Shown here piece after piece: positions 1 through 64,000 of a stretch of DNA of 64,000 nucleotides. The stretch's first letter is position 1, and each line of letters opens with the position of its first letter. Source of the stretch: Desulfomicrobium escambiense DSM 10707 (GTDB lineage: Bacteria > Desulfobacterota > Desulfovibrionia > Desulfovibrionales > Desulfomicrobiaceae); the NCBI RefSeq assembly GCF_000428825.1, contig NZ_AUAR01000001.1, positions 310,001-374,000 on the forward strand. The letters are read 5' to 3'. The position numbers and the translations under genes were made by a program. The notes beneath the pieces were generated by a model that was not told the DNA's origin, ran no database searches, and saw only the letters and a program-made list of their open reading frames with translations.

Positions 1-1
1 G

Positions 2-73
2 GTCTGGGCCGATTGCCTGAAGTGCCCCCAGTTCCCGGAATGTGACGAAGTGGCCATGATGATTGAATTGTAA
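2..73 (+). CDS. 3' end of an unidentified cysteine-rich protein (partial)
   Basis: Only the last 23 codons are inside the window. They contain the motif ADCLKCPQFPECDEV, that is three cysteines within a short CxxC-x4-C arrangement, and end in a hydrophobic MMIEL. A C-terminal cysteine cluster of this type could bind zinc or an iron-sulfur cluster, but too little is visible for a family call. The stop lies 15 nt before the hpt start, so the two genes are probably co-transcribed. Confidence 0.5.
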   Translation, partial: VWADCLKCPQFPECDEVAMMIEL

Positions 74-88
74 GAGAGTGGAGTGCTC

Positions 89-613
89 ATGAAATTCGTC
101 CAGCTTTTCGACCGGAACCAGATCGAGGCCCGCGCGCACGAACTCGGTCGTCAGATATCCGAACATTACGGGGATGAGCCCGTGGTCTGCGTCTGCGTGC
201 TCAAGGGCGCCTACGCCTTCTTCACGGACCTGATGCGCAACCTGACCATCCATCCGAGCATGGATTTCGTCCGCCTGTCGAGCTACGCGGACCAGACCTC
301 GCGCAAGTCCAAAATGGTCTTTTCCAAGGACATGGAGATCGACATCAAGGACAAGCACGTGCTCGTCGTCGAGGACATCGTCGACACGGGTCATTCCATG
401 CAGTTCCTGACCAGGGTCCTTGAGGCCAGGGGGCCGAAGTCCATCAGGATCGCGGCCATGATCGACAAGACCGAGCGCCGCGAAGTCGACATACGGGTCG
501 ATTTCGTCGGTTTTCCTCTGGATAAAGGCTATATCGTCGGCTATGGGCTTGACTACGCCGAGCAATACAGAGAACTTGACGGCATCTACGACCTCAAGTT
601 CTCCGAAGCGTAG
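89..613 (+). CDS. hpt: Hypoxanthine phosphoribosyltransferase
   Basis: Purine salvage enzyme that converts hypoxanthine or guanine plus PRPP to IMP or GMP in the cytoplasm. The 174-aa length fits the bacterial Hpt family. Visible motifs are LKGAYAF near residues 38-44 (PPi loop) and the acidic PRPP-binding segment VVEDIVDTG near 93-101, followed by the C-terminal VGFPLDKGYIVGYGLDY purine-binding region. The start is the ATG at 89, preceded by GGAG at 80-83. A GTG two codons upstream is possible but its ribosome-binding site would be poorly placed. It is followed by a zinc-finger protein gene after a 36-nt gap. Confidence 0.93.
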   Translation: MKFVQLFDRNQIEARAHELGRQISEHYGDEPVVCVCVLKGAYAFFTDLMRNLTIHPSMDFVRLSSYADQTSRKSKMVFSKDMEIDIKDKHVLVVEDIVDTGHSMQFLTRVLEARGPKSIRIAAMIDKTERREVDIRVDFVGFPLDKGYIVGYGLDYAEQYRELDGIYDLKFSEA

Positions 614-649
614 TCCTTTAGCCAGATTGACCTTTTGCAAGGACAGGCC

Positions 650-1882
650 ATGATCGTTCAATGCCCCGAGTGCACGACAAAATACAATCTCGACGAAAGC
701 AAGATCGGCCATGACGGCACCAAGGTCCGGTGTACGCGCTGCAAGAGCGTCTTCACCGTTTTCCGCCCCAAGCCTGCCGAGCCGGCGCAGCCGGTAGCCC
801 CGGCGCAGGCGGCTCCGGCCGCTGCCGCGCCGAAACCCCCTGTCGACGATTTCGCCGATGATGGCTTTGGCGACGTGTTCAAGGATGCGCCTGCCGCTGC
901 CGCGCCGAAACCCGCGGGCGACGATTTTTCCGATGACGGGTTCGACGACGTGTTCAAGGATGCGCCTGCCGCTGCCGTGCCGAAACCCGCGGTCGACGAT
1001 TTTCTCGAAGACGAGTTCGGCGACATGTTCAAGGATGCGCCCGCAACTCCCGCCCCAAAACCCGCACCAAAGCCTGCCGTCGACGAGTCCCTGGAGGACG
1101 AACTGGAGGCGCTGCTCGACGCCGGAAAGGCCAGGACCGCGTCCAAGCCTGCCGCCAAGGATACCATCGAGGACGATCTGACGGCCATGCTCGAGGAACG
1201 GATGGCCAAGGCCGCCCCCGCGCGGCCCGTGGACAGGGAGATGCTGGCGGACCTTGAAGGCGCTTTCCAGCAGCCCCTCGTCGGTTCCGCCGACCGCGAC
1301 CCCCTGCGCGACGAGGACGCTCCCGTCGCCAAAGGCAAAAAGTCCGGAAAAACCGGACTTGTCCTTGGCCTGCTCGTGGTGCTGCTGGCCTGCGCCGGCG
1401 CCGGAATCTACTTCTTCCGTCCGGCCCTGCTGGGACTCGGCACCGAGCCCCCGGCGACCCCGGCCGCCTCGGGCGCCGCGCCGCGCGAAGGCGCGGCCCA
1501 GATCGCCCTGGAGAACGTGCGGCAGTACTTCGTGCCCAACGAGAAGGAAGGACAGCTCTTCATCATCGAGGGCAAGGCCGTGAACCGCTTCCCCGAAGCC
1601 CGCGAACTCATCCGCCTCAAGGCCTCCCTGTTCGACAGCCAGGGCAAGGATGTGGCCTCCCAGGAGTTCATGTGCGGCAACGTGGTGTCCCTCTACCAGC
1701 TGCAGGTGTCCTCCAAGGCCGACATCGAGGCGGCCCTGACGGCCAAGGTCGGCATCCTGACCAACAACACCAATATCCAGCCCGGGGCCTCGGTGCCCTT
1801 CATGACCGTCTTCTTCCACGCGCCGGAAACGGTGGAGGAGTTCGGGCTGGAAGTGATCCAGTCGACGCTGCCGCAGCAATGA
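650..1882 (+). CDS. MJ0042-type zinc-finger membrane protein with DUF3426-like C-terminus
   Basis: 410-aa protein. The N-terminus carries a four-cysteine zinc ribbon, C5-x2-C8 and C28-x2-C31, of the MJ0042 type. A long Ala/Pro/Lys linker follows, with three imperfect tandem copies of an acidic unit of the form DDF..D.F.D.FKDAP between about residues 70 and 140. A single membrane segment (GLVLGLLVVLLACAGAGIYF) lies near 237-257, and the outer domain resembles DUF3426. Myxococcal and desulfovibrio relatives are usually left as hypothetical proteins. ATG 650 is chosen because AAGGA sits 6 nt upstream. Function is unknown. The layout suggests a cytoplasmic zinc ribbon tethered through the inner membrane to a periplasmic beta domain. 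Confidence 0.75.
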   Translation: MIVQCPECTTKYNLDESKIGHDGTKVRCTRCKSVFTVFRPKPAEPAQPVAPAQAAPAAAAPKPPVDDFADDGFGDVFKDAPAAAAPKPAGDDFSDDGFDDVFKDAPAAAVPKPAVDDFLEDEFGDMFKDAPATPAPKPAPKPAVDESLEDELEALLDAGKARTASKPAAKDTIEDDLTAMLEERMAKAAPARPVDREMLADLEGAFQQPLVGSADRDPLRDEDAPVAKGKKSGKTGLVLGLLVVLLACAGAGIYFFRPALLGLGTEPPATPAASGAAPREGAAQIALENVRQYFVPNEKEGQLFIIEGKAVNRFPEARELIRLKASLFDSQGKDVASQEFMCGNVVSLYQLQVSSKADIEAALTAKVGILTNNTNIQPGASVPFMTVFFHAPETVEEFGLEVIQSTLPQQ

Positions 1883-1903
1883 CGACCAACCCGAACCCCA
1901 CGA

Positions 1904-1927
1904 GGCAGGCTCCGGCCTGCCTTTTTT
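1904..1927 (+). terminator. Rho-independent terminator directly before radA
   Basis: GGCAGGC-tccg-GCCTGCC followed by a six-T run. It ends 8 nt before the radA ATG, so it separates hpt/zinc-finger transcription from radA or acts as an attenuator at the radA start. Confidence 0.8.
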
Positions 1928-1934
1928 ATTGCCC

Positions 1935-3266
1935 ATGAAGACCAGGACCGCCTACGTCTGTTCGGCCTGCAAGGCCCAAAGTCCGCGCTGGCAGGGGCAG
2001 TGCCCCAAGTGCCAGGCCTGGAACACCCTCGAACCGGTCCAGGTGCAGTCCGCCCAGGGGACGGCGCCGACCGCGAATCGCCCCGTGGACCTGCGCGACA
2101 TGTCGCAGTTCCAGGAAGACCGCATCAGCACCCACCTTTTGGGCCTCGATCCGGTCCTGGGCAGCGGCTTCGTGCCCGGCGGCGTGATCCTCGTGGGCGG
2201 GGAGCCGGGCATCGGCAAGTCCACGCTGCTGCTGCAGGTGGCCTCGGCCATGGAAAACTCCGGCAAGGCCGTGATCTACGTCTCGGGCGAGGAGTCCCTG
2301 TCCCAGATCCGCGGCCGGGCCGAGCGCCTCGGGATGCTGGGGGGGCGGCTCACGGCCATGGCCTCCAACCAGGCCGAGGACATCCTGGCCTGCATGGAGG
2401 ACCGGCCGGCCCTGGTCGTCGTGGATTCGGTCCAGACCATGGTTTCGTCCAAGGCCGAGGGGCTGCCCGGCTCCGTCAGCCAGGTCCGGGCCGTGGCCAC
2501 GGCCCTGGTGGAGCGGGCCAAGCAGACGGGCGTGACCGTCATTCTCGTCGGCCACGTGACCAAGGACGGGCAGATCGCCGGGCCAAAGCTCCTGGAGCAC
2601 ATGGTTGACACAGTCCTCTATCTGGAGGGCGACAAGGAGCATCTTTTCCGCATCCTGCGCGTGGTCAAGAACCGCTTCGGCCCGTCCAACGAGATCCTGC
2701 TCTTCGAGATGAAGGAGCAGGGCATGAGCGTCATCGAAGACCCCTCGACCTTCTTCCTGCAAGCCCGGGACACGGCCCTCTCGGGCACGGCCTTGGTCAT
2801 GTCCATGGAGTCCCAGCGGCCCTTCGTGGTCGAGGTGCAGGCCCTGGTCACGCGGACCTTCCTGGCTTTCCCGCGGCGCACGGCCCTGGGCTTCGACTCC
2901 AACCGACTGCACCTGCTCATCGCCGTCATGGAGAAGCGCCTGCAGGTCAACCTGGGGCAGGTCGACGTCTACGCCAAGGTCGGCGGGGGGCTGCGTATGA
3001 AGGACCCGGGCCTGGACCTGGGCATCGTCGCGGCCATCCTGTCGTCGCTCTACGACAGGCCGCTGCCCGAGGGCGCGGTCTTCTGGGGCGAGGTGGACCT
3101 GAACGGGCAGATCAGGCCCGTCACAGGGCATGACGTGCGCCTGCGGCAGGCGGCGAACCTGGGGTATGCGCCCATGGTGCATCCGCGGGCCGGGGCCAAG
3201 GGGGACGGGTGGTCGAGGATTTCGGATGTGCAGCGGATGCTGTTCGGGGAACTGGGGAAGAAGTAG
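1935..3266 (+). CDS. radA: DNA repair protein RadA
   Basis: RecA-like branch-migration ATPase involved in recombinational repair. All family hallmarks are visible in 443 aa. They are an N-terminal C4 zinc finger (C9, C12, C23, C26), Walker A GEPGIGKST near residue 89, the RadA-specific KNRFG motif near 245, and a C-terminal Lon-protease-like domain (VGGGLRMKDPGLDLGIVAA). The ATG at 1935 gives the canonical N-terminus MKTRTAYVCSACK. No Shine-Dalgarno is present, since the T-run of the preceding terminator ends 7 nt upstream. Translation initiation, or the true promoter position, is therefore unusual. Confidence 0.95.
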   Translation: MKTRTAYVCSACKAQSPRWQGQCPKCQAWNTLEPVQVQSAQGTAPTANRPVDLRDMSQFQEDRISTHLLGLDPVLGSGFVPGGVILVGGEPGIGKSTLLLQVASAMENSGKAVIYVSGEESLSQIRGRAERLGMLGGRLTAMASNQAEDILACMEDRPALVVVDSVQTMVSSKAEGLPGSVSQVRAVATALVERAKQTGVTVILVGHVTKDGQIAGPKLLEHMVDTVLYLEGDKEHLFRILRVVKNRFGPSNEILLFEMKEQGMSVIEDPSTFFLQARDTALSGTALVMSMESQRPFVVEVQALVTRTFLAFPRRTALGFDSNRLHLLIAVMEKRLQVNLGQVDVYAKVGGGLRMKDPGLDLGIVAAILSSLYDRPLPEGAVFWGEVDLNGQIRPVTGHDVRLRQAANLGYAPMVHPRAGAKGDGWSRISDVQRMLFGELGKK

Positions 3267-3289
3267 GGGGAGGGTGAGCCTGGGCGGCC

Positions 3290-3465
3290 GCTGTCCGGTC
3301 CGGGTCCTGGCGGGGGGCGTCGAAACTTCCTCGCCGGCCTCGTAGAGCCGGACCGTCGCGCGGCGGCGCGGGAGGTTCGGGCAGGGCGAGAGGCGACGGT
3401 TCGGCAAACGATGCCTGGTTCGGTCGGACAGTCGCCGCCCTCCGCCAGGACCCGGACCGGACAGC
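3290..3465 (+). repeat. 176-bp element with long terminal inverted repeats
   Basis: The first 24 bases (3290-3313) are an exact reverse complement of the last 24 (3442-3465). The match continues inward to about 34 bp with two mismatches. A second inner pair, GCCGGACCGTCGC (3347-3359) and GCGACGGTTCGGC (3393-3405), can also form. No coding gene, T-run or flanking direct repeat is seen in the 324-bp radA-rarA gap. It could be a small non-autonomous mobile element (MITE-like), a structured RNA, or a large convergent-gene hairpin. Confidence 0.7.
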
Positions 3466-3590
3466 TCCGTCGGCGCTGGTGCGGGAGGAGGACGGAGCGG
3501 GGTCGTTTCAGGTTCCGTTCGTGCCCCAGTCAGAAGGCGGATTCCTATTCCAATTTGAAGCTGCGCTTTGTTTTCACGGGGATGTGAACC

Positions 3591-4841
3591 CTATCCCGTC
3601 CAGTCCTTGGAATCCTTGCCCTTGGGCTTGATGCGGGAGGCCTTGAGCTTGCGGGTCCAGAGGTTCAGACGCTCCTCGTGGCCCTGGGCTTTGGGCTGGT
3701 AGAAGGTGCGGCCCTTGAGTTCCGGGGGGAGGTATTCCTGGTCGACCCAGGCTTCTGGGTAGGCGTGGGGGTATTTGTAGCCCTGGCCGTAGCCCCATTC
3801 CTTCTGCAGGCTGGTGGACGCGTTGCGCAGGTGCAGAGGCACGGGCTTGGGGCCGTTGGTGCGAATTTCCTTGATGGCCGAGAGGTAGCCGGCGTAGGCC
3901 GAGTTGCTCTTGGACGCCAGGGCGAGGTAGACCGTGGTCTCGGCCATGGGGATCCAGCCTTCGGGCATGCCGATGCGCTCCACGGCCTGCTCGCAGGCCA
4001 CGGCCAGGGGCATGGCCATGGGGTCGCCAAGGCCCACGTCCTCGGCCGCGGACAGGATGAGGCGGCGGCAGATGAAGCGCGGGTCCTCGCCCGTTTCCAC
4101 CAGGCAGGCCAGGTAGTACAGGGCCGCGTCCGGGTCAGAGCCGCGGATGGACTTGATCAGGGCCGAGGCCAGCTCGTAGTGTGAGTCCCCCTCGCGGTCT
4201 CCGCGCAGCACGATCTCCGGCAGGCGCGCCTTGAGGTGTTCCAGTTCCAGTTCCTTTTCCTCGAGTCCCGAGGCGAACTCCACCAGATTGAGCATGGTCC
4301 GCGCATCGCCGCCCGAGAGGGTGGCCAGCAGTTCCAGGCTTTTTTCAGGGATGACGGTGCCGAGCTTGTCCATGCCCCGCTTGCCCACGTCCACCAGTTC
4401 CGCCATGCCCAAGGACCGCAGCCGCAGCACGTGCAGTCGCGAGAGGAGCTGGCGCGTTACGCTGAAGGACGGGTTCTCGGTGGTCGTGGCGATGAGGGTC
4501 AGCTCGCCGGTTTCCAGCAGGGGCAGAAAGAAGTCCTGCTGAGCCTTGGAGTAGCGGTGCAGTTCATCGAGGATGAGGATCTCGATGTCCTGGATCTGCT
4601 TGCGCAGGGCCGTGATGCCGACCTCCGGCGCGCTCAGGCGCAGGAAGGGCCGGCCCGTGTGCTGGGCCAGGAGCAGGGCCACGGTGGATTTGCCGCAGCC
4701 GGGCGGGCCGAAGAGCAGCAGGCTCGGCAGGCTCTTGGACTGCATGAGGGTCCGCAGCCGCTGGCGGAAGTGGCTCTGGCCGATGAAATCGTCGAGGGAC
4801 TGGGGCCGCAGGGACTCGGCCAGGGGGCGCTTCTGGGACAC
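3591..4841 (-). CDS. rarA: Replication-associated recombination protein A (RarA/MgsA AAA+ ATPase)
   Basis: 416-aa AAA+ ATPase of the RarA/WRNIP1 family, which acts at stalled replication forks. Visible features are the N-terminal RPQSLDDFIGQ, Walker A GPPGCGKST (45-53), Walker B LILDELHR (89-95) and sensor-1 ATTENPSFSV. The C-terminal tetramerisation region ends in YKYPHAYPEAWVDQEYLPPEL, with the family-typical YPH..PE motif. The start is GTG at 4841, with AGGA 5 nt upstream that overlaps the end of tsaE. Only 4 nt separate it from tsaE, so it is the last gene of the nnr-CBS-tsaE-rarA transcript. Confidence 0.93.
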   Translation of the reverse strand: MSQKRPLAESLRPQSLDDFIGQSHFRQRLRTLMQSKSLPSLLLFGPPGCGKSTVALLLAQHTGRPFLRLSAPEVGITALRKQIQDIEILILDELHRYSKAQQDFFLPLLETGELTLIATTTENPSFSVTRQLLSRLHVLRLRSLGMAELVDVGKRGMDKLGTVIPEKSLELLATLSGGDARTMLNLVEFASGLEEKELELEHLKARLPEIVLRGDREGDSHYELASALIKSIRGSDPDAALYYLACLVETGEDPRFICRRLILSAAEDVGLGDPMAMPLAVACEQAVERIGMPEGWIPMAETTVYLALASKSNSAYAGYLSAIKEIRTNGPKPVPLHLRNASTSLQKEWGYGQGYKYPHAYPEAWVDQEYLPPELKGRTFYQPKAQGHEERLNLWTRKLKASRIKPKGKDSKDWTG

Positions 4842-4845
4842 GCTC

Positions 4846-5322
4846 CTAGGCCTCCAGGACGTTCTGCACGCAGTCGAGGACGGTCTGGGCCTCGCGGCCG
4901 CGGGCCGACAGTTCGACGGAACGGCTTTCTTCCTGCACGGTCCAGGTCATCACGATGTAGCTTTCGGGAACGGCGTCCGGCGGGAGATGTTCGGCCCATT
5001 CCACCAGGCAGAAGTGGTCGGGGGCCAGGAGGGTCTCTTCCAGGTCCGCGCTGAAGCCTTGGCCGGCGGTGCGGTACAGGTCGAAATGCCCTACGGGCGG
5101 CACGGTGGGGTAGAGGTTCAGCAGGTTGAAGCTCGGGCTGCTGACCTCGGCCTTGTCGCTACCTGGCAGGGCCTGGACCAGTTCGCGCACGAACGTTGTC
5201 TTTCCCGCGCCCAGGGGGCCGTGCATGAGCACCGGCGGCAGGAAGGGGCTCCCGTCGATGCAGGCCGCCAGGGTCCGGGCCAGCCTGGCGGTCGCTTCGA
5301 GGGAGGTCAGGACGATGTTCAT
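4846..5322 (-). CDS. tsaE: tRNA threonylcarbamoyladenosine biosynthesis ATPase TsaE
   Basis: 158-aa P-loop protein that works with TsaB and TsaD to form t6A37 on ANN-decoding tRNAs. The P-loop GPLGAGKTT lies at 35-43. The switch/base regions SSPSFNLLNLY and HFDLYR, and the LVEWAEHLP segment, match the family and its usual length. The start ATG overlaps the stop of the CBS gene by 4 nt (ATGA), implying translational coupling. Linkage to the NAD(P)H-hydrate repair gene is common among bacteria. Confidence 0.93.
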   Translation of the reverse strand: MNIVLTSLEATARLARTLAACIDGSPFLPPVLMHGPLGAGKTTFVRELVQALPGSDKAEVSSPSFNLLNLYPTVPPVGHFDLYRTAGQGFSADLEETLLAPDHFCLVEWAEHLPPDAVPESYIVMTWTVQEESRSVELSARGREAQTVLDCVQNVLEA

Positions 5323-5774
5323 GACTTCGGCATCAGGGTTCTGATGATGTCCTGCATGCCGACCACGCCCACCAGCAGGCCGTCGCGCGTGACGGGCAGG
5401 GTGTGGAACTTGCGGTCGACCATGAGGGTCGCGATCTCGTCGATGGTCGTGTCCGGGGAGACGGTCACGACCTTGGTGCTCATGGCGTCGGCCACCTTGG
5501 AGGCAGCGATGCGCTTGACCTCGGCTTCCAGCAGGGCGGTGGAGGACAGGGGCACGAAGCCGTCGAGCAGGGTGAAGAGCGAGGGGATGGGCAGGCTCTT
5601 CTGCATGCGTACCAGGTCGGACTGGCAGAGGATGCCCACCAGACGGTTGTCGGCGTCGACCACGGGCAGCCCGTTGACGCCTTTTTCGATGAGGGTTTTC
5701 GCCGCCTCGGTGATGTCGGCTTCGGGGCTGATGGTAACGACCGCCGTGGTCATGATATCTTGAGCTGTACGCAT
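5319..5774 (-). CDS. CBS-domain-pair protein
   Basis: 151-aa protein made of two CBS motifs. The first is roughly 7-60 (MTTAVVTISPEADITEAAKTL ... GLPVVDADNRLVGIL, read in two parts) and the second roughly 90-148 (VADAMSTKVVTVSPDTT ... LPVTRDGLLVGVVGMQD). CBS pairs bind adenosine nucleotides and usually act as energy sensors. No catalytic domain is attached and the partner is unknown. The ATG at 5774 has AAGGAG upstream and starts inside the last 25 bases of nnr. The stop overlaps tsaE, placing it inside a tight operon. Confidence 0.85.
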   Translation of the reverse strand: MRTAQDIMTTAVVTISPEADITEAAKTLIEKGVNGLPVVDADNRLVGILCQSDLVRMQKSLPIPSLFTLLDGFVPLSSTALLEAEVKRIAASKVADAMSTKVVTVSPDTTIDEIATLMVDRKFHTLPVTRDGLLVGVVGMQDIIRTLMPKS

Positions 5775-7306
5775 TTTTTCCACTCCTTCAGGGCTGTTGG
5801 CAGATGATCGGCGATTTCGAGGGGGGTGTTGCCCCGGTCCGGGAATTCCTCTGCGAGCAGCGTGCCCGCATACCCGTGCCAATACACGCCGATCTGCGCG
5901 GCGGTCAATGGCGGCAGTCCACGGGCCAGAAGGCTGCCGATGACGCCCGAGAGCACGTCGCCCGACCCGGCGATGGCCAGGTTGGGCGCGCAGAAAGGCG
6001 AGATGGCGATGGGGTCCTGGTGTCCGGCGACAATGGACGCGGCCCCCTTGAGCACGAGGTTGACCCTGTGTCCGAAGGAGAACTCCCTGGCGTAGCGCGG
6101 TCTGGCCAGGTTGATTTCGCGGGGCGTGACGCCGAAGAAATTGGCCATCTCTCCCGGATGCGGCGTGAGCACCGCGTCGGGGCCCAGCCGTTCCAGCAGT
6201 TCGGGGCGTCTGGCCAGCAGGAAGAGCGCGTCTGCGTCGAAGAGAGTCTCGGGATGGGGTTCGGCAAGGTAGCGCTCCAGAAATTCGGCGGCACCGTCGG
6301 TGCGGCCCAGTCCGGGCCCGAAGACCACGGCCGAGAAGCGCTGCAGGTGCGTGCGCAGGGAGTCGAGGCAGTCGGCGTCCCAGTTCTCGCCCTGGCCCAG
6401 GCCAATGGTCATGACCTCGGGGAAGCTGCCGTAGAACGCGGTCAGGGCCTTGGGGCAGGCGATGCTGACCAGCCCCGCCCCCGAGCGGAAGGCGGCGCGC
6501 GCCGCGAGCATGGGCGCGCCCGTCAGGCCCGGCGAACCGCCGAGCACCAGCAGGTGGCCGGCCTCGCCCTTGTGCATGGTCGCGGAGGTTTCGGGCAGCA
6601 CCTTCACCAGATCCGGCGCCAGGGCGATGTGGGACGCGGGGTGGCTCTGCTTGATGTGCCGGGGGATGCCGATCTTGGACGTGACCAGCTTGCCTACGTG
6701 CGCTTTGGCCGGGGGCAGGAAAAGGCCGAGCTTGGCCTCCTCGAAGGTCACGGTCAGGTCGGCCTTGACGGCCACGGGCATGGGCTCGCCGGTGGCGCCG
6801 TTCAGGCCCGAGGGGATGTCCAGGGACAGGACGAAGGAGCGCTTGCCGAGCTTATTTATGGACTTGATCCAGGACTGGGCCGCGGGGCTCAGCATGTCCT
6901 TGAAGCCGGTGCCGAAGAGGCCGTCCACGATCAGGTCGATCTTGGGCAGGGCGTCGAGCTCGTACTCGGGAAGGTAGTAGCAGGGGATGCCCATGCTCTC
7001 CGCCAGCCGCAGGTGGTAGGCCGGGTCGCTGGTGTACGCGGTCGGGAGCTTGGAATGCAGGATCAGGACCTTGGCCCCGAGATTGAAGAGATGGCGGGCC
7101 AGGGCGAAGGCGTCGCCGCCGTTGTTGCCCGGGCCGGCGAAGACCATGGCCGAGATGTCGCGCACGGGGCCGAACTCTTTTTTCAGTGCGTAGAGCGCCG
7201 CCCGGCTGGCGTTCTCCATGAGAATCGTGCCGGACAGGCCGAATTCCTGCATGGTCAGGCGGTCCCAGCTGGCCATTTCCTCGGGGGTGGGCAAATGGAT
7301 GACCAT
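5750..7306 (-). CDS. nnr: Bifunctional NAD(P)H-hydrate repair enzyme (epimerase and ADP-dependent dehydratase)
   Basis: 518-aa fusion that repairs hydrated NAD(P)H. The N-terminal half is the epimerase (YjeF_N), with FAGPGNNGGDAFALARHL near 56-73. The C-terminal half is the ribokinase-like dehydratase, with LTPHPGEMANFFG and the nucleotide-binding GSGDVLSGVIGSLLARG. The ATG at 7306 is preceded by GAGGAG. It is the promoter-proximal gene of the four-gene minus-strand operon. The 242-bp gap to divergent potA must hold both promoters, but no convincing -35/-10 pair could be picked. Confidence 0.93.
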   Translation of the reverse strand: MVIHLPTPEEMASWDRLTMQEFGLSGTILMENASRAALYALKKEFGPVRDISAMVFAGPGNNGGDAFALARHLFNLGAKVLILHSKLPTAYTSDPAYHLRLAESMGIPCYYLPEYELDALPKIDLIVDGLFGTGFKDMLSPAAQSWIKSINKLGKRSFVLSLDIPSGLNGATGEPMPVAVKADLTVTFEEAKLGLFLPPAKAHVGKLVTSKIGIPRHIKQSHPASHIALAPDLVKVLPETSATMHKGEAGHLLVLGGSPGLTGAPMLAARAAFRSGAGLVSIACPKALTAFYGSFPEVMTIGLGQGENWDADCLDSLRTHLQRFSAVVFGPGLGRTDGAAEFLERYLAEPHPETLFDADALFLLARRPELLERLGPDAVLTPHPGEMANFFGVTPREINLARPRYAREFSFGHRVNLVLKGAASIVAGHQDPIAISPFCAPNLAIAGSGDVLSGVIGSLLARGLPPLTAAQIGVYWHGYAGTLLAEEFPDRGNTPLEIADHLPTALKEWKKCVQLKIS

Positions 7307-7548
7307 CGAGTCTCCTCGTCGTGCTGTCGTTGCCCGGCTCTCGCGCCGGCGGTGAAGGCCTCGGTTCGCGTTTCCGCCCGTCCTTGCCACGAATCGCGGC
7401 ACTATGCCAGTCATGATCTTTATGTCACGATCTCGCGCAAGGCGGAAAATTATTCTTGACTCCGCATCGCGAGTTCTCCAAAAAAAAGGGCTTGCTGGAA
7501 GGTGTCGTCATGACAGCGCCCCGGCAGAATTCCACGTCAGGAGGGGCC

Positions 7549-8683
<1,135 letters not shown>

Positions 8684-8694
<11 letters not shown>

Positions 8695-9535
8695 CGGCTT
8701 CTTCAAACGCGCCGTGATCATCGGCGCCGTGGGCTGGATGACCGTCTTCGCCTTCGTGCCCAACATCCTCGTCTTCCTGGCCAGCTTCTGCACCACATCG
8801 ACCGAGAATTTCATCGAGCCGGCCGTCACCCTGCGCAACTACGCGCGCCTCATGGACCGGACCCATCTGGACATCCTGCTGGGGTCCCTCAGGCTCTCAG
8901 GGCTCGTCACGGCCATCTGCCTGCTGACGGCCTACCCCTTCGCCTCCATCCTGGCCCGCGCCAGGAAACCCGTGCGGGGCACCCTGCTCCTGCTGGTGGT
9001 CATCCCCTTCTGGACCAACTCCCTGGTGCGCACCTACGCCATGACGGCCATGCTCAACTCCAGCGGCATCGTGAACAACGTGCTGCTGTCCCTGGGCCTC
9101 ATCGACGCGCCCCTGGCCATGATGTACACGCCCGGCGCCGTGGTCCTGGGCCTGACCTACACGCTGCTGCCGTTCATGATCCTGCCCCTCTACGCGGCCC
9201 TGGAGAGGCTCGACCGCCGCTACCTCGAAGCGGCCCGCGACCTCGGCGCGAGCCCCTGGCGGGCCTTCTGGCGCGTGGTCGTGCCCCTGACCATGCCGGG
9301 CATCGTCTCGGGGTGCATGCTCGTCTTCCTGCCGGCCATCGGCATGTTCTACGTGTCCGACGTGCTGGGCGGGGCCAAGGCCATGCTGCTGGGCAACTTC
9401 ATCCGCGACCAGTTCCTGACCACCCGCGACTGGCCCCTGGGCGCTGCGGCCAGCGTGACCCTGACCGCGCTCATGGGCATCATGCTCCTGCTGTACTGGA
9501 AGAGCGCGGCCCGCCTGGGCCGGGAGGCGTCCTGA
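8684..9535 (+). CDS. potB: Spermidine/putrescine ABC transporter permease
   Basis: 283-aa inner-membrane permease with about six helices, beginning at VGWMTVFAFVPNILVFLASF. The ABC permease EAA loop (EAARDLGASPWRAFWRVVVP) lies near 185-205. The length and N-terminus fit PotB. It starts inside the last codons of potA and its stop shares a base with the potC start, so the operon is translationally coupled. Confidence 0.9.
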
Positions 9536-10299
9536 TGCGGACCCTGCGCGCCGTCTACGCCTGCCTGGTGTACCTCTTTCTGTACCTGCCCCTGGCCGTG
9601 ATGGTCATCTATTCCTTCAACGACTCGCGCTTCTCCATGGCATGGAAGGGCTTCACCCTGGATTGGTACGCCAAGCTCTTCGGCAACACGAGCCTCATGC
9701 AGGCCGCCCTGCACTCGCTGCTCATCGCCGTCCTCGCGGCCACCTGCTCGTGCATCCTGGGCACCCTCATCGCCATGGCCCTGCACCGCTGGCGCTTCCC
9801 GTCGCGCAAGGTCATCCGTACCTCGCTCTTCGTCATGATGATGTCGCCGGACATCGTCATCGGCATCTCGCTCCTGGTCCTGTTCATGGCCCTGTCCCTG
9901 CCGCTCGGGTTCTGGACCCTGCTCATGGCCCACGTGACCCTGTGCGTGCCCTTCGTGGCCATCACGGTTTTCGGCCGGCTGCACGGCTTCGACCCGCACG
10001 TGGTGGAGGCGGCGCGGGATTTGGGAGCAGGGGAGTACGAGGTCTTCCGGCACGTGGTCCTGCCCATGATCTTCCCGGCGGTCCTGGCCGGGTGGTTCCT
10101 GAGCTTCACCCTGTCCGTGGACGACGTCATCATCAGTTTCTTCACCACCGGCCCGACCTTCGAGGTCCTGCCGCTGCGTATCTACTCCATGGTCCGACTT
10201 GGCCTCAAACCCGAGGTCAACGCCCTGTGCGCCATCATGATCCTCATAACCGTTGTGGCCGTCATGCTGTCGCAGCGCTTCCTCAAGGAGAAACCATGA
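9535..10299 (+). CDS. potC: Spermidine/putrescine ABC transporter permease
   Basis: 254-aa second permease subunit. The N-terminus YLPLAVMVIYSFNDSRFSM is characteristic of PotC, and the EAA loop EAARDLGAGEYEVFRHVVLP is present. The TGATG junction (stop of potB at 9533-9535, start at 9535) argues for termination-reinitiation. Its own stop overlaps the potD start by 4 nt. Confidence 0.9.
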   Translation: MRTLRAVYACLVYLFLYLPLAVMVIYSFNDSRFSMAWKGFTLDWYAKLFGNTSLMQAALHSLLIAVLAATCSCILGTLIAMALHRWRFPSRKVIRTSLFVMMMSPDIVIGISLLVLFMALSLPLGFWTLLMAHVTLCVPFVAITVFGRLHGFDPHVVEAARDLGAGEYEVFRHVVLPMIFPAVLAGWFLSFTLSVDDVIISFFTTGPTFEVLPLRIYSMVRLGLKPEVNALCAIMILITVVAVMLSQRFLKEKP

Positions 10300-11324
10300 A
10301 ACGTCTCGCCTTCCTCGCCCTCTGCCTGCTGCTGGCCTCCCAGGCCATGGCGGCCTCCAAGGAACTCTACGTCTACAACTGGTCGGAATACATGCCCGAC
10401 AGCGTTCTGGAGGACTTCACGAAGGAGACCGGCATCAAGGTCGTCATGTCGACCTACGACAGCAACGAGGCCCTGTACGCCAAGGTCAAGATGGTCGACG
10501 CCAAGGGCTACGACCTCATCGTCCCCTCTACGGACTTCGTCTCCCGCATGCGCAAGGAGGGGCTGCTCCAGCCCATCGACAAGTCCAAGCTGTCCAACTT
10601 CGGCAACCTTGACCCCAAGCTTCTGAACCAGGCCTTCGACCCGGACAACACCTACAGCGTCCCCTACATGTGGGGCTCCACGGTCATCGCCATCAACGCC
10701 AAGGACCCGGCCGCCGCTTCGGTCACCTCCTTCGCCGACCTCTGGAAGCCCGAACTCAAGGGCAAGATCCTGCTGCCCAACGACATGCGCGGGGTGCTGG
10801 GCATGGGCCTCAAGCGCCTCGGGTACTCCCTGAACGAGACCGATCCGGCCAAGGTCGGCCAGGCCTGTGAGCTGCTCATGCCGCTGATGGCAAGCGTCCG
10901 CGTCTTCGATTCCGACTCCCCCAAGCAGGCCCTGCTGAACAACGAGGTCATGGCGGCGGTGCTGTGGAACGGCGAAGCCTACATCGCCTCCGGCGAGAAC
11001 CCCGACATCAAGTTCGTCTACCCCGCGGAAGGCTTCAGCCTTTGGGTGGACAACCTCTGCATCCCCAAGAACGCGGCCAACGTCGAGAACGCCCACATCT
11101 TCATCGATTACCTCCTGCGGCCCGAGGTGGCTGCCTTCATTTGCCAGGAGATGGGCTACTCCTCCCCCAACCTGGCGGCCAAGGACACCCTGCCCGAGGA
11201 CGTGCGCACCAACGCCCTCGTCTACCCGCCGGCCGAGGACATGGCCCGTGGCGAGTTCGAGACCGACCTCGGCGAGGCCGTCAAGGCCTACGAGCAATGC
11301 TGGATGAAGCTCAAGACCGAATAG
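10296..11324 (+). CDS. potD: Spermidine/putrescine ABC transporter periplasmic binding protein
   Basis: 342-aa binding protein. A classical signal peptide occupies residues 1-19 and is cleaved after QAMA. The mature protein starts ELYVYNWSEYMPDSVL, the PotD/PotF signature. Acidic and aromatic ligand-site candidates (for example W in MWGSTV and D in STDFVS) are present, but the choice between spermidine and putrescine cannot be made by eye. It is the last gene of potABCD and a strong terminator follows. Confidence 0.92.
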   Translation: MKRLAFLALCLLLASQAMAASKELYVYNWSEYMPDSVLEDFTKETGIKVVMSTYDSNEALYAKVKMVDAKGYDLIVPSTDFVSRMRKEGLLQPIDKSKLSNFGNLDPKLLNQAFDPDNTYSVPYMWGSTVIAINAKDPAAASVTSFADLWKPELKGKILLPNDMRGVLGMGLKRLGYSLNETDPAKVGQACELLMPLMASVRVFDSDSPKQALLNNEVMAAVLWNGEAYIASGENPDIKFVYPAEGFSLWVDNLCIPKNAANVENAHIFIDYLLRPEVAAFICQEMGYSSPNLAAKDTLPEDVRTNALVYPPAEDMARGEFETDLGEAVKAYEQCWMKLKTE

Positions 11325-11342
11325 CCGCGTGGCGGCCCAATG

Positions 11343-11388
11343 AAAAATCGGCGTTGCCCCGCGTGGGGTGACGCCGATTTTTTTTTTG
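11343..11388. terminator. Bidirectional terminator between potD and the FmdB-like gene
   Basis: AAAATCGGCGT and ACGCCGATTTT flank an inner CCCC-gcgt-GGGG stem, followed by nine T. A-rich and T-rich ends on both sides allow termination of potD (plus) and of the convergent zinc-ribbon gene (minus). Confidence 0.85.
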
Positions 11389-11416
11389 CCTTCCGCACGG
11401 GAAGGGCCGTTCATCC

Positions 11417-11611
11417 TCAGGAGAAGCCGCCCCGCGGGGCGCATGTCGACTCGGTTTGCCGGCCGGGCTGCGCGGCGCAGGCCGAGACCAGCCTGACCAC
11501 GTTTTCGGACGAGCCGCAGCGCGGGCACGCCGGCATGTCCTCGTGTGTGGCCGGAAGGATCTCCTCGAAACAGAATTGGCAGGTTTTGCATTGGAATTCA
11601 TAGATGGGCAT
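11417..11611 (-). CDS. FmdB-family zinc ribbon protein
   Basis: 64-aa protein starting MPIYEFQCKTC. Two cysteine pairs (C8/C11 and C29/C32, as CPRCGS) match the FmdB/CxxC-CxxC-SSSS putative regulatory family. Its role is unproven; FmdB was proposed as a regulator of amidase and formamidase operons. It stands alone, divergent from the 63-aa gene and convergent with potD. Confidence 0.85.
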   Translation of the reverse strand: MPIYEFQCKTCQFCFEEILPATHEDMPACPRCGSSENVVRLVSACAAQPGRQTESTCAPRGGFS

Positions 11612-11687
11612 GGTAAAAATCCAAGGGCGAGCGCCCCGGGCGGGGCGGTTTGCGGTGACGGGTACGAATCAATCGATGGAGGTAATC

Positions 11688-11879
11688 ATGGATCCTCAAT
11701 TGCGCAAGCGCCTGGACGACTTTTTCGACGTGGGGTTCGGCAAGACCACCGGCATCGACACGGCCCTGGAGATCACCAAGATATACGCCGGTTCCGCTGC
11801 CGCGGACCCGGAGAAGATTCCGGACCTGTTCGTGCGTCTGGTGCAGCTCTTCGAACCGAACCTTGACGTGCGCGAGTGA
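11688..11879 (+). CDS. Hypothetical 63-aa protein
   Basis: Small soluble protein starting MDPQLRKRLDDFFDVGFGKT, mostly helical, with an acidic C-terminus. I recognise no family. The ATG at 11688 has GGAGGT 4 nt upstream, and a good terminator follows the stop, so it is likely a real monocistronic gene. A longer reading from 11604 would overlap the divergent FmdB-like gene and lacks a ribosome-binding site. Confidence 0.65.
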   Translation: MDPQLRKRLDDFFDVGFGKTTGIDTALEITKIYAGSAAADPEKIPDLFVRLVQLFEPNLDVRE

Positions 11880-11912
11880 GCCGGATTGACAGCCCCGGTA
11901 TTCTCGGCAATG

Positions 11913-11936
11913 AAATCCGCTTTTGCGGATTTTTTC
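11913..11936 (+). terminator. Terminator of the 63-aa gene
   Basis: AAATCCGC-tttt-GCGGATTT followed by further T residues. It lies 15 nt before the start of the next gene, so the desulfidase-like gene is either transcribed by read-through or from a promoter not recognised here. Confidence 0.75.
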
Positions 11937-11950
11937 CTGAAGAGGGTGCA

Positions 11951-13258
11951 ATGAGTTTCTCCGTCAAGGATCTACTGCGCGCGCAGGTGGCCCCGGCCCT
12001 GGGGTGCACCGAGCCCGTGGCCGTGGCCCTGGCCGCCGCGGCGGCCGCCGCTGTTCTGCCGGGCCGTCCCGAGCGCATCGACCTGTGGGTGGACCCCAAC
12101 ATCTACAAGAACGGGTTGGCCGTGATCATCCCCGGCACCGGGGGCCTGAGCGGCCTGGACCTGGCCGGGGCCCTGGGAGCCTTCGGCGGGAACCCGGCCT
12201 TGGGCCTGGAGGTCCTCGAACCCCTCACGCCCGAGTCCGTGCAGGCCGCCCGCACCCTGGTCCGCGACGGTGGGGTGACCCTGAACCTGCTGCAGGACCA
12301 GCGCGGGCTCTTCATCCGCGCCGAGGTTTTCGACGGCTCCCACGTGGCCGAGGCGGTCATCCGCGAAATGCATGACAACGTCGTCGGCGTGAGCCTGGAC
12401 GGCCAGCCCCTGCCCCTGGACACGGCCTCGCCCCGCGCCGCGGCCAAGGCCGACGTTTCGCGGCTGGAAGCCTGGATCAAGGCCCTGACCCTTGAAGACC
12501 TGGTCCGTCTGCTGGACGACCTGGACGACGAGGACCGCGAGTTCCTCATGGAAGGCGTGCGCACCAACATGCGCCTGGCCGAGCACGGGCTCAAGTTCGG
12601 GCCGGGGCTTGGCATCGGCAAGGCCCTGGACCGGCTGGTGCGCCAGAAGCTCATCTGCCGCGACATGGTCCTGGCCGCGCGCATCCTGACTTCGGCCGCG
12701 TCCGACGCGCGCATGGGCGGGGTCAAGCTGCCGGCCATGAGCTCCGCCGGCAGCGGCAACCACGGCCTGACGGCCATCCTGCCCATCTGGGCCATCCGCG
12801 ACTTCATCGTGTGCGACGAGAAGACGGTGCTTGAGGCCATGGCCCTGAGCCACCTGGTCACGGCCTACGTCAAGGCCCACACGGGCCGTCTCTCGGCCAT
12901 CTGCGGCTGCTCCGTGGCGGCTGGGGCCGGGGCCAGCGCCGGCGTGGCCTACCTGCTTGGCGGGAACCTGGCGCACATCGCCGGGGCCATCAAGAACATC
13001 ATCGAGGATCTGGCCGGGGTCATCTGCGATGGGGCCAAAGCGGGATGCTCACTCAAGCTGGCCACGGCCGCGGGCACGGCCGTGCAGTCGGCCCTTTTTT
13101 CGCTGCAGGGCGTCAACGTCCTGCACACGGACGGCATCATCGGCGCCTCGCCCGAGCAGACCATGCAGAACATCGGCACGCTCAGCACCGAGGGCATGAT
13201 CGAGACCGACCGGACCATTCTGAAAATCATGCTGGAGAAACGGTTCTCGGGGTTCTGA
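11951..13258 (+). CDS. L-cysteine desulfidase / serine dehydratase-alpha family protein (UPF0597)
   Basis: 435-aa protein of the CyuA (YhaM)/UPF0597 family, related to the alpha domain of iron-sulfur L-serine dehydratase. Known members degrade L-cysteine to pyruvate, ammonia and sulfide with a 4Fe-4S cluster. Key conserved blocks are visible: VAPALGCTEPVAVALA near the N-terminus, SSAGSGNHGLTAILPI in the middle, and the C-terminal cysteines in CGCSVAAGAGAS and ICDGAKAGCSLK. The ATG at 11951 is used. The substrate is inferred from the family. It is 37 nt upstream of ugd with no terminator between them. Confidence 0.85.
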   Translation: MSFSVKDLLRAQVAPALGCTEPVAVALAAAAAAAVLPGRPERIDLWVDPNIYKNGLAVIIPGTGGLSGLDLAGALGAFGGNPALGLEVLEPLTPESVQAARTLVRDGGVTLNLLQDQRGLFIRAEVFDGSHVAEAVIREMHDNVVGVSLDGQPLPLDTASPRAAAKADVSRLEAWIKALTLEDLVRLLDDLDDEDREFLMEGVRTNMRLAEHGLKFGPGLGIGKALDRLVRQKLICRDMVLAARILTSAASDARMGGVKLPAMSSAGSGNHGLTAILPIWAIRDFIVCDEKTVLEAMALSHLVTAYVKAHTGRLSAICGCSVAAGAGASAGVAYLLGGNLAHIAGAIKNIIEDLAGVICDGAKAGCSLKLATAAGTAVQSALFSLQGVNVLHTDGIIGASPEQTMQNIGTLSTEGMIETDRTILKIMLEKRFSGF

Positions 13259-13295
13259 CCCCGGACATTCCGGCGCTTTCAAGGAGAAAACACCA

Positions 13296-14621
13296 ATGAA
13301 CATATGCATCGTCGGGACGGGCTACGTCGGCCTCGTCTCCGCAGCCTGTTTCGCCGAAATGGGCAACAACGTGACCTGCGTGGACATCAACCCCGAGGTG
13401 GTGGAGCGCCTGAAGAAAGGCGAGGTCCACATCTACGAGCCGGGCCTGGAGCCCATGGTCCGCCGCAACGCCCAGGAAGGTCGCCTGACCTTCACCACGG
13501 ACCTGGCCGAAGGGCTGAAGGACAGCCTTTTCATCTTCTGCTGCGTCGGCACCCCCGAAGGAGAGGACGGCAGCGCGGACCTGCGCTACGTGCGTCAGGT
13601 GGCCCGCCAGGTCGGACAGCTGATGACCGACTACAAGATCGTCGTCGACAAATCCACGGTGCCCGTGGGCACGGCCGACAGCGTGCGGGCCATCATCCAG
13701 GAGGAACTCGACAGGCGGGGCCTGAAGATCGAGTTCGACGTGGTCTCCAACCCCGAGTTCCTGAAGGAGGGCGACGCGGTCAACGACTTCATGAAGCCTG
13801 ACCGCGTGGTGGTCGGCACGGACAACGTGCGCACGGCCGAACTTCTGAAGACCCTCTACGCCCCCTACGCCCGCAGCCGCGAGAAGATGATCGTCATGGG
13901 CGTGCGCAGCGCCGAGATGACCAAGTACGCCGCCAACTGCATGCTGGCCACCAAGATCTCCTTCATCAACGAGGTCGCCAACATCTGCGAGAAGGTCGGT
14001 GCCGACGTGCGGGACGTGCGCCACGGCATCGGGGCCGACCACCGCATCGGCTACCAGTTCATCTACCCGGGCGTGGGCTACGGCGGGTCCTGCTTCCCCA
14101 AGGACGTGAAGGCCCTCATCGGCACGGCCAAGGGCGCGGGCTACGAGCCGCAGCTCCTCTCGGCCGTTGACGAGGTCAACGACCGCCAGAAGACCGTCAT
14201 CGCCCGCAAGGTCGAAGCCTATTTCGCCGAGCAGGGCGGCGTGGCCGGCAAGACCCTGGCCCTGTGGGGCCTGGCCTTCAAGGCCAACACCGACGACATG
14301 CGCGAGGCCCCGGCCCTGGAGCTTATCCGCCACCTGACGGGTCTGGGCATGAAGGTCCGCGCCTTCGACCCAGTGGCCGGTCCCAATGCCCGTCGCATTC
14401 TGCAGGACAACCCTTTGGTCGAGATCTGCGACGACCAGTACGAGGCCCTGCACGGCGCCGCCGCCCTGGCCGTGGTCACGGAATGGAACCAGTTCCGCAA
14501 CCCGGATTTCGCCAAGATGAAGAAGGTCCTCTCGGCCCCCATCCTCTTCGATGGCCGCAACCTCTACTCTTCGGCACTCATGGCGGCGGAGGGGTTCGCG
14601 TATTTCTGCGTGGGCCGCTGA
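13296..14621 (+). CDS. ugd: UDP-glucose 6-dehydrogenase
   Basis: 441-aa NAD-dependent enzyme that oxidises UDP-glucose to UDP-glucuronate for envelope or capsule polysaccharide. It has an N-terminal Rossmann motif (GTGYVGLV), the catalytic cysteine in GYGGSCFPKDVKAL near residue 265, and the C-terminal UDP-binding WGLAFKANTDDMREAPA. AAGGAG precedes the ATG. No other sugar-nucleotide genes are nearby. Confidence 0.94.
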   Translation: MNICIVGTGYVGLVSAACFAEMGNNVTCVDINPEVVERLKKGEVHIYEPGLEPMVRRNAQEGRLTFTTDLAEGLKDSLFIFCCVGTPEGEDGSADLRYVRQVARQVGQLMTDYKIVVDKSTVPVGTADSVRAIIQEELDRRGLKIEFDVVSNPEFLKEGDAVNDFMKPDRVVVGTDNVRTAELLKTLYAPYARSREKMIVMGVRSAEMTKYAANCMLATKISFINEVANICEKVGADVRDVRHGIGADHRIGYQFIYPGVGYGGSCFPKDVKALIGTAKGAGYEPQLLSAVDEVNDRQKTVIARKVEAYFAEQGGVAGKTLALWGLAFKANTDDMREAPALELIRHLTGLGMKVRAFDPVAGPNARRILQDNPLVEICDDQYEALHGAAALAVVTEWNQFRNPDFAKMKKVLSAPILFDGRNLYSSALMAAEGFAYFCVGR

Positions 14622-14644
14622 AGACATTCCCCGCTCGTCATGAC

Positions 14645-14684
14645 GCGAAAGCCCCGACCGGAGTTCTCCGGCCGGGGCTTTCGC
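14645..14684. terminator. Hairpin terminator shared by ugd and the HigA-like gene
   Basis: GCGAAAGCCCCG and CGGGGCTTTCGC enclose an inner CCGG-rich stem. The T-run is weak on both sides. The position between two convergent genes supports bidirectional use. Confidence 0.65.
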
Positions 14685-14710
14685 ATTGTTGCGGGACGTG
14701 GGGCTGATTC

Positions 14711-15043
14711 TCAGCGAGGAGCGGTATCTTTTTCGTCGAAGGAAGAAAAATTCGTGTTGCGTACGACGCCATCGGCAAATTTGGCCAGAATTTCCAGTTG
14801 GCCGCCCATGGCTTGGATATGGCCGCGCAGCGTCGAGAGGTACATGTCCGTCCGTCGCTCCAGCCTGGCGATGGCCAGCTGCTGAACGTGCAGGAGTTTC
14901 GCCAGGTCCTGCTGCGACAGACCTCGGGCCTGCCTGAGTTCATGCAGGGGCATGTCCTTGAGCATCCTGTCGGCCAGAGCGCGGGACTGCTCTCGGGCCT
15001 GGGCCGACATGGCCTCGCGCAGTGATGCGAATTTTTTAGCCAT
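14711..15043 (-). CDS. HigA-like XRE-family antitoxin/regulator, apparently without its toxin
   Basis: 110-aa protein beginning MAKKFASLREAMS. A helix-turn-helix lies at about 34-62 (ELRQARGLSQQDLAKLLHVQ), followed by RRTDMYLSTLRGHIQAMGG and a beta-rich tail. This is the arrangement of HigA-type antitoxins whose RelE/HigB toxin gene normally lies just upstream. AGGAAGG precedes the ATG at 15043. Scanning the 460 bp upstream on the same strand, I find no recognisable toxin. A short open frame ending with LQQFREEGLLHG overlaps the start codon but matches no toxin motif. Confidence 0.75.
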   Translation of the reverse strand: MAKKFASLREAMSAQAREQSRALADRMLKDMPLHELRQARGLSQQDLAKLLHVQQLAIARLERRTDMYLSTLRGHIQAMGGQLEILAKFADGVVRNTNFSSFDEKDTAPR

Positions 15044-15503
15044 GGAGCAAACCTTCCTCCCGGAACTGCTGGAGATGTTCAATGATTTCATATCGTTTTG
15101 GTTGCCGACGTTCCCGCGTTTCGCGATTGCGGGGCCTCATGGAACCTATGCGTTGCGGACACGCCGAGACAGACGGTTTGATGTGTAATCAGAGGCAGAT
15201 ATTCGTAGGGCAGTTTGATGAGATTACCGGAATGAAGGTTCTTGGTGTTGCGAAGCCCGTCTGTTCAGAACCCCAAGTCAGCCAGAAATTCTTGGCACGC
15301 TGGAGGGCACGGGGAACCAATTTTTGGATATTGCTGATGTATTGTATTTTAACATATTGATATTAAAATAAAAAATTTGTTCGTTCCGGCATTTGAGCGT
15401 TGACAGCACCTATCCCGTGGGCTAGTTTCTGCCACATAATTGTCATTCTTGTGTCACAATTCCGTAACACAGGGCCATGTGGAGCCCGAAGGAGGATGCG
15501 TTG
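15044..15503. other. AT-richer intergenic region with no clear gene
   Basis: A 460-bp gap between divergent genes and the least GC-rich intergenic stretch in the first half of the window. It includes a run of A/T around 15340-15380. It holds the promoter region of the iron-type ABC operon and the position where a toxin gene would be expected. No intact coding gene longer than about 35 codons with a ribosome-binding site is seen. Confidence 0.5.
15400..15428 (+). promoter_or_regulatory. Possible sigma70 promoter of the iron-type ABC importer
   Basis: TTGACA (15400-15405), a 17-nt spacer and TAGTTT (15423-15428), located 75 nt before the start codon. The -10 box is weak. The downstream segment ATTGTCATTCTTGTGTCACAAT contains broken inverted symmetry that could be an operator. 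Confidence 0.4.
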
Positions 15504-16502
15504 ATGAAAAGGTTGGTGGTTGTGCTTGCGATGCTGCTTTTCCCGGCCCTGACGGCCATGGCGTCGGACGACGCCGCGGCCAAGGCCAAGGCCGAGGGGA
15601 CGGCGACGTTCTACGCAAACATCACGGCGGTCGAGCCCATCATGGAGGCCTTCGGGGCGGATACCGGGATCAAGGGGCAGTACACCAGGATCTCGACCTC
15701 GAAATTCGTGGCCACCATCATGACGGAATTCGAGGCGGGCAAGCTCATGGCAGACGTGGTGCAGGGACCGCTTCCGGTTCTTGAAATCCTCAAGGCCAAG
15801 GGCGTGCTGGCCCCCTACAGCTCCCCGGCGGCCGCCGGCTATGCCGAGTGGACCAGAAAGGACGACGCCATCCAGCTGTTCGGCATCGAATACGTCGGCC
15901 TCATCTACAACAAGGAGCTGGTCAAGGCCGCCGACGCTCCCAAGCGCTACGAGGACCTGGCCGACCCCAAGTGGAAGGACAAGATCGTCATGGCCAACCC
16001 GGCCAATCACGCCACGACCATCTCCTGGCTGGTGGGCCTCAAGGACAACGTCTTCAAGAGCGAGGAGGAGTGGCGGGCCTTCCTGAAGGGGCTGGCGGCC
16101 AACAAGCCCATGTTCGTGTCCTCCTTCGGCCCGACTCCCGCTCCGGTCGAGAGCGGTGAAAAGCTCATCGCCATCTCCATGCCCAAGTACATCATCACCA
16201 AGGCTCCGGCCCCGCTGGACTGGGCACGGCTGGATCAGCCCCTCTTCGGCACGCCGCGCGCCATCGCCGTGACCTCCAAGGCACCGCACCCCAACGCCGC
16301 GCGCGCCTTCGTCGACTATTGGCTGTCCGGCAAGGCCATGGGCATGCTGGCCAAGGATGTGGGCGAGTACGTTCTGGCCCCCGGCGTGTTCCCGCCCATC
16401 GACGGCATGGACCAGGCCAAGGTGCTGCCCATCAAGGACCTCTCCGACGAGGAGATCCAGAAGTGGGGCGACGAGTTCAAGACCATCTTCGACGTGCAGT
16501 GA
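15504..16502 (+). CDS. Iron(III)-type ABC transporter periplasmic binding protein
   Basis: 332-aa binding protein with a signal peptide (MKRLVVVLAMLLFPALTAMA). The mature sequence (GTATFYANITAVEPIMEAF, VQGPLPVLEILKAKGVLAPY, GLIYNKELV, PKRYEDLADPKWKDKI) matches the AfuA/FbpA cluster of Fe3+, phosphosugar or 2-aminoethylphosphonate binders. The ligand is not certain. AAGGAGG stands 8 nt before ATG 15504. It heads an operon with an ATPase and a fused permease. Confidence 0.85.
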   Translation: MKRLVVVLAMLLFPALTAMASDDAAAKAKAEGTATFYANITAVEPIMEAFGADTGIKGQYTRISTSKFVATIMTEFEAGKLMADVVQGPLPVLEILKAKGVLAPYSSPAAAGYAEWTRKDDAIQLFGIEYVGLIYNKELVKAADAPKRYEDLADPKWKDKIVMANPANHATTISWLVGLKDNVFKSEEEWRAFLKGLAANKPMFVSSFGPTPAPVESGEKLIAISMPKYIITKAPAPLDWARLDQPLFGTPRAIAVTSKAPHPNAARAFVDYWLSGKAMGMLAKDVGEYVLAPGVFPPIDGMDQAKVLPIKDLSDEEIQKWGDEFKTIFDVQ

Positions 16503-16508
16503 CCCGGA

Positions 16509-16541
16509 GCGGCCGTCCCGGCTTTCGGGCCGGGCGGCCGC
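16509..16541 (+). promoter_or_regulatory. Intra-operon hairpin between binding-protein and ATPase genes
   Basis: GCGGCCGTCCCGG pairs with CCGGGCGGCCGC around a short loop with one bulge, 7 nt after the binding-protein stop. There is no T-run. Such hairpins commonly protect the upstream message and lower expression of downstream ABC genes, so this is an inferred differential-expression element. Confidence 0.5.
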
Positions 16542-16639
16542 GCTTCAGCGTTTCCGCGTGAACCGCCTTCCCCCTTCAACCGGAACTTGAGTCCCGCCGG
16601 GCCGGATGCGCACCGGCAGGCGGCCAACGGGATCACATC

Positions 16640-17725
16640 ATGGAGATTCGGATTCAAGGCGTCAGCAAGCATTATTTTTCCGAGGGCAAGACCATCAAGG
16701 CCCTGGACAACGTGGACGTGACCATCCCCTCAAACCAGATTTTTACGCTCCTGGGCCCCAGCGGCTGCGGCAAGACGACCCTGCTGCGCTGCATCGTCGG
16801 ACTGGAGTCTCCCGACTCCGGCGAGATATCCATCGGCGACGAGATTGTCTGGTCCAGGGACAAGGGCATCTACGTGCCCACGGAGCGGAGGGGGCTCGGC
16901 ATGGTCTTCCAGACCTACGCCATCTGGCCGCACATGAACGTCTTCGACAACGTGGCCTATCCCCTGCAGACTCGGGGCACGCCGCGTGACGTCATCCGGC
17001 AGAAGGTGGAGAAGACGCTCAAGTTCGTGCAGTTGGAAGGCTTCGAGAAACGCCCAGCCACCAAGCTCTCGGGCGGGCAGCAGCAGCGCGTGGCCCTGGC
17101 CCGCGCCCTGGTGGCCGAGCCCAAGGTCATCCTTTTCGACGAGCCCCTGAGCAACCTCGATGCCAAGCTGCGGGAGGAGACGCGCAAGGAGCTGCGCACC
17201 TTCCTGACGGAGCTGTCCATCACGGCCGTGTACGTGACTCACGACCGCATCGAGGCCCTGGCCCTGTCCGATTCCATCGCCGTCATGCGAGCCGGCCGGA
17301 TCATCGAGCAGGGCTCTCCGCAGAAGATCTATTTCGACTCGGACCATCGCTTCGTGGCCGACTTCATCGGCCGGGCCAACCTGATCCCGGCCAAGGTCGC
17401 GAGCCAGCAGGACGGTTCGACCGTGGTCGAGAGCCCCCTTGGCGCCATCACCTGCCAGCAGCGGGATTTCGCCGTGGGCTCCGAAGTGACCCTGTGCATC
17501 CGCCCCGAGTTCATCCGTGTCGTGCCCGGGGAAGGGGAGGGCGGAGCCAACACCGTCCGCGGCAAGGTCGATTCCCTGGTCTTCATCGGCGAGGCCTTCG
17601 AGATGGAGGTCGTGGCCGGCGGCGAGCGCCTGCTGGCCAAGGTCGACGCCGATACCCGCATTCAGGAGGGCGACGCCATGCACTTCACCCTGGACCCGGC
17701 CCACTGCATGCTGGTCGGCGCCTGA
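16640..17725 (+). CDS. ABC transporter ATP-binding protein, FbpC-like
   Basis: 361-aa ATPase. It has Walker A GPSGCGKTT (39-47), signature [15 protein letters not shown], Walker B ILFDEPLSNLDAKLR and the H-loop VTHDRIEALALSD, followed by a TOBE-like C-terminal domain. The fold class is that of CUT/iron importers, consistent with the neighbouring binding protein and permease. Ten nucleotides separate it from the permease gene. Confidence 0.88.
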   Translation: MEIRIQGVSKHYFSEGKTIKALDNVDVTIPSNQIFTLLGPSGCGKTTLLRCIVGLESPDSGEISIGDEIVWSRDKGIYVPTERRGLGMVFQTYAIWPHMNVFDNVAYPLQTRGTPRDVIRQKVEKTLKFVQLEGFEKRPATKLSGGQQQRVALARALVAEPKVILFDEPLSNLDAKLREETRKELRTFLTELSITAVYVTHDRIEALALSDSIAVMRAGRIIEQGSPQKIYFDSDHRFVADFIGRANLIPAKVASQQDGSTVVESPLGAITCQQRDFAVGSEVTLCIRPEFIRVVPGEGEGGANTVRGKVDSLVFIGEAFEMEVVAGGERLLAKVDADTRIQEGDAMHFTLDPAHCMLVGA

Positions 17726-17735
17726 GGGGGTGGAC

Positions 17736-19421
17736 ATGGATTCCAGCCGATCCAAACTGACCCTGACCCTGATTCTCATCGTCGGCGTGCTGACCGTCTG
17801 TCCGGTGGTCATGCTCGTGCTCGGCAGCTTTTCCGAAGGGCTGACGGCCTTCGGCAGCTTCACCGTGCAGAAGTACGTGGACGCCTACACGGACCCGGCC
17901 CTGGCGCAGATCATCCTCAACACCGCGGTCTTCGTCCTCGGGTCGTCGACCCTGGCCACGGGTCTGGCTCTGTTTCTGGCCTACCTGAACAACCGCACGG
18001 ACATCCCCTGCAAGTTCATGTTCCGGATCATCTCCATCATCCCGATGATGATCCCGCACATCCTCTTTTCCGTGAGTTGGGCGCTGCTCCTGAACCCGTC
18101 CAACGGGCTCATCAATCTGGTGCTCAAGCAGGCCTTCTTTCTCGATCACGCGCCGTTGAACATCTATTCCCTGTGGGGCATGATCCTGGTGGAGGGGCTT
18201 TTGGACCTGCCCATCGCCTATCTCATCATCGCGCCGGCCATGGCCTCCTTCGACGTGGCCCTGGAGGAGTCGTCCAAGGTCTGCGGCGCCGGGTCGTGGC
18301 GGACCCTGCTGCGCGTGACCCTGCCGGTGCTGCGGCCGGCCATCCTGGCGGCCTTCATCCTCGGCGTGGTCAGGAGCTTGGCGTCCTTCGCCGTGCCGTC
18401 GGTCATCGGCATGCCCGGCCGGGTCTACGTCCTGGCCACGCACCTCTACCAGATGATCGCCACGGGCTTCTCCACGGACTACGGCAAGGCCGCGGCCGTG
18501 GGCATGAGCGTCCTGGCCGCGTCCATCACGCTCATTTTCGTCTACCGCGCCCTGACGGCCGAGAGTGAGAAGTTCGTGACCATATCGAGCCGCGGGTACC
18601 GTCCCACGGTCATTCCCCTCAAGGCGGCCAGGTACCCGCTCTTCGCCGTGGTGGCGCTCCTGTCCTTCGTGCTCATCGTCCTGCCCGTGGCCGTGCTCGT
18701 CTACACCTCGCTGGTGCCGTACTCCATGGTGCCCAGCGCCCGGGCCTTCTCCCTCATGAGCTGGCGGCACTGGATAGAGGTCCTGAAGGACCCCATCTCC
18801 CTGCTGTCCCTGAAGAACAGTCTCTACCTCGGCGTGGGCGGGGCGACCCTGGGCGTGGCACTGTCGGTCTTCGTGGCCTACACCATCGTCAAGGTCCGGA
18901 CCAGGGCCGCGGGCTTCCTCGAATCCCTGAGCTTTCTGTCCTTCTCCTTCCCCGGCATCGTCATCGGCGTGGGCTTCATGTGGTTCTTCGTGCGCACGCC
19001 GCTCTACGCCACCATCTGGGCCCTGCTCATCGGCTACATCGCCACCTACCTGCCCTACGGCATCCGCCCCCTGGCCAGCGCCTTCATCCAGGTCCACAGC
19101 CATCTGGAGGAGTCGTCCCTGGTCTGCGGCGCCAGCCGCATGACGACCATGCGCCGCATTATCATACCCCTTCTGGTGCCGGGCATGGTCTCGGGCTGGA
19201 TTCTCATGGCCACCATGTTCGTGCGTGAGCTGACCCTGTCGGTGGTGCTGTCGAGGCCCGGCACGGAGGTCCTGGCCGTGCAGATCCTGCGTTTCGCCGA
19301 GGATGGGCTGTGGGGGCGTCTGTCGGCCCTGGGCATCATGATGATCTTCATCTCCACGGCCCTGGTGGTCCTGGCCACGTTGGTCGGAGCCAGGTTCAAG
19401 CCCGTGGAGAACGGCGGATAG
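17736..19421 (+). CDS. Iron-type ABC transporter permease, two permease domains in one chain
   Basis: 561-aa membrane protein with two homologous permease modules of about six helices each. Two EAA loops are seen: EESSKVCGAGSWRTLLRVTLP near 185 and EESSLVCGASRMTTMRRIIIP near 465. This FbpB/ThiP-type fusion means the transporter needs only three genes. The chosen ATG gives a short cytoplasmic start followed by the first helix LTLILIVGVLTVCPVVMLVL. A terminator follows. Confidence 0.88.
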   Translation: MDSSRSKLTLTLILIVGVLTVCPVVMLVLGSFSEGLTAFGSFTVQKYVDAYTDPALAQIILNTAVFVLGSSTLATGLALFLAYLNNRTDIPCKFMFRIISIIPMMIPHILFSVSWALLLNPSNGLINLVLKQAFFLDHAPLNIYSLWGMILVEGLLDLPIAYLIIAPAMASFDVALEESSKVCGAGSWRTLLRVTLPVLRPAILAAFILGVVRSLASFAVPSVIGMPGRVYVLATHLYQMIATGFSTDYGKAAAVGMSVLAASITLIFVYRALTAESEKFVTISSRGYRPTVIPLKAARYPLFAVVALLSFVLIVLPVAVLVYTSLVPYSMVPSARAFSLMSWRHWIEVLKDPISLLSLKNSLYLGVGGATLGVALSVFVAYTIVKVRTRAAGFLESLSFLSFSFPGIVIGVGFMWFFVRTPLYATIWALLIGYIATYLPYGIRPLASAFIQVHSHLEESSLVCGASRMTTMRRIIIPLLVPGMVSGWILMATMFVRELTLSVVLSRPGTEVLAVQILRFAEDGLWGRLSALGIMMIFISTALVVLATLVGARFKPVENGG

Positions 19422-19448
19422 GGCGCCGGACTGCGGCTGCAGAAAAAA

Positions 19449-19488
19449 GACGCCCGTCGCCTCGGCATTGTCCGGGACGACGGGCGTT
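19449..19488. terminator. Convergent terminator after the ABC permease
   Basis: GACGCCCGTCG and CGACGGGCGTT form a long stem with A-rich sequence on the left and TTAT on the right. It sits between the permease gene and the convergent SucC-SucD fusion gene. Confidence 0.7.
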
Positions 19489-19519
19489 ATTCATTGGAAA
19501 CGAGAAGGCGGGCGGCTGT

Positions 19520-21589
19520 CTACAGCACCTTGGCCACGGCCGGGGCGATCTGGTCCAGGTCGTCGATGAGGTGGAAGCCCGAGTCGGCCATGGCGCGCAG
19601 CTTGGCCTCGATGCCGCCGGAGCCCTTTTCGAGGATTGCTCCGGCGTGGCCCAGGCGCTTGCCGGGAGGGGCCGTGCGGCCGGCGATGAAGCCGAAGACC
19701 GGGAGTTCGAAGCCCGTCTCCCGCATGTAGCGGCCCAGGTCCTCCTCGGCGCTGCCGCCGATCTCGCCCAGGATGACCACGGCCCTGGTCTGCGGGTCGT
19801 GGCGCACGAGCTTGCAGAGGTCCGTAAACGACATGCCGACGAAGGGGTCGCCGCCGATGCCCACGCACACGGACTGGCCGATGCCGGCGCGGGTCAGGCG
19901 GTCGACGCATTCGTAGGTCAGGGTGCCGCTGCGCGAGAACACGGCCACGGGGCCGGGGGTGAAGATGTCGCCGGGCATGATGCCGATCTTGGTGCGACCC
20001 GGCATGATGAGGCCTGGGCAGTTGGGGCCGATGACGCGCGTGGGGCCGCCCTTGAGGCGCTCCAGGGCGCGCAGCATGTCCAGCTGGGGGATGCCGTCGG
20101 TGATGCAGACCACCCAGGGCACGCCCGCGGCCGCCGCTTCGAGGACCGCGTCCGGGGCCAGGGCGCCGGGCACAAAGATGATGGAGGCGTCGATGCGCGT
20201 AGCCGCGGCCGCCTCGCGTACCGTGTCGAAGACCGGCACGCCCAGGACTTCGCTTCCGCCCTTGCCGGGCGTGACCCCGGCCACGACTTGCGAGCCGTAT
20301 TCCTGCATGAGTCGACAGTGCAGCTGGCCCTGCTTGCCCGTCAGGCCCTGAACCAGGATGCGGCAGTCCGCGGGCAGGGGGAAGGGCGCGCTTTCGGCGC
20401 GGGGCCGCGCGGGGACCAGGGAGGCCGAGGACTCGACGCGCACCGGGGCGTGCACGGCCCCCTGCATGGCGCCCTTGAGTTTTTCCAGCTCGGCGCGGGC
20501 CGAGGAGAGGTCGGGGCAGAGGTGCAGGCCCCGCATGTCGGCCTCGCGCAACAGGGCCAGGCCGTCGGCCGCGCCGTTGCCGGCGAAGCGGACCACGATG
20601 GGCTTGCGCGGAGGCTCGCCACCCAGGGCTTCGAGCATGGAACTTGCCACCTTGTGGCAGGACAGGATGCCGCCGAAGATGTTGATGAAGACCATGCCTA
20701 CGCGCTCGTCGTCGAAAAGGATGTCCAGGGCCGTGCGCATGGCCGCGCTGTCTGCACCGCCGCCCAGGTCCAGAAAGTTGGCGGCCTCCAGGCCCGAGTA
20801 GTTGAGGATGTCCATGCTGGCCATGGCCAGGCCTGCGCCGTTGACCATCAGGCCAACGAAGCCGTCGAGCTTGTGGTAGCTCAGGCCCGCTTCGCGGGAG
20901 CGGTTCTCCTCGGCGCTCAGGTGGGCGGGTTCGAAGAAGCGGTTCAGGGACGGGTCGATGCCCACGCGGTGTCCGTCGATCTCGACCTTGCCGTCCAGGG
21001 CCAGCAGTTCGCCGCCGTCGGTCACGACCAGCGGGTTGATCTCGGCCAGGAGCAGGCGGTGGCGCAGAGTCACGTCGAAAAGGTCGGTCAGGAGGCCGCC
21101 GAAGGGTTTCATGAGTTCTTTGGGCAGGCCGAGGTGGAAGAAGATGTTGCGGACCTGGTAGGGGGCGAGCCCCGCGTCGGGCATGGCGTGCTCGACGAGG
21201 ATGGTCGCCGGGTCGCAGGCCTCGATGTCGACGCCGCCCGTGCGCCCGGCCGTGACGCAGAGGCTGCGGCTCTGGCGGTCGAGGGTCACGGACAGGTACA
21301 TCTCCCGGCTGAAGGCTGCCTTGGGCTCGACGCGCACCAAGCGCACCCGCTCCCCCTTGATGTCCAGAGAAAAGAGACGTTCGAGCTCCGTTCGGGCCTG
21401 CTCCACGGTGTCGGCCAGGCGAATGCCCCCGGCCTTGCCGCGGCCGCCGCTCAGGACCTGGGACTTGAGGACCCAGGGCAGGGGGAAGGGGATGTCGGGG
21501 AGGCCGCCGGGCGCGAGAAGCACGCCGTGGGGGACCGGGATGCCGGATTCCTGGAAAAGCTGTTTGCTGCTGTGTTCGTTGAGCTTCAT
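19520..21589 (-). CDS. ADP-forming acyl-CoA synthetase, SucC-SucD fusion
   Basis: 689-aa single chain joining both succinyl-CoA synthetase subunits. The beta-like half (1 to about 370) starts MKLNEHSSKQLFQESGIPVP and contains the ATP-grasp motifs KSQVLSGGRGKAGG, LLAEINPLV and MVNGAGLAMASMDIL. The alpha-like half (about 400-689) has LVQGLTGKQGQLH, GVTPGKGGSEVLGVPVFDTV, GPNCPGLI and the phosphohistidine loop GHAGAI. It should catalyse reversible acyl-CoA formation coupled to NTP. Succinate is the likeliest substrate from the motifs, with other acids possible. ATG 21589 has GAGGA upstream. It is monocistronic and divergent from the DUF4390 gene. Confidence 0.85.
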   Translation of the reverse strand: MKLNEHSSKQLFQESGIPVPHGVLLAPGGLPDIPFPLPWVLKSQVLSGGRGKAGGIRLADTVEQARTELERLFSLDIKGERVRLVRVEPKAAFSREMYLSVTLDRQSRSLCVTAGRTGGVDIEACDPATILVEHAMPDAGLAPYQVRNIFFHLGLPKELMKPFGGLLTDLFDVTLRHRLLLAEINPLVVTDGGELLALDGKVEIDGHRVGIDPSLNRFFEPAHLSAEENRSREAGLSYHKLDGFVGLMVNGAGLAMASMDILNYSGLEAANFLDLGGGADSAAMRTALDILFDDERVGMVFINIFGGILSCHKVASSMLEALGGEPPRKPIVVRFAGNGAADGLALLREADMRGLHLCPDLSSARAELEKLKGAMQGAVHAPVRVESSASLVPARPRAESAPFPLPADCRILVQGLTGKQGQLHCRLMQEYGSQVVAGVTPGKGGSEVLGVPVFDTVREAAAATRIDASIIFVPGALAPDAVLEAAAAGVPWVVCITDGIPQLDMLRALERLKGGPTRVIGPNCPGLIMPGRTKIGIMPGDIFTPGPVAVFSRSGTLTYECVDRLTRAGIGQSVCVGIGGDPFVGMSFTDLCKLVRHDPQTRAVVILGEIGGSAEEDLGRYMRETGFELPVFGFIAGRTAPPGKRLGHAGAILEKGSGGIEAKLRAMADSGFHLIDDLDQIAPAVAKVL

Positions 21590-21778
21590 GACGCAGTCCT
21601 CGCATCGGCGGTTGTCAAATCCCATCCCTTGGACTATCACCGCGGGATGGCGCGCAGGGGGGCTTCCGGAAACGGGGCCCAGGGTTCCTCGATCTTTCAG
21701 GGGTGCATACCTGCCCTGTCTTTAAAATCAAGAAAAATCACAGCAAAAGACTATTTTTGCTCATGTAAGTCGTTAAAG

Positions 21779-22345
21779 ATGCAACTAAACAGAATATTCA
21801 TCACCTTTTGGTGCCTTTTGGCGCTGGCTGTTTGCCAGCCCCGTGCGGTCTCGGCGAGCTCGATCTCCGTTACGGACCTTGGAGTCGACAATGCGGCAGG
21901 CCAGATTTCCGTGGGGTTCAGCATCGTGGTCAACGACATGGAGCCCCTCATGGAGGCCCTGAAGAACGGCGGGGACTACGAGGTGCGCTGCACGAGCAGG
22001 CTCTACCACCGCCGGGCCGGCTTCTGGGATTCCTTCCTGTCCGAATCCGGCTACACCTGCGTCATTTCCAGCAAGCCCATCGCCCGCGAATGCCAGGTCC
22101 ACGACGGCCGAGGCACGCACACGTTTTCGTTCCAGGGCCTGCAGGACCAGCTCAACCGCTACTGGTCCCGGATATCCGTCCCCATGGGTAGCTGGGATAT
22201 GATCGAGCGCGGTTCGGCCTACCGGGTGGTCATGACCTTCAAGGTCACGCGCACGAACATGCCCGCCTGGGTCAGCAAGCCGCTCTTTTTCGTCACCTGG
22301 GATCTCGTCCCCGAGATCGTGTATGAGTTCGATTTCGATTTCTGA
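21779..22345 (+). CDS. DUF4390-family exported protein
   Basis: 188-aa protein with an N-terminal signal peptide (cleavage predicted after VSASS region, near residue 26). A beta-rich body follows, with YEVRCTSRLYHRRAGFWDSF and FEFD-like C-terminal strands. It resembles DUF4390, a family repeatedly found directly before NtrY-type kinases in proteobacteria. Here 17 nt separate it from the kinase gene. It may be a periplasmic accessory of the sensor; no function is established. There is no clear Shine-Dalgarno before ATG 21779. Confidence 0.75.
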   Translation: MQLNRIFITFWCLLALAVCQPRAVSASSISVTDLGVDNAAGQISVGFSIVVNDMEPLMEALKNGGDYEVRCTSRLYHRRAGFWDSFLSESGYTCVISSKPIARECQVHDGRGTHTFSFQGLQDQLNRYWSRISVPMGSWDMIERGSAYRVVMTFKVTRTNMPAWVSKPLFFVTWDLVPEIVYEFDFDF

Positions 22346-22362
22346 ATCCGTTCTGGGGGATC

Positions 22363-24573
22363 ATGGATAACCCGTCGCGCCTCATTCCGGTCAAGGAGCG
22401 GCCCGCCCAGGAACGCCGCAAGCGGCAGCGGGAAATTACCCTGGCCGTCATCGCCATCTTCGTCATCGTCATCCTGACCTGGATCGAACTGCGCCTGCTG
22501 GGCGTCCACTCCTACCTCTTCTTCGCCCTTTTCAACGTCAACCTGATCCTGCTCATCCTCGTCCTCTTCCTGGTCCTTCGAAACGTCATCAAGCTCATCC
22601 TCGACCGGCGAAGGCGCGTGCTGGGCTCTGGGCTCAGGGCGCGGCTGGTCCTCGTCTTCGTGACCCTCTCCATGGTCCCGACCTTCATCATGTTCATCCT
22701 GTCCATGTGGTTCGTGCAGACCTCGGTGGACTACTGGTTCCAGTCCCAGGTCGAGACGTCCATGGACCACGCCCTGGAGGTCGGTCAGGATTTCTACGCC
22801 GCGGCTGAGTCCGGGCTGGAGGCCAAGGCCCAGGGGATACTCGATCACCTGCGGGAGCGGCGCATCGCCTGGAACGCCAAGGGCGCGGACGAGGCCATGC
22901 GCGCCAAGGCGCGGGAGTACCGGCTGACTCTGGTGGGCCTTGTCTCGCCCACCCTGCAGGAGAGGAGCTGGCAGGCCGACGCGGTCTGGGACCAAGCGTG
23001 GCGCAAGGTCAAGGCCGAGGTGCCGTGGGACGACCTGTCCCGGAAGCCGTCCTACTGGGCGACGCTCCTGGCGCACCCGGACTCGGACCTCGTGGTCGGT
23101 GTCCTGCCGGTCGACGAGGCGGCTTCGGCCTATCTCGTCGTGGGCGCCGAGGTGGGGAAGGGCTTCCTGGAACGCCTGGAGCTCATCGCCAAGGGCGTGG
23201 GCGAGTACAAGCAGCTCCGCAGCCTCAAGTTCCCCCTGAAGATGACGCTCTACATGGTGCTCGGTCTCATGACCCTGCTCATCTTTCTCGGCGCGACCTG
23301 GTTCGGCTTCCGCCTGGCGCGGGAGATCAGCGCCCCTGTCCAGGCCCTGGCCGCGGGCACCCAGCGCATCGCGAAGGGCGACCTTTCGGTGCGCCTCATG
23401 GACGACTCGCGCGACGAACTCGGCCTGCTGGTCCAGTCCTTCAACAGCATGGCCGAGGACCTGGAGCAGAGCCGCCAGGGGCTGACCGAGGCCAACCGGC
23501 GCCTTCAGGAGCAGTATCAGGCCCTCATCGCCAAAAACCATTACGTGCAGGCCATTCTCGACAACATCACCTCCGGCGTGGTCTCCATCGACCGCGCGGG
23601 CCGGGTCACGACCATGAACCGTGCGGCCGAGGCCATTCTCGGCCTGGAGGGCGGAGGGCTCATCGGCAAGTCCGCCCTGGACATCCTCGGGCCCGAACAC
23701 CGCAGCCTGGTGCAGGAGGTCAGCCAGCTCCTGACGAGCATCCCCGGCTCGCAGTGGCAGCGCCGGCTGGACCTGGAGGTCGACGGCGAGACCGTCAAGC
23801 TCCTGGTCAATGCCGTGGCCCTCATGGACAGCGAGGGGAGCGACTCGGGCATCGTCGCTGTCTTCGAGAACATCTCCGAGCTGGAGAAGATGCAGCGTCT
23901 GGACGCCTGGAAGGAGGTGGCCCGCCGCATCGCCCACGAGATCAAGAATCCGCTGACCCCCATCAAGCTCTCGGCCGAACGCCTGGAGCGCAAGTTCGGC
24001 CAATCGGTGGAGGACCCCGTCTTCAGCCAGTGCACCGGCCTCATCGTCAGGCAGGTGGAGCACCTGCAGGAGATGGTCCGGGAGTTCTCGGCCTTCGCCA
24101 AGATGCCCGAAGTGAAGCTGGTGCGCGGCCAGATCGAGCCCATCCTGCGCGAGGCCGTGTCGGTCTTCGCCGAGAGCCATACGGCCATCCGCTGGGTCGT
24201 GCGGGTCGAGGACGTGCCGGCCGTCATGCTCGACCGCGAGGCCATGGGTCGCGCCTTCGCCAACATCCTCCTCAATGCCGCCGAGATCCTGGCGGGCCGG
24301 GAAGACGGCCGCGTGGAAACCGTCCTCTACTCCCGCAAGCGCAAGGGGCGGGTCTACATCGAGATCAGCGACAACGGGCCGGGCATCAAGCCCGAGGAGC
24401 AGTCGCGCATGTTCGAGCCTTACTATTCGACCAAACGCAGCGGCACGGGGCTGGGCCTGACCATCGTCAAGTCCATCGTCAACGACCATCACGGCCACAT
24501 CCGTGTCAAACCCAACGAGCCCGCCGGCACGACCTTCGTCATCGAGTTGCCGTCGGCGCGCAGCGAGGCGTGA
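22363..24573 (+). CDS. ntrY: NtrY-like membrane histidine kinase
   Basis: 736-aa sensor kinase. Two N-terminal membrane helices (about 24-45 and 52-75) are followed by a third (about 92-115), a sensory segment, and another helix near 290-315. A HAMP domain lies at about 315-370 and a PAS domain near 395-500. The phospho-acceptor is H525 in RRIAHEIKNPLTPIKLSAER. The ATPase has N, G1 and G2 boxes (NILLNAAEI, SDNGPGI, GTGLGLTIVKSIV). The gene family regulates nitrogen or redox responses with NtrX. The TGATG junction couples it to ntrX. Confidence 0.88.
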   Translation: MDNPSRLIPVKERPAQERRKRQREITLAVIAIFVIVILTWIELRLLGVHSYLFFALFNVNLILLILVLFLVLRNVIKLILDRRRRVLGSGLRARLVLVFVTLSMVPTFIMFILSMWFVQTSVDYWFQSQVETSMDHALEVGQDFYAAAESGLEAKAQGILDHLRERRIAWNAKGADEAMRAKAREYRLTLVGLVSPTLQERSWQADAVWDQAWRKVKAEVPWDDLSRKPSYWATLLAHPDSDLVVGVLPVDEAASAYLVVGAEVGKGFLERLELIAKGVGEYKQLRSLKFPLKMTLYMVLGLMTLLIFLGATWFGFRLAREISAPVQALAAGTQRIAKGDLSVRLMDDSRDELGLLVQSFNSMAEDLEQSRQGLTEANRRLQEQYQALIAKNHYVQAILDNITSGVVSIDRAGRVTTMNRAAEAILGLEGGGLIGKSALDILGPEHRSLVQEVSQLLTSIPGSQWQRRLDLEVDGETVKLLVNAVALMDSEGSDSGIVAVFENISELEKMQRLDAWKEVARRIAHEIKNPLTPIKLSAERLERKFGQSVEDPVFSQCTGLIVRQVEHLQEMVREFSAFAKMPEVKLVRGQIEPILREAVSVFAESHTAIRWVVRVEDVPAVMLDREAMGRAFANILLNAAEILAGREDGRVETVLYSRKRKGRVYIEISDNGPGIKPEEQSRMFEPYYSTKRSGTGLGLTIVKSIVNDHHGHIRVKPNEPAGTTFVIELPSARSEA

Positions 24574-25976
24574 TGAGCACCGCATCCATTCTCATCATCG
24601 ACGACGAGAGGGACATCCGCGCGGCGCTGCGCGGCATTTTCGAGGACGAGGGCTGGCAGGTGTCCGAGGCCGGCAACGGGACCGAGGGTCTGGCCATGGC
24701 CCTGGACGGGGACTTCGACCTCATCTTCCTGGACATCTGGATGCCGGGCCTCGACGGCATGGGCGTGCTCGTGTCCATGCGCGAGAAGGGCGTGGACTCT
24801 CCGGTCATCATGATCTCCGGCCACGGCAACATCGAGACAGCAGTCACGGCACTCAAGAACGGAGCCTTCGACTTCATCGAGAAGCCGCTGTCCCTGGACG
24901 ACACCCTGGTCGCTGCCGGCAAGGCCCTGGAACTGTCCCGCCTCAAGCGTGAGAACCGGGAGTTGCGCTCTCGCATCCGCCCCGAAGGCGTGCCGGTCAT
25001 CATCGGCTCCTCGCCGGGCATCGTCCGGCTGCGTCAGCTCATCGAGCAGGTCGCGCCCACCGAGGCCTGGGTGCTCATCACCGGCGAGAACGGGACGGGC
25101 AAGGAGGTCGCGGCCAGGGCCATCCACGCGGCGAGCCGCCGCGCCGCTCGGGAGATGGTCTGCGTGAACTGCGCGGCCATCCCCGAGGAACTCATCGAGA
25201 GCGAGCTTTTCGGCCACGAGAAGGGCGCCTTCACCGGAGCCGACAAGGCGCGTAAGGGCAAGTTCGAGCTGGCGGACAAGGGGACGCTCTTCCTGGACGA
25301 AATCGCCGACATGAGCCTCAAGACCCAGGCCAAGATCCTGCGCATCCTGCAGGAGCAGAAGTTCGAGCGCGTCGGCGGGACGAAGTCCTTCCGGGTGGAT
25401 GTGCGGGTCATCGCAGCCACCAACAAGGATCTGGTCAGGGAGATGACCGAGGGGCGCTTCCGCCAGGACCTCTACTATCGCCTCAACGTCTTTCCCGTCA
25501 CGGTCCCGGCTCTGCGCGAGCGGGCCGAGGACATCCCCGAGATGATCGGACATTTTTCGCGGCTCATGATCGAGGAGCAGAGCCTGCAGCCCGTGCGTCT
25601 GGACCGCGAGGTCCTGGACGCGCTCACGCGGTATGCGTGGCCGGGCAACGTGCGCGAACTCAGAAACTTCGTGGAGAGGATCTACATCCTCTATCAGGGA
25701 CGGGACGTGGACATCACCATGCTCCCGCCGGAATACCGCGCCGCCGCGGCCCGGGACGCCCTGGCCGAGGTGCCGGACGGGGTCACGGATTTCAAGGAGG
25801 CCCGCGCCCGGTTCGAGGAGGCCTTCCTGCGCCGGGGGCTGGCCCGCGCTGACGGCAACATCGCCCGCTTGGCCGAGGCCATCGGGCTGGAGCGGACATA
25901 CCTTTACCGCAAACTCAAGACCTATGGCATCGGCATAGACGAAGGCCGTCAGCGGGACGGCCTCGGGAGGCAGTGA
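24573..25976 (+). CDS. ntrX: NtrX-like sigma54-dependent response regulator
   Basis: 467-aa regulator. It has an N-terminal receiver with phospho-acceptor D54 (FLDIWMPGLDG), a central AAA+ domain with Walker A GENGTGKE and sigma54-contact loop GAFTGA, Walker B TLFLDEIADM, and a C-terminal Fis-type helix-turn-helix (GNIARLAEAIGLERTYLYRKL). It should activate sigma54 promoters after phosphorylation by the upstream NtrY-like kinase. The start shares one base with the ntrY stop, and the stop shares one base with the next gene. Confidence 0.9.
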   Translation: MSTASILIIDDERDIRAALRGIFEDEGWQVSEAGNGTEGLAMALDGDFDLIFLDIWMPGLDGMGVLVSMREKGVDSPVIMISGHGNIETAVTALKNGAFDFIEKPLSLDDTLVAAGKALELSRLKRENRELRSRIRPEGVPVIIGSSPGIVRLRQLIEQVAPTEAWVLITGENGTGKEVAARAIHAASRRAAREMVCVNCAAIPEELIESELFGHEKGAFTGADKARKGKFELADKGTLFLDEIADMSLKTQAKILRILQEQKFERVGGTKSFRVDVRVIAATNKDLVREMTEGRFRQDLYYRLNVFPVTVPALRERAEDIPEMIGHFSRLMIEEQSLQPVRLDREVLDALTRYAWPGNVRELRNFVERIYILYQGRDVDITMLPPEYRAAAARDALAEVPDGVTDFKEARARFEEAFLRRGLARADGNIARLAEAIGLERTYLYRKLKTYGIGIDEGRQRDGLGRQ

Positions 25977-27859
25977 TGGCGACGAATGACGGAAGCTCAC
26001 GGGAGGGGTCGGGCTGCGCCGAGTGCGCACGGCTCAGGGGGCGGATGGAGAGCCTGCTGGAGCATCTGCGCCAGGAGCTGGAATCGCCCATTTCCTCCAT
26101 CCTCGGCGTGGCCGGCCTGCTGCAGAACTCGGGCCTGAGCGGCGAGCAGGCCGAATACCTGCGGGTCATCCGTGATGCCGCCGAGGGCATGGATCTGGTC
26201 CGCCGCAGCCTGGGCGACATGGCCTGGCAGGACACCCGGAGCGCCCTGGGCGGTGAGGCCGATTTCGACCTGCGCGTGCTGGTGCACGACCTGGCCGAAC
26301 TGTCCCGCATTCACGCCCGCCGCCGCAACATCCATTTCAAGGCCAATGTGGAGGATGAGGTGCCGAGCCTGGTCCGGGGTGTGCCGGGAATTGTGCGGCG
26401 CATCACCGGCGGGTTCCTAAACCGCGTACTGCATGCACCGGGCGGTTCGAACGTGTCCATGGGCCTCGGACTGGCCGAACGCGGGGAAGGGACGGTCACG
26501 GTGCGGCTGGAGGTGCGCGTCGACGCCCGGATCGAGCCCGATACCGAGTGCCAAGCCCTCAGCCGCGATCTCGCCGCCCAGCAGGACGGCTGTGCGGGGT
26601 TCGAAGCGGAAGCGGACTCCTGCGTGTTCTGGGCAACCTTCCGCCTGCCCGAGCTGCAGGCCAGGCCGTCGTCCTTCCCGCCTCCGCAGCCCATTACCGG
26701 TCGCCTCATCCTGGCCGTGGACACGGACGCAACCTGGCGCGGGGTGCTCAGGGAATACTGCTACCTCTGGGAATGCCCCTTCCTCGAAGCCCCCGACGGC
26801 CAGGCCGCCCTGGAACTGCTGCGCGAAGCCGCAGCCCGCGACGAGGTTCCGGATTTCATCCTTGCGGGTTCGAACCTCGGCAGTATGGACATGGAGGGGT
26901 TCGCCGCGGCGATCCGCACGCATCCGGAACTGGCGGAGGCCAGGCTCGTGGCTCTGCCGTCCTCGGCCCGGCCGGGGGATGCGGCGCGCATGGAGGCCGC
27001 GGGTTTCGCCGCCTACCTGTCCCGGCCTGTGGAACAGTTCCGTCTGCGCGACGCCCTGTGCCTCATTCTGGGGGCCCGCGCCCTGGGGCGCAGCATCGGC
27101 CTGGTGACCCGCCACGTCGTGGCCGAGGAGCGCAAGCGACGCAAGATCGTGCTGGTGGTCGACCCCGACCTCCAGAGCCGCGCGCTCATGGTGCGCAAGC
27201 TCGACCAGGGGGGCTACGCGCACCTCGAAGCGGGCTCCGGCGAGGAGGCGTTGCGCATGCTGCGCGACAACCCGTGCGCGCTCGTCTTTCTGGAACTGGA
27301 CCTGCCCGGCATGTCCGGCCTCGACACGGCCAGGGTCATCCGCAACCCCGAAACGGGCGGGGACGTGCCGGTGATCGGCACGACGGCGCGGCTCGAGAGC
27401 GGCGATGCGGCCAGGTGCGCTTCGGCCGGCTTCAACGAGATCATGGTCAAGCCCGTGGACACCCAGGCCTTTTTCCGGGCCCTCGAAAAGTACGTCCAGC
27501 CCAACGAGCCCGGAAAGAGCGACTTCCGCGGCCAGGCCTTGGATGTGGAGCGGCTCCTCGATCAGCTGGACCACGATCAGGTGTTGCTGGCCGACGTGTT
27601 GCAGACCTTTCTGCGGGAGGGGCGCACCAGGGTGGGGGAATTCCTGCAGGCCCTGGAGCAGGGGGATTTTCCCACGGCCGAGCAGAAGTCCAGCGCCCTG
27701 CGCGGCATGGCCGGAAACATCCGGGCCGAGGGCGTGCGCGTCCTGGCGGAGATGGCCGAGCAGGCCTGCCGCCGGTCCCGCGCCGACAAGGCGGCCTCTC
27801 TGGGCGAGGAGATCATGCAGGAGTTGTGGCGCGTGGAGCAGGCCGCAGCCCTGGTCTGA
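25976..27859 (+). CDS. Degenerate hybrid kinase/phosphorelay scaffold (HisKA-like, two receivers, Hpt-like)
   Basis: 627-aa protein with the order HisKA-like (28-90), eroded ATPase-like region (95-225), receiver 1 (242-365), receiver 2 (389-505) and Hpt-like helical bundle (525-620). Every position that should carry phosphate is changed. RQELESP has Q33 where the kinase His belongs, ILAGSNLG has G298 for the receiver Asp, FLELDLPGMSG has E440 for the second Asp, and KSSALRG has S573 for the Hpt His. The DxGxG nucleotide box is also absent. K492 and T470 of receiver 2 remain. It is joined to ntrX by a one-base overlap, so a non-catalytic partner or sequestering role for NtrYX is inferred. Confidence 0.75.
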   Translation: MATNDGSSREGSGCAECARLRGRMESLLEHLRQELESPISSILGVAGLLQNSGLSGEQAEYLRVIRDAAEGMDLVRRSLGDMAWQDTRSALGGEADFDLRVLVHDLAELSRIHARRRNIHFKANVEDEVPSLVRGVPGIVRRITGGFLNRVLHAPGGSNVSMGLGLAERGEGTVTVRLEVRVDARIEPDTECQALSRDLAAQQDGCAGFEAEADSCVFWATFRLPELQARPSSFPPPQPITGRLILAVDTDATWRGVLREYCYLWECPFLEAPDGQAALELLREAAARDEVPDFILAGSNLGSMDMEGFAAAIRTHPELAEARLVALPSSARPGDAARMEAAGFAAYLSRPVEQFRLRDALCLILGARALGRSIGLVTRHVVAEERKRRKIVLVVDPDLQSRALMVRKLDQGGYAHLEAGSGEEALRMLRDNPCALVFLELDLPGMSGLDTARVIRNPETGGDVPVIGTTARLESGDAARCASAGFNEIMVKPVDTQAFFRALEKYVQPNEPGKSDFRGQALDVERLLDQLDHDQVLLADVLQTFLREGRTRVGEFLQALEQGDFPTAEQKSSALRGMAGNIRAEGVRVLAEMAEQACRRSRADKAASLGEEIMQELWRVEQAAALV

Positions 27860-27946
27860 CAGGTCCAGGGATGGCATGCGTGCTCATTGCCGTTCATGAG
27901 GAAATGACCGCCGGAGTAATCCGGCACCATTCGAAGAGGTCCCGCC

Positions 27947-27976
27947 CGGCCCGCCGTGAATCATCCCGGCGGGCCG
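27947..27976. terminator. Hairpin between convergent signalling genes
   Basis: CGGCCCGCCG and CGGCGGGCCG, a perfect 10-bp stem with a 10-nt loop, between the ends of two convergent genes. No T-run, so termination efficiency is uncertain. Confidence 0.45.
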
Positions 27977-27983
27977 CCTGCGT

Positions 27984-29351
27984 TTACAGCCCGAGCTTCC
28001 CGCGCCTGTACCTGAACGTGTCCCGCGACACGTTCAGGAGCCTGGCGGCCTGGGACTCGTTCCCGTCGGCCAGGCCCAGGGCCTGCTCGTAGTAATCGCG
28101 CTCCAGTCGCTGCAGCAGGGCCGGCAGGTCCACGCCCGCCCCGGTCAGGGGCGTCATGCCGGTTGCTTCCTCATCGGGCGCGCATCCGTCGCGCAGGCCC
28201 AGGTCCGCGGCGTCCAGCTCCGGGCCGCAGGCCATGAGGGCGGCGCGTTCCATGATGTTGCGCAGTTCGCGCACGTTGCCGGTCCAGTCGTGGTGCAGCA
28301 GGGCCTGGCGGGCGGAGTCCGTCAGAGCCGTGAATTTCTTGCCGAACTTCTCGCCGTACTGATGCAGGAAGAGCTTGGCCAGGGGCAGGATGTCCTCGCG
28401 GCGGCTGGCCAGGGACGGCACGCGGATGCGCACCACGGCCAGGCGGTAGAACAGGTCCTGTCGGAAGGTCCCGCGGGCGACCATGTCTTCCAAGTCGCGG
28501 TTGGTGGCCGCCAGGACGCGCGTGCGCACCGTGCGCTTGGCCGTTGAGCCCAGGGGGTAGAACTCGCCGTGCTGCAGGAAGCGCAGCAGCTTGGCCTGGG
28601 CGCTGGGCGGCAGTTCGCCGATCTCGTCCAAAAACAGCGTTCCCCCGGCGGCCTCCTCGACCAGACCGGCCTTGCCCTTCTTGCCGGCGCCGCTGAAGGC
28701 CCCCGGCGCGTACCCGAACAGTTCGCTCTCGATGAGCTCCCCCGGCATGGCCGCGCAGTTGACCGTGACCAGGGGGCCGCGGAAATTGGGGCTGCGGTGG
28801 TGGATGGAGCTGGCCACGAGCTCCTTGCCCGTGCCCGTGGCGCCTTCGATGAGGACCGGCGTGTCGGGGCTGACCGCAACCTTGGCCACGGTTTGCACCA
28901 CGTCCGTCAGGGCCTCGCTCTCGGCCACGAAGAAGGGGATCTGCTCGCGCAGGGCCTTGTCCTGCAGCTCCCGGATCTCCTTGCCCAGGCGGATGGAGCT
29001 GCCGGCGCGCTCCAGGCAGAGCTTGAGGGCGTCCATGCGCAGGGGTTTGACCAGATAGTCGAAGGCGCCGCGCTTCATGGCCGAGATGACCGTGTCCAGG
29101 TCCTCGAAGGCCGTGATCATGACCACGGCCGCGTGGGGCGCCAGCCTGCGGATGCCGTCCAGAACGTCCAGGCCGCTCAAGTCCGGCAGGCCGATGTCGA
29201 GGAGTACCAGGTCCGGGTTCAGGCCCGCCAGGTCGGCCAGGGCCTCCTTGCCCGTGGCCCGGGTGGAGACGTCGTACCGGCGGCCGAGGGTCATGGACAG
29301 GCTGTCGCGGATGGACTCCTCGTCGTCGATGATGAGCAGGGAATAGTTCAT
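27984..29351 (-). CDS. Sigma54-dependent response regulator
   Basis: 455-aa NtrC-family regulator. It has a receiver with D52 (LLDIGLPDLSG), AAA+ domain with GATGTGKE, sigma54 loop, Walker B TLFLDEIGEL, and a Fis-type C-terminal helix-turn-helix (NESQAARLLNVSRDTFRYRR). The sigma54-contact loop reads GAFSGA, a conservative T-to-S change from GAFTGA. Its start overlaps the stop of the upstream kinase gene by 4 nt (ATGA), so the two form a two-component pair. Targets are unknown; no clear -24/-12 promoter was found nearby. Confidence 0.9.
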   Translation of the reverse strand: MNYSLLIIDDEESIRDSLSMTLGRRYDVSTRATGKEALADLAGLNPDLVLLDIGLPDLSGLDVLDGIRRLAPHAAVVMITAFEDLDTVISAMKRGAFDYLVKPLRMDALKLCLERAGSSIRLGKEIRELQDKALREQIPFFVAESEALTDVVQTVAKVAVSPDTPVLIEGATGTGKELVASSIHHRSPNFRGPLVTVNCAAMPGELIESELFGYAPGAFSGAGKKGKAGLVEEAAGGTLFLDEIGELPPSAQAKLLRFLQHGEFYPLGSTAKRTVRTRVLAATNRDLEDMVARGTFRQDLFYRLAVVRIRVPSLASRREDILPLAKLFLHQYGEKFGKKFTALTDSARQALLHHDWTGNVRELRNIMERAALMACGPELDAADLGLRDGCAPDEEATGMTPLTGAGVDLPALLQRLERDYYEQALGLADGNESQAARLLNVSRDTFRYRRGKLGL

Positions 29352-31744
29352 GGGTGCTCCGGGGCCGGAAGGGGGAATTCCAGCCTGAATTCGGCCCCGC
29401 CCAGGGGGCTCTCGGCCACGCGGATGACGCCGCGGTGGTCCGCGACGATGCGCTGCACGATGGACAGGCCGATGCCCGTGCCGTCGCTGGCCGTGGTGAA
29501 GAAGGGATCGAAGACGCGCTCCCGGTCCGCCTTGGCAATGCCCGGCCCCGTGTCGCCGACGGTCAGCAGGACATGGTCCTCGGCCGCGTCGATGCGGATC
29601 TCGACGCGCTTTTCGCCATCGCCCAGGCGCACGGCGCGGGCGGCGTTGTCGACGATGTTGACCACGGCCTGTTCGAGCTGCATGCGGTCGCCGCGGATCA
29701 TGGGGGCCGGGTCGAGGCGCGTGACCACATCCACGCCGGCCTTGCGCAGGGTCGGGGCCAGCAGGCCCAGGGCCTCCTGCACGGGGGCCGACAGATCCAG
29801 AAGCTCCAGGCGGGGGGTGCCGGGCTTGGAGAAGTCGAGCACGCGGCGGATGACGGACTCCATCTTGCCGGCGGCCTTGCGGATCTTTTCGATGGTCGCG
29901 CGCAGCACGCTGGCCGGTCCGTCTTCGGTCAGCTCGGCGCAGATCTCCTCCATGGCGTAGAGGTAGGCGTGGATGCCCGTCAGGGGGTTGCGGATCTCGT
30001 GGGCGATGCCGGCGGCCATGCGGCCCAGGGAGTTGATCTTGTCCAGGAGCATGATCTGTCGGGCCATGCGGCGCGAGGCCGTGACGTCGGCCATGAACAC
30101 GGCCACGCGCGTGACGCGGCCCGCGTCGTCGAAGACGGGGTAGATGTGCAGGTCCAGGTCCTCGTCCTGTCCGTATTCCGCGATGGAGCCCGCCTCGCCG
30201 CCGGCGAAGACGGCGTCCACGGCCTGCCGCAGGCGCGCGCAGCGCTCGGGGGGCAGGATGTCGAACAGGGACTGGCCGATGAGGGACTCGCGGATGGTGC
30301 CCAGGCGCGAGGCGCCGGTGTCGTTGATGTCGAGGAGGATGCCTGCCTGGTCCATGAGCAGCAGGGTCTCGGTGGGGGCGTTGATGAGGGCGCGGGCCTT
30401 GGCCTCGCGGTCGCGGATCTGGGCCTCGGCCAGGCGGCGCTGTTCGACCTCGAAGAGCAGGTCGCTGGTGCGGCGTTCGACTTCTATCTCCAGGCGCGCC
30501 CGTGCCTTGCGCAGGTCGCCTTCGGCGCGGATGCGCTCGCCGACCTCCCGCTCGAGTTCGTCGTTGGCCGCCCGCAGGTGCCCGGTGCGGGCCCTGACCG
30601 CCTCCTCCAGCTGCTCTTTGTGGCGGCGCAGCACCTCCTGGGCCTCCTGGCGGCGGCGGATGGCGCTGACGAGCATGGCCACGGCGGCCAGGAGCACGGC
30701 CACGCCGACCGTGGCCGTCCAGATGTAGCGCTTGTCGATCTGGTAGAAGCGCGCCGGTTGGTTCAGGATCTGGCTGCCCTCGGGCAGCAGGGATTCGGCG
30801 ATGCCGAACCGCCGCAGCTGGATGTAGTCGAAGATGAAGCGCGACGGGGTCTGCGTGTCCACGGGGATGGAGTCCGGGTCGGTCCCGTTCAGGACGCGCA
30901 TGGCCAGCCTGGCCACGCGTTCGCCCTCGGCCCGGCCCTCGACCATCCGCCCGCCCACGCAGCCCGTGCCCATCTCGAAGTCCCAGAAGCCGTAGATGGG
31001 CACCTTGGCGTAGGTCGAGAGGAAGAGGTTCTTGCCGCGGTAGTCCACCAGCACGCCTTCCTCGTTGCGCATGACGCCGTGCACGAAGATGATCTGTCCG
31101 GGCCCCAGCTGCGCCAGGCGGGTGCGCAGTTCCTGGGCCGGCAGGTTGTTCCAGTAGGTGAAGCGGATGCCGGGGAACTGCGCCTCCAGGGCGCGCAGGG
31201 ACTGGTCCGTGAGCAGGTCGGTGATGGACTGGTCCGCGCCGATGACCACGAACTCGCGCGTCCCCGGGTGCAGGCCCAGGGCCGTGCGCATGGTTTCGGC
31301 GAAGGGCGGGTTCTCGGCCAGGCCCGTGATGCGGGTCTGACCGCGCAGTTGCTCGGGGCGGAAATCGTTGACCCCGCAGAAGACCACGGGCGCGCCTCGG
31401 AAGATGCTGTCGCGGTATTCGAGGACGAAGTTCAGGGCGTCGTTGTCCGTGGTCACGATGAGGTTGAAGACGCTCTCGGACAATTTGTGCCCCAGCAGGG
31501 CGGCCTGCAGGGACAGGTAGGACGTATCGGTGTTGCGTTTGGTGTCCAGGTACTCGACCCACAGCAGGGCCTGGGGCATTTCGGCGCGGAAGGTCTCCTG
31601 GATGCCGGTGTTGAGGGTGTCGGTCCAGGACAGGCCCGGATGGTAGGAGTGCAGCAGGAGCACGTTCTGCGATCTGGCCTGCGCGGGTGCGGGGGCCAGA
31701 AACAGCAGCAGGGACAGCAGGACGGTGAGGATGACACGCGGCAT
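29348..31744 (-). CDS. Histidine kinase with periplasmic ABC-type binding-protein sensor domain
   Basis: 798-aa sensor. It has a signal peptide (MPRVILTVLLSLLLFLAPAP then AQA), followed by a periplasmic domain of about 300 residues beginning NVLLLHSYHPGLSWTDTL, the signature of the ABC_sub_bind sensor class. A membrane helix lies near 335-355, then a coiled coil, a PAS domain (about 440-560), and a HisKA domain with H near 580 in AAGIAHEIRNPLTGIHAYLY. The C-terminal ATPase has GDTGPGIA and GTGIGLSIVQRI. The ligand is unknown. The ATG at 31744 has no good Shine-Dalgarno but gives the signal peptide. Confidence 0.88.
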   Translation of the reverse strand: MPRVILTVLLSLLLFLAPAPAQARSQNVLLLHSYHPGLSWTDTLNTGIQETFRAEMPQALLWVEYLDTKRNTDTSYLSLQAALLGHKLSESVFNLIVTTDNDALNFVLEYRDSIFRGAPVVFCGVNDFRPEQLRGQTRITGLAENPPFAETMRTALGLHPGTREFVVIGADQSITDLLTDQSLRALEAQFPGIRFTYWNNLPAQELRTRLAQLGPGQIIFVHGVMRNEEGVLVDYRGKNLFLSTYAKVPIYGFWDFEMGTGCVGGRMVEGRAEGERVARLAMRVLNGTDPDSIPVDTQTPSRFIFDYIQLRRFGIAESLLPEGSQILNQPARFYQIDKRYIWTATVGVAVLLAAVAMLVSAIRRRQEAQEVLRRHKEQLEEAVRARTGHLRAANDELEREVGERIRAEGDLRKARARLEIEVERRTSDLLFEVEQRRLAEAQIRDREAKARALINAPTETLLLMDQAGILLDINDTGASRLGTIRESLIGQSLFDILPPERCARLRQAVDAVFAGGEAGSIAEYGQDEDLDLHIYPVFDDAGRVTRVAVFMADVTASRRMARQIMLLDKINSLGRMAAGIAHEIRNPLTGIHAYLYAMEEICAELTEDGPASVLRATIEKIRKAAGKMESVIRRVLDFSKPGTPRLELLDLSAPVQEALGLLAPTLRKAGVDVVTRLDPAPMIRGDRMQLEQAVVNIVDNAARAVRLGDGEKRVEIRIDAAEDHVLLTVGDTGPGIAKADRERVFDPFFTTASDGTGIGLSIVQRIVADHRGVIRVAESPLGGAEFRLEFPLPAPEHP

Positions 31745-31797
31745 GTTGCGGGTGTATGCCCAAACGGCGCGGCATTCAAGCCCGTGCGCGAACGTCC

Positions 31798-31824
31798 TTG
31801 ACAGGGGTGGGCGTTGGGAATAAC
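31798..31824 (+). promoter_or_regulatory. Possible promoter of the rpsF operon
   Basis: TTGACA at 31798-31803 and AATAAC at 31819-31824, spacing 15 nt. The -35 box is perfect and the -10 box has four of six matches. It is about 65 nt before the rpsF start. Confidence 0.4.
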
Positions 31825-31855
31825 GGTCTGTGTTTCCTTGCTCGCTCGAAGTGAA

Positions 31856-31873
31856 TGGGCGGGCTACCACCCA
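31856..31873 (+). promoter_or_regulatory. Leader hairpin before rpsF
   Basis: TGGGcGG-gcta-CCaCCCA forms a seven-pair stem with one internal mismatch, ending one base before the AAGGAGG of rpsF. Leaders of rpsF operons in many bacteria bind the S6:S18 complex for autoregulation. Whether this hairpin does so is inference, because the known CCG bulge is not clearly present. Confidence 0.35.
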
Positions 31874-31889
31874 CAAGGAGGATTCTGTA

Positions 31890-32204
31890 ATGACCAGGTA
31901 CGAGGAACTGCTCCTGCTCAGCCCGGAGCTCGGCACCGATGAGTGCCGCGAGATCATCAACAACCTGAGCGCCGTTGTCGAACGCGAGGGCGGAAACGTC
32001 CTGAAGATCGACGACTGGGGCGTCAAGGATACGGCCTACCCGGTGCGCAAGTTCAACCGCGGCCGGTACATCCGCATGGAAATGAGCATGCCCGGCAAGG
32101 CTGTGGCCGAACTGGAACGCAACGTGCGTATCGCCGACGGCGTGTTCAAATTCATCACCGTGAAGCTCGCCGACACCCCCGTCGAGACCACCGAGGAGGC
32201 CTAA
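31890..32204 (+). CDS. rpsF: Ribosomal protein bS6
   Basis: 104-aa small-subunit protein starting [14 protein letters not shown], with the family segment [26 protein letters not shown] lies 8 nt upstream of the ATG. First gene of rpsF-rpsR-rplI-dnaB; one base separates its stop from rpsR. Confidence 0.96.
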
Positions 32205-32205
32205 G

Positions 32206-32469
32206 ATGTCTTTCAAGAAGAAGTTCGCACCCCGGAGAAAGTACTGCCGTTTCTGCGAGAACCCCGAGATTCCACTCGATTACAAGCACCCCGAGATCCT
32301 GAAGGACTTCGTGACCGATCGCGGCAAGATCATCGCCAGCCGCATCACCGGATCCTGCGCCAAGCACCAGCGGGCCATCACCCGCGAGGTCAAGCGCGCA
32401 CGTCAGATGGCGCTGTTGTTCTACACGGCCACCCACAGCACGGACGTGCTCAAAAAATCCAGAGTCTAG
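32206..32469 (+). CDS. rpsR: Ribosomal protein bS18
   Basis: 87-aa S18 protein with KYCRFC near the N-terminus and the conserved core [25 protein letters not shown], read in two parts. The C-x2-C plus later Cys and His are consistent with the zinc-binding (C+) form of S18. It partners with bS6 on the ribosome platform. Confidence 0.96.
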
Positions 32470-32480
32470 GAGAGTAGGTC

Positions 32481-32990
32481 ATGAAGGTCATTTTGCGAGC
32501 AGACGTGGATAATCTGGGCCGCCTCGGCGACATCGTCGCCGTCAAGCCCGGTTACGGCAGAAATTACCTCTTGCCGCAGGGTCTGGCTTCCCTGGCGACT
32601 CCCGGCAACCTGAAGGTCTTCGAGCAGGAGCGCCGCAAGCTGCAGGCCATGAACGACGCCGTCAAGGCCGATGCTTCCGCCCTGGCAGCCAAGATCGAGG
32701 CCGCCAAGGTGGTCATCGAGGTGCGCACGGGCGACGGCGACAAGCTTTACGGCTCCGTCACCTCCCCCCAGATCGCGGCCATCCTGGCCGAGCAGGGCGT
32801 CGACGTGGATCGCCGCAAGATCCAGCTCGACGAGGGCATTCGCTCCCTGGGCGAGTACATCATTGAAGTGAAGCTGCACCCCGAGGTCGTGGCCAAGCTC
32901 ACCGTGAACGTCATCAAGCACGGCAAGGCCGAGCAGGTGACCGAAGCCGCGGTGGAGACCGATGCAACCGAAGAAGCCGCCGCAGAATAA
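32481..32990 (+). CDS. rplI: Ribosomal protein bL9
   Basis: 169-aa L9. The N-terminal RNA-binding domain MKVILRADVDNLGRLGDIV and NYLLPQGLA are typical. A long connecting helix and a C-terminal domain follow (GDGDKLYGSVTSPQIAAIL). The tail is extended by about 20 Ala/Glu-rich residues relative to many L9 proteins, and its last 29 bases overlap the dnaB start. Confidence 0.95.
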   Translation: MKVILRADVDNLGRLGDIVAVKPGYGRNYLLPQGLASLATPGNLKVFEQERRKLQAMNDAVKADASALAAKIEAAKVVIEVRTGDGDKLYGSVTSPQIAAILAEQGVDVDRRKIQLDEGIRSLGEYIIEVKLHPEVVAKLTVNVIKHGKAEQVTEAAVETDATEEAAAE

Positions 32991-34410
32991 GTTCGGGCAG
33001 CGCCTCGGAACGCAAATCCAACCGGAAGAGGCCTTGCAAAAGGCCTCTTCTGATTTGTTGCGCCGTATACCCCCGCACAACACCGAAGCCGAACAGGCTG
33101 TGCTGGGCGGGGTTTTTTTGCGCAACGACATCTTTCACACCCTGGTCGACGTCATTTCCGACGAGGACTTTTACTCGCCGGTGCACAAGACCATCTACCA
33201 GGCCTTCCAGGAACTCTACCGCCGCCGTGAGCCGGCCGACCTGGTCACCGTGGCGGAACACCTCAAGACCCGCGGCCAGCTCGACGAGGTCGGCGGCACC
33301 GTCTACCTGGCCTCCCTGGCCGAGTCCGTGGCCTCGGCATCCAACGCCGTGTACCACGCTCAGATCGTGCGGGACAAGGCCGTGCGCCGGCGGCTCATCC
33401 AGACCTCCTCGGAGATCCTGACCAGCTGCTTCGAGGCCGGCGAGGAGACCGAATCCCTCCTGGACCAGGCCGAGCAGCAGATCTTCTCCATCGCCGAGTC
33501 CAAGGGCAAGCCCGCCTTCACGAGCAGCAAGGACCTGGTCCAGCGCGTCTTCGAACAGCTCGAGACGCGGGCCGGGCAGGGCGAGCTGGTGACCGGCGTG
33601 CCCACGAGCTACACGGATTTCGACCACATGACCGCGGGCCTGCAGAAGTCGGACCTCATCATCCTGGCGGCCCGCCCGTCCATGGGCAAGACGGCCCTGG
33701 CCCTGAACATGGGCATGCGCGCGGCCATCCGCCACGACGTGCCCGTGGCCGTCTTCTCCCTGGAAATGTCCATGGACCAGCTCATGATGCGCCTGCTGGG
33801 CTGCCACGGCCGCGTGGACCTGAGCCGCCTGCGCAGCGGCTATCTGAACGACGAGGACTGGAGCCGGCTCTACCAGGCCGCCGACGACCTGTCGCGGGCG
33901 CCGATCTACATCGACGACACGCCGGCCCTCTCGACCATGGAGATCCGGGCCCGCAGCCGCCGCCTCAAGGCCGAGAAGGGCGTGGGCCTCATCATCGTCG
34001 ACTACCTCCAGCTCATGCGCTCCAGCCACAAGAGCGACTCGCGCGAGCAGGAGATCTCGGACATTTCCCGGAACCTGAAGGCCCTGGCCAAGGAGCTGGA
34101 AGTCCCGGTCATCGCCCTGTCGCAGCTCAACCGCAAGGTCGAGGAGCGCTCGGACAAGCGTCCCATGATCTCGGACCTGCGCGAGTCCGGCGCCATCGAG
34201 CAGGACGCCGACGTCATCGTCTTCATCTACCGCGACGCGGCCTACAACAAGGCCGAGGACAACCCGAACAAGAACATCGCCGAAATCATCATCGGCAAGC
34301 AGCGCAACGGCCCCGTCGGCATGCTGCGCCTGGCTTATTTCGGCCAGTACACCGTGTTCGAAAACCTCACGGAAGTGGGACTGCCGTCCGAGGACGGCGG
34401 CGCGTACTGA
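32962..34410 (+). CDS. dnaB: Replicative DNA helicase
   Basis: 482-aa hexameric replicative helicase. The N-terminal primase-interaction domain begins RRIPPHNTEAEQAVLGGVFL. The RecA-like motor has Walker A ARPSMGKTALALN, EMS motif FSLEMSMDQLM, Walker B GLIIVDYLQLM, and the arginine-finger region QLNRKVEERSDKRP. The most upstream good start, ATG 32962 with GGTGGAG, lies inside the end of rplI. The first 25 residues before the conserved domain are Lys/Gln-rich and probably disordered. Confidence 0.95.
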   Translation: MQPKKPPQNKFGQRLGTQIQPEEALQKASSDLLRRIPPHNTEAEQAVLGGVFLRNDIFHTLVDVISDEDFYSPVHKTIYQAFQELYRRREPADLVTVAEHLKTRGQLDEVGGTVYLASLAESVASASNAVYHAQIVRDKAVRRRLIQTSSEILTSCFEAGEETESLLDQAEQQIFSIAESKGKPAFTSSKDLVQRVFEQLETRAGQGELVTGVPTSYTDFDHMTAGLQKSDLIILAARPSMGKTALALNMGMRAAIRHDVPVAVFSLEMSMDQLMMRLLGCHGRVDLSRLRSGYLNDEDWSRLYQAADDLSRAPIYIDDTPALSTMEIRARSRRLKAEKGVGLIIVDYLQLMRSSHKSDSREQEISDISRNLKALAKELEVPVIALSQLNRKVEERSDKRPMISDLRESGAIEQDADVIVFIYRDAAYNKAEDNPNKNIAEIIIGKQRNGPVGMLRLAYFGQYTVFENLTEVGLPSEDGGAY

Positions 34411-34446
34411 CCTTCTCCGCCACCCTCAACTTTTGCGGATGCCGTC

Positions 34447-35739
34447 ATGAAAGCCTATTGTCCTGAAGAGTTTTTCTCGCGCAGCCAGCTCGACAACGTC
34501 CAGAAGACGCGCCTGACCACCACCCTCGAACGCGCGGCCCGCTCGGAGTTCTATTCCCGCCGCTTCGCCGAGGCCGGCATCGACCTGACCGCGATCACCT
34601 CCGCGGACGACATCGTCAAGCTGCCCTTCACCACCAAGGACGACCTGCGCAGCGCATACCCTGCGCGCATGCTGACCCGTCCCGTGACGGACATGATCCG
34701 CCTGCACGCCTCCTCGGGCACCACGGGCTCGGCCACGGTCATCTACTACACGCGAAACGACGTCGATTCCTGGGCCGACCTCATGGCGCGCTGCATGCAC
34801 ATGATCGGCATCCGGGCCGAGGACACCTTTCAGAACATGTCGGGCTACGGCCTCTTCACCGGCGGTCTGGGCATCCACTACGGCGCCGAGCGCCTGGGCT
34901 GTCTGACCATCCCGGCCGGAGCCGGCAACTCCAAGCGTCAGCTCAAGCTCCTGGAGGATTTCAAGGTCTCGGCCATCCACATCATCCCGTCCTACGCGCT
35001 GCACCTGGGCACGGTGAAGGAGGAGCTCGGCTACGGGCCCGACCGCCTGAACGTGCGTGTGGCCCTCATCGGCGCCGAGCCGCACACCGAGGCCATCCGC
35101 CGGCGCATCGAGGAGGTCTGGGGCCTCAAGGCCTACAACTCCTACGGATTGTCCGAGATGAACGGCCCCGGCGTGGCCTTCGAGTGCCTGGAGCAAAACG
35201 GCATGCACATCTGGGAGGACGCCTACCTGGCCGAGATCGTCGACCCCGAAACGGGCGAGCGTCTGCCCGACGGCGAGATCGGCGAACTCGTCATCACCAC
35301 CCTGTGCCGAGAGGGCATGCCGCTCATCCGCTACCGCACCAAGGACCTGACGCGCTTCCTGCCCGGCGACTGCCCCTGCGGCCGCACGCACCGGCGTCTG
35401 GACCGCATCAAGGGCCGCGCCGACGACATGATCATCCTCAAGGGCGTGAACATCTACCCCATGCAGGTCGAGCAGGTGCTCATGAGCATCCCGGAAGTGG
35501 GGCAGAACTACCTCATCGTGCTGGAGCGCGAAGGGTATCTGGATCAGATGCGGGTCAAGGTGGAGGTCAAGGAGGAGTTCTTCGTTGAGGACATGCGCGA
35601 ACTGAAGGCGTTGCAGAGCCGCATCAGCTCGAGGCTGCGCGACGAGATCCTCATCACGGCGCGCATCGACCTGGTGGAGCAGAACTCCCTGCCCAAGTCC
35701 GAGGGCAAGGCCCAGCGGGTGCTGGATCTGCGGGAATAG
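34447..35739 (+). CDS. paaK: Phenylacetate-CoA ligase
   Basis: 430-aa AMP-forming acyl-CoA ligase of the PaaK family. Motifs: the AMP loop HASSGTTGSATVIYYT near 90-105, YNSYGLSEMNGPGVAFEC, and the hinge RIKGRADDMIILKGVNIYP. Family members activate phenylacetate or other aryl acids. In anaerobes they work beside indolepyruvate oxidoreductase, which is not present in this window. It starts 36 nt after dnaB with no terminator between, so read-through from the ribosomal operon is possible. Confidence 0.88.
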   Translation: MKAYCPEEFFSRSQLDNVQKTRLTTTLERAARSEFYSRRFAEAGIDLTAITSADDIVKLPFTTKDDLRSAYPARMLTRPVTDMIRLHASSGTTGSATVIYYTRNDVDSWADLMARCMHMIGIRAEDTFQNMSGYGLFTGGLGIHYGAERLGCLTIPAGAGNSKRQLKLLEDFKVSAIHIIPSYALHLGTVKEELGYGPDRLNVRVALIGAEPHTEAIRRRIEEVWGLKAYNSYGLSEMNGPGVAFECLEQNGMHIWEDAYLAEIVDPETGERLPDGEIGELVITTLCREGMPLIRYRTKDLTRFLPGDCPCGRTHRRLDRIKGRADDMIILKGVNIYPMQVEQVLMSIPEVGQNYLIVLEREGYLDQMRVKVEVKEEFFVEDMRELKALQSRISSRLRDEILITARIDLVEQNSLPKSEGKAQRVLDLRE

Positions 35740-35841
35740 GCAGAACGGTCAAGATTGGAATCTTCTTCCGGGCACATTCAGGCCCGCGGGCAGGCATGGT
35801 ATTTCCCTTCGGGAGGGTGGCGCCGGATTTTAGGATCGTTT

Positions 35842-35920
35842 CGGCGTCATTCCCGCGAAGGCGGGAATCCATGCCTTTTTGATGTGCTTGTGGATTCCCG
35901 CCTTCGCGGGAATGACGCCG
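35842..35920. repeat. REP-like palindromic repeat, intact copy
   Basis: Thirty bases at 35842-35871 are exactly reverse-complementary to 35891-35920 across a 19-nt spacer. Each arm contains the smaller palindrome TTCCCGCGAAGGCGGGAA. The repeat lies between the convergent ends of the ligase gene and the AAA-SPOR gene and may also stop transcription. A related, partly degraded copy lies at 51457-51550. Confidence 0.9.
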
Positions 35921-35979
35921 GCTCGTGACGCTAGGTGCGTGCGGCTTCATTTTGGCTGCTGCCGGGATGTGCCGCCAGC

Positions 35980-37434
35980 CTATTCGTACTGGGTCACGGC
36001 GCAGGACATGCCTTTCTTTTCGGCTTCCATGCACTGGTTCAGGGCGTCCTCGCGGGAACGCTCCAGGGCGAACTGGATTTCCACGCCGCTGACGAGTTCC
36101 TGCTCGAAGACCTTCAGCGGTTCCTGCAGCCCCAGCAGCAGGCTCACCTGCCGGATCTGTTCCGGATTGGTGAGGGGGCCGATGGTGCCGACGAAGGGGC
36201 GGAAGACGACCTGCGTGTCCTTGAGGTCGTGCTCCCGGCCGTAGTCCCTGGCCTGCTCGAAGCTTTCGAAGCGTCCGACGAACAGTGAGAAGCTGGCCGG
36301 CGTCCCGCTTTCGCGGTTCCAGAACAGGTTTTGGTCCAGATCCTTGAAGCGGGGCAGATGCAGGAGCAGGGCCTCCATGGTCGCGAAGGACCCGAGCTGG
36401 ACGGAATACGGGCCGTCCTTGGTGCGTTTGCGGAAGACCGTCTTGGCCACGCTCTGCATGACGGGACCGGCGGGTCGGGCCTCCAGCTGCGGGACGGGTG
36501 GCGTGGATGTCGCTTCGCGCGGCGCGTCGCCGGATCTGAAGACCATGTCCATGATGCGCAGGTCCGGCATGAGCCAGGACAGGAAGAAGACGAGCAGTCC
36601 GATGATGCCGCACATGCTCAGGACCAGGACAAGCCCGCCCCAGCGCGGCATCCTGGCGCCCATGTGCTGGGTGGGCGCAGGGGCGGCGGAGGGCGCCGCC
36701 TGCATCGTGGAGGCGGTTTCCGAGGCGCACTCCAACACTTCTTCGGCGTTGCAGGCCTCTTTGGTGCTGAGCGCCCGCAGCGCAAGGGTCACGGTCAGCA
36801 TGCGCAGGATGCCGATGACGCCGGCGGCCTTCTTGATCAGGGGTTCGGGGTTGGAAATGAGGTCGGCGGCCAGGCCGGCGTTTTCGAGCAAAAAGCCGAT
36901 GTATTCACGGGATTGTTCCCGGGTCAGCTTGGGCAGGGTCCAGACGGCGCCGAGCATGGCGTAGATGGCCCTGTTTTCCGGGCGGGCCAGGCGGTGGACG
37001 ATCTCGCCGTTGCCCACCAGCACCACCTGCAGCCCGCTCTGGTGCTGCTTGGCCAGTCCGAAGAGGCTCCCCAGGAAGGCAAAGTCGCCGTCCGTGAGGA
37101 GATGGGCGTTGTCGATGAACAGGACCAGGCGTTTCTTTTCCCGCAAAAGCTTGGACAGGACCGGCTTGCTCTCTCCTTCGGGAGTCGTGTGCAGCATCAG
37201 GATGTGGAAAAGGGTCTGTTCCGTCGATGCGACAAGGCTCAGCGTTTCGATGTCGATGGCCGTCTTCAGCCGCTCCAGGAATGCCGTCTTGCCGGACTTG
37301 GGGAACCCGATGACGCAACTCAAAGGGCGCAGGCTTTGTATCTCATGCAGGACAGAGTCGAATACGTCCTCCAGTTGCGGAGTCGTGAAGTGCAGCGTAG
37401 CGCCGGATGCAGTGTCGAAAGGGGAATCGGTCAT
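35980..37434 (-). CDS. AAA ATPase with membrane segment and SPOR domain (ExeA/DamX-like)
   Basis: 484-aa protein. The cytoplasmic N-terminal ATPase (about 10-235) has P-loop GFPKSGKTA (43-51) and Walker B LVLFIDNAHLL, like ExeA/GspA. A Pro/Ala linker leads to one membrane helix near 266-289 (LVLVLSMCGIIGLLVFFLSWL, written as the core). The periplasmic C-terminus has a SPOR-type domain (YSVQLGSFATMEAL ... SLFVGRFESFEQARDY), which binds denuded peptidoglycan at division sites. The combination suggests an ATPase-coupled cell-wall or division protein. ATG 37434 is preferred; a TTG at 37506 would add 24 residues. There is no clear Shine-Dalgarno at either. Confidence 0.8.
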   Translation of the reverse strand: MTDSPFDTASGATLHFTTPQLEDVFDSVLHEIQSLRPLSCVIGFPKSGKTAFLERLKTAIDIETLSLVASTEQTLFHILMLHTTPEGESKPVLSKLLREKKRLVLFIDNAHLLTDGDFAFLGSLFGLAKQHQSGLQVVLVGNGEIVHRLARPENRAIYAMLGAVWTLPKLTREQSREYIGFLLENAGLAADLISNPEPLIKKAAGVIGILRMLTVTLALRALSTKEACNAEEVLECASETASTMQAAPSAAPAPTQHMGARMPRWGGLVLVLSMCGIIGLLVFFLSWLMPDLRIMDMVFRSGDAPREATSTPPVPQLEARPAGPVMQSVAKTVFRKRTKDGPYSVQLGSFATMEALLLHLPRFKDLDQNLFWNRESGTPASFSLFVGRFESFEQARDYGREHDLKDTQVVFRPFVGTIGPLTNPEQIRQVSLLLGLQEPLKVFEQELVSGVEIQFALERSREDALNQCMEAEKKGMSCAVTQYE

Positions 37435-37579
37435 GTGATGGATTGGTTCCGGAAATCCGATTTTTTGTCCCAATGCTGAAATTTTCTGGTATTCTGACCT
37501 CTTCAATTAGGTGTTGACGGAATTCTATGCAAGCTTTTTTTGAAATATCCCGCTATTATGCGCGCTTTGGCGGTTCGCG

Positions 37580-38572
37580 ATGACCTTTTCGCTCCCCTTT
37601 TTCGCCTTGTCCATGGCCATGCTCCTGTGGGGCAGTTCCTTCGTAGCCTTCAAGTATGCGGTCATGACCTTCGACCCCATCGTGGTCGTTTTCACGCGCA
37701 TGTCCGTCTCGGCGGCGCTCTTTCTGTTGGTTCTTCCAGCGTGGCGGCCGCGTTCCATCAAACGCGGCGACGTCTGGTTCATGGTCTTCATGGCCCTGTG
37801 CGAGCCGTGCCTGTACTTCGTCTTCGAAGGCCAGGCTCTGACCCTGACCACGGCCTCCCAGGCCGGGATGGTCGCGGCCACGCTGCCCGTCCTGGTGGCG
37901 GTCTGCGCAGGGTTCCTGCTGGGCGAGCGCCTTTCGAGGCGCTCCTGGATAGGCCTGCTCCTGGCCCTGGCCGGGGTGGCCTGGGTCAGCCTGACCGGGA
38001 CCGCCACCGAGGTCGCGCCGCGGCCCGTGCTCGGCAATTTCCTGGAGCTCGCGGCCATGCTCTGTGCGGCCGGGTATACGGTCAGCATGAAGAAGCTCTG
38101 CGCCAGCTATTCCCCCTGGTTCCTGACGGCGGTGCAGTCCCTGGTCGGGACCGTGTTCTTCCTGCCGCTGCTCTTTCTCCCTTCGACGGATCTGCCCCAG
38201 GCCTTTCCTGCCGGTCCGAGCATGGCCGTCATGTACCTGGCCGTGGGCATCAGCATCGGCGCGTACGGGCTCTACAACTTCGGGATCAGCAGGCTCCCGG
38301 CCTGGCAGGCCTCGGCCTTCGTCAACCTCATCCCCGTCATCTCCATGCTGCTGGGCTGGGCCTGGCTGGGGGAAAGCCTCAACGCCGCCCAGTTGGCCGG
38401 CGTTGCGGTGGTCTTCGGCGGGGTGGTCCTGAGCCAGGAGTGGGGCGGGGCTGACAAAGACGGCGCCCCCGGCCGCGTTGTGGCGGACGAGGGCGTCGAT
38501 GAGGAAGGCGCGTTGCCGCAGCCTCTGGGCGTGATGAAGGAGGCCATGGCTCCGGTGCGGCGCCGGAAGTGA
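37580..38572 (+). CDS. EamA/DMT-family transporter
   Basis: 330-aa membrane protein with about ten helices forming two EamA repeats, the first starting FFALSMAMLLWGSSFVAFKY and the second near residue 150 (LGNFLELAAMLCAAGYTV). Members export metabolites or amino acids; the substrate is not predictable. The last 35 residues after the final helix are hydrophilic and unusual for the family. It is divergent from the AAA-SPOR gene. Confidence 0.85.
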   Translation: MTFSLPFFALSMAMLLWGSSFVAFKYAVMTFDPIVVVFTRMSVSAALFLLVLPAWRPRSIKRGDVWFMVFMALCEPCLYFVFEGQALTLTTASQAGMVAATLPVLVAVCAGFLLGERLSRRSWIGLLLALAGVAWVSLTGTATEVAPRPVLGNFLELAAMLCAAGYTVSMKKLCASYSPWFLTAVQSLVGTVFFLPLLFLPSTDLPQAFPAGPSMAVMYLAVGISIGAYGLYNFGISRLPAWQASAFVNLIPVISMLLGWAWLGESLNAAQLAGVAVVFGGVVLSQEWGGADKDGAPGRVVADEGVDEEGALPQPLGVMKEAMAPVRRRK

Positions 38573-38614
38573 GTCCGGGGCCTTCCCGTCCCCGGCTCCC
38601 GCGCTGCAGAGGGG

Positions 38615-39427
38615 CTAGAGCTTGCCAAGGCCCATGGGCGCCGCGGCGGGCGTGATTCTCTCCTCGCTGACCTGACCGTCCCTGGCCACGATGGCCCGCG
38701 TGCAGGGGATGTCCCGGCCGCTCTTGGCCAGGGCCTGGCCGACGATGCGCGACAGGCCGGAGCAGCAGGGCACTTCCATTTCAAGCACCGTGATGGAGTT
38801 GATGCGGTTCTGGGCGAAGACCTGGCTCAGGCGTTCCACATATTCGGCGGCGTTGTCGAACTTGGGGCAACCGAGCATGATGGTCCGCCCGGCCAGGAAG
38901 CGGCCGTGGAAGTCCGGCGTGGCCACGGGGCAGCAGTCGCCGGCGATGAGCAGGTCGGCGTCCTGCAGGAACGGCGCGTGGGGCGGGATGAGCCGGATCT
39001 GGATGGGCCAGTGGGAGAGGGCCGAGCCGACCTGGCCGGACGGGACGTTGGCCCGGTCACAGGGCGTCATCCGCATCATGCCGGCCGAGGGGCAGCCGCC
39101 GTGGGCGGGCTTCATGGTCTGGACCTGGGCCGAGGGGCAACCGCCGTGCCCGGTGCCGTGGCCGTGACCCTGGGGGGCGACGCCGCCCGTGCGGCGTACG
39201 TGCTCCATGGCAGCCTCCTCGTCGAAATCTTCGGCCTCGCGCTCGATGATGTGCAGGGCGTCCTCGGGGCAGTGCCCGATGCAGGCCCCGAGGCCGTCAC
39301 AAAACATGTCCTTCACGATCTTGGCCTTGCCGTCGATGATGGCCAGAGCCCCTTCCGCACACCCGGTCACACACTGGCCGCAGCCCGTGCACTTTTCTTC
39401 GTCTATTTCGATGATCTTGCGTATCAT
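38615..39427 (-). CDS. Ferredoxin-like iron-sulfur protein with His/Cys-rich linker
   Basis: 270-aa protein. The N-terminal ferredoxin domain (1-60) has C13, C16, C19, C23 and the second set C43, C49, C53 (MFCDGLGACIGHCPEDAL). A linker at about 85-120 is rich in His, Gly and Cys, with GHGHGTGHGGCPSA repeated as AHGGCPSA. The C-terminal domain has DADLLIAGDCCPVATPDF, MLGCPKFDNA and EVPCCSGLS. This architecture is common in sulfate reducers and other anaerobes as a putative oxidoreductase subunit. The redox partner is unknown. Monocistronic by spacing. Confidence 0.82.
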   Translation of the reverse strand: MIRKIIEIDEEKCTGCGQCVTGCAEGALAIIDGKAKIVKDMFCDGLGACIGHCPEDALHIIEREAEDFDEEAAMEHVRRTGGVAPQGHGHGTGHGGCPSAQVQTMKPAHGGCPSAGMMRMTPCDRANVPSGQVGSALSHWPIQIRLIPPHAPFLQDADLLIAGDCCPVATPDFHGRFLAGRTIMLGCPKFDNAAEYVERLSQVFAQNRINSITVLEMEVPCCSGLSRIVGQALAKSGRDIPCTRAIVARDGQVSEERITPAAAPMGLGKL

Positions 39428-39590
39428 GGTTTTTCTCCTCCGCTGTTGTTTGCGTGAGTCCTGTCTAGGGGCTTTGTGATAAGGCCGCTTTGAGCCATGT
39501 CAAAAACGCGGAGATTGTTATTCGACGAAATCAGTATCGAGCTCCATTGGACTACAGGGTGTTTCTGTAAAACTCGATGTGTTGGAAATG

Positions 39591-39629
39591 AAAAAGCCCG
39601 CGCGAACCTTTCGGTCCGGCGGGTTTTCT
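39591..39629 (-). terminator. Terminator of the 155-aa gene
   Basis: On the minus strand AAAACCCGCC pairs with GCGCGGGC around a loop containing CGAAAGG, followed by five T. It lies 22 nt beyond the stop of the 155-aa gene. Confidence 0.75.
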
Positions 39630-39650
39630 TGCGTCCGGGGTTTCCCTGCC

Positions 39651-40118
39651 TTACGCTTCCGTCGGCGCGGGCTGGGGTTTGGGGGCCGGTTTGGCGGGAG
39701 TCTTGCGGTTGATTCGTTCCTGCAGGCGCTGGGCGGCGAGGTGGGTTTCGCCGGGGGCCGCCAGAAAGAGCATTTCGCCCTTGGGGGAGAACCAGTGCCA
39801 GCCTTCGGGCTTGGTCAGGAGCATGGCGCCCTTGCGTTCGAGGTATTCCAGGTCGCGGCCTTCCTCGACGGCGGCCTGGAGCTGGATCTGCAGGTTGTCC
39901 GTCTCCAGGACGATGGAGGCCGTGCGGAAGAGCTCGAAGGCGCCGTGGGAGATGTCCATGAGCAGGCCCTGGTCGGGGGTCTTCTTCGTGGTCAGGGCCT
40001 TTTCCAGTTCCAGAAGGTCCTTCTTCAGATCCTTCAGCTCAGCGATGGCCATGTCCCGGGCCACGTCTCCCTGTTCCTTGATGGTCTTGGCCAGCTGGTT
40101 CTGCAACACCTTGCTCAT
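39651..40118 (-). CDS. Hypothetical 155-aa protein
   Basis: Unrecognised soluble protein. Residues 1-45 are strongly helical and charged (probable coiled coil: DLKKDLLELEKALTTKK). The middle contains GMLLTKP-like and GWHWFSPKGEMLFLA segments, and the C-terminus is a Lys/Pro/Ala tail (KTPAKPAPKPQPAPTEA). AAGGAG lies 6 nt before the ATG. It follows the ABC ATPase gene by 33 nt in the same direction, so it may be the last gene of the amino-acid importer operon. Confidence 0.7.
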   Translation of the reverse strand: MSKVLQNQLAKTIKEQGDVARDMAIAELKDLKKDLLELEKALTTKKTPDQGLLMDISHGAFELFRTASIVLETDNLQIQLQAAVEEGRDLEYLERKGAMLLTKPEGWHWFSPKGEMLFLAAPGETHLAAQRLQERINRKTPAKPAPKPQPAPTEA

Positions 40119-40151
40119 GCGCGCTCCTTCATGCCGTTGGCGGTTTCACGT

Positions 40152-40898
40152 CTACAGAATCTGTCCCAGAAACTCCTTGGTCCGTTCGTGCGTCGGCGCG
40201 GTGAAGAAATGTTCGGGCGCGCCTTCCTCCAGTATTTCCCCCTTGTCCATGAAAAGGACACGGTCCGCAACCTCTCGGGCGAAGCCCATTTCGTGAGTGA
40301 CCACGACCATGGTCATGCCCTCTCGGGCCAGGTTCTTCATGACGTCCAGCACCTCGCCGACCATCTCCGGGTCCAGGGCCGAGGTGGGTTCGTCGAAGAG
40401 CATGATCTTCGGGTCCATGGCCAGGGAGCGCGCGATGGCCACGCGTTGCTGCTGGCCGCCCGAGAGCTGGTCCGGCTTGACGGCGAACTTCTCGGAGATG
40501 CCGACCTTCTCCAAGAGGGCCATGCCCTTGGCCTCGGCCTCCTGCTTGGAGCGCCCGCGCACCGTCATCTGGGCCATGGTCAGGTTCTCAAGGACCGTCT
40601 TGTGGGGGAAGAGGTTGAAGGACTGGAAGACCATGCCGACTTCGGCGCGGATGGCGTTGATGTCGCACTTGGGGTCGAGGATGTCCACGCCGTCGATGAT
40701 GATGTGCCCGGAATCGGCGTACTCCAGGCGGTTCAGGCAGCGCAGGAAGGTGGATTTGCCCGAGCCCGAGGGCCCGATGATGACGACCACCTCGCCCGGC
40801 GCCACGGAACAGGAGACCCGGTTCAGGGCCTGCAGCCGTTCGGGGGTGTAGAAGAACTTGTCGATGCTCTGGACGTCGATGATGGGGGGCGTGTGCAT
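40152..40898 (-). CDS. Polar amino-acid ABC transporter ATP-binding protein (GlnQ-like)
   Basis: 248-aa ATPase. It has Walker [10 protein letters not shown], signature [15 protein letters not shown], Walker [15 protein letters not shown] and H-loop [16 protein letters not shown], the last of which is typical of the glutamine/polar amino-acid class. No C-terminal regulatory domain. It lies 9 nt after the permease gene in a binding protein-permease-ATPase operon. Confidence 0.92.
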
Positions 40899-40907
40899 GG
40901 TGTTCCT

Positions 40908-41921
40908 CTAGATGGCCTTGCGTTCGAGATACTGCACGAACATGGACAGGGTGAAGGTCAGGATCAGGTACAGGATCGCGCACACGATCCAGATCTCGAA
41001 GGGCTGTAGGGAGGAGGACACGACCTCGCGCGAGGCCTTGGTCAGTTCGCGGATGGACAGCACGCCCAAAAGCGAGGAGTCCTTGACCAGGCTGATGAAC
41101 TGGCCGGCCAGGGGCGGCAGGATGCGCCGGAAGGCCTGGGGCAGGATGACCTTGCGCATGGCCTTGGCGTAGGTCATGCCCAGGGAGCGGGCCGCCTCCA
41201 TCTGGCCGCGGTGCACCGACTGGATGCCGGCGCGCACGATCTCGGCCGTGTAGGCGCCAGTGAAGATGGCCAGGGCCATGACGCCGAACCACAGAGGCGG
41301 AATCTGCCCGAAGCCTGACTGGGCCAGGATGGAGTTGATGACCGTGCCAACCACGAAGTACCACAGGAAAATCTGCACCAGCAAAGGCGAGCCGCGGATG
41401 AGCTCGATGTAGGTGATGGCGCCCCAGCGCAGGGCCGGGTTGTCGGAGATGCGCGCCAGACCCGTGAACAGACCCAGGACTATGCCGAAGATGATGGCCA
41501 GGAAGCTGACCTCCAGGGTCAGCCACAGGCCCTCGACCAGGATGCCCGGCTTCCAGTGGGTGTAGAAGCCGATGTTGTCGCCGGCGTAGACGTGGTCGCC
41601 CGAGGAGAGCAGGAGCGACTCCTTGGGCAGTTCGTGGGTCTCCTCGCCGTCGTCGCCCCTGACGAGGACGCGCACGTTCTTGCCTTCGGCGCCGGCCGGG
41701 TCGATGGAGACGATCTTGCCTTCCATCTCCGCGCGGATGGTCACCTTTTCCTCATAGAGGAAATACTGCGGCACGCGGTTCCATCTCCAGATGTACTCCA
41801 CCTTCTTGGTGGCGAAGTAGAGGAGAGCCATGCTGCCGCACAGGCCGAGGATGAAGAAGATGCTCCAGAACTGGTAGTAAAATTTGCTTTTGGGCCGGTC
41901 GAGTCCCGTGTACGTGGCCAT
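40908..41921 (-). CDS. Polar amino-acid ABC permease with N-terminal lipoyl-like periplasmic domain
   Basis: 337-aa permease, about 110 residues longer than a normal HisM/GlnP subunit. The extra part consists of an N-terminal helix (18-36) and an all-beta periplasmic segment (57-125) with GKIVSIDPAG and GDHVYAGDNIG, the turn pattern of barrel-sandwich (lipoyl-like) domains. The permease core begins near 128, and the EAA loop EAARSLGMTYAKAMRKVILP is intact. The amino acid carried is unknown. Confidence 0.85.
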   Translation of the reverse strand: MATYTGLDRPKSKFYYQFWSIFFILGLCGSMALLYFATKKVEYIWRWNRVPQYFLYEEKVTIRAEMEGKIVSIDPAGAEGKNVRVLVRGDDGEETHELPKESLLLSSGDHVYAGDNIGFYTHWKPGILVEGLWLTLEVSFLAIIFGIVLGLFTGLARISDNPALRWGAITYIELIRGSPLLVQIFLWYFVVGTVINSILAQSGFGQIPPLWFGVMALAIFTGAYTAEIVRAGIQSVHRGQMEAARSLGMTYAKAMRKVILPQAFRRILPPLAGQFISLVKDSSLLGVLSIRELTKASREVVSSSLQPFEIWIVCAILYLILTFTLSMFVQYLERKAI

Positions 41922-41947
41922 TATCCGTCCTGCTGCTGATGAATCGT

Positions 41948-41980
41948 AAAAACGAGGGATCCGGCCCTTGAGCCGGATCC
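41948..41980 (-). terminator. Attenuator between binding-protein and permease genes
   Basis: On the minus strand GGGATCCGGC pairs with GCCGGATCCC and a T-run (CGTTTTT) follows. It lies inside the operon, so partial termination would give more binding protein than membrane components. Confidence 0.7.
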
Positions 41981-41991
41981 CGTATGCTTGC

Positions 41992-42813
41992 TTACTGCAC
42001 GTCCTTGAGCCACTCGGTGCCCTTGATCCACTTGTTGTAGATGTCGTCGTAGCGGCCGTCGTTCTTGATCTGGGCCAGGAAGTTGTCCAGCCAGTTCAGG
42101 AAGTCCGGGTCGCCCTTCTTGATGCCGAAGCCCAGGGGCTCGTAGGTGAAGACCTTGTCCAGCAGGACCAGGTTCTTGCCGCCCTGCTGGGCCATGAAGA
42201 CGACGTTGAAGGGCAGGTCGTAGACGAAGGCGTCGGCCTGGCCGTTGACCACTTCCATGGCGCCGTCGGATTCCTTCTCGAAGCTCTTGTACTGGGCCTT
42301 GGGGATCATGCGCTTGGTGGCCTGCTCGCCGGTGGTGCCGATGCGGGAGGCGACGGTGAACTTGGGATCGTTCAGGTCCTTGTAGGACTTGATGGTCCCT
42401 TCATGCTTCTTGTTCAGCAGGATGGCCTGGCCGACGACGATGTAGGGCTCGGCGAAGTTGATCTGCAGGTTGCGTTCCTGGTTCACGGTCATGCCGGAGA
42501 TGATGATGTCGAACTTGTCGGACATCAGCGCCGGGATGATGCCGTCGTAGTCGGTGTTGACGATCTTCAGCTTCACGCCCATGGCCTTGGCCATTTCCTT
42601 GGCCATGTCCACGTCGAAGCCGACGATCTCGCCCTTCTTGTCGGTCATCTCGAAGGGCAGGTAGCCGGCGTCGAGGCCCACGCGCAGTTCGCCGCGCTTC
42701 AGGATTTCGTTCAGGGTGGATTTCTCGGCCAGCTCGTGGTCGGCGGCGAGAACAGGCATGGCCGCGAAGGCGGTCAGGAGCAGGGCCACAACAACTTTCG
42801 TCACAAAACGCAT
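41992..42813 (-). CDS. Polar amino-acid ABC transporter periplasmic binding protein
   Basis: 273-aa family-3 solute-binding protein. The signal peptide MRFVTKVVVALLLTAFAAMP (then VLA) is followed by the mature sequence ILKRGELRVGLDAGYLPFEM and GFDVDMAKEMAKAMGVKL, the classic signature. TTGEQATKRMIP and DLPFNVVFMAQ also fit. AGGAGG precedes the ATG at 42813. First gene of the importer operon; ligand class amino acid, specific residue not predictable. Confidence 0.92.
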   Translation of the reverse strand: MRFVTKVVVALLLTAFAAMPVLAADHELAEKSTLNEILKRGELRVGLDAGYLPFEMTDKKGEIVGFDVDMAKEMAKAMGVKLKIVNTDYDGIIPALMSDKFDIIISGMTVNQERNLQINFAEPYIVVGQAILLNKKHEGTIKSYKDLNDPKFTVASRIGTTGEQATKRMIPKAQYKSFEKESDGAMEVVNGQADAFVYDLPFNVVFMAQQGGKNLVLLDKVFTYEPLGFGIKKGDPDFLNWLDNFLAQIKNDGRYDDIYNKWIKGTEWLKDVQ

Positions 42814-42848
42814 AATGCCTCCTGGTTGGTTGGAAAACGTGCCCGAGT

Positions 42849-43013
42849 TCAGTATTTGCCCTCGGTCAGGACCTCTTTGATGATCATCCGCACCTTGCAG
42901 AATTCGCACATCGGGATTTCCTCCTCGGGCAGGCAGATGATCTTGGTCTGCTTGCACTTGGGGCAGGCGACTTCCACGAATTCACGCCTGTAACGGTCTT
43001 TGAGCAGTTCCAT
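42849..43013 (-). CDS. 54-aa zinc-ribbon protein
   Basis: Small protein starting MELLKDRYRREFVEVACPKC and ending LTEGKY. Two CxxC pairs (C17/C20 and C36/C39) with spacing suited to a zinc ribbon. GAGGG lies upstream of ATG 43013, and codon usage matches neighbours. It sits 35 nt before the amino-acid binding-protein gene and 45 nt after the DDAH gene, all in one direction, so it may be part of the same transcript. Function unknown. Confidence 0.75.
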   Translation of the reverse strand: MELLKDRYRREFVEVACPKCKQTKIICLPEEEIPMCEFCKVRMIIKEVLTEGKY

Positions 43014-43058
43014 GATGTTCCCTCGCGTTGCTTCCCGTACGCCGGGAAGGCGAAAAAT

Positions 43059-43832
43059 TCAAGGAAGGGCCGGTTCGAGGCGCAGGGACAGGCAGGTCAG
43101 GCCGCCGTCCATCTTGCGGTACTCGCTCGTGTCCAGTTCGACAATGGGCAGGCCAAGGGGCTCCAACAGTTCGCGGGTGCGGGCGTAGCCCGTGGGCATG
43201 ATCAGGGTGCCGTTCACGAGCAGGGTGTTGGCCGCGTACTCCTCGCCCTCGGGGCAGACGATCTGCCGATAGCCCTCGATGGCCGGGTGGCCGGCGAAGT
43301 CCGCCGTGACCAGCATGGTGTCCGCGCCGACATAGTTGAGGCTCGACTTGAGGTGCAGTCCAGCCGCGACCCGAATGACGTCGCTCGCGTAGCCGTGGGC
43401 GCCCAGGATGGCGGCGAGCTGGCGCGCTCCCTCGTCGTTGGTGCGGTCTGAGACGCCGATGAAGAAGCGTTTGCCGACCTGCAGGATGTCGCCGCCGTCC
43501 AGGGTGCCGGGTGCCTCGATGCGGGCCAGGGAACGGTAGGCGGACAGGGCCTCCTCGATATGGGTCGTCTCGCCAGCGCGTGACGGCGCGCCGGGACGGG
43601 TGATGACGGCCACCTCGCGCACGACCACGGCCGTGTCCTCCACGAAGCAGGCGTCCGGGAAGCCGGGGGTCGCGGGCAACACATCGACCGCGAGGCCCAG
43701 GGAGCGCAGGCAGTCGACGTAGGCGGCGTGCTGGGACAGGGTCAGGTCCATGTCCGGAGCGGCCGCGGCGGAGGTGGTCAGGCCCAGGGGATAGTCCGGG
43801 CCGGGAACGCGGGTGATGGCGTGGGAAAACAT
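43059..43832 (-). CDS. Dimethylarginine dimethylaminohydrolase-like amidinotransferase-family enzyme
   Basis: 257-aa pentein-fold enzyme. The family residues are present: FVEDTAVV (E65, D66), LDGGDIL (111-117), catalytic His H160 in GLHLKSSLNYVG and nucleophile Cys C247 in DGGLTCLSLRLEP at the C-terminus. DDAH converts dimethylarginine to citrulline plus dimethylamine. Bacterial relatives may act on other guanidines, so the substrate is inferred. It lies upstream of an amino-acid importer operon, which would suit uptake of arginine-like compounds. ATG 43832 has AGGAAGGA. Confidence 0.85.
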   Translation of the reverse strand: MFSHAITRVPGPDYPLGLTTSAAAAPDMDLTLSQHAAYVDCLRSLGLAVDVLPATPGFPDACFVEDTAVVVREVAVITRPGAPSRAGETTHIEEALSAYRSLARIEAPGTLDGGDILQVGKRFFIGVSDRTNDEGARQLAAILGAHGYASDVIRVAAGLHLKSSLNYVGADTMLVTADFAGHPAIEGYRQIVCPEGEEYAANTLLVNGTLIMPTGYARTRELLEPLGLPIVELDTSEYRKMDGGLTCLSLRLEPALP

Positions 43833-43899
43833 CTGGTATCCTTCCTGCTTGAAGTTCGAATCCGGACTTCCAAGCAAGAAAAATCTTCTTTGGCAAGCA

Positions 43900-45135
43900 T
43901 TATTCGTCGTCGGAAATGCGGTTCTTTCGGGACAGGAGATCCTCGACGGCTTCGGCTTCCCTGGACGCGGTGTCGGCCCGCCGGATGATCTTGGACCCGA
44001 ATTTGTCCCGGATGCGGTCCATGGTCTGGTCCAACTGTCGGTCGCGTCCCCGGCCGGAATCTTCCGCCAAGGGAAGTGCGGCCTGCACTGCCCGGAAATT
44101 GGACACGCCCAGGCCGATGAGCCGCACGGGCTTGGGCAGTTTTTCGGCGGCCAGGAGGCGGCGCGCGGCCTGGTAAATCTCCGCCGTGATGTCCGTGGGC
44201 CTGAGCAGGGTTTTGCTGCGGGTGATGGCCGTGAAGTCGTGGAACTTGATCTTGAGGGTGACCGTCAGCCCTTTCTTGGCCATGGACCGCAGCTCCCGCC
44301 CGACGCGCTCGGCCTGTGTCAGGAGCCAGCGCTCCAGCAGCGCCCGGTCAAGGGTGTCGCGATCCAGGGTGTTCTCGGCGCTGCAGGACTTGGCGTCGCT
44401 GTGCGGCACTACGGGAGAGTCGTCGAGGCCCAGCGCCCGGTCGTGCAGGAACGCGCCACGCCGGCCCAGGCTCCGCTCCCAATGATCACGCGGGTGAGCC
44501 AGAACGTCGGACACGTTCTTCACCCCGATGTGGGCGAGCTCTTCGAGCATGCGCGGCCCCACCCCCGGAATTTTGCCCAGGGGCAGGTCGTGCAGGAAGG
44601 CGTGGACGTCGGACGACCGGATGACGGTCAGACCGTCGGGCTTGTTCCAGTCCGAGGCGATCTTGGCCAGGAACTTGTTAGGGGCGATGCCTACGGAGCA
44701 CGTCAATCCGGTTCGTTCCAGAATTTCGGACTTGAGCCGTCGCGCCAAATCCTCGGGAGGGCCCAGGACGCGGCGCGTGCCGCTCACGTCCGCGTAGGCC
44801 TCGTCCACCGAGGCCTGCTCGACGACAGGGCAGATGCCCCGCATGACGTCCATGATCTGTTCCGAAACCTCCCGGTAGCGGGACATGCGCCCAGGCAGGA
44901 AAATGGCGTGGGGGCAAAGCTTTCTGGCTTGCACGATGGGCATGGCCGAGCGCACCCCGTAGCGTCTGGCTTCGTAGGACGCCGCCGAGGCCACGCCGCG
45001 CAGGGACTGGCCGATGACCACGGGCTTGCCGCGCAGTTCCGGGTTGTCCGCCTGTTCCACGGAAGTGAAGAACGCGTCCATGTCGAGGTGCAGGATGATC
45101 CGCTCGGGCGATTGATTGGGGTGTATGTCCGTCAT
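43900..45135 (-). CDS. dinB: DNA polymerase IV
   Basis: 412-aa Y-family translesion polymerase. Catalytic acidic residues are in LHLDMDAFFTSVEQ (D8-D10 type motif) and SVDEAYADVSG. The thumb helix-hairpin-helix (GKIPGVGPRMLEEL) and little-finger domain (VTLKIKFHDFTAITRSKTL) follow. No beta-clamp motif is obvious in the last residues. The ATG at 45135 is used although its Shine-Dalgarno is distant. Confidence 0.92.
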   Translation of the reverse strand: MTDIHPNQSPERIILHLDMDAFFTSVEQADNPELRGKPVVIGQSLRGVASAASYEARRYGVRSAMPIVQARKLCPHAIFLPGRMSRYREVSEQIMDVMRGICPVVEQASVDEAYADVSGTRRVLGPPEDLARRLKSEILERTGLTCSVGIAPNKFLAKIASDWNKPDGLTVIRSSDVHAFLHDLPLGKIPGVGPRMLEELAHIGVKNVSDVLAHPRDHWERSLGRRGAFLHDRALGLDDSPVVPHSDAKSCSAENTLDRDTLDRALLERWLLTQAERVGRELRSMAKKGLTVTLKIKFHDFTAITRSKTLLRPTDITAEIYQAARRLLAAEKLPKPVRLIGLGVSNFRAVQAALPLAEDSGRGRDRQLDQTMDRIRDKFGSKIIRRADTASREAEAVEDLLSRKNRISDDE

Positions 45136-45219
45136 CGGAATACGATATTCCCCCGAGTCGCAATGCCGGTCAACTCCGTTCACGAAGGTAGGGAATTTTC
45201 ATTTCTCCTGTGAGGGGCT

Positions 45220-45249
45220 TTGACAACAAACTGTAAAAAACATAATAAT
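45220..45249 (+). promoter_or_regulatory. Sigma70-like promoter of the OmpA-domain gene
   Basis: TTGACA (45220-45225), 18-nt spacer and AATAAT (45244-45249), in an AT-rich stretch 65 nt before the start codon. This is the best promoter match in the window. Confidence 0.6.
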
Positions 45250-45313
45250 GAAATCCATAGGTGTATTGGTGATTCATTATTTCAAACGGAACCGCAAACA
45301 GGGGAGTGAGCCT

Positions 45314-46438
45314 ATGAAAGCAACAAAGCTGATCCTTTTGAGTCTGGTGCTGGTGGCGTTCGCCGTTTCAAACGGCCTCGCCGCCGAGAAGTATGTGAAG
45401 AAAGTGGACAATTTCATCATCCTCGTGGACCGTTCGGGCTCCATGGATGAAAAGTACGTAGGAACCAAGGACAAGAAAATCGTTCTGGCCAAGAGCATCC
45501 TCGAACGCATGAACGCCATGATCCCCGAGCTGGGCTACAACGGCGGTCTCAGCCTCGCTTCTTACGCAAAACCGATCCAGGGCCTCGAACCCTACGCCGC
45601 AGCCTCCTACGGCGCCTCCCTCGACAAGGTCCCGACTCTGCTTGGCAGCAACCCCACCCCGCTGGGCGACGGCCTGAAGGCCCTTGAGCCCGCCCTGCAG
45701 GGCGCCTCCGGCCGCAACGCCGTCATCATCGTGTCCGACGGTCAGGAGAACGACGGCTCCCCCGCGCTGAAGATTGCCGCCGCCATGGCTGAAAAGTACA
45801 ACATCTGCTTCCATACCATCAGCTTCGCCGACACCGTCAACGGCAATCAGAAGCTGCTGGACGACATCACCGCCCTGAAGTCCTGCGGTGTCGGCGTTTC
45901 CGCCGCGCAGTTGGCCGATGACGCGGCCCTGAAGCAGTTCGTCAAGGACGTGTTCTACGATGAAGCCGCGGTCGATCCCTGCGCCCTCGACGACGACGGC
46001 GACGGCGTGGGCAACTGCGTCGACAAGTGCCCCGACACCATCAAGGGCCTGGCCGTCGACTCCAACGGTTGTCCGATCCCGGATGTCGTGCGCCTCATGG
46101 TCAACTTCGACTTCGACAAGTACAACGTCAAGCCCGAGTACCATCAGGCCCTGGCCGACTTCGCCGCGTACATGAAGAAGCAGCAGTCCTTCACCGTGGT
46201 TGAGATCGCCGGCCACACCGACTCCGTCGGCTCCGACGCCTACAACCTGAAGCTGTCCGACCGCCGCGCCAAGAGCGTGCGCGACTATCTGGTCAAGAAC
46301 TTCGGCCTGGACGAGAAGCTGTTCTCCTCCAAGGGTTACGGCGAGAGCAAACCCATCGCCACCAACGACACCGAAGCGGGTCGTGCCCAGAACCGCCGCA
46401 TCGAAGCCGAGCTGAAGGGCGTGTACAAGAAGAAGTAA
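45314..46438 (+). CDS. Outer-membrane-associated VWA-TSP3-OmpA protein
   Basis: 374-aa exported protein. A signal peptide covers residues 1-24 (ending NGLAA). The von Willebrand A domain (about 32-215) has the metal-ion site DRSGSM at 39-44. A short calcium-binding TSP3-like segment follows (DDDGDGVGNCVDKCPDT and DSNGCPIPD, near 224-255). The C-terminal OmpA domain (260-372) has the peptidoglycan-binding motif GHTDSVGSDAYNLKLSDRRA. The protein likely links outer membrane, peptidoglycan and an external ligand. Strong promoter and terminator suggest high expression as a single gene. Confidence 0.88.
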   Translation: MKATKLILLSLVLVAFAVSNGLAAEKYVKKVDNFIILVDRSGSMDEKYVGTKDKKIVLAKSILERMNAMIPELGYNGGLSLASYAKPIQGLEPYAAASYGASLDKVPTLLGSNPTPLGDGLKALEPALQGASGRNAVIIVSDGQENDGSPALKIAAAMAEKYNICFHTISFADTVNGNQKLLDDITALKSCGVGVSAAQLADDAALKQFVKDVFYDEAAVDPCALDDDGDGVGNCVDKCPDTIKGLAVDSNGCPIPDVVRLMVNFDFDKYNVKPEYHQALADFAAYMKKQQSFTVVEIAGHTDSVGSDAYNLKLSDRRAKSVRDYLVKNFGLDEKLFSSKGYGESKPIATNDTEAGRAQNRRIEAELKGVYKKK

Positions 46439-46461
46439 GCCTTCCCGACGTAAGCTCAATC

Positions 46462-46492
46462 AAGGCGGCTCCTGACGGGGCCGCCTTTTTGT
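46462..46492 (+). terminator. Terminator of the OmpA-domain gene
   Basis: AAGGCGGC and GCCGCCTT stem with a T-run, 24 nt after the stop. Confidence 0.85.
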
Positions 46493-46582
46493 TGTCAGGA
46501 CGGTCAAAGCCGCATACGCATTTCCCGGAAAGGAAACCGATCGTCCGCCAGGGCGCGCGGGAAACCGGAACAGGAAAGGGAC

Positions 46583-48160
46583 ATGCAGGAATTTGTGGAG
46601 AAGGCCCATGCGGCCGACGGAGGCCAGAGGCTAGACGCTTTTTGGCAGGGAGTGCTGGACGAGGACGGCGTGACCCGCAGCCGGGTTCAGACCTGGATTC
46701 GGGACGGCCGTGCGCGCATCGACGGGAAGGTCTGCACCAAGCCGGCGGCGAAGGTCCTTCCGGGCCAGGTGCTGAGCCTGCTGCCGGAATTTCCGGATTC
46801 GGACATCGTCCCCGTCGACGGGCCGCTGAACGTCCTGTACGCCGACGAGCACCTCGCCGTGGTGGACAAGGAGGCGGGGCTGACGGTCCATCCCGCCCCG
46901 TCCGTGAGCGGGACGACCCTGGTGCACAGGGCCGCCGCCCGCTTCCCGTCCCTGCTGGCCCTGGGCGGACAGCGGCCCGGCGTGGTCCATCGCCTCGACA
47001 AGGACACCTCGGGCCTCATGGTTCTGGCCCTGTCCGAGCCGGCCAGGCTGGCCCTGTCCGAGGGTTTCGCCTCGCGCGACGTGTCCAAGGAATACCTGGC
47101 CTTGGTGGCCGGGGTGCCGCCGGCTTCGGGCGCCGTGACCCTGCCCCTGGACCGCCACCCGACCATCAAGACGCGCATGGCCGTGGCCGAGCGGGGCGGG
47201 CGTGCTGCCGAAAGCCGCTACCGGCTCGTGTGGACGGCTCCGGACCGCACCGCCTCCCTGGTGAGGGTGCGCATCCTCACGGGCCGCACCCATCAGATCC
47301 GCGTGCACATGACCGCCCTTGGACACCCGCTGCTCGGCGACGCAGTCTACGCCGACAGGAAGACGGCCGCCCGGGCCCCGCGGCAGATGCTGCACGCCTG
47401 GCGGTTGCGCTTCCGGCATCCCACGGGCGGTGAGGAGCTGTCCTTTTCGGCTGCGCCGCCGGCCGATTTTCTTCATGTGCTGCGTGAGCTTTCCCGGGAG
47501 CGGGTCTGCATTGGTCTGACCGGGGCCGTTGGCGGCGGCAAGTCCACGGTGCGGGCGGCGGTGGAGGAGGCGGGCGTGCCGGTCTTCTGCGCGGATCGGG
47601 TCGTGGCCGGGTCCTATGCCCGCGGCGGGGAAGGCTGCGCCATCCTCGAGCATCATTTCGGGCAGCGCTTCACCGCCGCGGACGGTGGCGTCGACAAGGA
47701 CCACTTGCGCAAGGCCATGCAGGACCCGAGCCTGCGCCGGGAGGTGGAGCGCCTCGTCCACCCCTTGGTCCGTCACGCCCTGGCTGACTTCAGGGCGCGT
47801 CACGCCGAGGACGTGACCCTGGCCGAGATCCCGCTGTTGTGCGAGGCCGGGCTGGCCGGCGAGACGAATCTGGTGGCGGCGGTCTTCTGCCCGGACGGCG
47901 TGCGCCACGAGCGCCTGCGCGGCCGGGGCTGGTCCGACGAGCGCATCGCCGAGATCGACTCCTGGCAATGGCCCCAGGCGAGGAAGGTGCGCGCCGCGCA
48001 TCTGGTCATCGACAACTCCGGCTCCCTGGACGAGTTGCGGACCCGCGCCAGGTCCATGCTGACCGTGGTGCGCGACATGCTGCGCGCCCGGTCCCAGCGG
48101 GACATGGAGAAGCTGCGCGACCTCTTCGAACACCCGGACACCTTCGACGAAACGGACTGA
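46583..48160 (+). CDS. RluD-type pseudouridine synthase fused to dephospho-CoA kinase
   Basis: 525-aa fusion. Residues 1-75 are an S4-like RNA-binding domain and 80-300 an RluA/RluD synthase with catalytic D141 in GVVHRLDKDTSGL plus GRTHQIRVHM. Residues 308-510 are CoaE, with P-loop GLTGAVGGGKST and the lid/CoA region DWRW-like SWQWPQARKVRAAHLVIDNSG. It would modify 23S rRNA uridines and make the last step of CoA synthesis. The fusion links two unrelated essential-type functions. It is seen in relatives of Desulfovibrio, which supports the taxonomic call. It is 2 nt before the rhomboid gene. Confidence 0.9.
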   Translation: MQEFVEKAHAADGGQRLDAFWQGVLDEDGVTRSRVQTWIRDGRARIDGKVCTKPAAKVLPGQVLSLLPEFPDSDIVPVDGPLNVLYADEHLAVVDKEAGLTVHPAPSVSGTTLVHRAAARFPSLLALGGQRPGVVHRLDKDTSGLMVLALSEPARLALSEGFASRDVSKEYLALVAGVPPASGAVTLPLDRHPTIKTRMAVAERGGRAAESRYRLVWTAPDRTASLVRVRILTGRTHQIRVHMTALGHPLLGDAVYADRKTAARAPRQMLHAWRLRFRHPTGGEELSFSAAPPADFLHVLRELSRERVCIGLTGAVGGGKSTVRAAVEEAGVPVFCADRVVAGSYARGGEGCAILEHHFGQRFTAADGGVDKDHLRKAMQDPSLRREVERLVHPLVRHALADFRARHAEDVTLAEIPLLCEAGLAGETNLVAAVFCPDGVRHERLRGRGWSDERIAEIDSWQWPQARKVRAAHLVIDNSGSLDELRTRARSMLTVVRDMLRARSQRDMEKLRDLFEHPDTFDETD

Positions 48161-48162
48161 CC

Positions 48163-48876
48163 ATGCTCCCTCTGCGCGACAACATCCCTTCCCGGCACAA
48201 GCCGTACGTCATGTGGACCCTGCTCGGGGTCAACGTCATCGTATTCCTGCTCTACGCCGGGCTTTCGCCGGCCCAGGAATTCAAGCTCTTTCATCTGCTG
48301 GGCGTGGTCCCGGCCCGTTTCTTCCACCCCGAGTGGGCCATGTGGCAGGGGTATCCCGAAAACGCCTGGCTGCCGATTTTTTCCCACATGTTCCTGCACT
48401 CGGGCTGGCTGCACCTCATCGTCAACATGTGGACCCTGTGGATCTTCGGCGACAACGTCGAGGACGTCATGGGCCCCGTGCGATTCCCGATCTTCTACCT
48501 AATCTGCGGCTTGTGCGCCCTCGGCGTGCACATGGTCACGAGCCCGAATTCCACGGTGCCCGTCGTGGGTGCCTCGGGGGCCATCGCCGGGGTCATGGGT
48601 GCCTACTTCTTCCTGTACCCCCACGCCAAAGTCGTGACCTTTCTGCCCATTCTGATCATCCCCTTCGTCTTTGAACTCCCGGCCGTCTTCTACCTCGGGG
48701 CCTGGTTCCTGACCCAGGTCTTCTCCGGGATGCTCGCCCCGGCCGGCGGGGGTGGGGTGGCCTGGTGGGCGCACATCGGCGGCTTCGTGGCCGGCATGGT
48801 GCTGCTGCGCTTCTTCCGCGACGACTCGCGCTGCTACTACTGCTACCGCTCGGAATCGTTCAAGGAGTGGAAGTAG
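48163..48876 (+). CDS. Rhomboid-family intramembrane serine protease
   Basis: 237-aa membrane protein with about six helices. Family motifs: FLHSGWLHLIVNMWTLWIFG, catalytic S138 in VGASGAIAGVMG and H204 in WWAHIGGFVAG. It cleaves membrane proteins inside the bilayer; substrates are unknown. The C-terminal tail ends with a CYYCYR cysteine pair, which is not part of the core fold. Two nucleotides separate it from the preceding fusion gene. Confidence 0.9.
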   Translation: MLPLRDNIPSRHKPYVMWTLLGVNVIVFLLYAGLSPAQEFKLFHLLGVVPARFFHPEWAMWQGYPENAWLPIFSHMFLHSGWLHLIVNMWTLWIFGDNVEDVMGPVRFPIFYLICGLCALGVHMVTSPNSTVPVVGASGAIAGVMGAYFFLYPHAKVVTFLPILIIPFVFELPAVFYLGAWFLTQVFSGMLAPAGGGGVAWWAHIGGFVAGMVLLRFFRDDSRCYYCYRSESFKEWK

Positions 48877-48971
48877 GGCGGCTGGACATTTGGGGCCTCC
48901 TCCATTAAGCGCAATCTCTTGCCTTGACGCGCCCTCCGGGCCGCTCTCCATACCACCATAGGGATGCCACT

Positions 48972-49739
48972 ATGCTTCAGATCGAAAACCTGCATGTCAG
49001 TATCGGCGAACGGGAAGTCCTCAAGGGGATCAACCTGAACATCGACGAAGGCGAGACCTTCATCCTCTTCGGCCCCAACGGGTCCGGCAAGACCACGCTG
49101 CTCATGACCCTCATGGGCTTCTCCGGCTACACGGTCACGGCCGGCCGGATCGTCTTCAAGGGTACGGACATCACGGCCATGCCCACCTACGAGCGCGCGC
49201 GCCTGGGGATAGGCATGTCCTTCCAGCGTCCGCCGACCATCCACGGCCTCAAGACCCGGCACCTGGTCTCCATGTGCGCACGCGGGCGCGAGGTGGATGT
49301 GGACGCCATGGCCAAGACCGTCAACTTCACGGATTTTCTGGAGCGCGACATCAATTCGGGTTTCTCCGGCGGCGAGATCAAGCGTTCGGAACTGCTGCAG
49401 CTCATGGCCCAGAACCCGAGCCTCGTGCTCTTCGACGAGCCCGAGTCGGGTGTGGACCTCGAAAACATGGCCCTCATCGGCCACACGGCCCGGGCGCTGC
49501 TGGACGGCGCGGCCGAGCCCAAGCCGGACACCTGCATGCGCGACCTGCGCCGCAGCAACAAGACCTCGGGCCTGATCATCACCCACACGGGCTACATCCT
49601 CGACTACGTCAACGCCGACCGCGGCCAGGTCATGTACAACGGCGTGCTGTGCTGCGACACCCGGCCCACCCGGCCCCGCGACATTTTGGACCACATCAGC
49701 AAGTTCGGCTACAAGGAGTGCATCAGATGTCTGAACTGA
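48972..49739 (+). CDS. sufC: SufC-type ATPase of iron-sulfur cluster assembly
   Basis: 255-aa ABC ATPase. Walker A GPNGSGKTT, signature FSGGEIKRSELLQL and Walker B LVLFDEPESGVDLE are SufC-specific. The ATPase powers the SufBC scaffold. A GLK-like insertion (DGAAEPKPDTCMRDLRRSNK) before the H-loop ITHTGYILDYV is longer than in E. coli SufC. The last 13 bases overlap sufB. Confidence 0.92.
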   Translation: MLQIENLHVSIGEREVLKGINLNIDEGETFILFGPNGSGKTTLLMTLMGFSGYTVTAGRIVFKGTDITAMPTYERARLGIGMSFQRPPTIHGLKTRHLVSMCARGREVDVDAMAKTVNFTDFLERDINSGFSGGEIKRSELLQLMAQNPSLVLFDEPESGVDLENMALIGHTARALLDGAAEPKPDTCMRDLRRSNKTSGLIITHTGYILDYVNADRGQVMYNGVLCCDTRPTRPRDILDHISKFGYKECIRCLN

Positions 49740-50908
49740 ACCAAACCCTGGTCGATCTGAACTCCTACGCATTTTCCGGCCAGCAGAGCGCCGAACTGCC
49801 CGACCTGTCGACCCTGTCCGAGGACAGCAAGCGCGAACTGCGCATGGTCGGCGTGGACGTGGACGCCGAAGAGCAGCGCGCCGGCACCTTCCTGCAGTTC
49901 GACCACTCCACCGTGCACTGCAAGACGTCCGCCAAGGGCGTGGAGGTGCTGGGCATCCGCCAGGCCCTCAAGAAGTACGACGGCCTGCCCGAGTACTTCT
50001 GGAAGGCCATGGACCCCGACAAGGACGACTTCACCCGCGCCGCGGCCCGCGAGGAACTGCACGGCGGCTACTTCATCCGCACCGAAAAGGGCGCCAAGGT
50101 GGCCGAGCCGGTCCAGTCCTGCCTGTTCATCAAGGGACAGAACGTGGGCCAGAACGTGCACAACATCGTCGTGGTGGAGGAAGACTCCGAGGTCCACATC
50201 ATCACCGGCTGCGCCACATCCCACGACGTGACCTCGGCCCTGCACCTGGGCATCTCCGAGTTCTACATCAAGAAGGGCGGCAAGCTGACCTTCACCATGG
50301 TCCACAACTGGGGCGAGGACGTCATGGTCCGGCCCCGCACCGTGGGCATCGTCGAGGAACGCGGGGTGCTGCAGAACAACTACATCCTGCTGAAGAAGGT
50401 CAAGTCCGTACAGTCCTACCCGACCATCCACCTGAACGGCGAGGGCGCGGTGGCGCGATTCAACTCCGTCATCGTCACGCCCGAAGGGTCTCACGTGGAT
50501 ACGGGCAACCGCATCGTGCTGAACGCCCCGAACACGCGCGGCGAGATCATCTCGCGCACCATCACCACCGGCGGAACCATCGTGGCCCGCGGCGAGATCA
50601 TCGGCAACGACGTGCCGGCCCGCGGCCACCTGGAGTGCAAGGGACTCATCCTCGGCGGCGGCATCATCCACGCCATCCCCGAGCTGCAGGGCCGCGTGCC
50701 GGGCGTGGAGCTGTCTCACGAGGCGGCCGTGGGAAAGATCGCCCAGGAGGAGATCGAGTACCTCATGGCCCGAGGCCTGGACGAGGACGAAGCCACCTCG
50801 ACCATCGTGCGCGGGTTCCTGAACGTGGAGATCATGGGCCTGCCGCAGGAACTGCGGGAGTCCATCGACAGGACCATCGCCGAACTGGACGCCGGCGATG
50901 CCATGTAG
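49727..50908 (+). CDS. sufB: SufB-type iron-sulfur scaffold protein
   Basis: 393-aa SufB/SufD-family beta-helix protein with VVVEEDSEVHIITGCATSHD, GGKLTFTMVHNWGEDV and ELQGRVPGVELSHEAAVGKI. It is shorter than E. coli SufB (about 495). With SufC it forms the complete pair, and no sufA, D, S or E gene is adjacent. Such SufC-SufB pairs have been described as a minimal, ancestral SUF-like system in anaerobes and archaea. The overlap with sufC implies fixed stoichiometry. Confidence 0.9.
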   Translation: MSELNQTLVDLNSYAFSGQQSAELPDLSTLSEDSKRELRMVGVDVDAEEQRAGTFLQFDHSTVHCKTSAKGVEVLGIRQALKKYDGLPEYFWKAMDPDKDDFTRAAAREELHGGYFIRTEKGAKVAEPVQSCLFIKGQNVGQNVHNIVVVEEDSEVHIITGCATSHDVTSALHLGISEFYIKKGGKLTFTMVHNWGEDVMVRPRTVGIVEERGVLQNNYILLKKVKSVQSYPTIHLNGEGAVARFNSVIVTPEGSHVDTGNRIVLNAPNTRGEIISRTITTGGTIVARGEIIGNDVPARGHLECKGLILGGGIIHAIPELQGRVPGVELSHEAAVGKIAQEEIEYLMARGLDEDEATSTIVRGFLNVEIMGLPQELRESIDRTIAELDAGDAM

Positions 50909-50924
50909 GAACTGATCATCGACC

Positions 50925-50958
50925 GCAAAGGCCCGGCTTGTCCGGGCCTTTGCATTTT
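50925..50958 (+). terminator. Terminator of sufCB
   Basis: GCAAAGGCCCGG and CCGGGCCTTTGC with a 5-nt loop and an ATTTT tail, 17 nt after the sufB stop. Confidence 0.85.
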
Positions 50959-50969
50959 GGGAGGTTCGC

Positions 50970-51422
50970 GTGCCGGGATACAAGGGACATCTCGTCGGCG
51001 GGGCGCTGACGGGCGCGGCGGTGTTGGGCGGGTTGATATGGAGTGGGACGTACGTCCCCGACATGCCGCAGATGGCCGTTCTCGGGGCCCTGGTGCTGCT
51101 GGGCAGCCTGTTTCCGGACGTGGACACGGACTCGCGCGGCCAACACATCTTCTATCTGACCCTGGCGGTGCTCGATTTCGCCCTCATCGTGCAGGGGCAC
51201 TACAAATGGGCCGCGGTTCTCGGTTTCGCGGCCATGTTCCCGGCCATCGGCTCCCATCGTGGCTGGACCCACACCTGGTGGGCCATGCTCCTCGTCCCGC
51301 TGCCCCTGGCCCTGTTCCCCATCTGGCTCTACGGCGCCTCGCCCAGGGCCATGGCCCCGTTCTACGGCGCGGCCGTGGTCGGGTATTTCTCGCACCTGAT
51401 GCTGGACCGCAAGTGGAGCTGA
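50970..51422 (+). CDS. YdjM/DUF457-like membrane-bound metal-dependent hydrolase
   Basis: 150-aa membrane protein. The motif HLVGG near the start, SLFPDVDTDSRGQ and SHRGWTHTWWA give the H..D..HRG.TH pattern of the YdjM (LexA-regulated in E. coli) family, and FSHLMLD closes the site. Its activity is not proven in any member that I can name. The start is GTG at 50970 with GGGAGG upstream. No LexA box is evident. Confidence 0.82.
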   Translation: MPGYKGHLVGGALTGAAVLGGLIWSGTYVPDMPQMAVLGALVLLGSLFPDVDTDSRGQHIFYLTLAVLDFALIVQGHYKWAAVLGFAAMFPAIGSHRGWTHTWWAMLLVPLPLALFPIWLYGASPRAMAPFYGAAVVGYFSHLMLDRKWS

Positions 51423-51456
51423 TGAGGTCGGGGCTCGCCGGAGAGGTTTTGATGCG

Positions 51457-51550
51457 TGGATTCCCGCCTTCGCGGGAATGACATCGGGGCAGGGGCGATG
51501 GTGATTCGTCAATCCCTCGAACGTGTGCCCGACAGGGAGGCGGGAATCCA
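51457..51550. repeat. REP-like palindromic repeat, second copy with one degraded arm
   Basis: TGGATTCCCGCCTTCGCGGG at 51457-51476, continuing AATGAC, is identical to the right arm at 35891. The partner arm (about 51533-51550) keeps GGCGGGAATCCA but its outer half has diverged. It again lies between convergent genes. Confidence 0.75.
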
Positions 51551-51603
51551 TGCCTTTTCAGCACGCCCGCGGCCTGCCGGGCGCATGTCGCCCATTGTTC
51601 CGC

Positions 51604-54600
51604 TCAGCGCAGCTTCCTGCTTTTGGCCATCTCCTCCATGTCGCGCAGGTACCTGTCCGAACGGTCCAGGTAGAAGGCCAGGGCCTTGGAGAAGTGCTTG
51701 CCCACCAATCCGTCCACGAACATCTGGCTGATTTCCCGGTAGCGCTTGAGCACGTACTGGGAACGCAGGAAGATGAGCCACTCCTCCTTGCTCATGTCCC
51801 GGGAGACGATCTCCAAGGCCTTTGCCGCCCGCGGCTGGTAGAGCCAGAAATACATGCAGTCCAGGGCGTTGACGATGAGCACCTTTTCCAGGTCGCGGGC
51901 CTCGTAGGAGATGGTCTCGATGAACATCTTCGGAGACTCCAGCATGTCCAGCACGTCCTCCTCCGGGAAGAGCACGTCCAGGCGGGCGAAGGCGTCGTAC
52001 ATCCCGACCAGTTTGGCGCGATAGTCGGACAGCCTGGTGCGGACGTTGTTGTGGCGGTCGGCCAGACCCTCGATGATGGCCGCGACCACGTCCGAGGCCA
52101 GTTTCGACGTGATGGCCGCCCATTTCTGCAGCGCCTCCTCCACGCCGGGCAGCATGGCCATGTGCATGCCTCCGGCCAGCACCGAGTTGAAGAGCACGGC
52201 CAGCGGGATGGAAAGGATGCTGCGGAAGAAGTTGCCGATGACCGCGCTGCGCGGCAAGCCGCGGAAGATGTTGTGGCTTGAGATGTAGATGCCGTTGGCC
52301 AGGGCCATGACCGAGAAGAGCAGGATGGGGTCCGTGCTCGTGGTGATGCCGAAGGTCCGGTCCAGGAGGATGGTCTTCACCACCAGGTCCAGGAGCGGCA
52401 CGGAGAAGCCCGTGAAGAGCAAGGAGTCGGCGATGCGGCTCCAACTGATCAGCGAGTTCCATTGCACCAGGGGCGAGCGCTTGAGGCCGCCGCCGCCGAG
52501 CACGGCCTGCAGGACGTTGCGCACGCCCGTGATGCCGAACCAGATGAAGCCGCCCAGATACGCCAGCACCCACCAGTCCTTGGTCAGGGCGAAGGTCAGG
52601 AAGGCCGGGACAAAGCCCCCCAGGATCTTCAGCCCGTTCTTCAGGGCTGTGTTCATGTATTTGAAAGAGAGGGGCGCGGCCGTCTCACCGGTCTGCTCCG
52701 TCAGACGCAGGCCGTTGTCGTGTTCCAGCTGCACGCCGCCCAGGGTGACGATGTTGCCCGGCTGCTTGGGGTGGATGTCGATGCGGTCCAGGAACCATTC
52801 CTGGTTGACGCCGCACCCGACGCGTTCCAGGCCCGGGATCTTGCGTACCATCCGCAGCAGCGGGGTGTCGTCGGACAGGCAGTGGCAGCAGGTCCGCATG
52901 TGCATGGTCATCCGGGCCGTGACGGGCAGGAGCTTGCGCTGTCCGCCCTGGCTCAGGGCGATCTTCCGCGCCCGCGCGGGCAGGGTCTCCAGCACCACCA
53001 CGCCCATGCCGTAGAGGTGGCGGGACTGGCCCGTGGATCCGCTGCCGATGCGCGAACCCAGTGGTCGGGACTTGTAGTGACGGTGGAAGTTCTCGATGTC
53101 GAACAGGATGTCGAGCAGCTTGTCCTTGCGTGCGTCCATGTCCGCAAGCTCCGCCTGGACTTCCGCGACCCGTGACAGGTCGTTCCTGCCGCGCGCCAAG
53201 GAGAGCGTGTTGGACAGCACCAGCCTGTCCTCCTCGAAGGACCAGATCACGGCGCGGATGGCGCGCTTCAGGGCGATGACGTTGTCCTCGTTCAAGGCCT
53301 TCTGCAGTTCGGCGATCTGGGCGAAGGTTCGTTCCGGACTGATCAGGTCGACTGCGTCCCCAGGGCAGCCCTTCTGCCCGGTCGGGGCCAGGGACCATTT
53401 GCCGCGGGTCACGTCCTTGAGATTGTAGAGTTCGATGTTGCTGACGTGTCCCCGGCAATCGTAGAGAATTTCCAGGGCGTCCGCCGTGGACAGGTTGCTC
53501 AGGTTCAGGGTGAAGTGTGAGCTGGAATGAAATTTGGCCAGCCTGGGCAGCAGCTCTCCGATGTGCAGGCGCAGCAGGTGGGGCACGTCGCCGGAGTCCT
53601 GGGGCGCCGTGGGGTCGTGCAGCTCGGGATTGCGGCACGGCTGCAGATAGTTCGAAATGAGCAGGTCCGAGTCGATGGCGTTGAGGGCGTCGAGGCGTTT
53701 TTGCAGTTCGAGGCGGCGTTCGGGTCCGGCCTGGGCGTATTCCTTGGCCATGGCCCGTGCGGTGTCCTGCAATCTGGGCTGCAGTCCGCTCTGGATGTAT
53801 TTGGCCAGGTGCAGGAGCGAGGGCTGGCCCGTGCCGACGAAAGCCCGGAAGCCGACCGCGTCGAGCTCATCCAGGGTCAGGCCGTATTCCTCCCCCATGG
53901 CGGCGCGGTGGGTGCGGTTGTATGCCGCCAGGGCCTCGAAGACGTATTTCTGCTGATAGGCCGAGATCTGACGCCCTTCGTTCATGAAGGCTCGCACGGG
54001 CTGCTCTTCGAGAAAGGCCTGGAAGGACTTGGGGTCCGTATAGCTTTGCGGCTCCCAGATGACGCGCACGTACTTGCCGCGGAAGCGCGAGGTGACCTCG
54101 ATGCCGATGCGGATGTGCATGTCCAGGATGCGCCCCGCTTCCAGCAGTTCGCTCGCCACCTCGGCGTCTACGTAGTTGTAGTAGACCACGGTCAGGAAGC
54201 GGATGCCTTTGATCCAGGCGTCCATGACCAGGTGGGTCGGCGACTTCCGGCCCTTGGTGTTGGCGTCGTGCACGTGATGGTCGAAGGCCAGCTGGTTCCA
54301 TTCCTCGGGCATTTCCAGGAGGTGGTATTTCTCCAGGGCCGCCCGCACCACGCGCGGCTTGCCCGACGAGGCCATGCGGAAGTCGTGGGCCAGGCGCAGC
54401 TGGGCCCGCTCGTTGTCCTTGTGCCGGACCAGCTCCTTCATGATCTGCAGGAGAACGCGCGAGGTGTTTTTCTGCAGATAGAAGGTGTTCGAGAGCAGGA
54501 TTTCGTCCCTGAGGGCCCGCAGGGCGCTGATGCGGTCCGCCGCCTTGCCGCCCTCCAGGGAGCCCAGCAGGCTCGCGATGGCGTAGGCCACCCGCAGCAC

Positions 54601-54825
54601 GCCGGGTGCTGCCATCTCCTTGATGCCGTGGGGATGCATGCAGCTGTCGATCAGCGAGCGGACGCTGGCCCGTTCCGCGGAGCGGTGCAGGACGTCGTTG
54701 ACGATGCGCAGCAGCGTGGAATCGTTGGCGTCGAAAAAGAAACGTGAATTCGCCACGCGGGTTCTCGATTCGCCGGAGCGGCTAGGCCTGGTCGGCCGGG
54801 GTGCCGTTGCCCTGGCGCCGTTCAT
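51604..54825 (-). CDS. Very large unrecognised protein with PHP-like region and C-terminal membrane domain
   Basis: 1,073-aa open frame with normal codon use. The N-terminus (30-175) is helical. At 178-260 a PHP-phosphoesterase-like pattern occurs: FDHHVHDANTKGRKSPTHLV (H184, H186, D187), then IKGIRFLTVV and IRIGIEVTSRF (E243). The usual TDH motif is replaced by VYYN. Further alpha/beta sequence with CRGHVSNIELYNLK and CCHCLSDDTPLL precedes a membrane region of about four helices (roughly 745-900). A soluble helical tail follows. It starts inside the last 44 bases of the response-regulator gene; GTG 54756 is an alternative start. I do not recognise the whole protein. A receiver-controlled membrane enzyme is inference. 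Confidence 0.65.
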   Translation of the reverse strand: MNGARATAPRPTRPSRSGESRTRVANSRFFFDANDSTLLRIVNDVLHRSAERASVRSLIDSCMHPHGIKEMAAPGVLRVAYAIASLLGSLEGGKAADRISALRALRDEILLSNTFYLQKNTSRVLLQIMKELVRHKDNERAQLRLAHDFRMASSGKPRVVRAALEKYHLLEMPEEWNQLAFDHHVHDANTKGRKSPTHLVMDAWIKGIRFLTVVYYNYVDAEVASELLEAGRILDMHIRIGIEVTSRFRGKYVRVIWEPQSYTDPKSFQAFLEEQPVRAFMNEGRQISAYQQKYVFEALAAYNRTHRAAMGEEYGLTLDELDAVGFRAFVGTGQPSLLHLAKYIQSGLQPRLQDTARAMAKEYAQAGPERRLELQKRLDALNAIDSDLLISNYLQPCRNPELHDPTAPQDSGDVPHLLRLHIGELLPRLAKFHSSSHFTLNLSNLSTADALEILYDCRGHVSNIELYNLKDVTRGKWSLAPTGQKGCPGDAVDLISPERTFAQIAELQKALNEDNVIALKRAIRAVIWSFEEDRLVLSNTLSLARGRNDLSRVAEVQAELADMDARKDKLLDILFDIENFHRHYKSRPLGSRIGSGSTGQSRHLYGMGVVVLETLPARARKIALSQGGQRKLLPVTARMTMHMRTCCHCLSDDTPLLRMVRKIPGLERVGCGVNQEWFLDRIDIHPKQPGNIVTLGGVQLEHDNGLRLTEQTGETAAPLSFKYMNTALKNGLKILGGFVPAFLTFALTKDWWVLAYLGGFIWFGITGVRNVLQAVLGGGGLKRSPLVQWNSLISWSRIADSLLFTGFSVPLLDLVVKTILLDRTFGITTSTDPILLFSVMALANGIYISSHNIFRGLPRSAVIGNFFRSILSIPLAVLFNSVLAGGMHMAMLPGVEEALQKWAAITSKLASDVVAAIIEGLADRHNNVRTRLSDYRAKLVGMYDAFARLDVLFPEEDVLDMLESPKMFIETISYEARDLEKVLIVNALDCMYFWLYQPRAAKALEIVSRDMSKEEWLIFLRSQYVLKRYREISQMFVDGLVGKHFSKALAFYLDRSDRYLRDMEEMAKSRKLR

Positions 54826-55198
54826 TCAGGGATTTCTTCCGGTACGCATCCTCGAGCTTGTAGAGCAGGTCCTCAAGGTCCGCAGGCTTCATCAGGTAGT
54901 CGAAGGCCCCGCAGCCCATGCCTTGCATGGCCGCATCGATGCTGGCGTGTCCGGTCAGCATGATGACCTCGGTGGTGGGCCATTGCGCCTTGATGCGCTT
55001 CAAGACCTCGATCCCGTCCATGCCCGGCATCTTCACGTCCAGCACGACCACGTCCCGCGGTTCCTCGGCCAGCATGGCCAGGGCCTGTTCGCCCCTCGAT
55101 GCGCCCTGGGCCCTGATGCCCCGTTTGGACAGCCGCTTGATGATGGTGCGCAGGAAATCCTCCTCGTCGTCTACCAGCAGTACAGAAAATTCTTCCAT
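54782..55198 (-). CDS. Stand-alone response regulator receiver
   Basis: 138-aa receiver domain only. The acidic pair (VDDEED), phospho-acceptor D54 in VVLDVKMPGMDG, T in MLTGHAS and K in YLMKPADL are all present, so it should be phosphorylatable. A short charged tail replaces an output domain. AGGGAG precedes ATG 55198. It overlaps the start of the giant membrane protein gene, its probable partner. No kinase is adjacent. Confidence 0.88.
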   Translation of the reverse strand: MEEFSVLLVDDEEDFLRTIIKRLSKRGIRAQGASRGEQALAMLAEEPRDVVVLDVKMPGMDGIEVLKRIKAQWPTTEVIMLTGHASIDAAMQGMGCGAFDYLMKPADLEDLLYKLEDAYRKKSLNERRQGNGTPADQA

Positions 55199-55363
55199 TG
55201 GAGCTCCCTGAAATCGTTGATCGCTTTCCGGTCCACAGCTCTCATTCATAGCCTGAGAAGCCGCGGACAGGCAATGTCCTTCTTGGTACCCCGTAGCGCC
55301 TCTACCGCCTCATGCCCATGACAGGCCGCCTTGCCTCTGGTAGCCGGCGGGACGGAGGTTTGC

Positions 55364-57805
55364 ATGCGACAGGTCCCCGTCATCCCGCTGCCCTGGCAGC
55401 TCTGCCTGCTGGCCTATGTCTGCGGCCTTTTCGCTTGGGATTACCCGACGGCGGCAGGGCTGTCCTGCGTTCTGTGCGTTCTGGCCTTTGCCCGGCGCCG
55501 CGGGCTGGCAGCGGGCATGTGCGTCGCATTCGGCTTGGGCATGGCCCTGGCAATGCCCCCGGCCGGGGTCGGGCCGGCCGGCTGGAACGTCGAGGCGCGC
55601 GTGCGGGGCGTCGTGCGCGAGGTCCGGACCCACCCAGGCCGCCGCGTGACGATTGTCGCTTCGGATGTGGTCCGTGCGGACACGGGCGAGGCCCTGCCGG
55701 GACGGTTGGCCTGGACCTGGATCGACCCTCCGGCGATGCCCGATGCCGGACGGGAGTTCGAGGCCGGGCTGCGCATCCGCGAGCTGCGCGGACGGCATAA
55801 TTTCGGGCTGTCGAGCAACGAGGACTACTGGGCCCGGCAGGGCGTCCGGCACAGGGCCTTTTCGCGTGGGCGCGCGGACGTGCGCTGGGAGGATGGAGAC
55901 CGGCCCTTGAGGGCCAGGCTTCTGGATGCAGTGGCCAGGCATGTCCCCGCTGGACAGGGCGGGGCGGTTGTCCGGGCGCTGCTCTTCGGCGACAGGTTTG
56001 ACCTCGATCCGGCCTTCATGGACCGCATCCGGCGCGCCGGCCTGTCCCACAGCCTGGCGCTGTCCGGTATGCATCTGGCGCTGGTGGCGGGGCTCGGTTT
56101 CGTCCTGGCCAAGGGGGCCGCACGAGTCCGCCCCGGCCTGCTGCTCGTTGTTCCCCGCCAGAAGCTCGGGGTGCTCCTGTCCCTGCCCCTGGTCCTCGGG
56201 TACATGTGGCTGGGCGGCTTCACCCCGTCCCTGCTGCGCGCCGCGCTGATGCTTTCGACCCTGGCCCTGCATCTGCTGCGCGGGGCGCGGAACCACCCGC
56301 AGGACACCCTCTTTGCCGCCGTGGCGGTCCTCGTCGTCGCGGATCCGGCCATCGCGCGCGACGTGGGCCTGCAGCTCTCGGTGCTGGCCGTGACGGGCAT
56401 CGTCCTTTTCATGCCGCATTTTTCGAGACTGTTGGAGCCGTTGCGGCAAGGCGGCCGGGCAGGGCGTTGGGCATACGCCCTGCTGACCATGGCTGCGGTC
56501 ACGGTCTGCGCCAACCTTTTCATCCTGCCGGTCCAGGCCCTGTATTTCTTCGAGACGCCCGTGCATCTGTGGCTCAACCTCCTCTGGCTGCCCGTTCTCG
56601 GCATGGCGGTCCTGCCGTTGTCCTTTCTTGGGTTCTTCGCCGTCTTCGTTTCCGGGGAGGCGGCGCGGGCCTGTTTTTCATTGGCCGGTCTCGGGGTGGA
56701 CGCGCTGGACCGGGGCCTTGGCGCTCTGGACGCCGCGGGAATGCTGCGGGCCGCAGCCGTGTTGCGGCCCGAAGGGATCGAGGTGGTCGGCTACTGGGCC
56801 GTGCTGCTGGCGGCGGGCGCGATGCTGGGCGCGAAGCGGCCCGCACCGGGACCCATGGCCTTTCTCGGGCTCGGCCTGCTGCTTATGTCCGCGCCGTCCC
56901 TGCGCGATGCGACGGGCATGAGCGGCCCGGCTGTGGAGCTTACGGTGCTGGACACGGGTATGAGCCAGGCCGTCGGCATCCGCGGGCCATCGGGCCGGAT
57001 GGTGCTGGTGGACGGCGCCGGCGGGTGGAGCGCCGACTATGACCCGGGCCGGGCGCTCGTGGCGCCGGCCCTGGCCTGGGGCCGGCCGCCAAGGCTGGAC
57101 GTCGTGGTGCTGTCTCATGTGGACTCGGACCATTCCAGGGGCCTGATGTATGTCCTGGAGTCCTTCGATGTCGGGTGCTTCGCCTGGTCCGGCCTGCTGG
57201 ACCGCAGCGAGGACTCGCGGCGTCTGGAGCGGCTCATGTCGAGAAAACTGTGGCCGGCGCGGACGGTGCGCGCCGGGGACCGCATCGACATCGAGCCGGG
57301 ATTGTGGCTCGACGTCCTGTATCCGGCCGTCGGCGAACGGGGTCTGTCCGGAAACGAGACCTCCGTGGTGCTGCGGCTGGTGTGGCAGGGCCGGGGCCTG
57401 GCGTTGCTCCTTGGGGACGCGGAGCAGCGGGCCTTGGCCGGCGTCCTGCTTTCGGGCGCCGATCTCGCGTCCGAGGTCCTGGTCTTGCCGCACCACGGGT
57501 CCAGGTCGAGCCTGAAGCCCGGCCTGTACGACCGGGTCGGGGCGGCCTGGGCCGTAGCCGCCTGCGGTCCCGACAACCGCTTCGGGTTTCCCCATCCGGA
57601 GGTGGTGCAGGCCTGCGTGCGTGCCGGGAGCGCCGTCCTGACCACGGCCGACTGCGGCGCGGTGCGGTTCAGCTGGGAGGGGGACGGACCGGCGCAGGTG
57701 CGCTGCGCCCGGGCCGGTGCGGGCGGCGGCCCTGACGCATTGTGCCCGGCGCGCCTTTCCTGTATGCCCCCTCTCGAACAGCACAACCCAAGGAGCGGTC
57801 AATGA
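55364..57805 (+). CDS. comEC: ComEC/Rec2-family DNA uptake channel protein
   Basis: 813-aa membrane protein. An N-terminal OB-like periplasmic domain (about 70-170) is followed by the competence domain with many helices, including SHSLALSGMHLALVAGLGF and DVGLQLSVLAVTGIVLF. A C-terminal metallo-beta-lactamase domain (about 540-800) has the metal motif SHVDSDHSRG near 584, LLGDAEQ and LPHHGSRSS. It transports single-stranded DNA into the cytosol in transformable bacteria. No other competence genes are in view. CGGAGG precedes ATG 55364; the stop overlaps the next start by 4 nt. Confidence 0.9.
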   Translation: MRQVPVIPLPWQLCLLAYVCGLFAWDYPTAAGLSCVLCVLAFARRRGLAAGMCVAFGLGMALAMPPAGVGPAGWNVEARVRGVVREVRTHPGRRVTIVASDVVRADTGEALPGRLAWTWIDPPAMPDAGREFEAGLRIRELRGRHNFGLSSNEDYWARQGVRHRAFSRGRADVRWEDGDRPLRARLLDAVARHVPAGQGGAVVRALLFGDRFDLDPAFMDRIRRAGLSHSLALSGMHLALVAGLGFVLAKGAARVRPGLLLVVPRQKLGVLLSLPLVLGYMWLGGFTPSLLRAALMLSTLALHLLRGARNHPQDTLFAAVAVLVVADPAIARDVGLQLSVLAVTGIVLFMPHFSRLLEPLRQGGRAGRWAYALLTMAAVTVCANLFILPVQALYFFETPVHLWLNLLWLPVLGMAVLPLSFLGFFAVFVSGEAARACFSLAGLGVDALDRGLGALDAAGMLRAAAVLRPEGIEVVGYWAVLLAAGAMLGAKRPAPGPMAFLGLGLLLMSAPSLRDATGMSGPAVELTVLDTGMSQAVGIRGPSGRMVLVDGAGGWSADYDPGRALVAPALAWGRPPRLDVVVLSHVDSDHSRGLMYVLESFDVGCFAWSGLLDRSEDSRRLERLMSRKLWPARTVRAGDRIDIEPGLWLDVLYPAVGERGLSGNETSVVLRLVWQGRGLALLLGDAEQRALAGVLLSGADLASEVLVLPHHGSRSSLKPGLYDRVGAAWAVAACGPDNRFGFPHPEVVQACVRAGSAVLTTADCGAVRFSWEGDGPAQVRCARAGAGGGPDALCPARLSCMPPLEQHNPRSGQ

Positions 57806-57984
57806 CCACCATCATGCCTACGGACAAGAACCTGCGCAACGCCATCGCCTGGATCGAGGAGCATCGCCGCGGCGACGCCGATCTCAAGGGACTCATGGCC
57901 CAGGCCTCCACCCGTTTCAACCTCACGCCCACGGAGGAGTTGGCCTTGGCCAAGTTCTACCGCGATGAGGTGGCCTCACGGTGA
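57802..57984 (+). CDS. Hypothetical 60-aa helical protein
   Basis: Small soluble protein starting MTTIMPTDKNLRNAIAWIEE. No cysteines, no membrane segment and no recognised family. AAGGAG lies upstream. It overlaps comEC by 4 nt and lptF by 4 nt, so it is translated as a link in the comEC-lptF-lptG chain, which argues that it is real. Confidence 0.75.
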   Translation: MTTIMPTDKNLRNAIAWIEEHRRGDADLKGLMAQASTRFNLTPTEELALAKFYRDEVASR

Positions 57985-59159
57985 TCCGACCGCCTTTGCT
58001 GCAGAGGGAGCTGTTCCGGGAGATGCTGCTCATTTCGGGCATCTGCCTCGGCGGCTTCCTGTGCCTCATCCTGCTGGGCAGGCTCCTTCAGTTGCGCGAC
58101 CTGTTCATGGCCCAGGGCGTGACGCTTTTCGACCTGCTGAAGCTTTTCGTTTTCCTCAGCCCCCTGTTCCTCATCCTGCTCATCCCCGTGTCCTGCATGA
58201 TGGGGCTTTTTTTGACCTTCCTGCGCATGGGCGCGGACCGTGAACTGATCTCCCTGCGTGCAGGCGGCATCAGCTTCTGGCCCCTCATGCCCGCGCCGCT
58301 GATTCTGTGCGCGTGCGGTTCGGCCCTGACCCTGTGGATCTCCCTCACGGGCATCTCCTGGGGCATGGACAATTTCCGGGAGACCGTGGTGGAGATGGCC
58401 AGGCACAAGACGTCGGTCAACATCCAGCCAGGCGTGTTCAACACCTCCTTTCCGGGGCTGACCGTGTACGCGACGCAGGCCGACCCCGGCAGCGGGGCGC
58501 TGAGCGACGTCTTTGTCCTCGATTCCTCCAAGTCCGAATCGAGCGCGACCATCGTCGCCCCCAAGGGGCAGATCGATTCCGATGCGCAGCAGGGGCAGGT
58601 CTTCGTGCTCCTCGAAAACGGGCACATCTACCGGCGGCAGGGGGAGGAACTGTCCGTGATCAGCTTCGACCGCTATCTCCTGTCCCTGGACATGAGCAGG
58701 CTTCTGGGCGGGTTGGAGCTCAAGGACAAGGCGCCCAAGGAAATGTCCTGGGCGGATCTTCGCACGCTTGCGGCCGAGGCCTTCGCCAACAGGGGCGACA
58801 ATTTTCAGCGCCGGGTGCAGACCGAGATGCACAAGCGGTTTTCCCTGCCCGCGGCCTGTCTGGTCCTCGGGCTTTTCGCCATGCCTCTGGCCTTCTTTTT
58901 TCAGGGCATGAAGCGTCAGTACGGGCTTCTCGTCTGCCTTGGGGCTTTTTTTCTGTACTACATCCTGCTGTCCGCCGGCATGTCCCTGGCCGAGGGTGGC
59001 GTCATGTCTGCCGCGGTCGGCCTTTGGATGCCCAACGTCATTTTCCTGCTGGGCGCGGCCATCGGCATGTGGTGGGTGATCGGGGAACGGGGGGCGGATT
59101 TCCGTTCCGTGACGACATGGCTCAGGCGCCTGACCGGTCCGCGCGGGGCTGACTCATGA
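57981..59159 (+). CDS. lptF: LPS export ABC permease LptF
   Basis: 392-aa permease with six helices in two groups (about 15-110 and 300-385) around a periplasmic beta-jellyroll domain. The start is GTG overlapping the preceding gene by GTGA. RELFREMLLISGICLGGFLC and RDLFMAQGVTLFDLLKLFVF match LptF. With LptG and LptB it extracts lipopolysaccharide from the inner membrane, which supports a Gram-negative host. LptB is not in the window. Confidence 0.9.
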   Translation: MIRPPLLQRELFREMLLISGICLGGFLCLILLGRLLQLRDLFMAQGVTLFDLLKLFVFLSPLFLILLIPVSCMMGLFLTFLRMGADRELISLRAGGISFWPLMPAPLILCACGSALTLWISLTGISWGMDNFRETVVEMARHKTSVNIQPGVFNTSFPGLTVYATQADPGSGALSDVFVLDSSKSESSATIVAPKGQIDSDAQQGQVFVLLENGHIYRRQGEELSVISFDRYLLSLDMSRLLGGLELKDKAPKEMSWADLRTLAAEAFANRGDNFQRRVQTEMHKRFSLPAACLVLGLFAMPLAFFFQGMKRQYGLLVCLGAFFLYYILLSAGMSLAEGGVMSAAVGLWMPNVIFLLGAAIGMWWVIGERGADFRSVTTWLRRLTGPRGADS

Positions 59160-60238
59160 ACCTTTTGACCCGCTACATCCTTCGCCAGAATCTGTACCTG
59201 CTGCTTTTGATCTGCGGCATCGGCCTTGGCATCTTCGTTTTCGTCGAGCTTTTCGACCGCATGGACGAATTTCTGGCCGCCGGGGTCGGCGCCGGCACCA
59301 TCGCCGCCTACTTTCTCTTCCGCACGCCCTTCATCCTGGCCCAGATATTTCCGGCCGTGTTCCTGGTGGCGCTCATGGTCCAGCTCGGGCTCATGCTGCG
59401 CAACCGCGAGCTGCTGGCCTTGGAGGCCTGCTCCGTCTCCCCGGGGAGCGTGGCCAGGTCCGTGCTGTGGTACGCCTTGGCCTTGTGTCTGGTGCAGTTC
59501 TCCTTTTCCGAGGTGCTGGGCGTCAGCGGCCACAAAGGCGCAGACCGGATCTGGAGCGAGGAGGTGCGCAACCGTCAGGTCGCGACCCGCAAGCTCAACG
59601 ACATCTGGTTCCGCGAAGGGGATCGCATCGTGCACATGGGGGAGGTTGTCCCGGCCTCCAGGACTGGCAGGAAACTGACGGTTTACGTGCTGGACGCGAA
59701 GGATTCCGGCAAGGTCGCGGAGGTCGTCACGGCGGCGGAATTCCGTTCGTCGGCGAGCGGCTGGACGCTGACGGATGCAACGCGCACCGTCCCCGAATCT
59801 TTCGTCGTCACCCGGGAAAAGAGCGTCGATCTTGACCTGCGTACCGACGTGGCCGGTTTTCTGATCATCGACCCCAAGACCAAGCTCGACTCCCTGCCCT
59901 TCTGGCAGCTGGGCAGCGAGATACGCCGGCTCAGGGATTCCGGGTCGAACATCGAGCGCCTGCAGACGGCCTGGCACATGAAGCTTGCGTATGCCGCATC
60001 GGTGCTGGTCATGGCGCTCATCGCCCTGGCCGTGATTTCGGTTTTCGGATCGCTCTACGTCATCATCCCCGTGGGGCTGGTGACCACCTTCTGCTATTAC
60101 GGCTTGTTTGTGCTCTGCGCCTCGGCAGGGGAGAAGGGCTTGGTGCCCCCGGTGCTGGCGGCCTGGGCGGCCAATGCGCTCTTTGCCCTTGTGGCGGGCG
60201 GGCGCATGGCCATGGGCCGTTCCTTTCATCTGGGCTGA
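59156..60238 (+). CDS. lptG: LPS export ABC permease LptG
   Basis: 360-aa partner of LptF. The N-terminus MNLLTRYILRQNLYLLLLIC, then FVFVELFDRMDEFL, matches LptG, and helices 4-6 occupy about residues 270-355. A jellyroll domain lies between. It overlaps lptF by 4 nt. Both subunits are needed for the LptBFG transporter. Confidence 0.9.
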   Translation: MNLLTRYILRQNLYLLLLICGIGLGIFVFVELFDRMDEFLAAGVGAGTIAAYFLFRTPFILAQIFPAVFLVALMVQLGLMLRNRELLALEACSVSPGSVARSVLWYALALCLVQFSFSEVLGVSGHKGADRIWSEEVRNRQVATRKLNDIWFREGDRIVHMGEVVPASRTGRKLTVYVLDAKDSGKVAEVVTAAEFRSSASGWTLTDATRTVPESFVVTREKSVDLDLRTDVAGFLIIDPKTKLDSLPFWQLGSEIRRLRDSGSNIERLQTAWHMKLAYAASVLVMALIALAVISVFGSLYVIIPVGLVTTFCYYGLFVLCASAGEKGLVPPVLAAWAANALFALVAGGRMAMGRSFHLG

Positions 60239-60260
60239 ACGGCCCTTTCGGAGGCGTGCG

Positions 60261-60350
60261 ATGATCTGGTGGATAACTCTGGGCGGCTTTCTTCTCGGAT
60301 GCCTGGTGGCCTATGCCATGGTTCAGGGCGACAAGGACGACGAGGATTAG
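60261..60350 (+). CDS. 29-aa single-helix membrane peptide
   Basis: Tiny gene with CGGAGG 6 nt before its ATG. The peptide has one hydrophobic helix (MIWWITLGGFLLGCLVAYAM) and an acidic tail ending GDKDDED. It lies 22 nt after lptG in the same direction, and its last bases overlap the convergent TetR gene. It may be a small partner of the Lpt complex or another inner-membrane protein; unknown. Confidence 0.55.
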   Translation: MIWWITLGGFLLGCLVAYAMVQGDKDDED

Positions 60351-60967
60351 CCTGCGACCGGGGCGGCCTGATCCGGTTCGAGGTATTTCGTCAGGATGCT
60401 CAGGATTTCGGGGTAGAAGTCGTCCGAAAAACTCAGACCCAGGATGTTCTCGCCGGCCAGAAGCCGGGCCCGGGTGGAGCCGAAGACGGTGGAGAAGATG
60501 ACGCTGGCCGCCAGAGTCGCATCGACGTCGGTGCGGATGGAGCCGTCCTTGATCCCGGCTTCGATGCAGCCGAGCATCTTCTGCACGACCTGCGAGCAGA
60601 CGGCCAGAATCTCCGAGTTGTCGGCATCGACGGTGTTGGCCAGGAACGGGGAGCAGCGCAGCAGGGTCAGGAAGCCTGACTCCGGGGTGGCCGAGGCCTT
60701 GAGGATGCACTTGGCGAAGTTGACGACGCTGCCCAGACCGTCCGAGGCGTAGTAGAGGCTCTCGTCGATCTTGCCGAGCAGGTCTTTGAGAATGGAAATT
60801 TCCACCAGCTGAAAAAGATTTTCCTTGCTGCCGTAGTGGTGGGCGATGAGCCCGTCGGCGATGCCGGCCTCCTGGGCGATGCGCTTGTAGGTGGTTTCCG
60901 CGTAGCCGAGTTCCCCGAAAAGCCGTTTGGCCGTGTCCAATATCCGTTCCTTGTTGCCTTTGACCAC
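60347..60967 (-). CDS. TetR-family transcriptional regulator
   Basis: 206-aa repressor-type protein. The N-terminal helix-turn-helix (ILDTAKRLFGELGYAETTYK, then RIAQEAGIADGLIAHHYGSK) is clear. The C-terminal ligand-binding helices are unspecific. GTG start with AGGAG upstream. It is divergent from a FadL-type porin across 272 bp, so control of that gene, perhaps by fatty acids or hydrocarbons, is a reasonable inference. Confidence 0.88.
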   Translation of the reverse strand: MVKGNKERILDTAKRLFGELGYAETTYKRIAQEAGIADGLIAHHYGSKENLFQLVEISILKDLLGKIDESLYYASDGLGSVVNFAKCILKASATPESGFLTLLRCSPFLANTVDADNSEILAVCSQVVQKMLGCIEAGIKDGSIRTDVDATLAASVIFSTVFGSTRARLLAGENILGLSFSDDFYPEILSILTKYLEPDQAAPVAG

Positions 60968-61239
60968 GCTCCTCTCCTTGCCGTCTGCGATTTGCCGAAT
61001 CTCTTACCCAGCCCTCGATTCCCAGTCCACCGTTTTTCTCCGCTCGCATTGTGTGGCCGCTTAGTGTTTTTCCCGCCCCCGCTGTTGGTGGCGATGGGGT
61101 AAAAGCTGTAATTGCGGTTTGTTGGAAACCCCTTGACGCAAAAACATACTTCATTTAGCGCACATCGAAACGTACGCTGAGTGGCTACTTAAATTGCTGC
61201 TGCGGGTGAGCAAACATTGTAACACAAGGGGGAGGTTGA

Positions 61240-62541
61240 ATGCGGACACGTTTGAAATCATGGGCAATCGCCTGGGCGTTGGTGTTGGCAACCGCGCAGT
61301 TCTGTTCTGCGGCCGGTTTCGGGATTTACGAGTGGAGCGCCCGCGGCAACGCGCTCGGCGGTGCAACAGTAGGGCGGGCGGACGATCCGTCCGCACTTGC
61401 CACCAACCCTGCGGGCATCACCCAACTGGATGGCCTCCAGATCCTGGCCGGTTTCACGGCGATTCATCCGGTTCTGGATATCCGGACGAATTCTCCTGCT
61501 GGCAACGAGTGGGCCTCGTCTGACAAGGATTCTTTGTGGGTACCTCCTCACTTCTATGCCACGTGGAAGGTGAACGATCGTTACACCGTCGGCCTAGGCA
61601 CCTTCTCACGCTTTGGATTGGGATCAGTCTTTGATGAGGATTGGGAAGGTCGTTACAACAATTATGAAGCCATCATCGAGTCCATGTCCATCAATCCCAA
61701 TGTGGCTGTGAAGGTTACAGATAAACTTTCTGCTGCATTCGGAGTTGATGCAACGTATTTAAATTTTTCAAAAAAGCAAAAAATTAATTGGACAGGAGCT
61801 CTAAACCCGAATCCAGCTATTGATGGTGATGCAAGTCTCGAAGCTGATGGATGGGGATATGGATTTAACATGGCTTTGCATTATATGCCTTGCGATTATG
61901 CAAAGATAGGTCTGTCTTATAGAAGTCCTGTTACAATGGATGTGAATGGAAAGGCAGATTTTTCTATGCCTTCAGTATATGAAGGTACATTCCTTGATAA
62001 TATTGGCGCATTTAAAGATACTAATGCACACGGAACAGTAACATTGCCAGACTCATTTTCTTTCGGTGTGGCGGTGTATCCTACAAATAAGCTCAGTATT
62101 GAAGTTGGCGCTGTTTACACGTTGTGGAGCAAGTATGATAAGTTGGAAATCAAATATAGTGATCCTGTAATATTTGATACCGATACCATGTCTCTTAAAT
62201 CAGTGTCGTCGTATGACAAGAACTGGGAAGACGTCTGGCGTTTCAATATAGGCGTGGAATATGCTGTCTTGGACTGGCTCGACCTCCGCGCTGGATATGT
62301 ATTCGATCAGTCTCCCGTTCAGGACGAAACCATCGACTACATGGTCCCGGCCAATGATCGGCATCTTTTGAATGGTGGTCTCGGCTTTCACTGGGATAAT
62401 TGGGTGGTGGACGTAAACTATACCTATCTGATGATCATGGATCGCGACATTGATGCTCGCCCCGATGATGGGGTTTACGAAGGCGAGATCGACAACGCTG
62501 ACGCCCACATGGTTGGGTTGTCCGTCGGTTACAAGTTCTAG
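61240..62541 (+). CDS. FadL/OmpP1/TodX-type outer membrane transporter
   Basis: 433-aa beta-barrel. A signal peptide (to about residue 24, ending CSAA) is followed by GFGIYEWSARGNALGGATVG and DDPSALATNPAGITQL, the FadL family hallmark (NPA plug region), and the barrel ends in aromatic F (GLSVGYKF). FadL proteins carry fatty acids or aromatic hydrocarbons across the outer membrane. AGGGGGAGG precedes the ATG. The central third is much more AT-rich than the ends (see separate entry). Confidence 0.9.
   Translation: MRTRLKSWAIAWALVLATAQFCSAAGFGIYEWSARGNALGGATVGRADDPSALATNPAGITQLDGLQILAGFTAIHPVLDIRTNSPAGNEWASSDKDSLWVPPHFYATWKVNDRYTVGLGTFSRFGLGSVFDEDWEGRYNNYEAIIESMSINPNVAVKVTDKLSAAFGVDATYLNFSKKQKINWTGALNPNPAIDGDASLEADGWGYGFNMALHYMPCDYAKIGLSYRSPVTMDVNGKADFSMPSVYEGTFLDNIGAFKDTNAHGTVTLPDSFSFGVAVYPTNKLSIEVGAVYTLWSKYDKLEIKYSDPVIFDTDTMSLKSVSSYDKNWEDVWRFNIGVEYAVLDWLDLRAGYVFDQSPVQDETIDYMVPANDRHLLNGGLGFHWDNWVVDVNYTYLMIMDRDIDARPDDGVYEGEIDNADAHMVGLSVGYKF
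61640..62230 (+). other. AT-rich core of the FadL-type gene
   Basis: Between about 61640 and 62230 the gene uses A/T-ending codons (for example AAA, AAT, GAT and TTT runs), while the first 400 and last 300 bases use the GC-rich codons of the rest of the window. The frame is intact. Local gene conversion from a lower-GC donor is the simplest explanation. Confidence 0.6.
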
Positions 62542-62564
62542 CCTGTCTTCTGCATGACCCAAAT

Positions 62565-62603
62565 AAAACGCCCCGCGCTCCTCAAGGACCGCGGGGCGTT
62601 TTG
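62565..62603. terminator. Terminator between FadL-type and chemoreceptor genes
   Basis: AAAACGCCCCGCG pairs with CGCGGGGCGTTTT, giving a 13-bp stem usable in both directions between convergent genes. Confidence 0.85.
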
Positions 62604-62631
62604 CATTGGAGCGCAGGTCGTTACCAAATGT

Positions 62632-64000
62632 TTACGTTCTGAACCTTCCCAGCAGTTCAAACAGATTCGAAGCCAACACCCGCAGTTCCTCCGCCTTGCG
62701 GGCCACTTCGTCCGTGTTCTGCTGGGTGCTTTCCGAGGCGCTGCTGACGTCGGCGATCTCTCTCGAAATCTCCTTGATGACAGTGGAGCTCTCGGCCACG
62801 TTGACGTTGATCTCCTGCAGGCCCTGGGAGGCCTGGGCCACGTTGTCGGCTATGTCGCGGGTGGCCACGGACTGTTCCTCGATGGCCGTGGCCACGTTGG
62901 CGATGATGTCGTTGATCTCCTCGATGATTCTGGAGATGGCCTGAATCTGTCCTTCGGTGCTTTTTGACGTTCCCTGCATCTCGGCGATGCGCGACCTGAT
63001 TTCTTCCGTGGCCGTGGCGGTCTGCTTGGCCAGTTCCTTGATCTCGTTGGCCTCCACGGCGAAGCCGCGTCCGGACTCGCCGGCCCGAGCCGCCTCGATG
63101 GTCGCGTTGAGGGCCAGGAGGTTGGTCTGGTCCGAGATTTCCGTGATCATGGTCGTGACCTTGCCGATCTCCAAGGCCGCGTCGCCCAGGGCCCTCATGG
63201 CCGATGTGGCCGCCCCGGCTTCAGTCATGGCCCGTTGCGCCACGGATCGGGCCTTCTCCGTATTGGACGCGATTTCCGTGATCGTTGCGGCCATTTCTTC
63301 GGTGGCCGTGGCCACCATGTTGGTGTTCTGCGTGGTCTGCTCCATGGCCGCGGCCACGGTGCCGAACCTGGAGTTCAGGTCGTGGGTCGCCGCCGTCACG
63401 GTCTGCGATTTCCGGGTCGCGCCCGCTGCTCCCGTCCGCAGGTCATTGGCGATGCCCAGCAGGCTGTCGGAGGCGCTGTTCAGGGTGTCACCGTTGGCTA
63501 CCACGTCCCGGATGATGCCGCGCAGCTTTTCCAGGAAGGTGTTGAACCAGATGGCCATTTCGCCGATTTCATCCCTGGAGGTCACGGCAAGCTTGCGCGT
63601 CAGGTCGCCCTCGCCCTGGGCCACGTCCTTGAGCGTGGCCGTGGCGTTCAACACCGGCTGCGCGATGGCGTTGGCGAAGATCGTGGCCAGGCCAAGGAAG
63701 ACGGCCAACAGGATCGCGCCCATGACGGCCATCTTCTGCAGCATGGCGTAGAATTCGGCCATGACCTCGGACTTCTCGATGACGCCGATAAGCTTCCAGC
63801 CCAGTCCTTCGATGGTATGGACCTGGGCAAACCACTGACGTTCGTCCATGGCCACTTCCATGCCTCCCGTCGTGATGCCGTCCAGTTGCGCCAGCGCCGG
63901 GACTCCGGCCTCCTTCATCTTTTTGAAGTTCAGGTCGTCATGGCGGGGGGTGGCCAGGATGGTCCCGTCATCCTGGACCAGCATCACGTAGCCCGTCCTG
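62632..64000 (-). CDS. Methyl-accepting chemotaxis protein (5' end beyond the window)
   Basis: At least 456 aa are visible, N-terminus missing. The visible order is the end of a Cache-type sensor ([17 protein letters not shown]), a membrane helix near visible residues 85-110, a HAMP domain (about 120-170, [20 protein letters not shown]), and a long signalling coiled coil. The CheA-contact hairpin contains [20 protein letters not shown] and [17 protein letters not shown]. No CheR-docking pentapeptide is present at the C-terminus (LLGRFRT). The ligand cannot be predicted. Confidence 0.9.

Follow-up and report, generated by a model that had tools for sequence, protein, structure and literature searches.

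A long membrane protein of sulfate-reducing bacteria with a predicted PHP fold and an altered metal site

Gene content of the locus

The window (the whole 64,000-nucleotide stretch of DNA that was analysed) was found to contain both open reading frames under study, one for a stand-alone receiver and one for a long membrane protein, together with a ComEC-like gene on the opposite strand.

51604..54756, minus strand: gene of the long membrane protein, likely 1,050 aa, with a GTG start at 54756
Up to ATG 54825, minus strand: longest ORF of the long protein, 1,073 aa (residue numbers are counted from this ATG)
54782..55198, minus strand: stand-alone receiver, 138 aa from ATG 55198 (PF00072, 7.7e-31); its longest ORF starts at 55249
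55331..57805, plus strand: ComEC-like gene, divergent from the receiver gene (longest ORF; PF03772, 2.5e-51)

A chance ORF is ruled out for the long protein by its homology to 366 coding stretches across public genomes. A sequence-only reading of this DNA had the receiver gene overlapping the long gene, an overlap of 44 nt which is a consequence of taking the first ATG as the start. Codon 24 of the window's ORF corresponds to a start codon at eight of the 12 loci inspected (GTG in seven, ATG in L015); in L018 a GTG lies two codons downstream of that point, other candidate starts are visible in L016, L017 and L020, and in L006, L007 and L008 the open frame reaches only a few codons beyond the equivalent GTG on its upstream side. 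Judged from these relatives, GTG 54756 is the likely start, leaving a gap of 25 nt after the receiver stop, and the overlap is a start-codon artefact; the length of 1,073 aa given earlier holds for the longest ORF and falls to 1,050 aa from the likely start. For the receiver the most probable start is 55198, as in the sequence-only reading, because the alignment with its relatives begins at that Met. Its phosphorylation site is intact, as the same reading had it (Asp, acidic pair, Thr and Lys are present), and the residues DDE, LDVKMP, LTGH and MKP do not vary across an alignment of 27 neighbouring rows, in which several rows represent one genome twice.

Distribution and conservation of the long protein

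Matches to the long protein were found in all 22 genomes of the window's family, in 207 of the 247 genomes drawn from its class and in 45 of 395 from its phylum, often as one copy per genome and sometimes as two or three, a spread which takes in sulfate-reducing bacteria and their relatives, and syntrophic bacteria. The protein is a member of an uncharacterised family under strong constraint. The alignments were restricted to ORFs of 900-1,250 aa (990-1,120 for A1) free of ambiguous residues, and A1 and A3 were thinned by similarity, A1 to 80 of 108 candidates and A3 to 128 of the 154 references printed; counts over 249 rows omit 12 of the 261 loci and include some genomes twice. This is a conserved protein of sulfate-reducing bacteria which none of the libraries used (Pfam, NCBIfam, PADLOC) names above cut-off, and the literature searches made found no description of the family. 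The earlier statement that it could not be placed in a known family is true of Pfam and NCBIfam above cut-off but not of the fold, which is identifiable as PHP. Two other identities were considered and rejected: a defence system, as PADLOC gave no match for the two members tested, and a mobile element, as there was no plasmid match and the 16 pattern hits obtained in viral contigs include no gene for a relative.

A predicted PHP barrel with added domains

54328..54738, minus strand: N-terminal helical region, residues 30-166 (AlphaFold model)
52780..54294, minus strand: PHP-fold barrel with helical inserts, residues 178-682 (VIA-align, Foldseek, hhalign)
54244..54282, minus strand: residues 182-194, D-H-H-V-H-D-A-N-T-K-G-R-K, with HxH and the invariant D187 and G192-R193-K194
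54097..54099, minus strand: E243, equivalent to RNase AM Glu72
53038..53040, minus strand: G596, equivalent to RNase AM Asp255 (Asp in 166 of 249 rows, Gly in the window)
52156..52650, minus strand: membrane domain, hydrophobic helices 726-890
51607..52143, minus strand: C-terminal helical region, residues 895-1073

Structure prediction, the step that the sequence-only reading had suggested, bears out its PHP assignment. The AlphaFold model (pLDDT 85) places seven barrel strands at residues 178-682 and has the distorted seven-stranded alpha/beta barrel by which the PHP superfamily is recognised. In VIA-align the barrel scored Z 19.6 to 3e0f (BAD_1165), 18.1 to 9etk and 18.0 to 2yb1 (Cv1693), the nearest folds being those of RNase AM, Cv1693 and BAD_1165 (Z 18-19.6), and Foldseek gave 4.3e-5 to 3o0f (BAD_1165). 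Weaker support than that from structure came from hhalign, in which profiles of the long protein and of the TrpH/RNase AM family of the same order (all 30 loci fetched) were matched over 138 columns with E 2e-5 and a probability of 77%; comparing a single sequence with TrpH had given a weak result (probability 3.7%, E 0.012) before profiles were introduced for both. In hmmscan no PF02811 match above cut-off was obtained for the long protein, the four PF02811 matches of its own genome all lying elsewhere, and sequence searches of the PDB returned nothing credible, whether the query was the protein itself, the full alignment or the C-terminal one. Taken together, we consider it almost certain that the protein belongs to a PHP-fold family with an altered site.

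The likeness to RNase AM/TrpH (YciV, RNase RNM) extends to the seven-stranded barrel with its helical insert, to the HxH and E72 equivalents, to a GSD-x-x-G motif present in most relatives of the long protein and to an identical glycine spacing (D270-G282 in the TrpH family, D596-G608 here). These enzymes are, however, of about 290 aa against about 1,050 aa, the long protein adding N-terminal and membrane domains, and the same applies to Cv1693 and BAD_1165, which are the best structural matches (255-261 residues) but whose solved chains of 284-287 residues are too short to hold the extra domains.

The C-terminal membrane domain described earlier is supported by the hydrophobic helices 726-890, and this part is hydrophobic in almost all relatives. 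A comparison of residues 702-1073 with the PDB gave no clear match (Foldseek best E 0.61, best Z 5.9), the rows of RND type (NPC1, Patched, AcrB) scoring Z of about 5, below the stated noise level. A resemblance to SpecificRecomb (PF10136) was unsupported: hhalign, run against one member only, aligned 28 columns at E 0.18, and the family was not among the 25 families shown, out of 41, for 128 members.

Metal sites and invariant residues

His11 is one ligand of the alpha metal in RNase AM. PMC9410882 names His13, Glu72 and Asp255, and the RNase AM ligands were mapped onto the 249 aligned rows. The H184-x-H186-D187 pattern and E243, picked out from the sequence earlier, are present, and the alpha-site equivalents are kept at H184 in 235, H186 in 241, E243 in 229 and D596 in 166 rows (Gly in 55). 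The whole set occurs in 152 of 249 rows, the patterns being HHED (152), HHEG (42), HYEN/HYES (8), HHLD (8) and others; the window protein has H184, H186 and E243 but a glycine in place of D596, so that its alpha site is incomplete. The gamma site (Asp20, His45, His257) is gone: K191, which occupies the position of the gamma-site Asp, is Asp in none of the 249 rows, Y216 is His in one and T598 is His in none, a difference from RNase AM and TrpH. Opposite His83 and His198 of the beta site the window protein has no His, the alignment being less sure in that part, and the usual TDH motif is altered, as had been noticed, to VYYN.

An active nuclease or nucleotidase with a single metal or several, like RNase AM or Cv1693 and relocated to the membrane, might be expected from the closest folds and from NCBIfam, where RNase RNM matched below threshold (E 0.027). 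However, none of the 249 rows has the equivalent of D20 or H257, and that of D255 is glycine in the window's genome; PMC9410882 reports that the mutations D20A, E72A and D255/H257A disrupt RNase AM activity, and we regard this explanation as very improbable.

D182, D187, G192, R193, K194, D202, A203, K206, G207, E226, K520, M607, G608 and some others are the same in all 249 rows, as is the D-x4-GRK motif. Metal ligands which vary among relatives while non-metal residues do not would fit a pseudoenzyme, a barrel without catalysis that serves as a ligand sensor or scaffold and signals to the membrane domain. Since 97 of the 249 rows, the window's among them, lack a full alpha site, catalysis may have been lost altogether; a full set of alpha-type ligands in the remaining 152 would nevertheless be odd for a dead site, and we hold the pseudoenzyme to be unlikely, if a serious contender.

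The receiver as a neighbour

The sequence-only reading suggested that the receiver controls the membrane protein directly, without DNA binding, and proposed a survey of whether homologues always adjoin a receiver. In such a system the phosphorylated receiver would bind and control the membrane protein as a non-transcriptional two-component output. Our survey covered 261 loci in 151 clusters of the long protein, some being one genome twice, with at least 600 nt upstream at 244 of them. A co-directional stand-alone receiver adjoins the long gene, with short gaps, in 19 of the 21 testable genomes of the window's family, which together with the intact phosphorylation site speaks for such control; the pair is absent from G016 and G018 of the same family. 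Outside the family, however, no co-directional stand-alone receiver was found within 400 nt at the loci examined. Stand-alone receivers divergent from the long gene and within 300 nt occur at L256 and L137, which favour the model somewhat, and a convergent one at L129; the co-directional neighbours with a receiver domain outside the family are all larger (L134, a receiver-GGDEF protein, L079, L081/L173, L158 and L241). Occasional receiver neighbours would be expected, as receivers are common in these genomes, eight of which gave between 16 and 33 matches apiece at E 1e-15.

The surroundings of the receiver also bear on its origin. In G016, from a sister genus, the orthologous receiver (70% identity) is separate from the long gene and forms part of an HK-RR-RR-RR-TauE cluster next to ComEC, which tells against control by the receiver. 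ComEC is also the receiver's divergent neighbour in the window and in 23 of the 27 receiver-bearing rows. Two observations speak against an origin from such a cluster: ComEC was not found beside the receiver in L015, L016, L019 and L044, and in G703 (L202, L249) it adjoins the long gene with no receiver there. The "nitrate cluster" DVU0245-DVU0251 of DvH (PMC4001038) includes a receiver, a TauE-like protein and a histidine kinase listed as a pseudogene in DvH, and genes of these three types are likewise present in the clusters to which relatives of the receiver belong in L297 and L299; the word PHP is absent from the main text of that paper.

These neighbourhoods speak against a receiver as fixed partner, and we reject a general receiver-controlled system with considerable confidence, tempered slightly by the divergent receivers at the two outside loci. 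With no real gene overlap either, control of the membrane protein by the receiver is improbable as an explanation of the family, and a direct effect is possible within Desulfomicrobium. The receiver is probably a lineage-specific neighbour, left from an HK-receiver-TauE cluster and co-transcribed here.

A possible role and the remaining neighbours

A glycerophosphodiesterase gene adjoins the long gene in four of the 151 clusters (12 loci, 10 distinct places), always co-directional and at most 85 nt away or overlapping, with PF03009 confirmed at all 10 places. It lies upstream in two clusters (L029-L034/L140; L172/L185) and downstream in two (L082/L094; L089). The pairing needs three changes on the 158-row tree, which joins some long branches, and its strongly supported branches alone are compatible with a single origin. 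PF03009 gave only 27 match rows in 20 genomes, which were hand-picked and of which seven were already known to have the neighbour, and by our own arithmetic well under one cluster would be expected to show the adjacency by chance. This should be considered with caution as the family was singled out after the neighbours had been inspected; in the remaining 147 clusters the long gene was seen with no adjoining glycerophosphodiesterase, and flanks are short in some of these (in 129 of the 151 clusters at least one locus has 1,000 nt or more on either side). The neighbour is a hint of a part in glycerophosphodiester or phospholipid-headgroup turnover.

The explanation that we tentatively prefer, and put at somewhat short of an even chance, is that the long protein is a membrane-anchored PHP-fold member of the TrpH/RNase AM/Cv1693 branch whose active-site mouth has been rebuilt and which acts on a phosphorylated ligand, a new helical N-terminal region and the membrane domain having been added. 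The barrel would face the cytoplasm at the inner membrane and bind a phosphorylated small molecule or lipid headgroup; R193 and K194 would hold the phosphate, and H186 and D187 with at most one metal would act on the ligand. A ligand-binding or catalytic role in phosphoester or lipid-headgroup metabolism is a reasonable though doubtful prospect. Rather unlikely as a whole is the most specific form, a PHP barrel turned membrane-bound catalyst or receptor with D-x4-GRK and no more than one metal, which together with a new membrane domain would work on lipid headgroups or glycerophosphodiesters. If the preferred reading is true, a well-studied enzyme fold has been put to new use beside a membrane domain without a clear solved match, and there is a concrete starting point for a conserved function in sulfate-reducing bacteria.

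When the neighbours were clustered, no partner turned out to be common to the majority of lineages. Receivers and other two-component genes fall together in one large component. Neighbours resembling TrmL, DapF or LysR, each present in a few clusters, were identified by eye, with a sub-threshold match in addition for DapF.

Gene layout and start codon

The two genes considered here lie on the minus strand, the receiver gene first and the long gene behind it:

54782-55198, minus strand: stand-alone receiver (PF00072)
51604-54825, minus strand: long gene as its longest open reading frame, 1,073 aa from the ATG at 54825

The long protein is numbered here from that ATG. It likely starts instead at 54756, which would give 1,050 aa and a first codon 25 nt after the receiver stop, because codon 24 of the window frame is a start codon in 8 of the 12 displayed loci (GTG in seven, ATG in L015) and in L006, L007 and L008 the frame extends no more than a few codons upstream of this position; four further loci (L016, L017, L018 and L020) have other possible starts. 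With the start at 54756 the two genes are separated by a 25-nt gap, and the overlap on which the sequence-only reading had built direct receiver control is a start-codon artefact. In one genome (G004, loci L019 and L022) the long gene appears as two overlapping frames, perhaps through breakage or an assembly error. In the window, the long gene is followed at a short distance by a SufBD-type iron-sulfur assembly gene (PF01458, 49274-50908), which is overlapped from upstream by an ORF that by eye resembles an ABC ATPase (48924-49739).

A conserved, unnamed family with a PHP fold

The family to which the long protein belongs is genuine, conserved and without a name, and combines a PHP fold with a changed metal centre. 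Relatives were found in all genomes of the genus (16/16) and family (22/22) of the window, in 207 of 247 genomes drawn from its class and 45 of 395 drawn from its phylum, and, when the search was seeded with a distant member, in 106 of 192 genomes drawn from another class; the copy number reaches two or three in some genomes. When GTDB contigs were scanned, 366 coding stretches were confirmed, of which 80 were kept. No Pfam model scored above cut-off (best TMEM126, E 0.06), searches of PADLOC and of PDB sequences with the long protein gave no match, and the four PF02811 matches in the window's own genome all lie away from the long gene. Two NCBIfam PHP models matched below threshold, RNase RNM (E 0.027, residues 181-278) and CehA/McbA (E 0.087, residues 180-250).

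The PHP assignment, previously based on a motif pattern, is borne out by structure and profile comparisons. In the AlphaFold model (80-row alignment as input; mean pLDDT 85.4, pTM 0.84), residues 178-682 match the solved PHP proteins 3e0f and 3o0f (Z 19.6, rmsd 2.7, 255-256 residues; Foldseek E 4.3e-5 for 3o0f), Vibrio cholerae RNase AM 9etk (Z 18.1, rmsd 3.7, 265 residues) and Cv1693 2yb1 (Z 18.0, rmsd 3.2, 261 residues). Residues 165-700 also align with a TrpH profile (E 2e-5, probability 77%, 138 columns) made from 30 sequences of the same order, the window genome's own among them; with just one TrpH sequence in place of the profile, an earlier alignment had been far weaker (E 0.012, probability 3.7%).

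The proposed C-terminal membrane domain likewise stands. Taking a best 19-residue hydropathy window above 1.0 as the criterion, the helices at 726-748, 752-778, 795-824 and 859-889 pass in 98-99% of 249 aligned rows, the segment 895-952 in 82% and the helix 833-855 in 68%. Residues 702-1073, modelled on their own (pLDDT 91.9), had no clear match in the PDB (best Foldseek E 0.61; best Z 5.9, below the tool's stated noise level).

The metal site

RNase AM is described as binding three Mn ions, alpha through His13, Glu72 and Asp255, beta through Glu72, His83 and His198, and gamma through Asp20, His45 and His257, with activity disrupted by the D20A, E72A and D255/H257A mutations (PMC9410882). Among the 249 rows of the family, some of which represent one genome twice, the residues corresponding to these metal ligands are His184 (present in 235), His186 (241), Glu243 (229) and Asp596 (166; 55 rows, the window's included, have Gly), and the alpha set is complete in 152. 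At the gamma site, the equivalents of Asp20 and His257 are lost in all 249 rows and that of His45 in all but one. Identical in every row are D182, D187, G192, R193, K194, D202, A203, K206, G207, E226, K520, M607, G608 and some further residues. With such invariant residues beside varying metal ligands, the site has been rebuilt and has not simply decayed; it may or may not still be catalytic. With modest confidence, we consider it most likely that the long protein binds or processes, at the membrane, a phosphorylated small molecule or lipid headgroup; the closest rival reading is a sensor or scaffold that has lost catalysis. Eight copies (L151, L153, L154, L155, L161, L162, L163 and L164), several of them from genomes with two or more copies, have Tyr in place of His186.

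The receiver as a local neighbour

The receiver is intact, as first read, and directly precedes the long gene in 16/16 genomes of the window's genus and 3/3 of a second genus (g4). Within the same family it is absent beside the long gene in G016 and G018 (G017, where the contig ends, was left out), and at the examined loci outside the family no stand-alone co-directional receiver lies within 400 nt. The long protein is thus not, in general, part of a receiver-controlled two-gene system, as had been proposed. Outside the family, L079, L081/L173, L134, L158 and L241 have co-directional proteins that are larger and include a receiver domain, and stand-alone receivers are divergent from the long gene on the opposite strand at L256 (4139-4525, 226 nt) and L137 (9331-9810, 295 nt) and convergent with it at L129. 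We read these last three as probable chance neighbours or separate clusters, because receivers are frequent in such genomes (16 to 33 matches per genome at E 1e-15 in eight genomes).

The window receiver is divergent from a ComEC gene, as are 23 of the 27 receiver-bearing rows; ComEC was not found beside it in L015, L016, L019 and L044. In G016 the best receiver orthologue (70% identity) comes third among the receivers of an HK-RR-RR-RR-TauE cluster, which in turn is divergent from ComEC, and in G703 ComEC adjoins the long gene without a receiver. The simplest account is that the receiver would be a remnant of such a histidine kinase-receiver-TauE cluster and that the long gene was placed behind this receiver. 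Clusters that combine a histidine kinase with two or three stand-alone receivers and a TauE/SafE exporter are present at L297 (4946-9268), which adjoins ComEC and includes the orthologue of the window's receiver, and at L299 (3670-8237), another part of the window's genome, with TauE, the kinase and two receivers. D. vulgaris has a set of similar gene content, which has been linked to the nitrate resistance shown by mutants (PMC4001038).

Other neighbours

A glycerophosphodiesterase adjoins the long gene in 12 loci, representing 10 distinct places and 4 of the 151 clusters of the long protein; PF03009 was confirmed at 10/10 places, and the gene is always co-directional, within 85 nt or overlapping. 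Upstream placement is seen in six genomes of genus g18, which belongs to the same order, and in L172, the most distant relative; in L082, L094 and L089 the gene is downstream instead. On the 158-row tree this adjacency needs three changes; on its strongly supported branches alone the group table forces no more than one origin, and long branches meet. Chance adjacency should be rare, because the glycerophosphodiesterase family gave only 27 match rows across 20 hand-picked genomes. We regard the link, singled out after the data were seen, as a lead.

Some members of the order have a possible DapF-like gene ahead of the long gene (L036, 4760-5749, no PF01678 match; L143, 4509-5324, sub-threshold PF01678, E 0.0083; L144 and L156, by eye). 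Single upstream cases are a PhoU-like DUF47 protein (L086, 4306-4962), a fructose-1,6-bisphosphatase (L096, 3937-4971) and, by eye, a universal stress protein look-alike (L105, 2486-2941).
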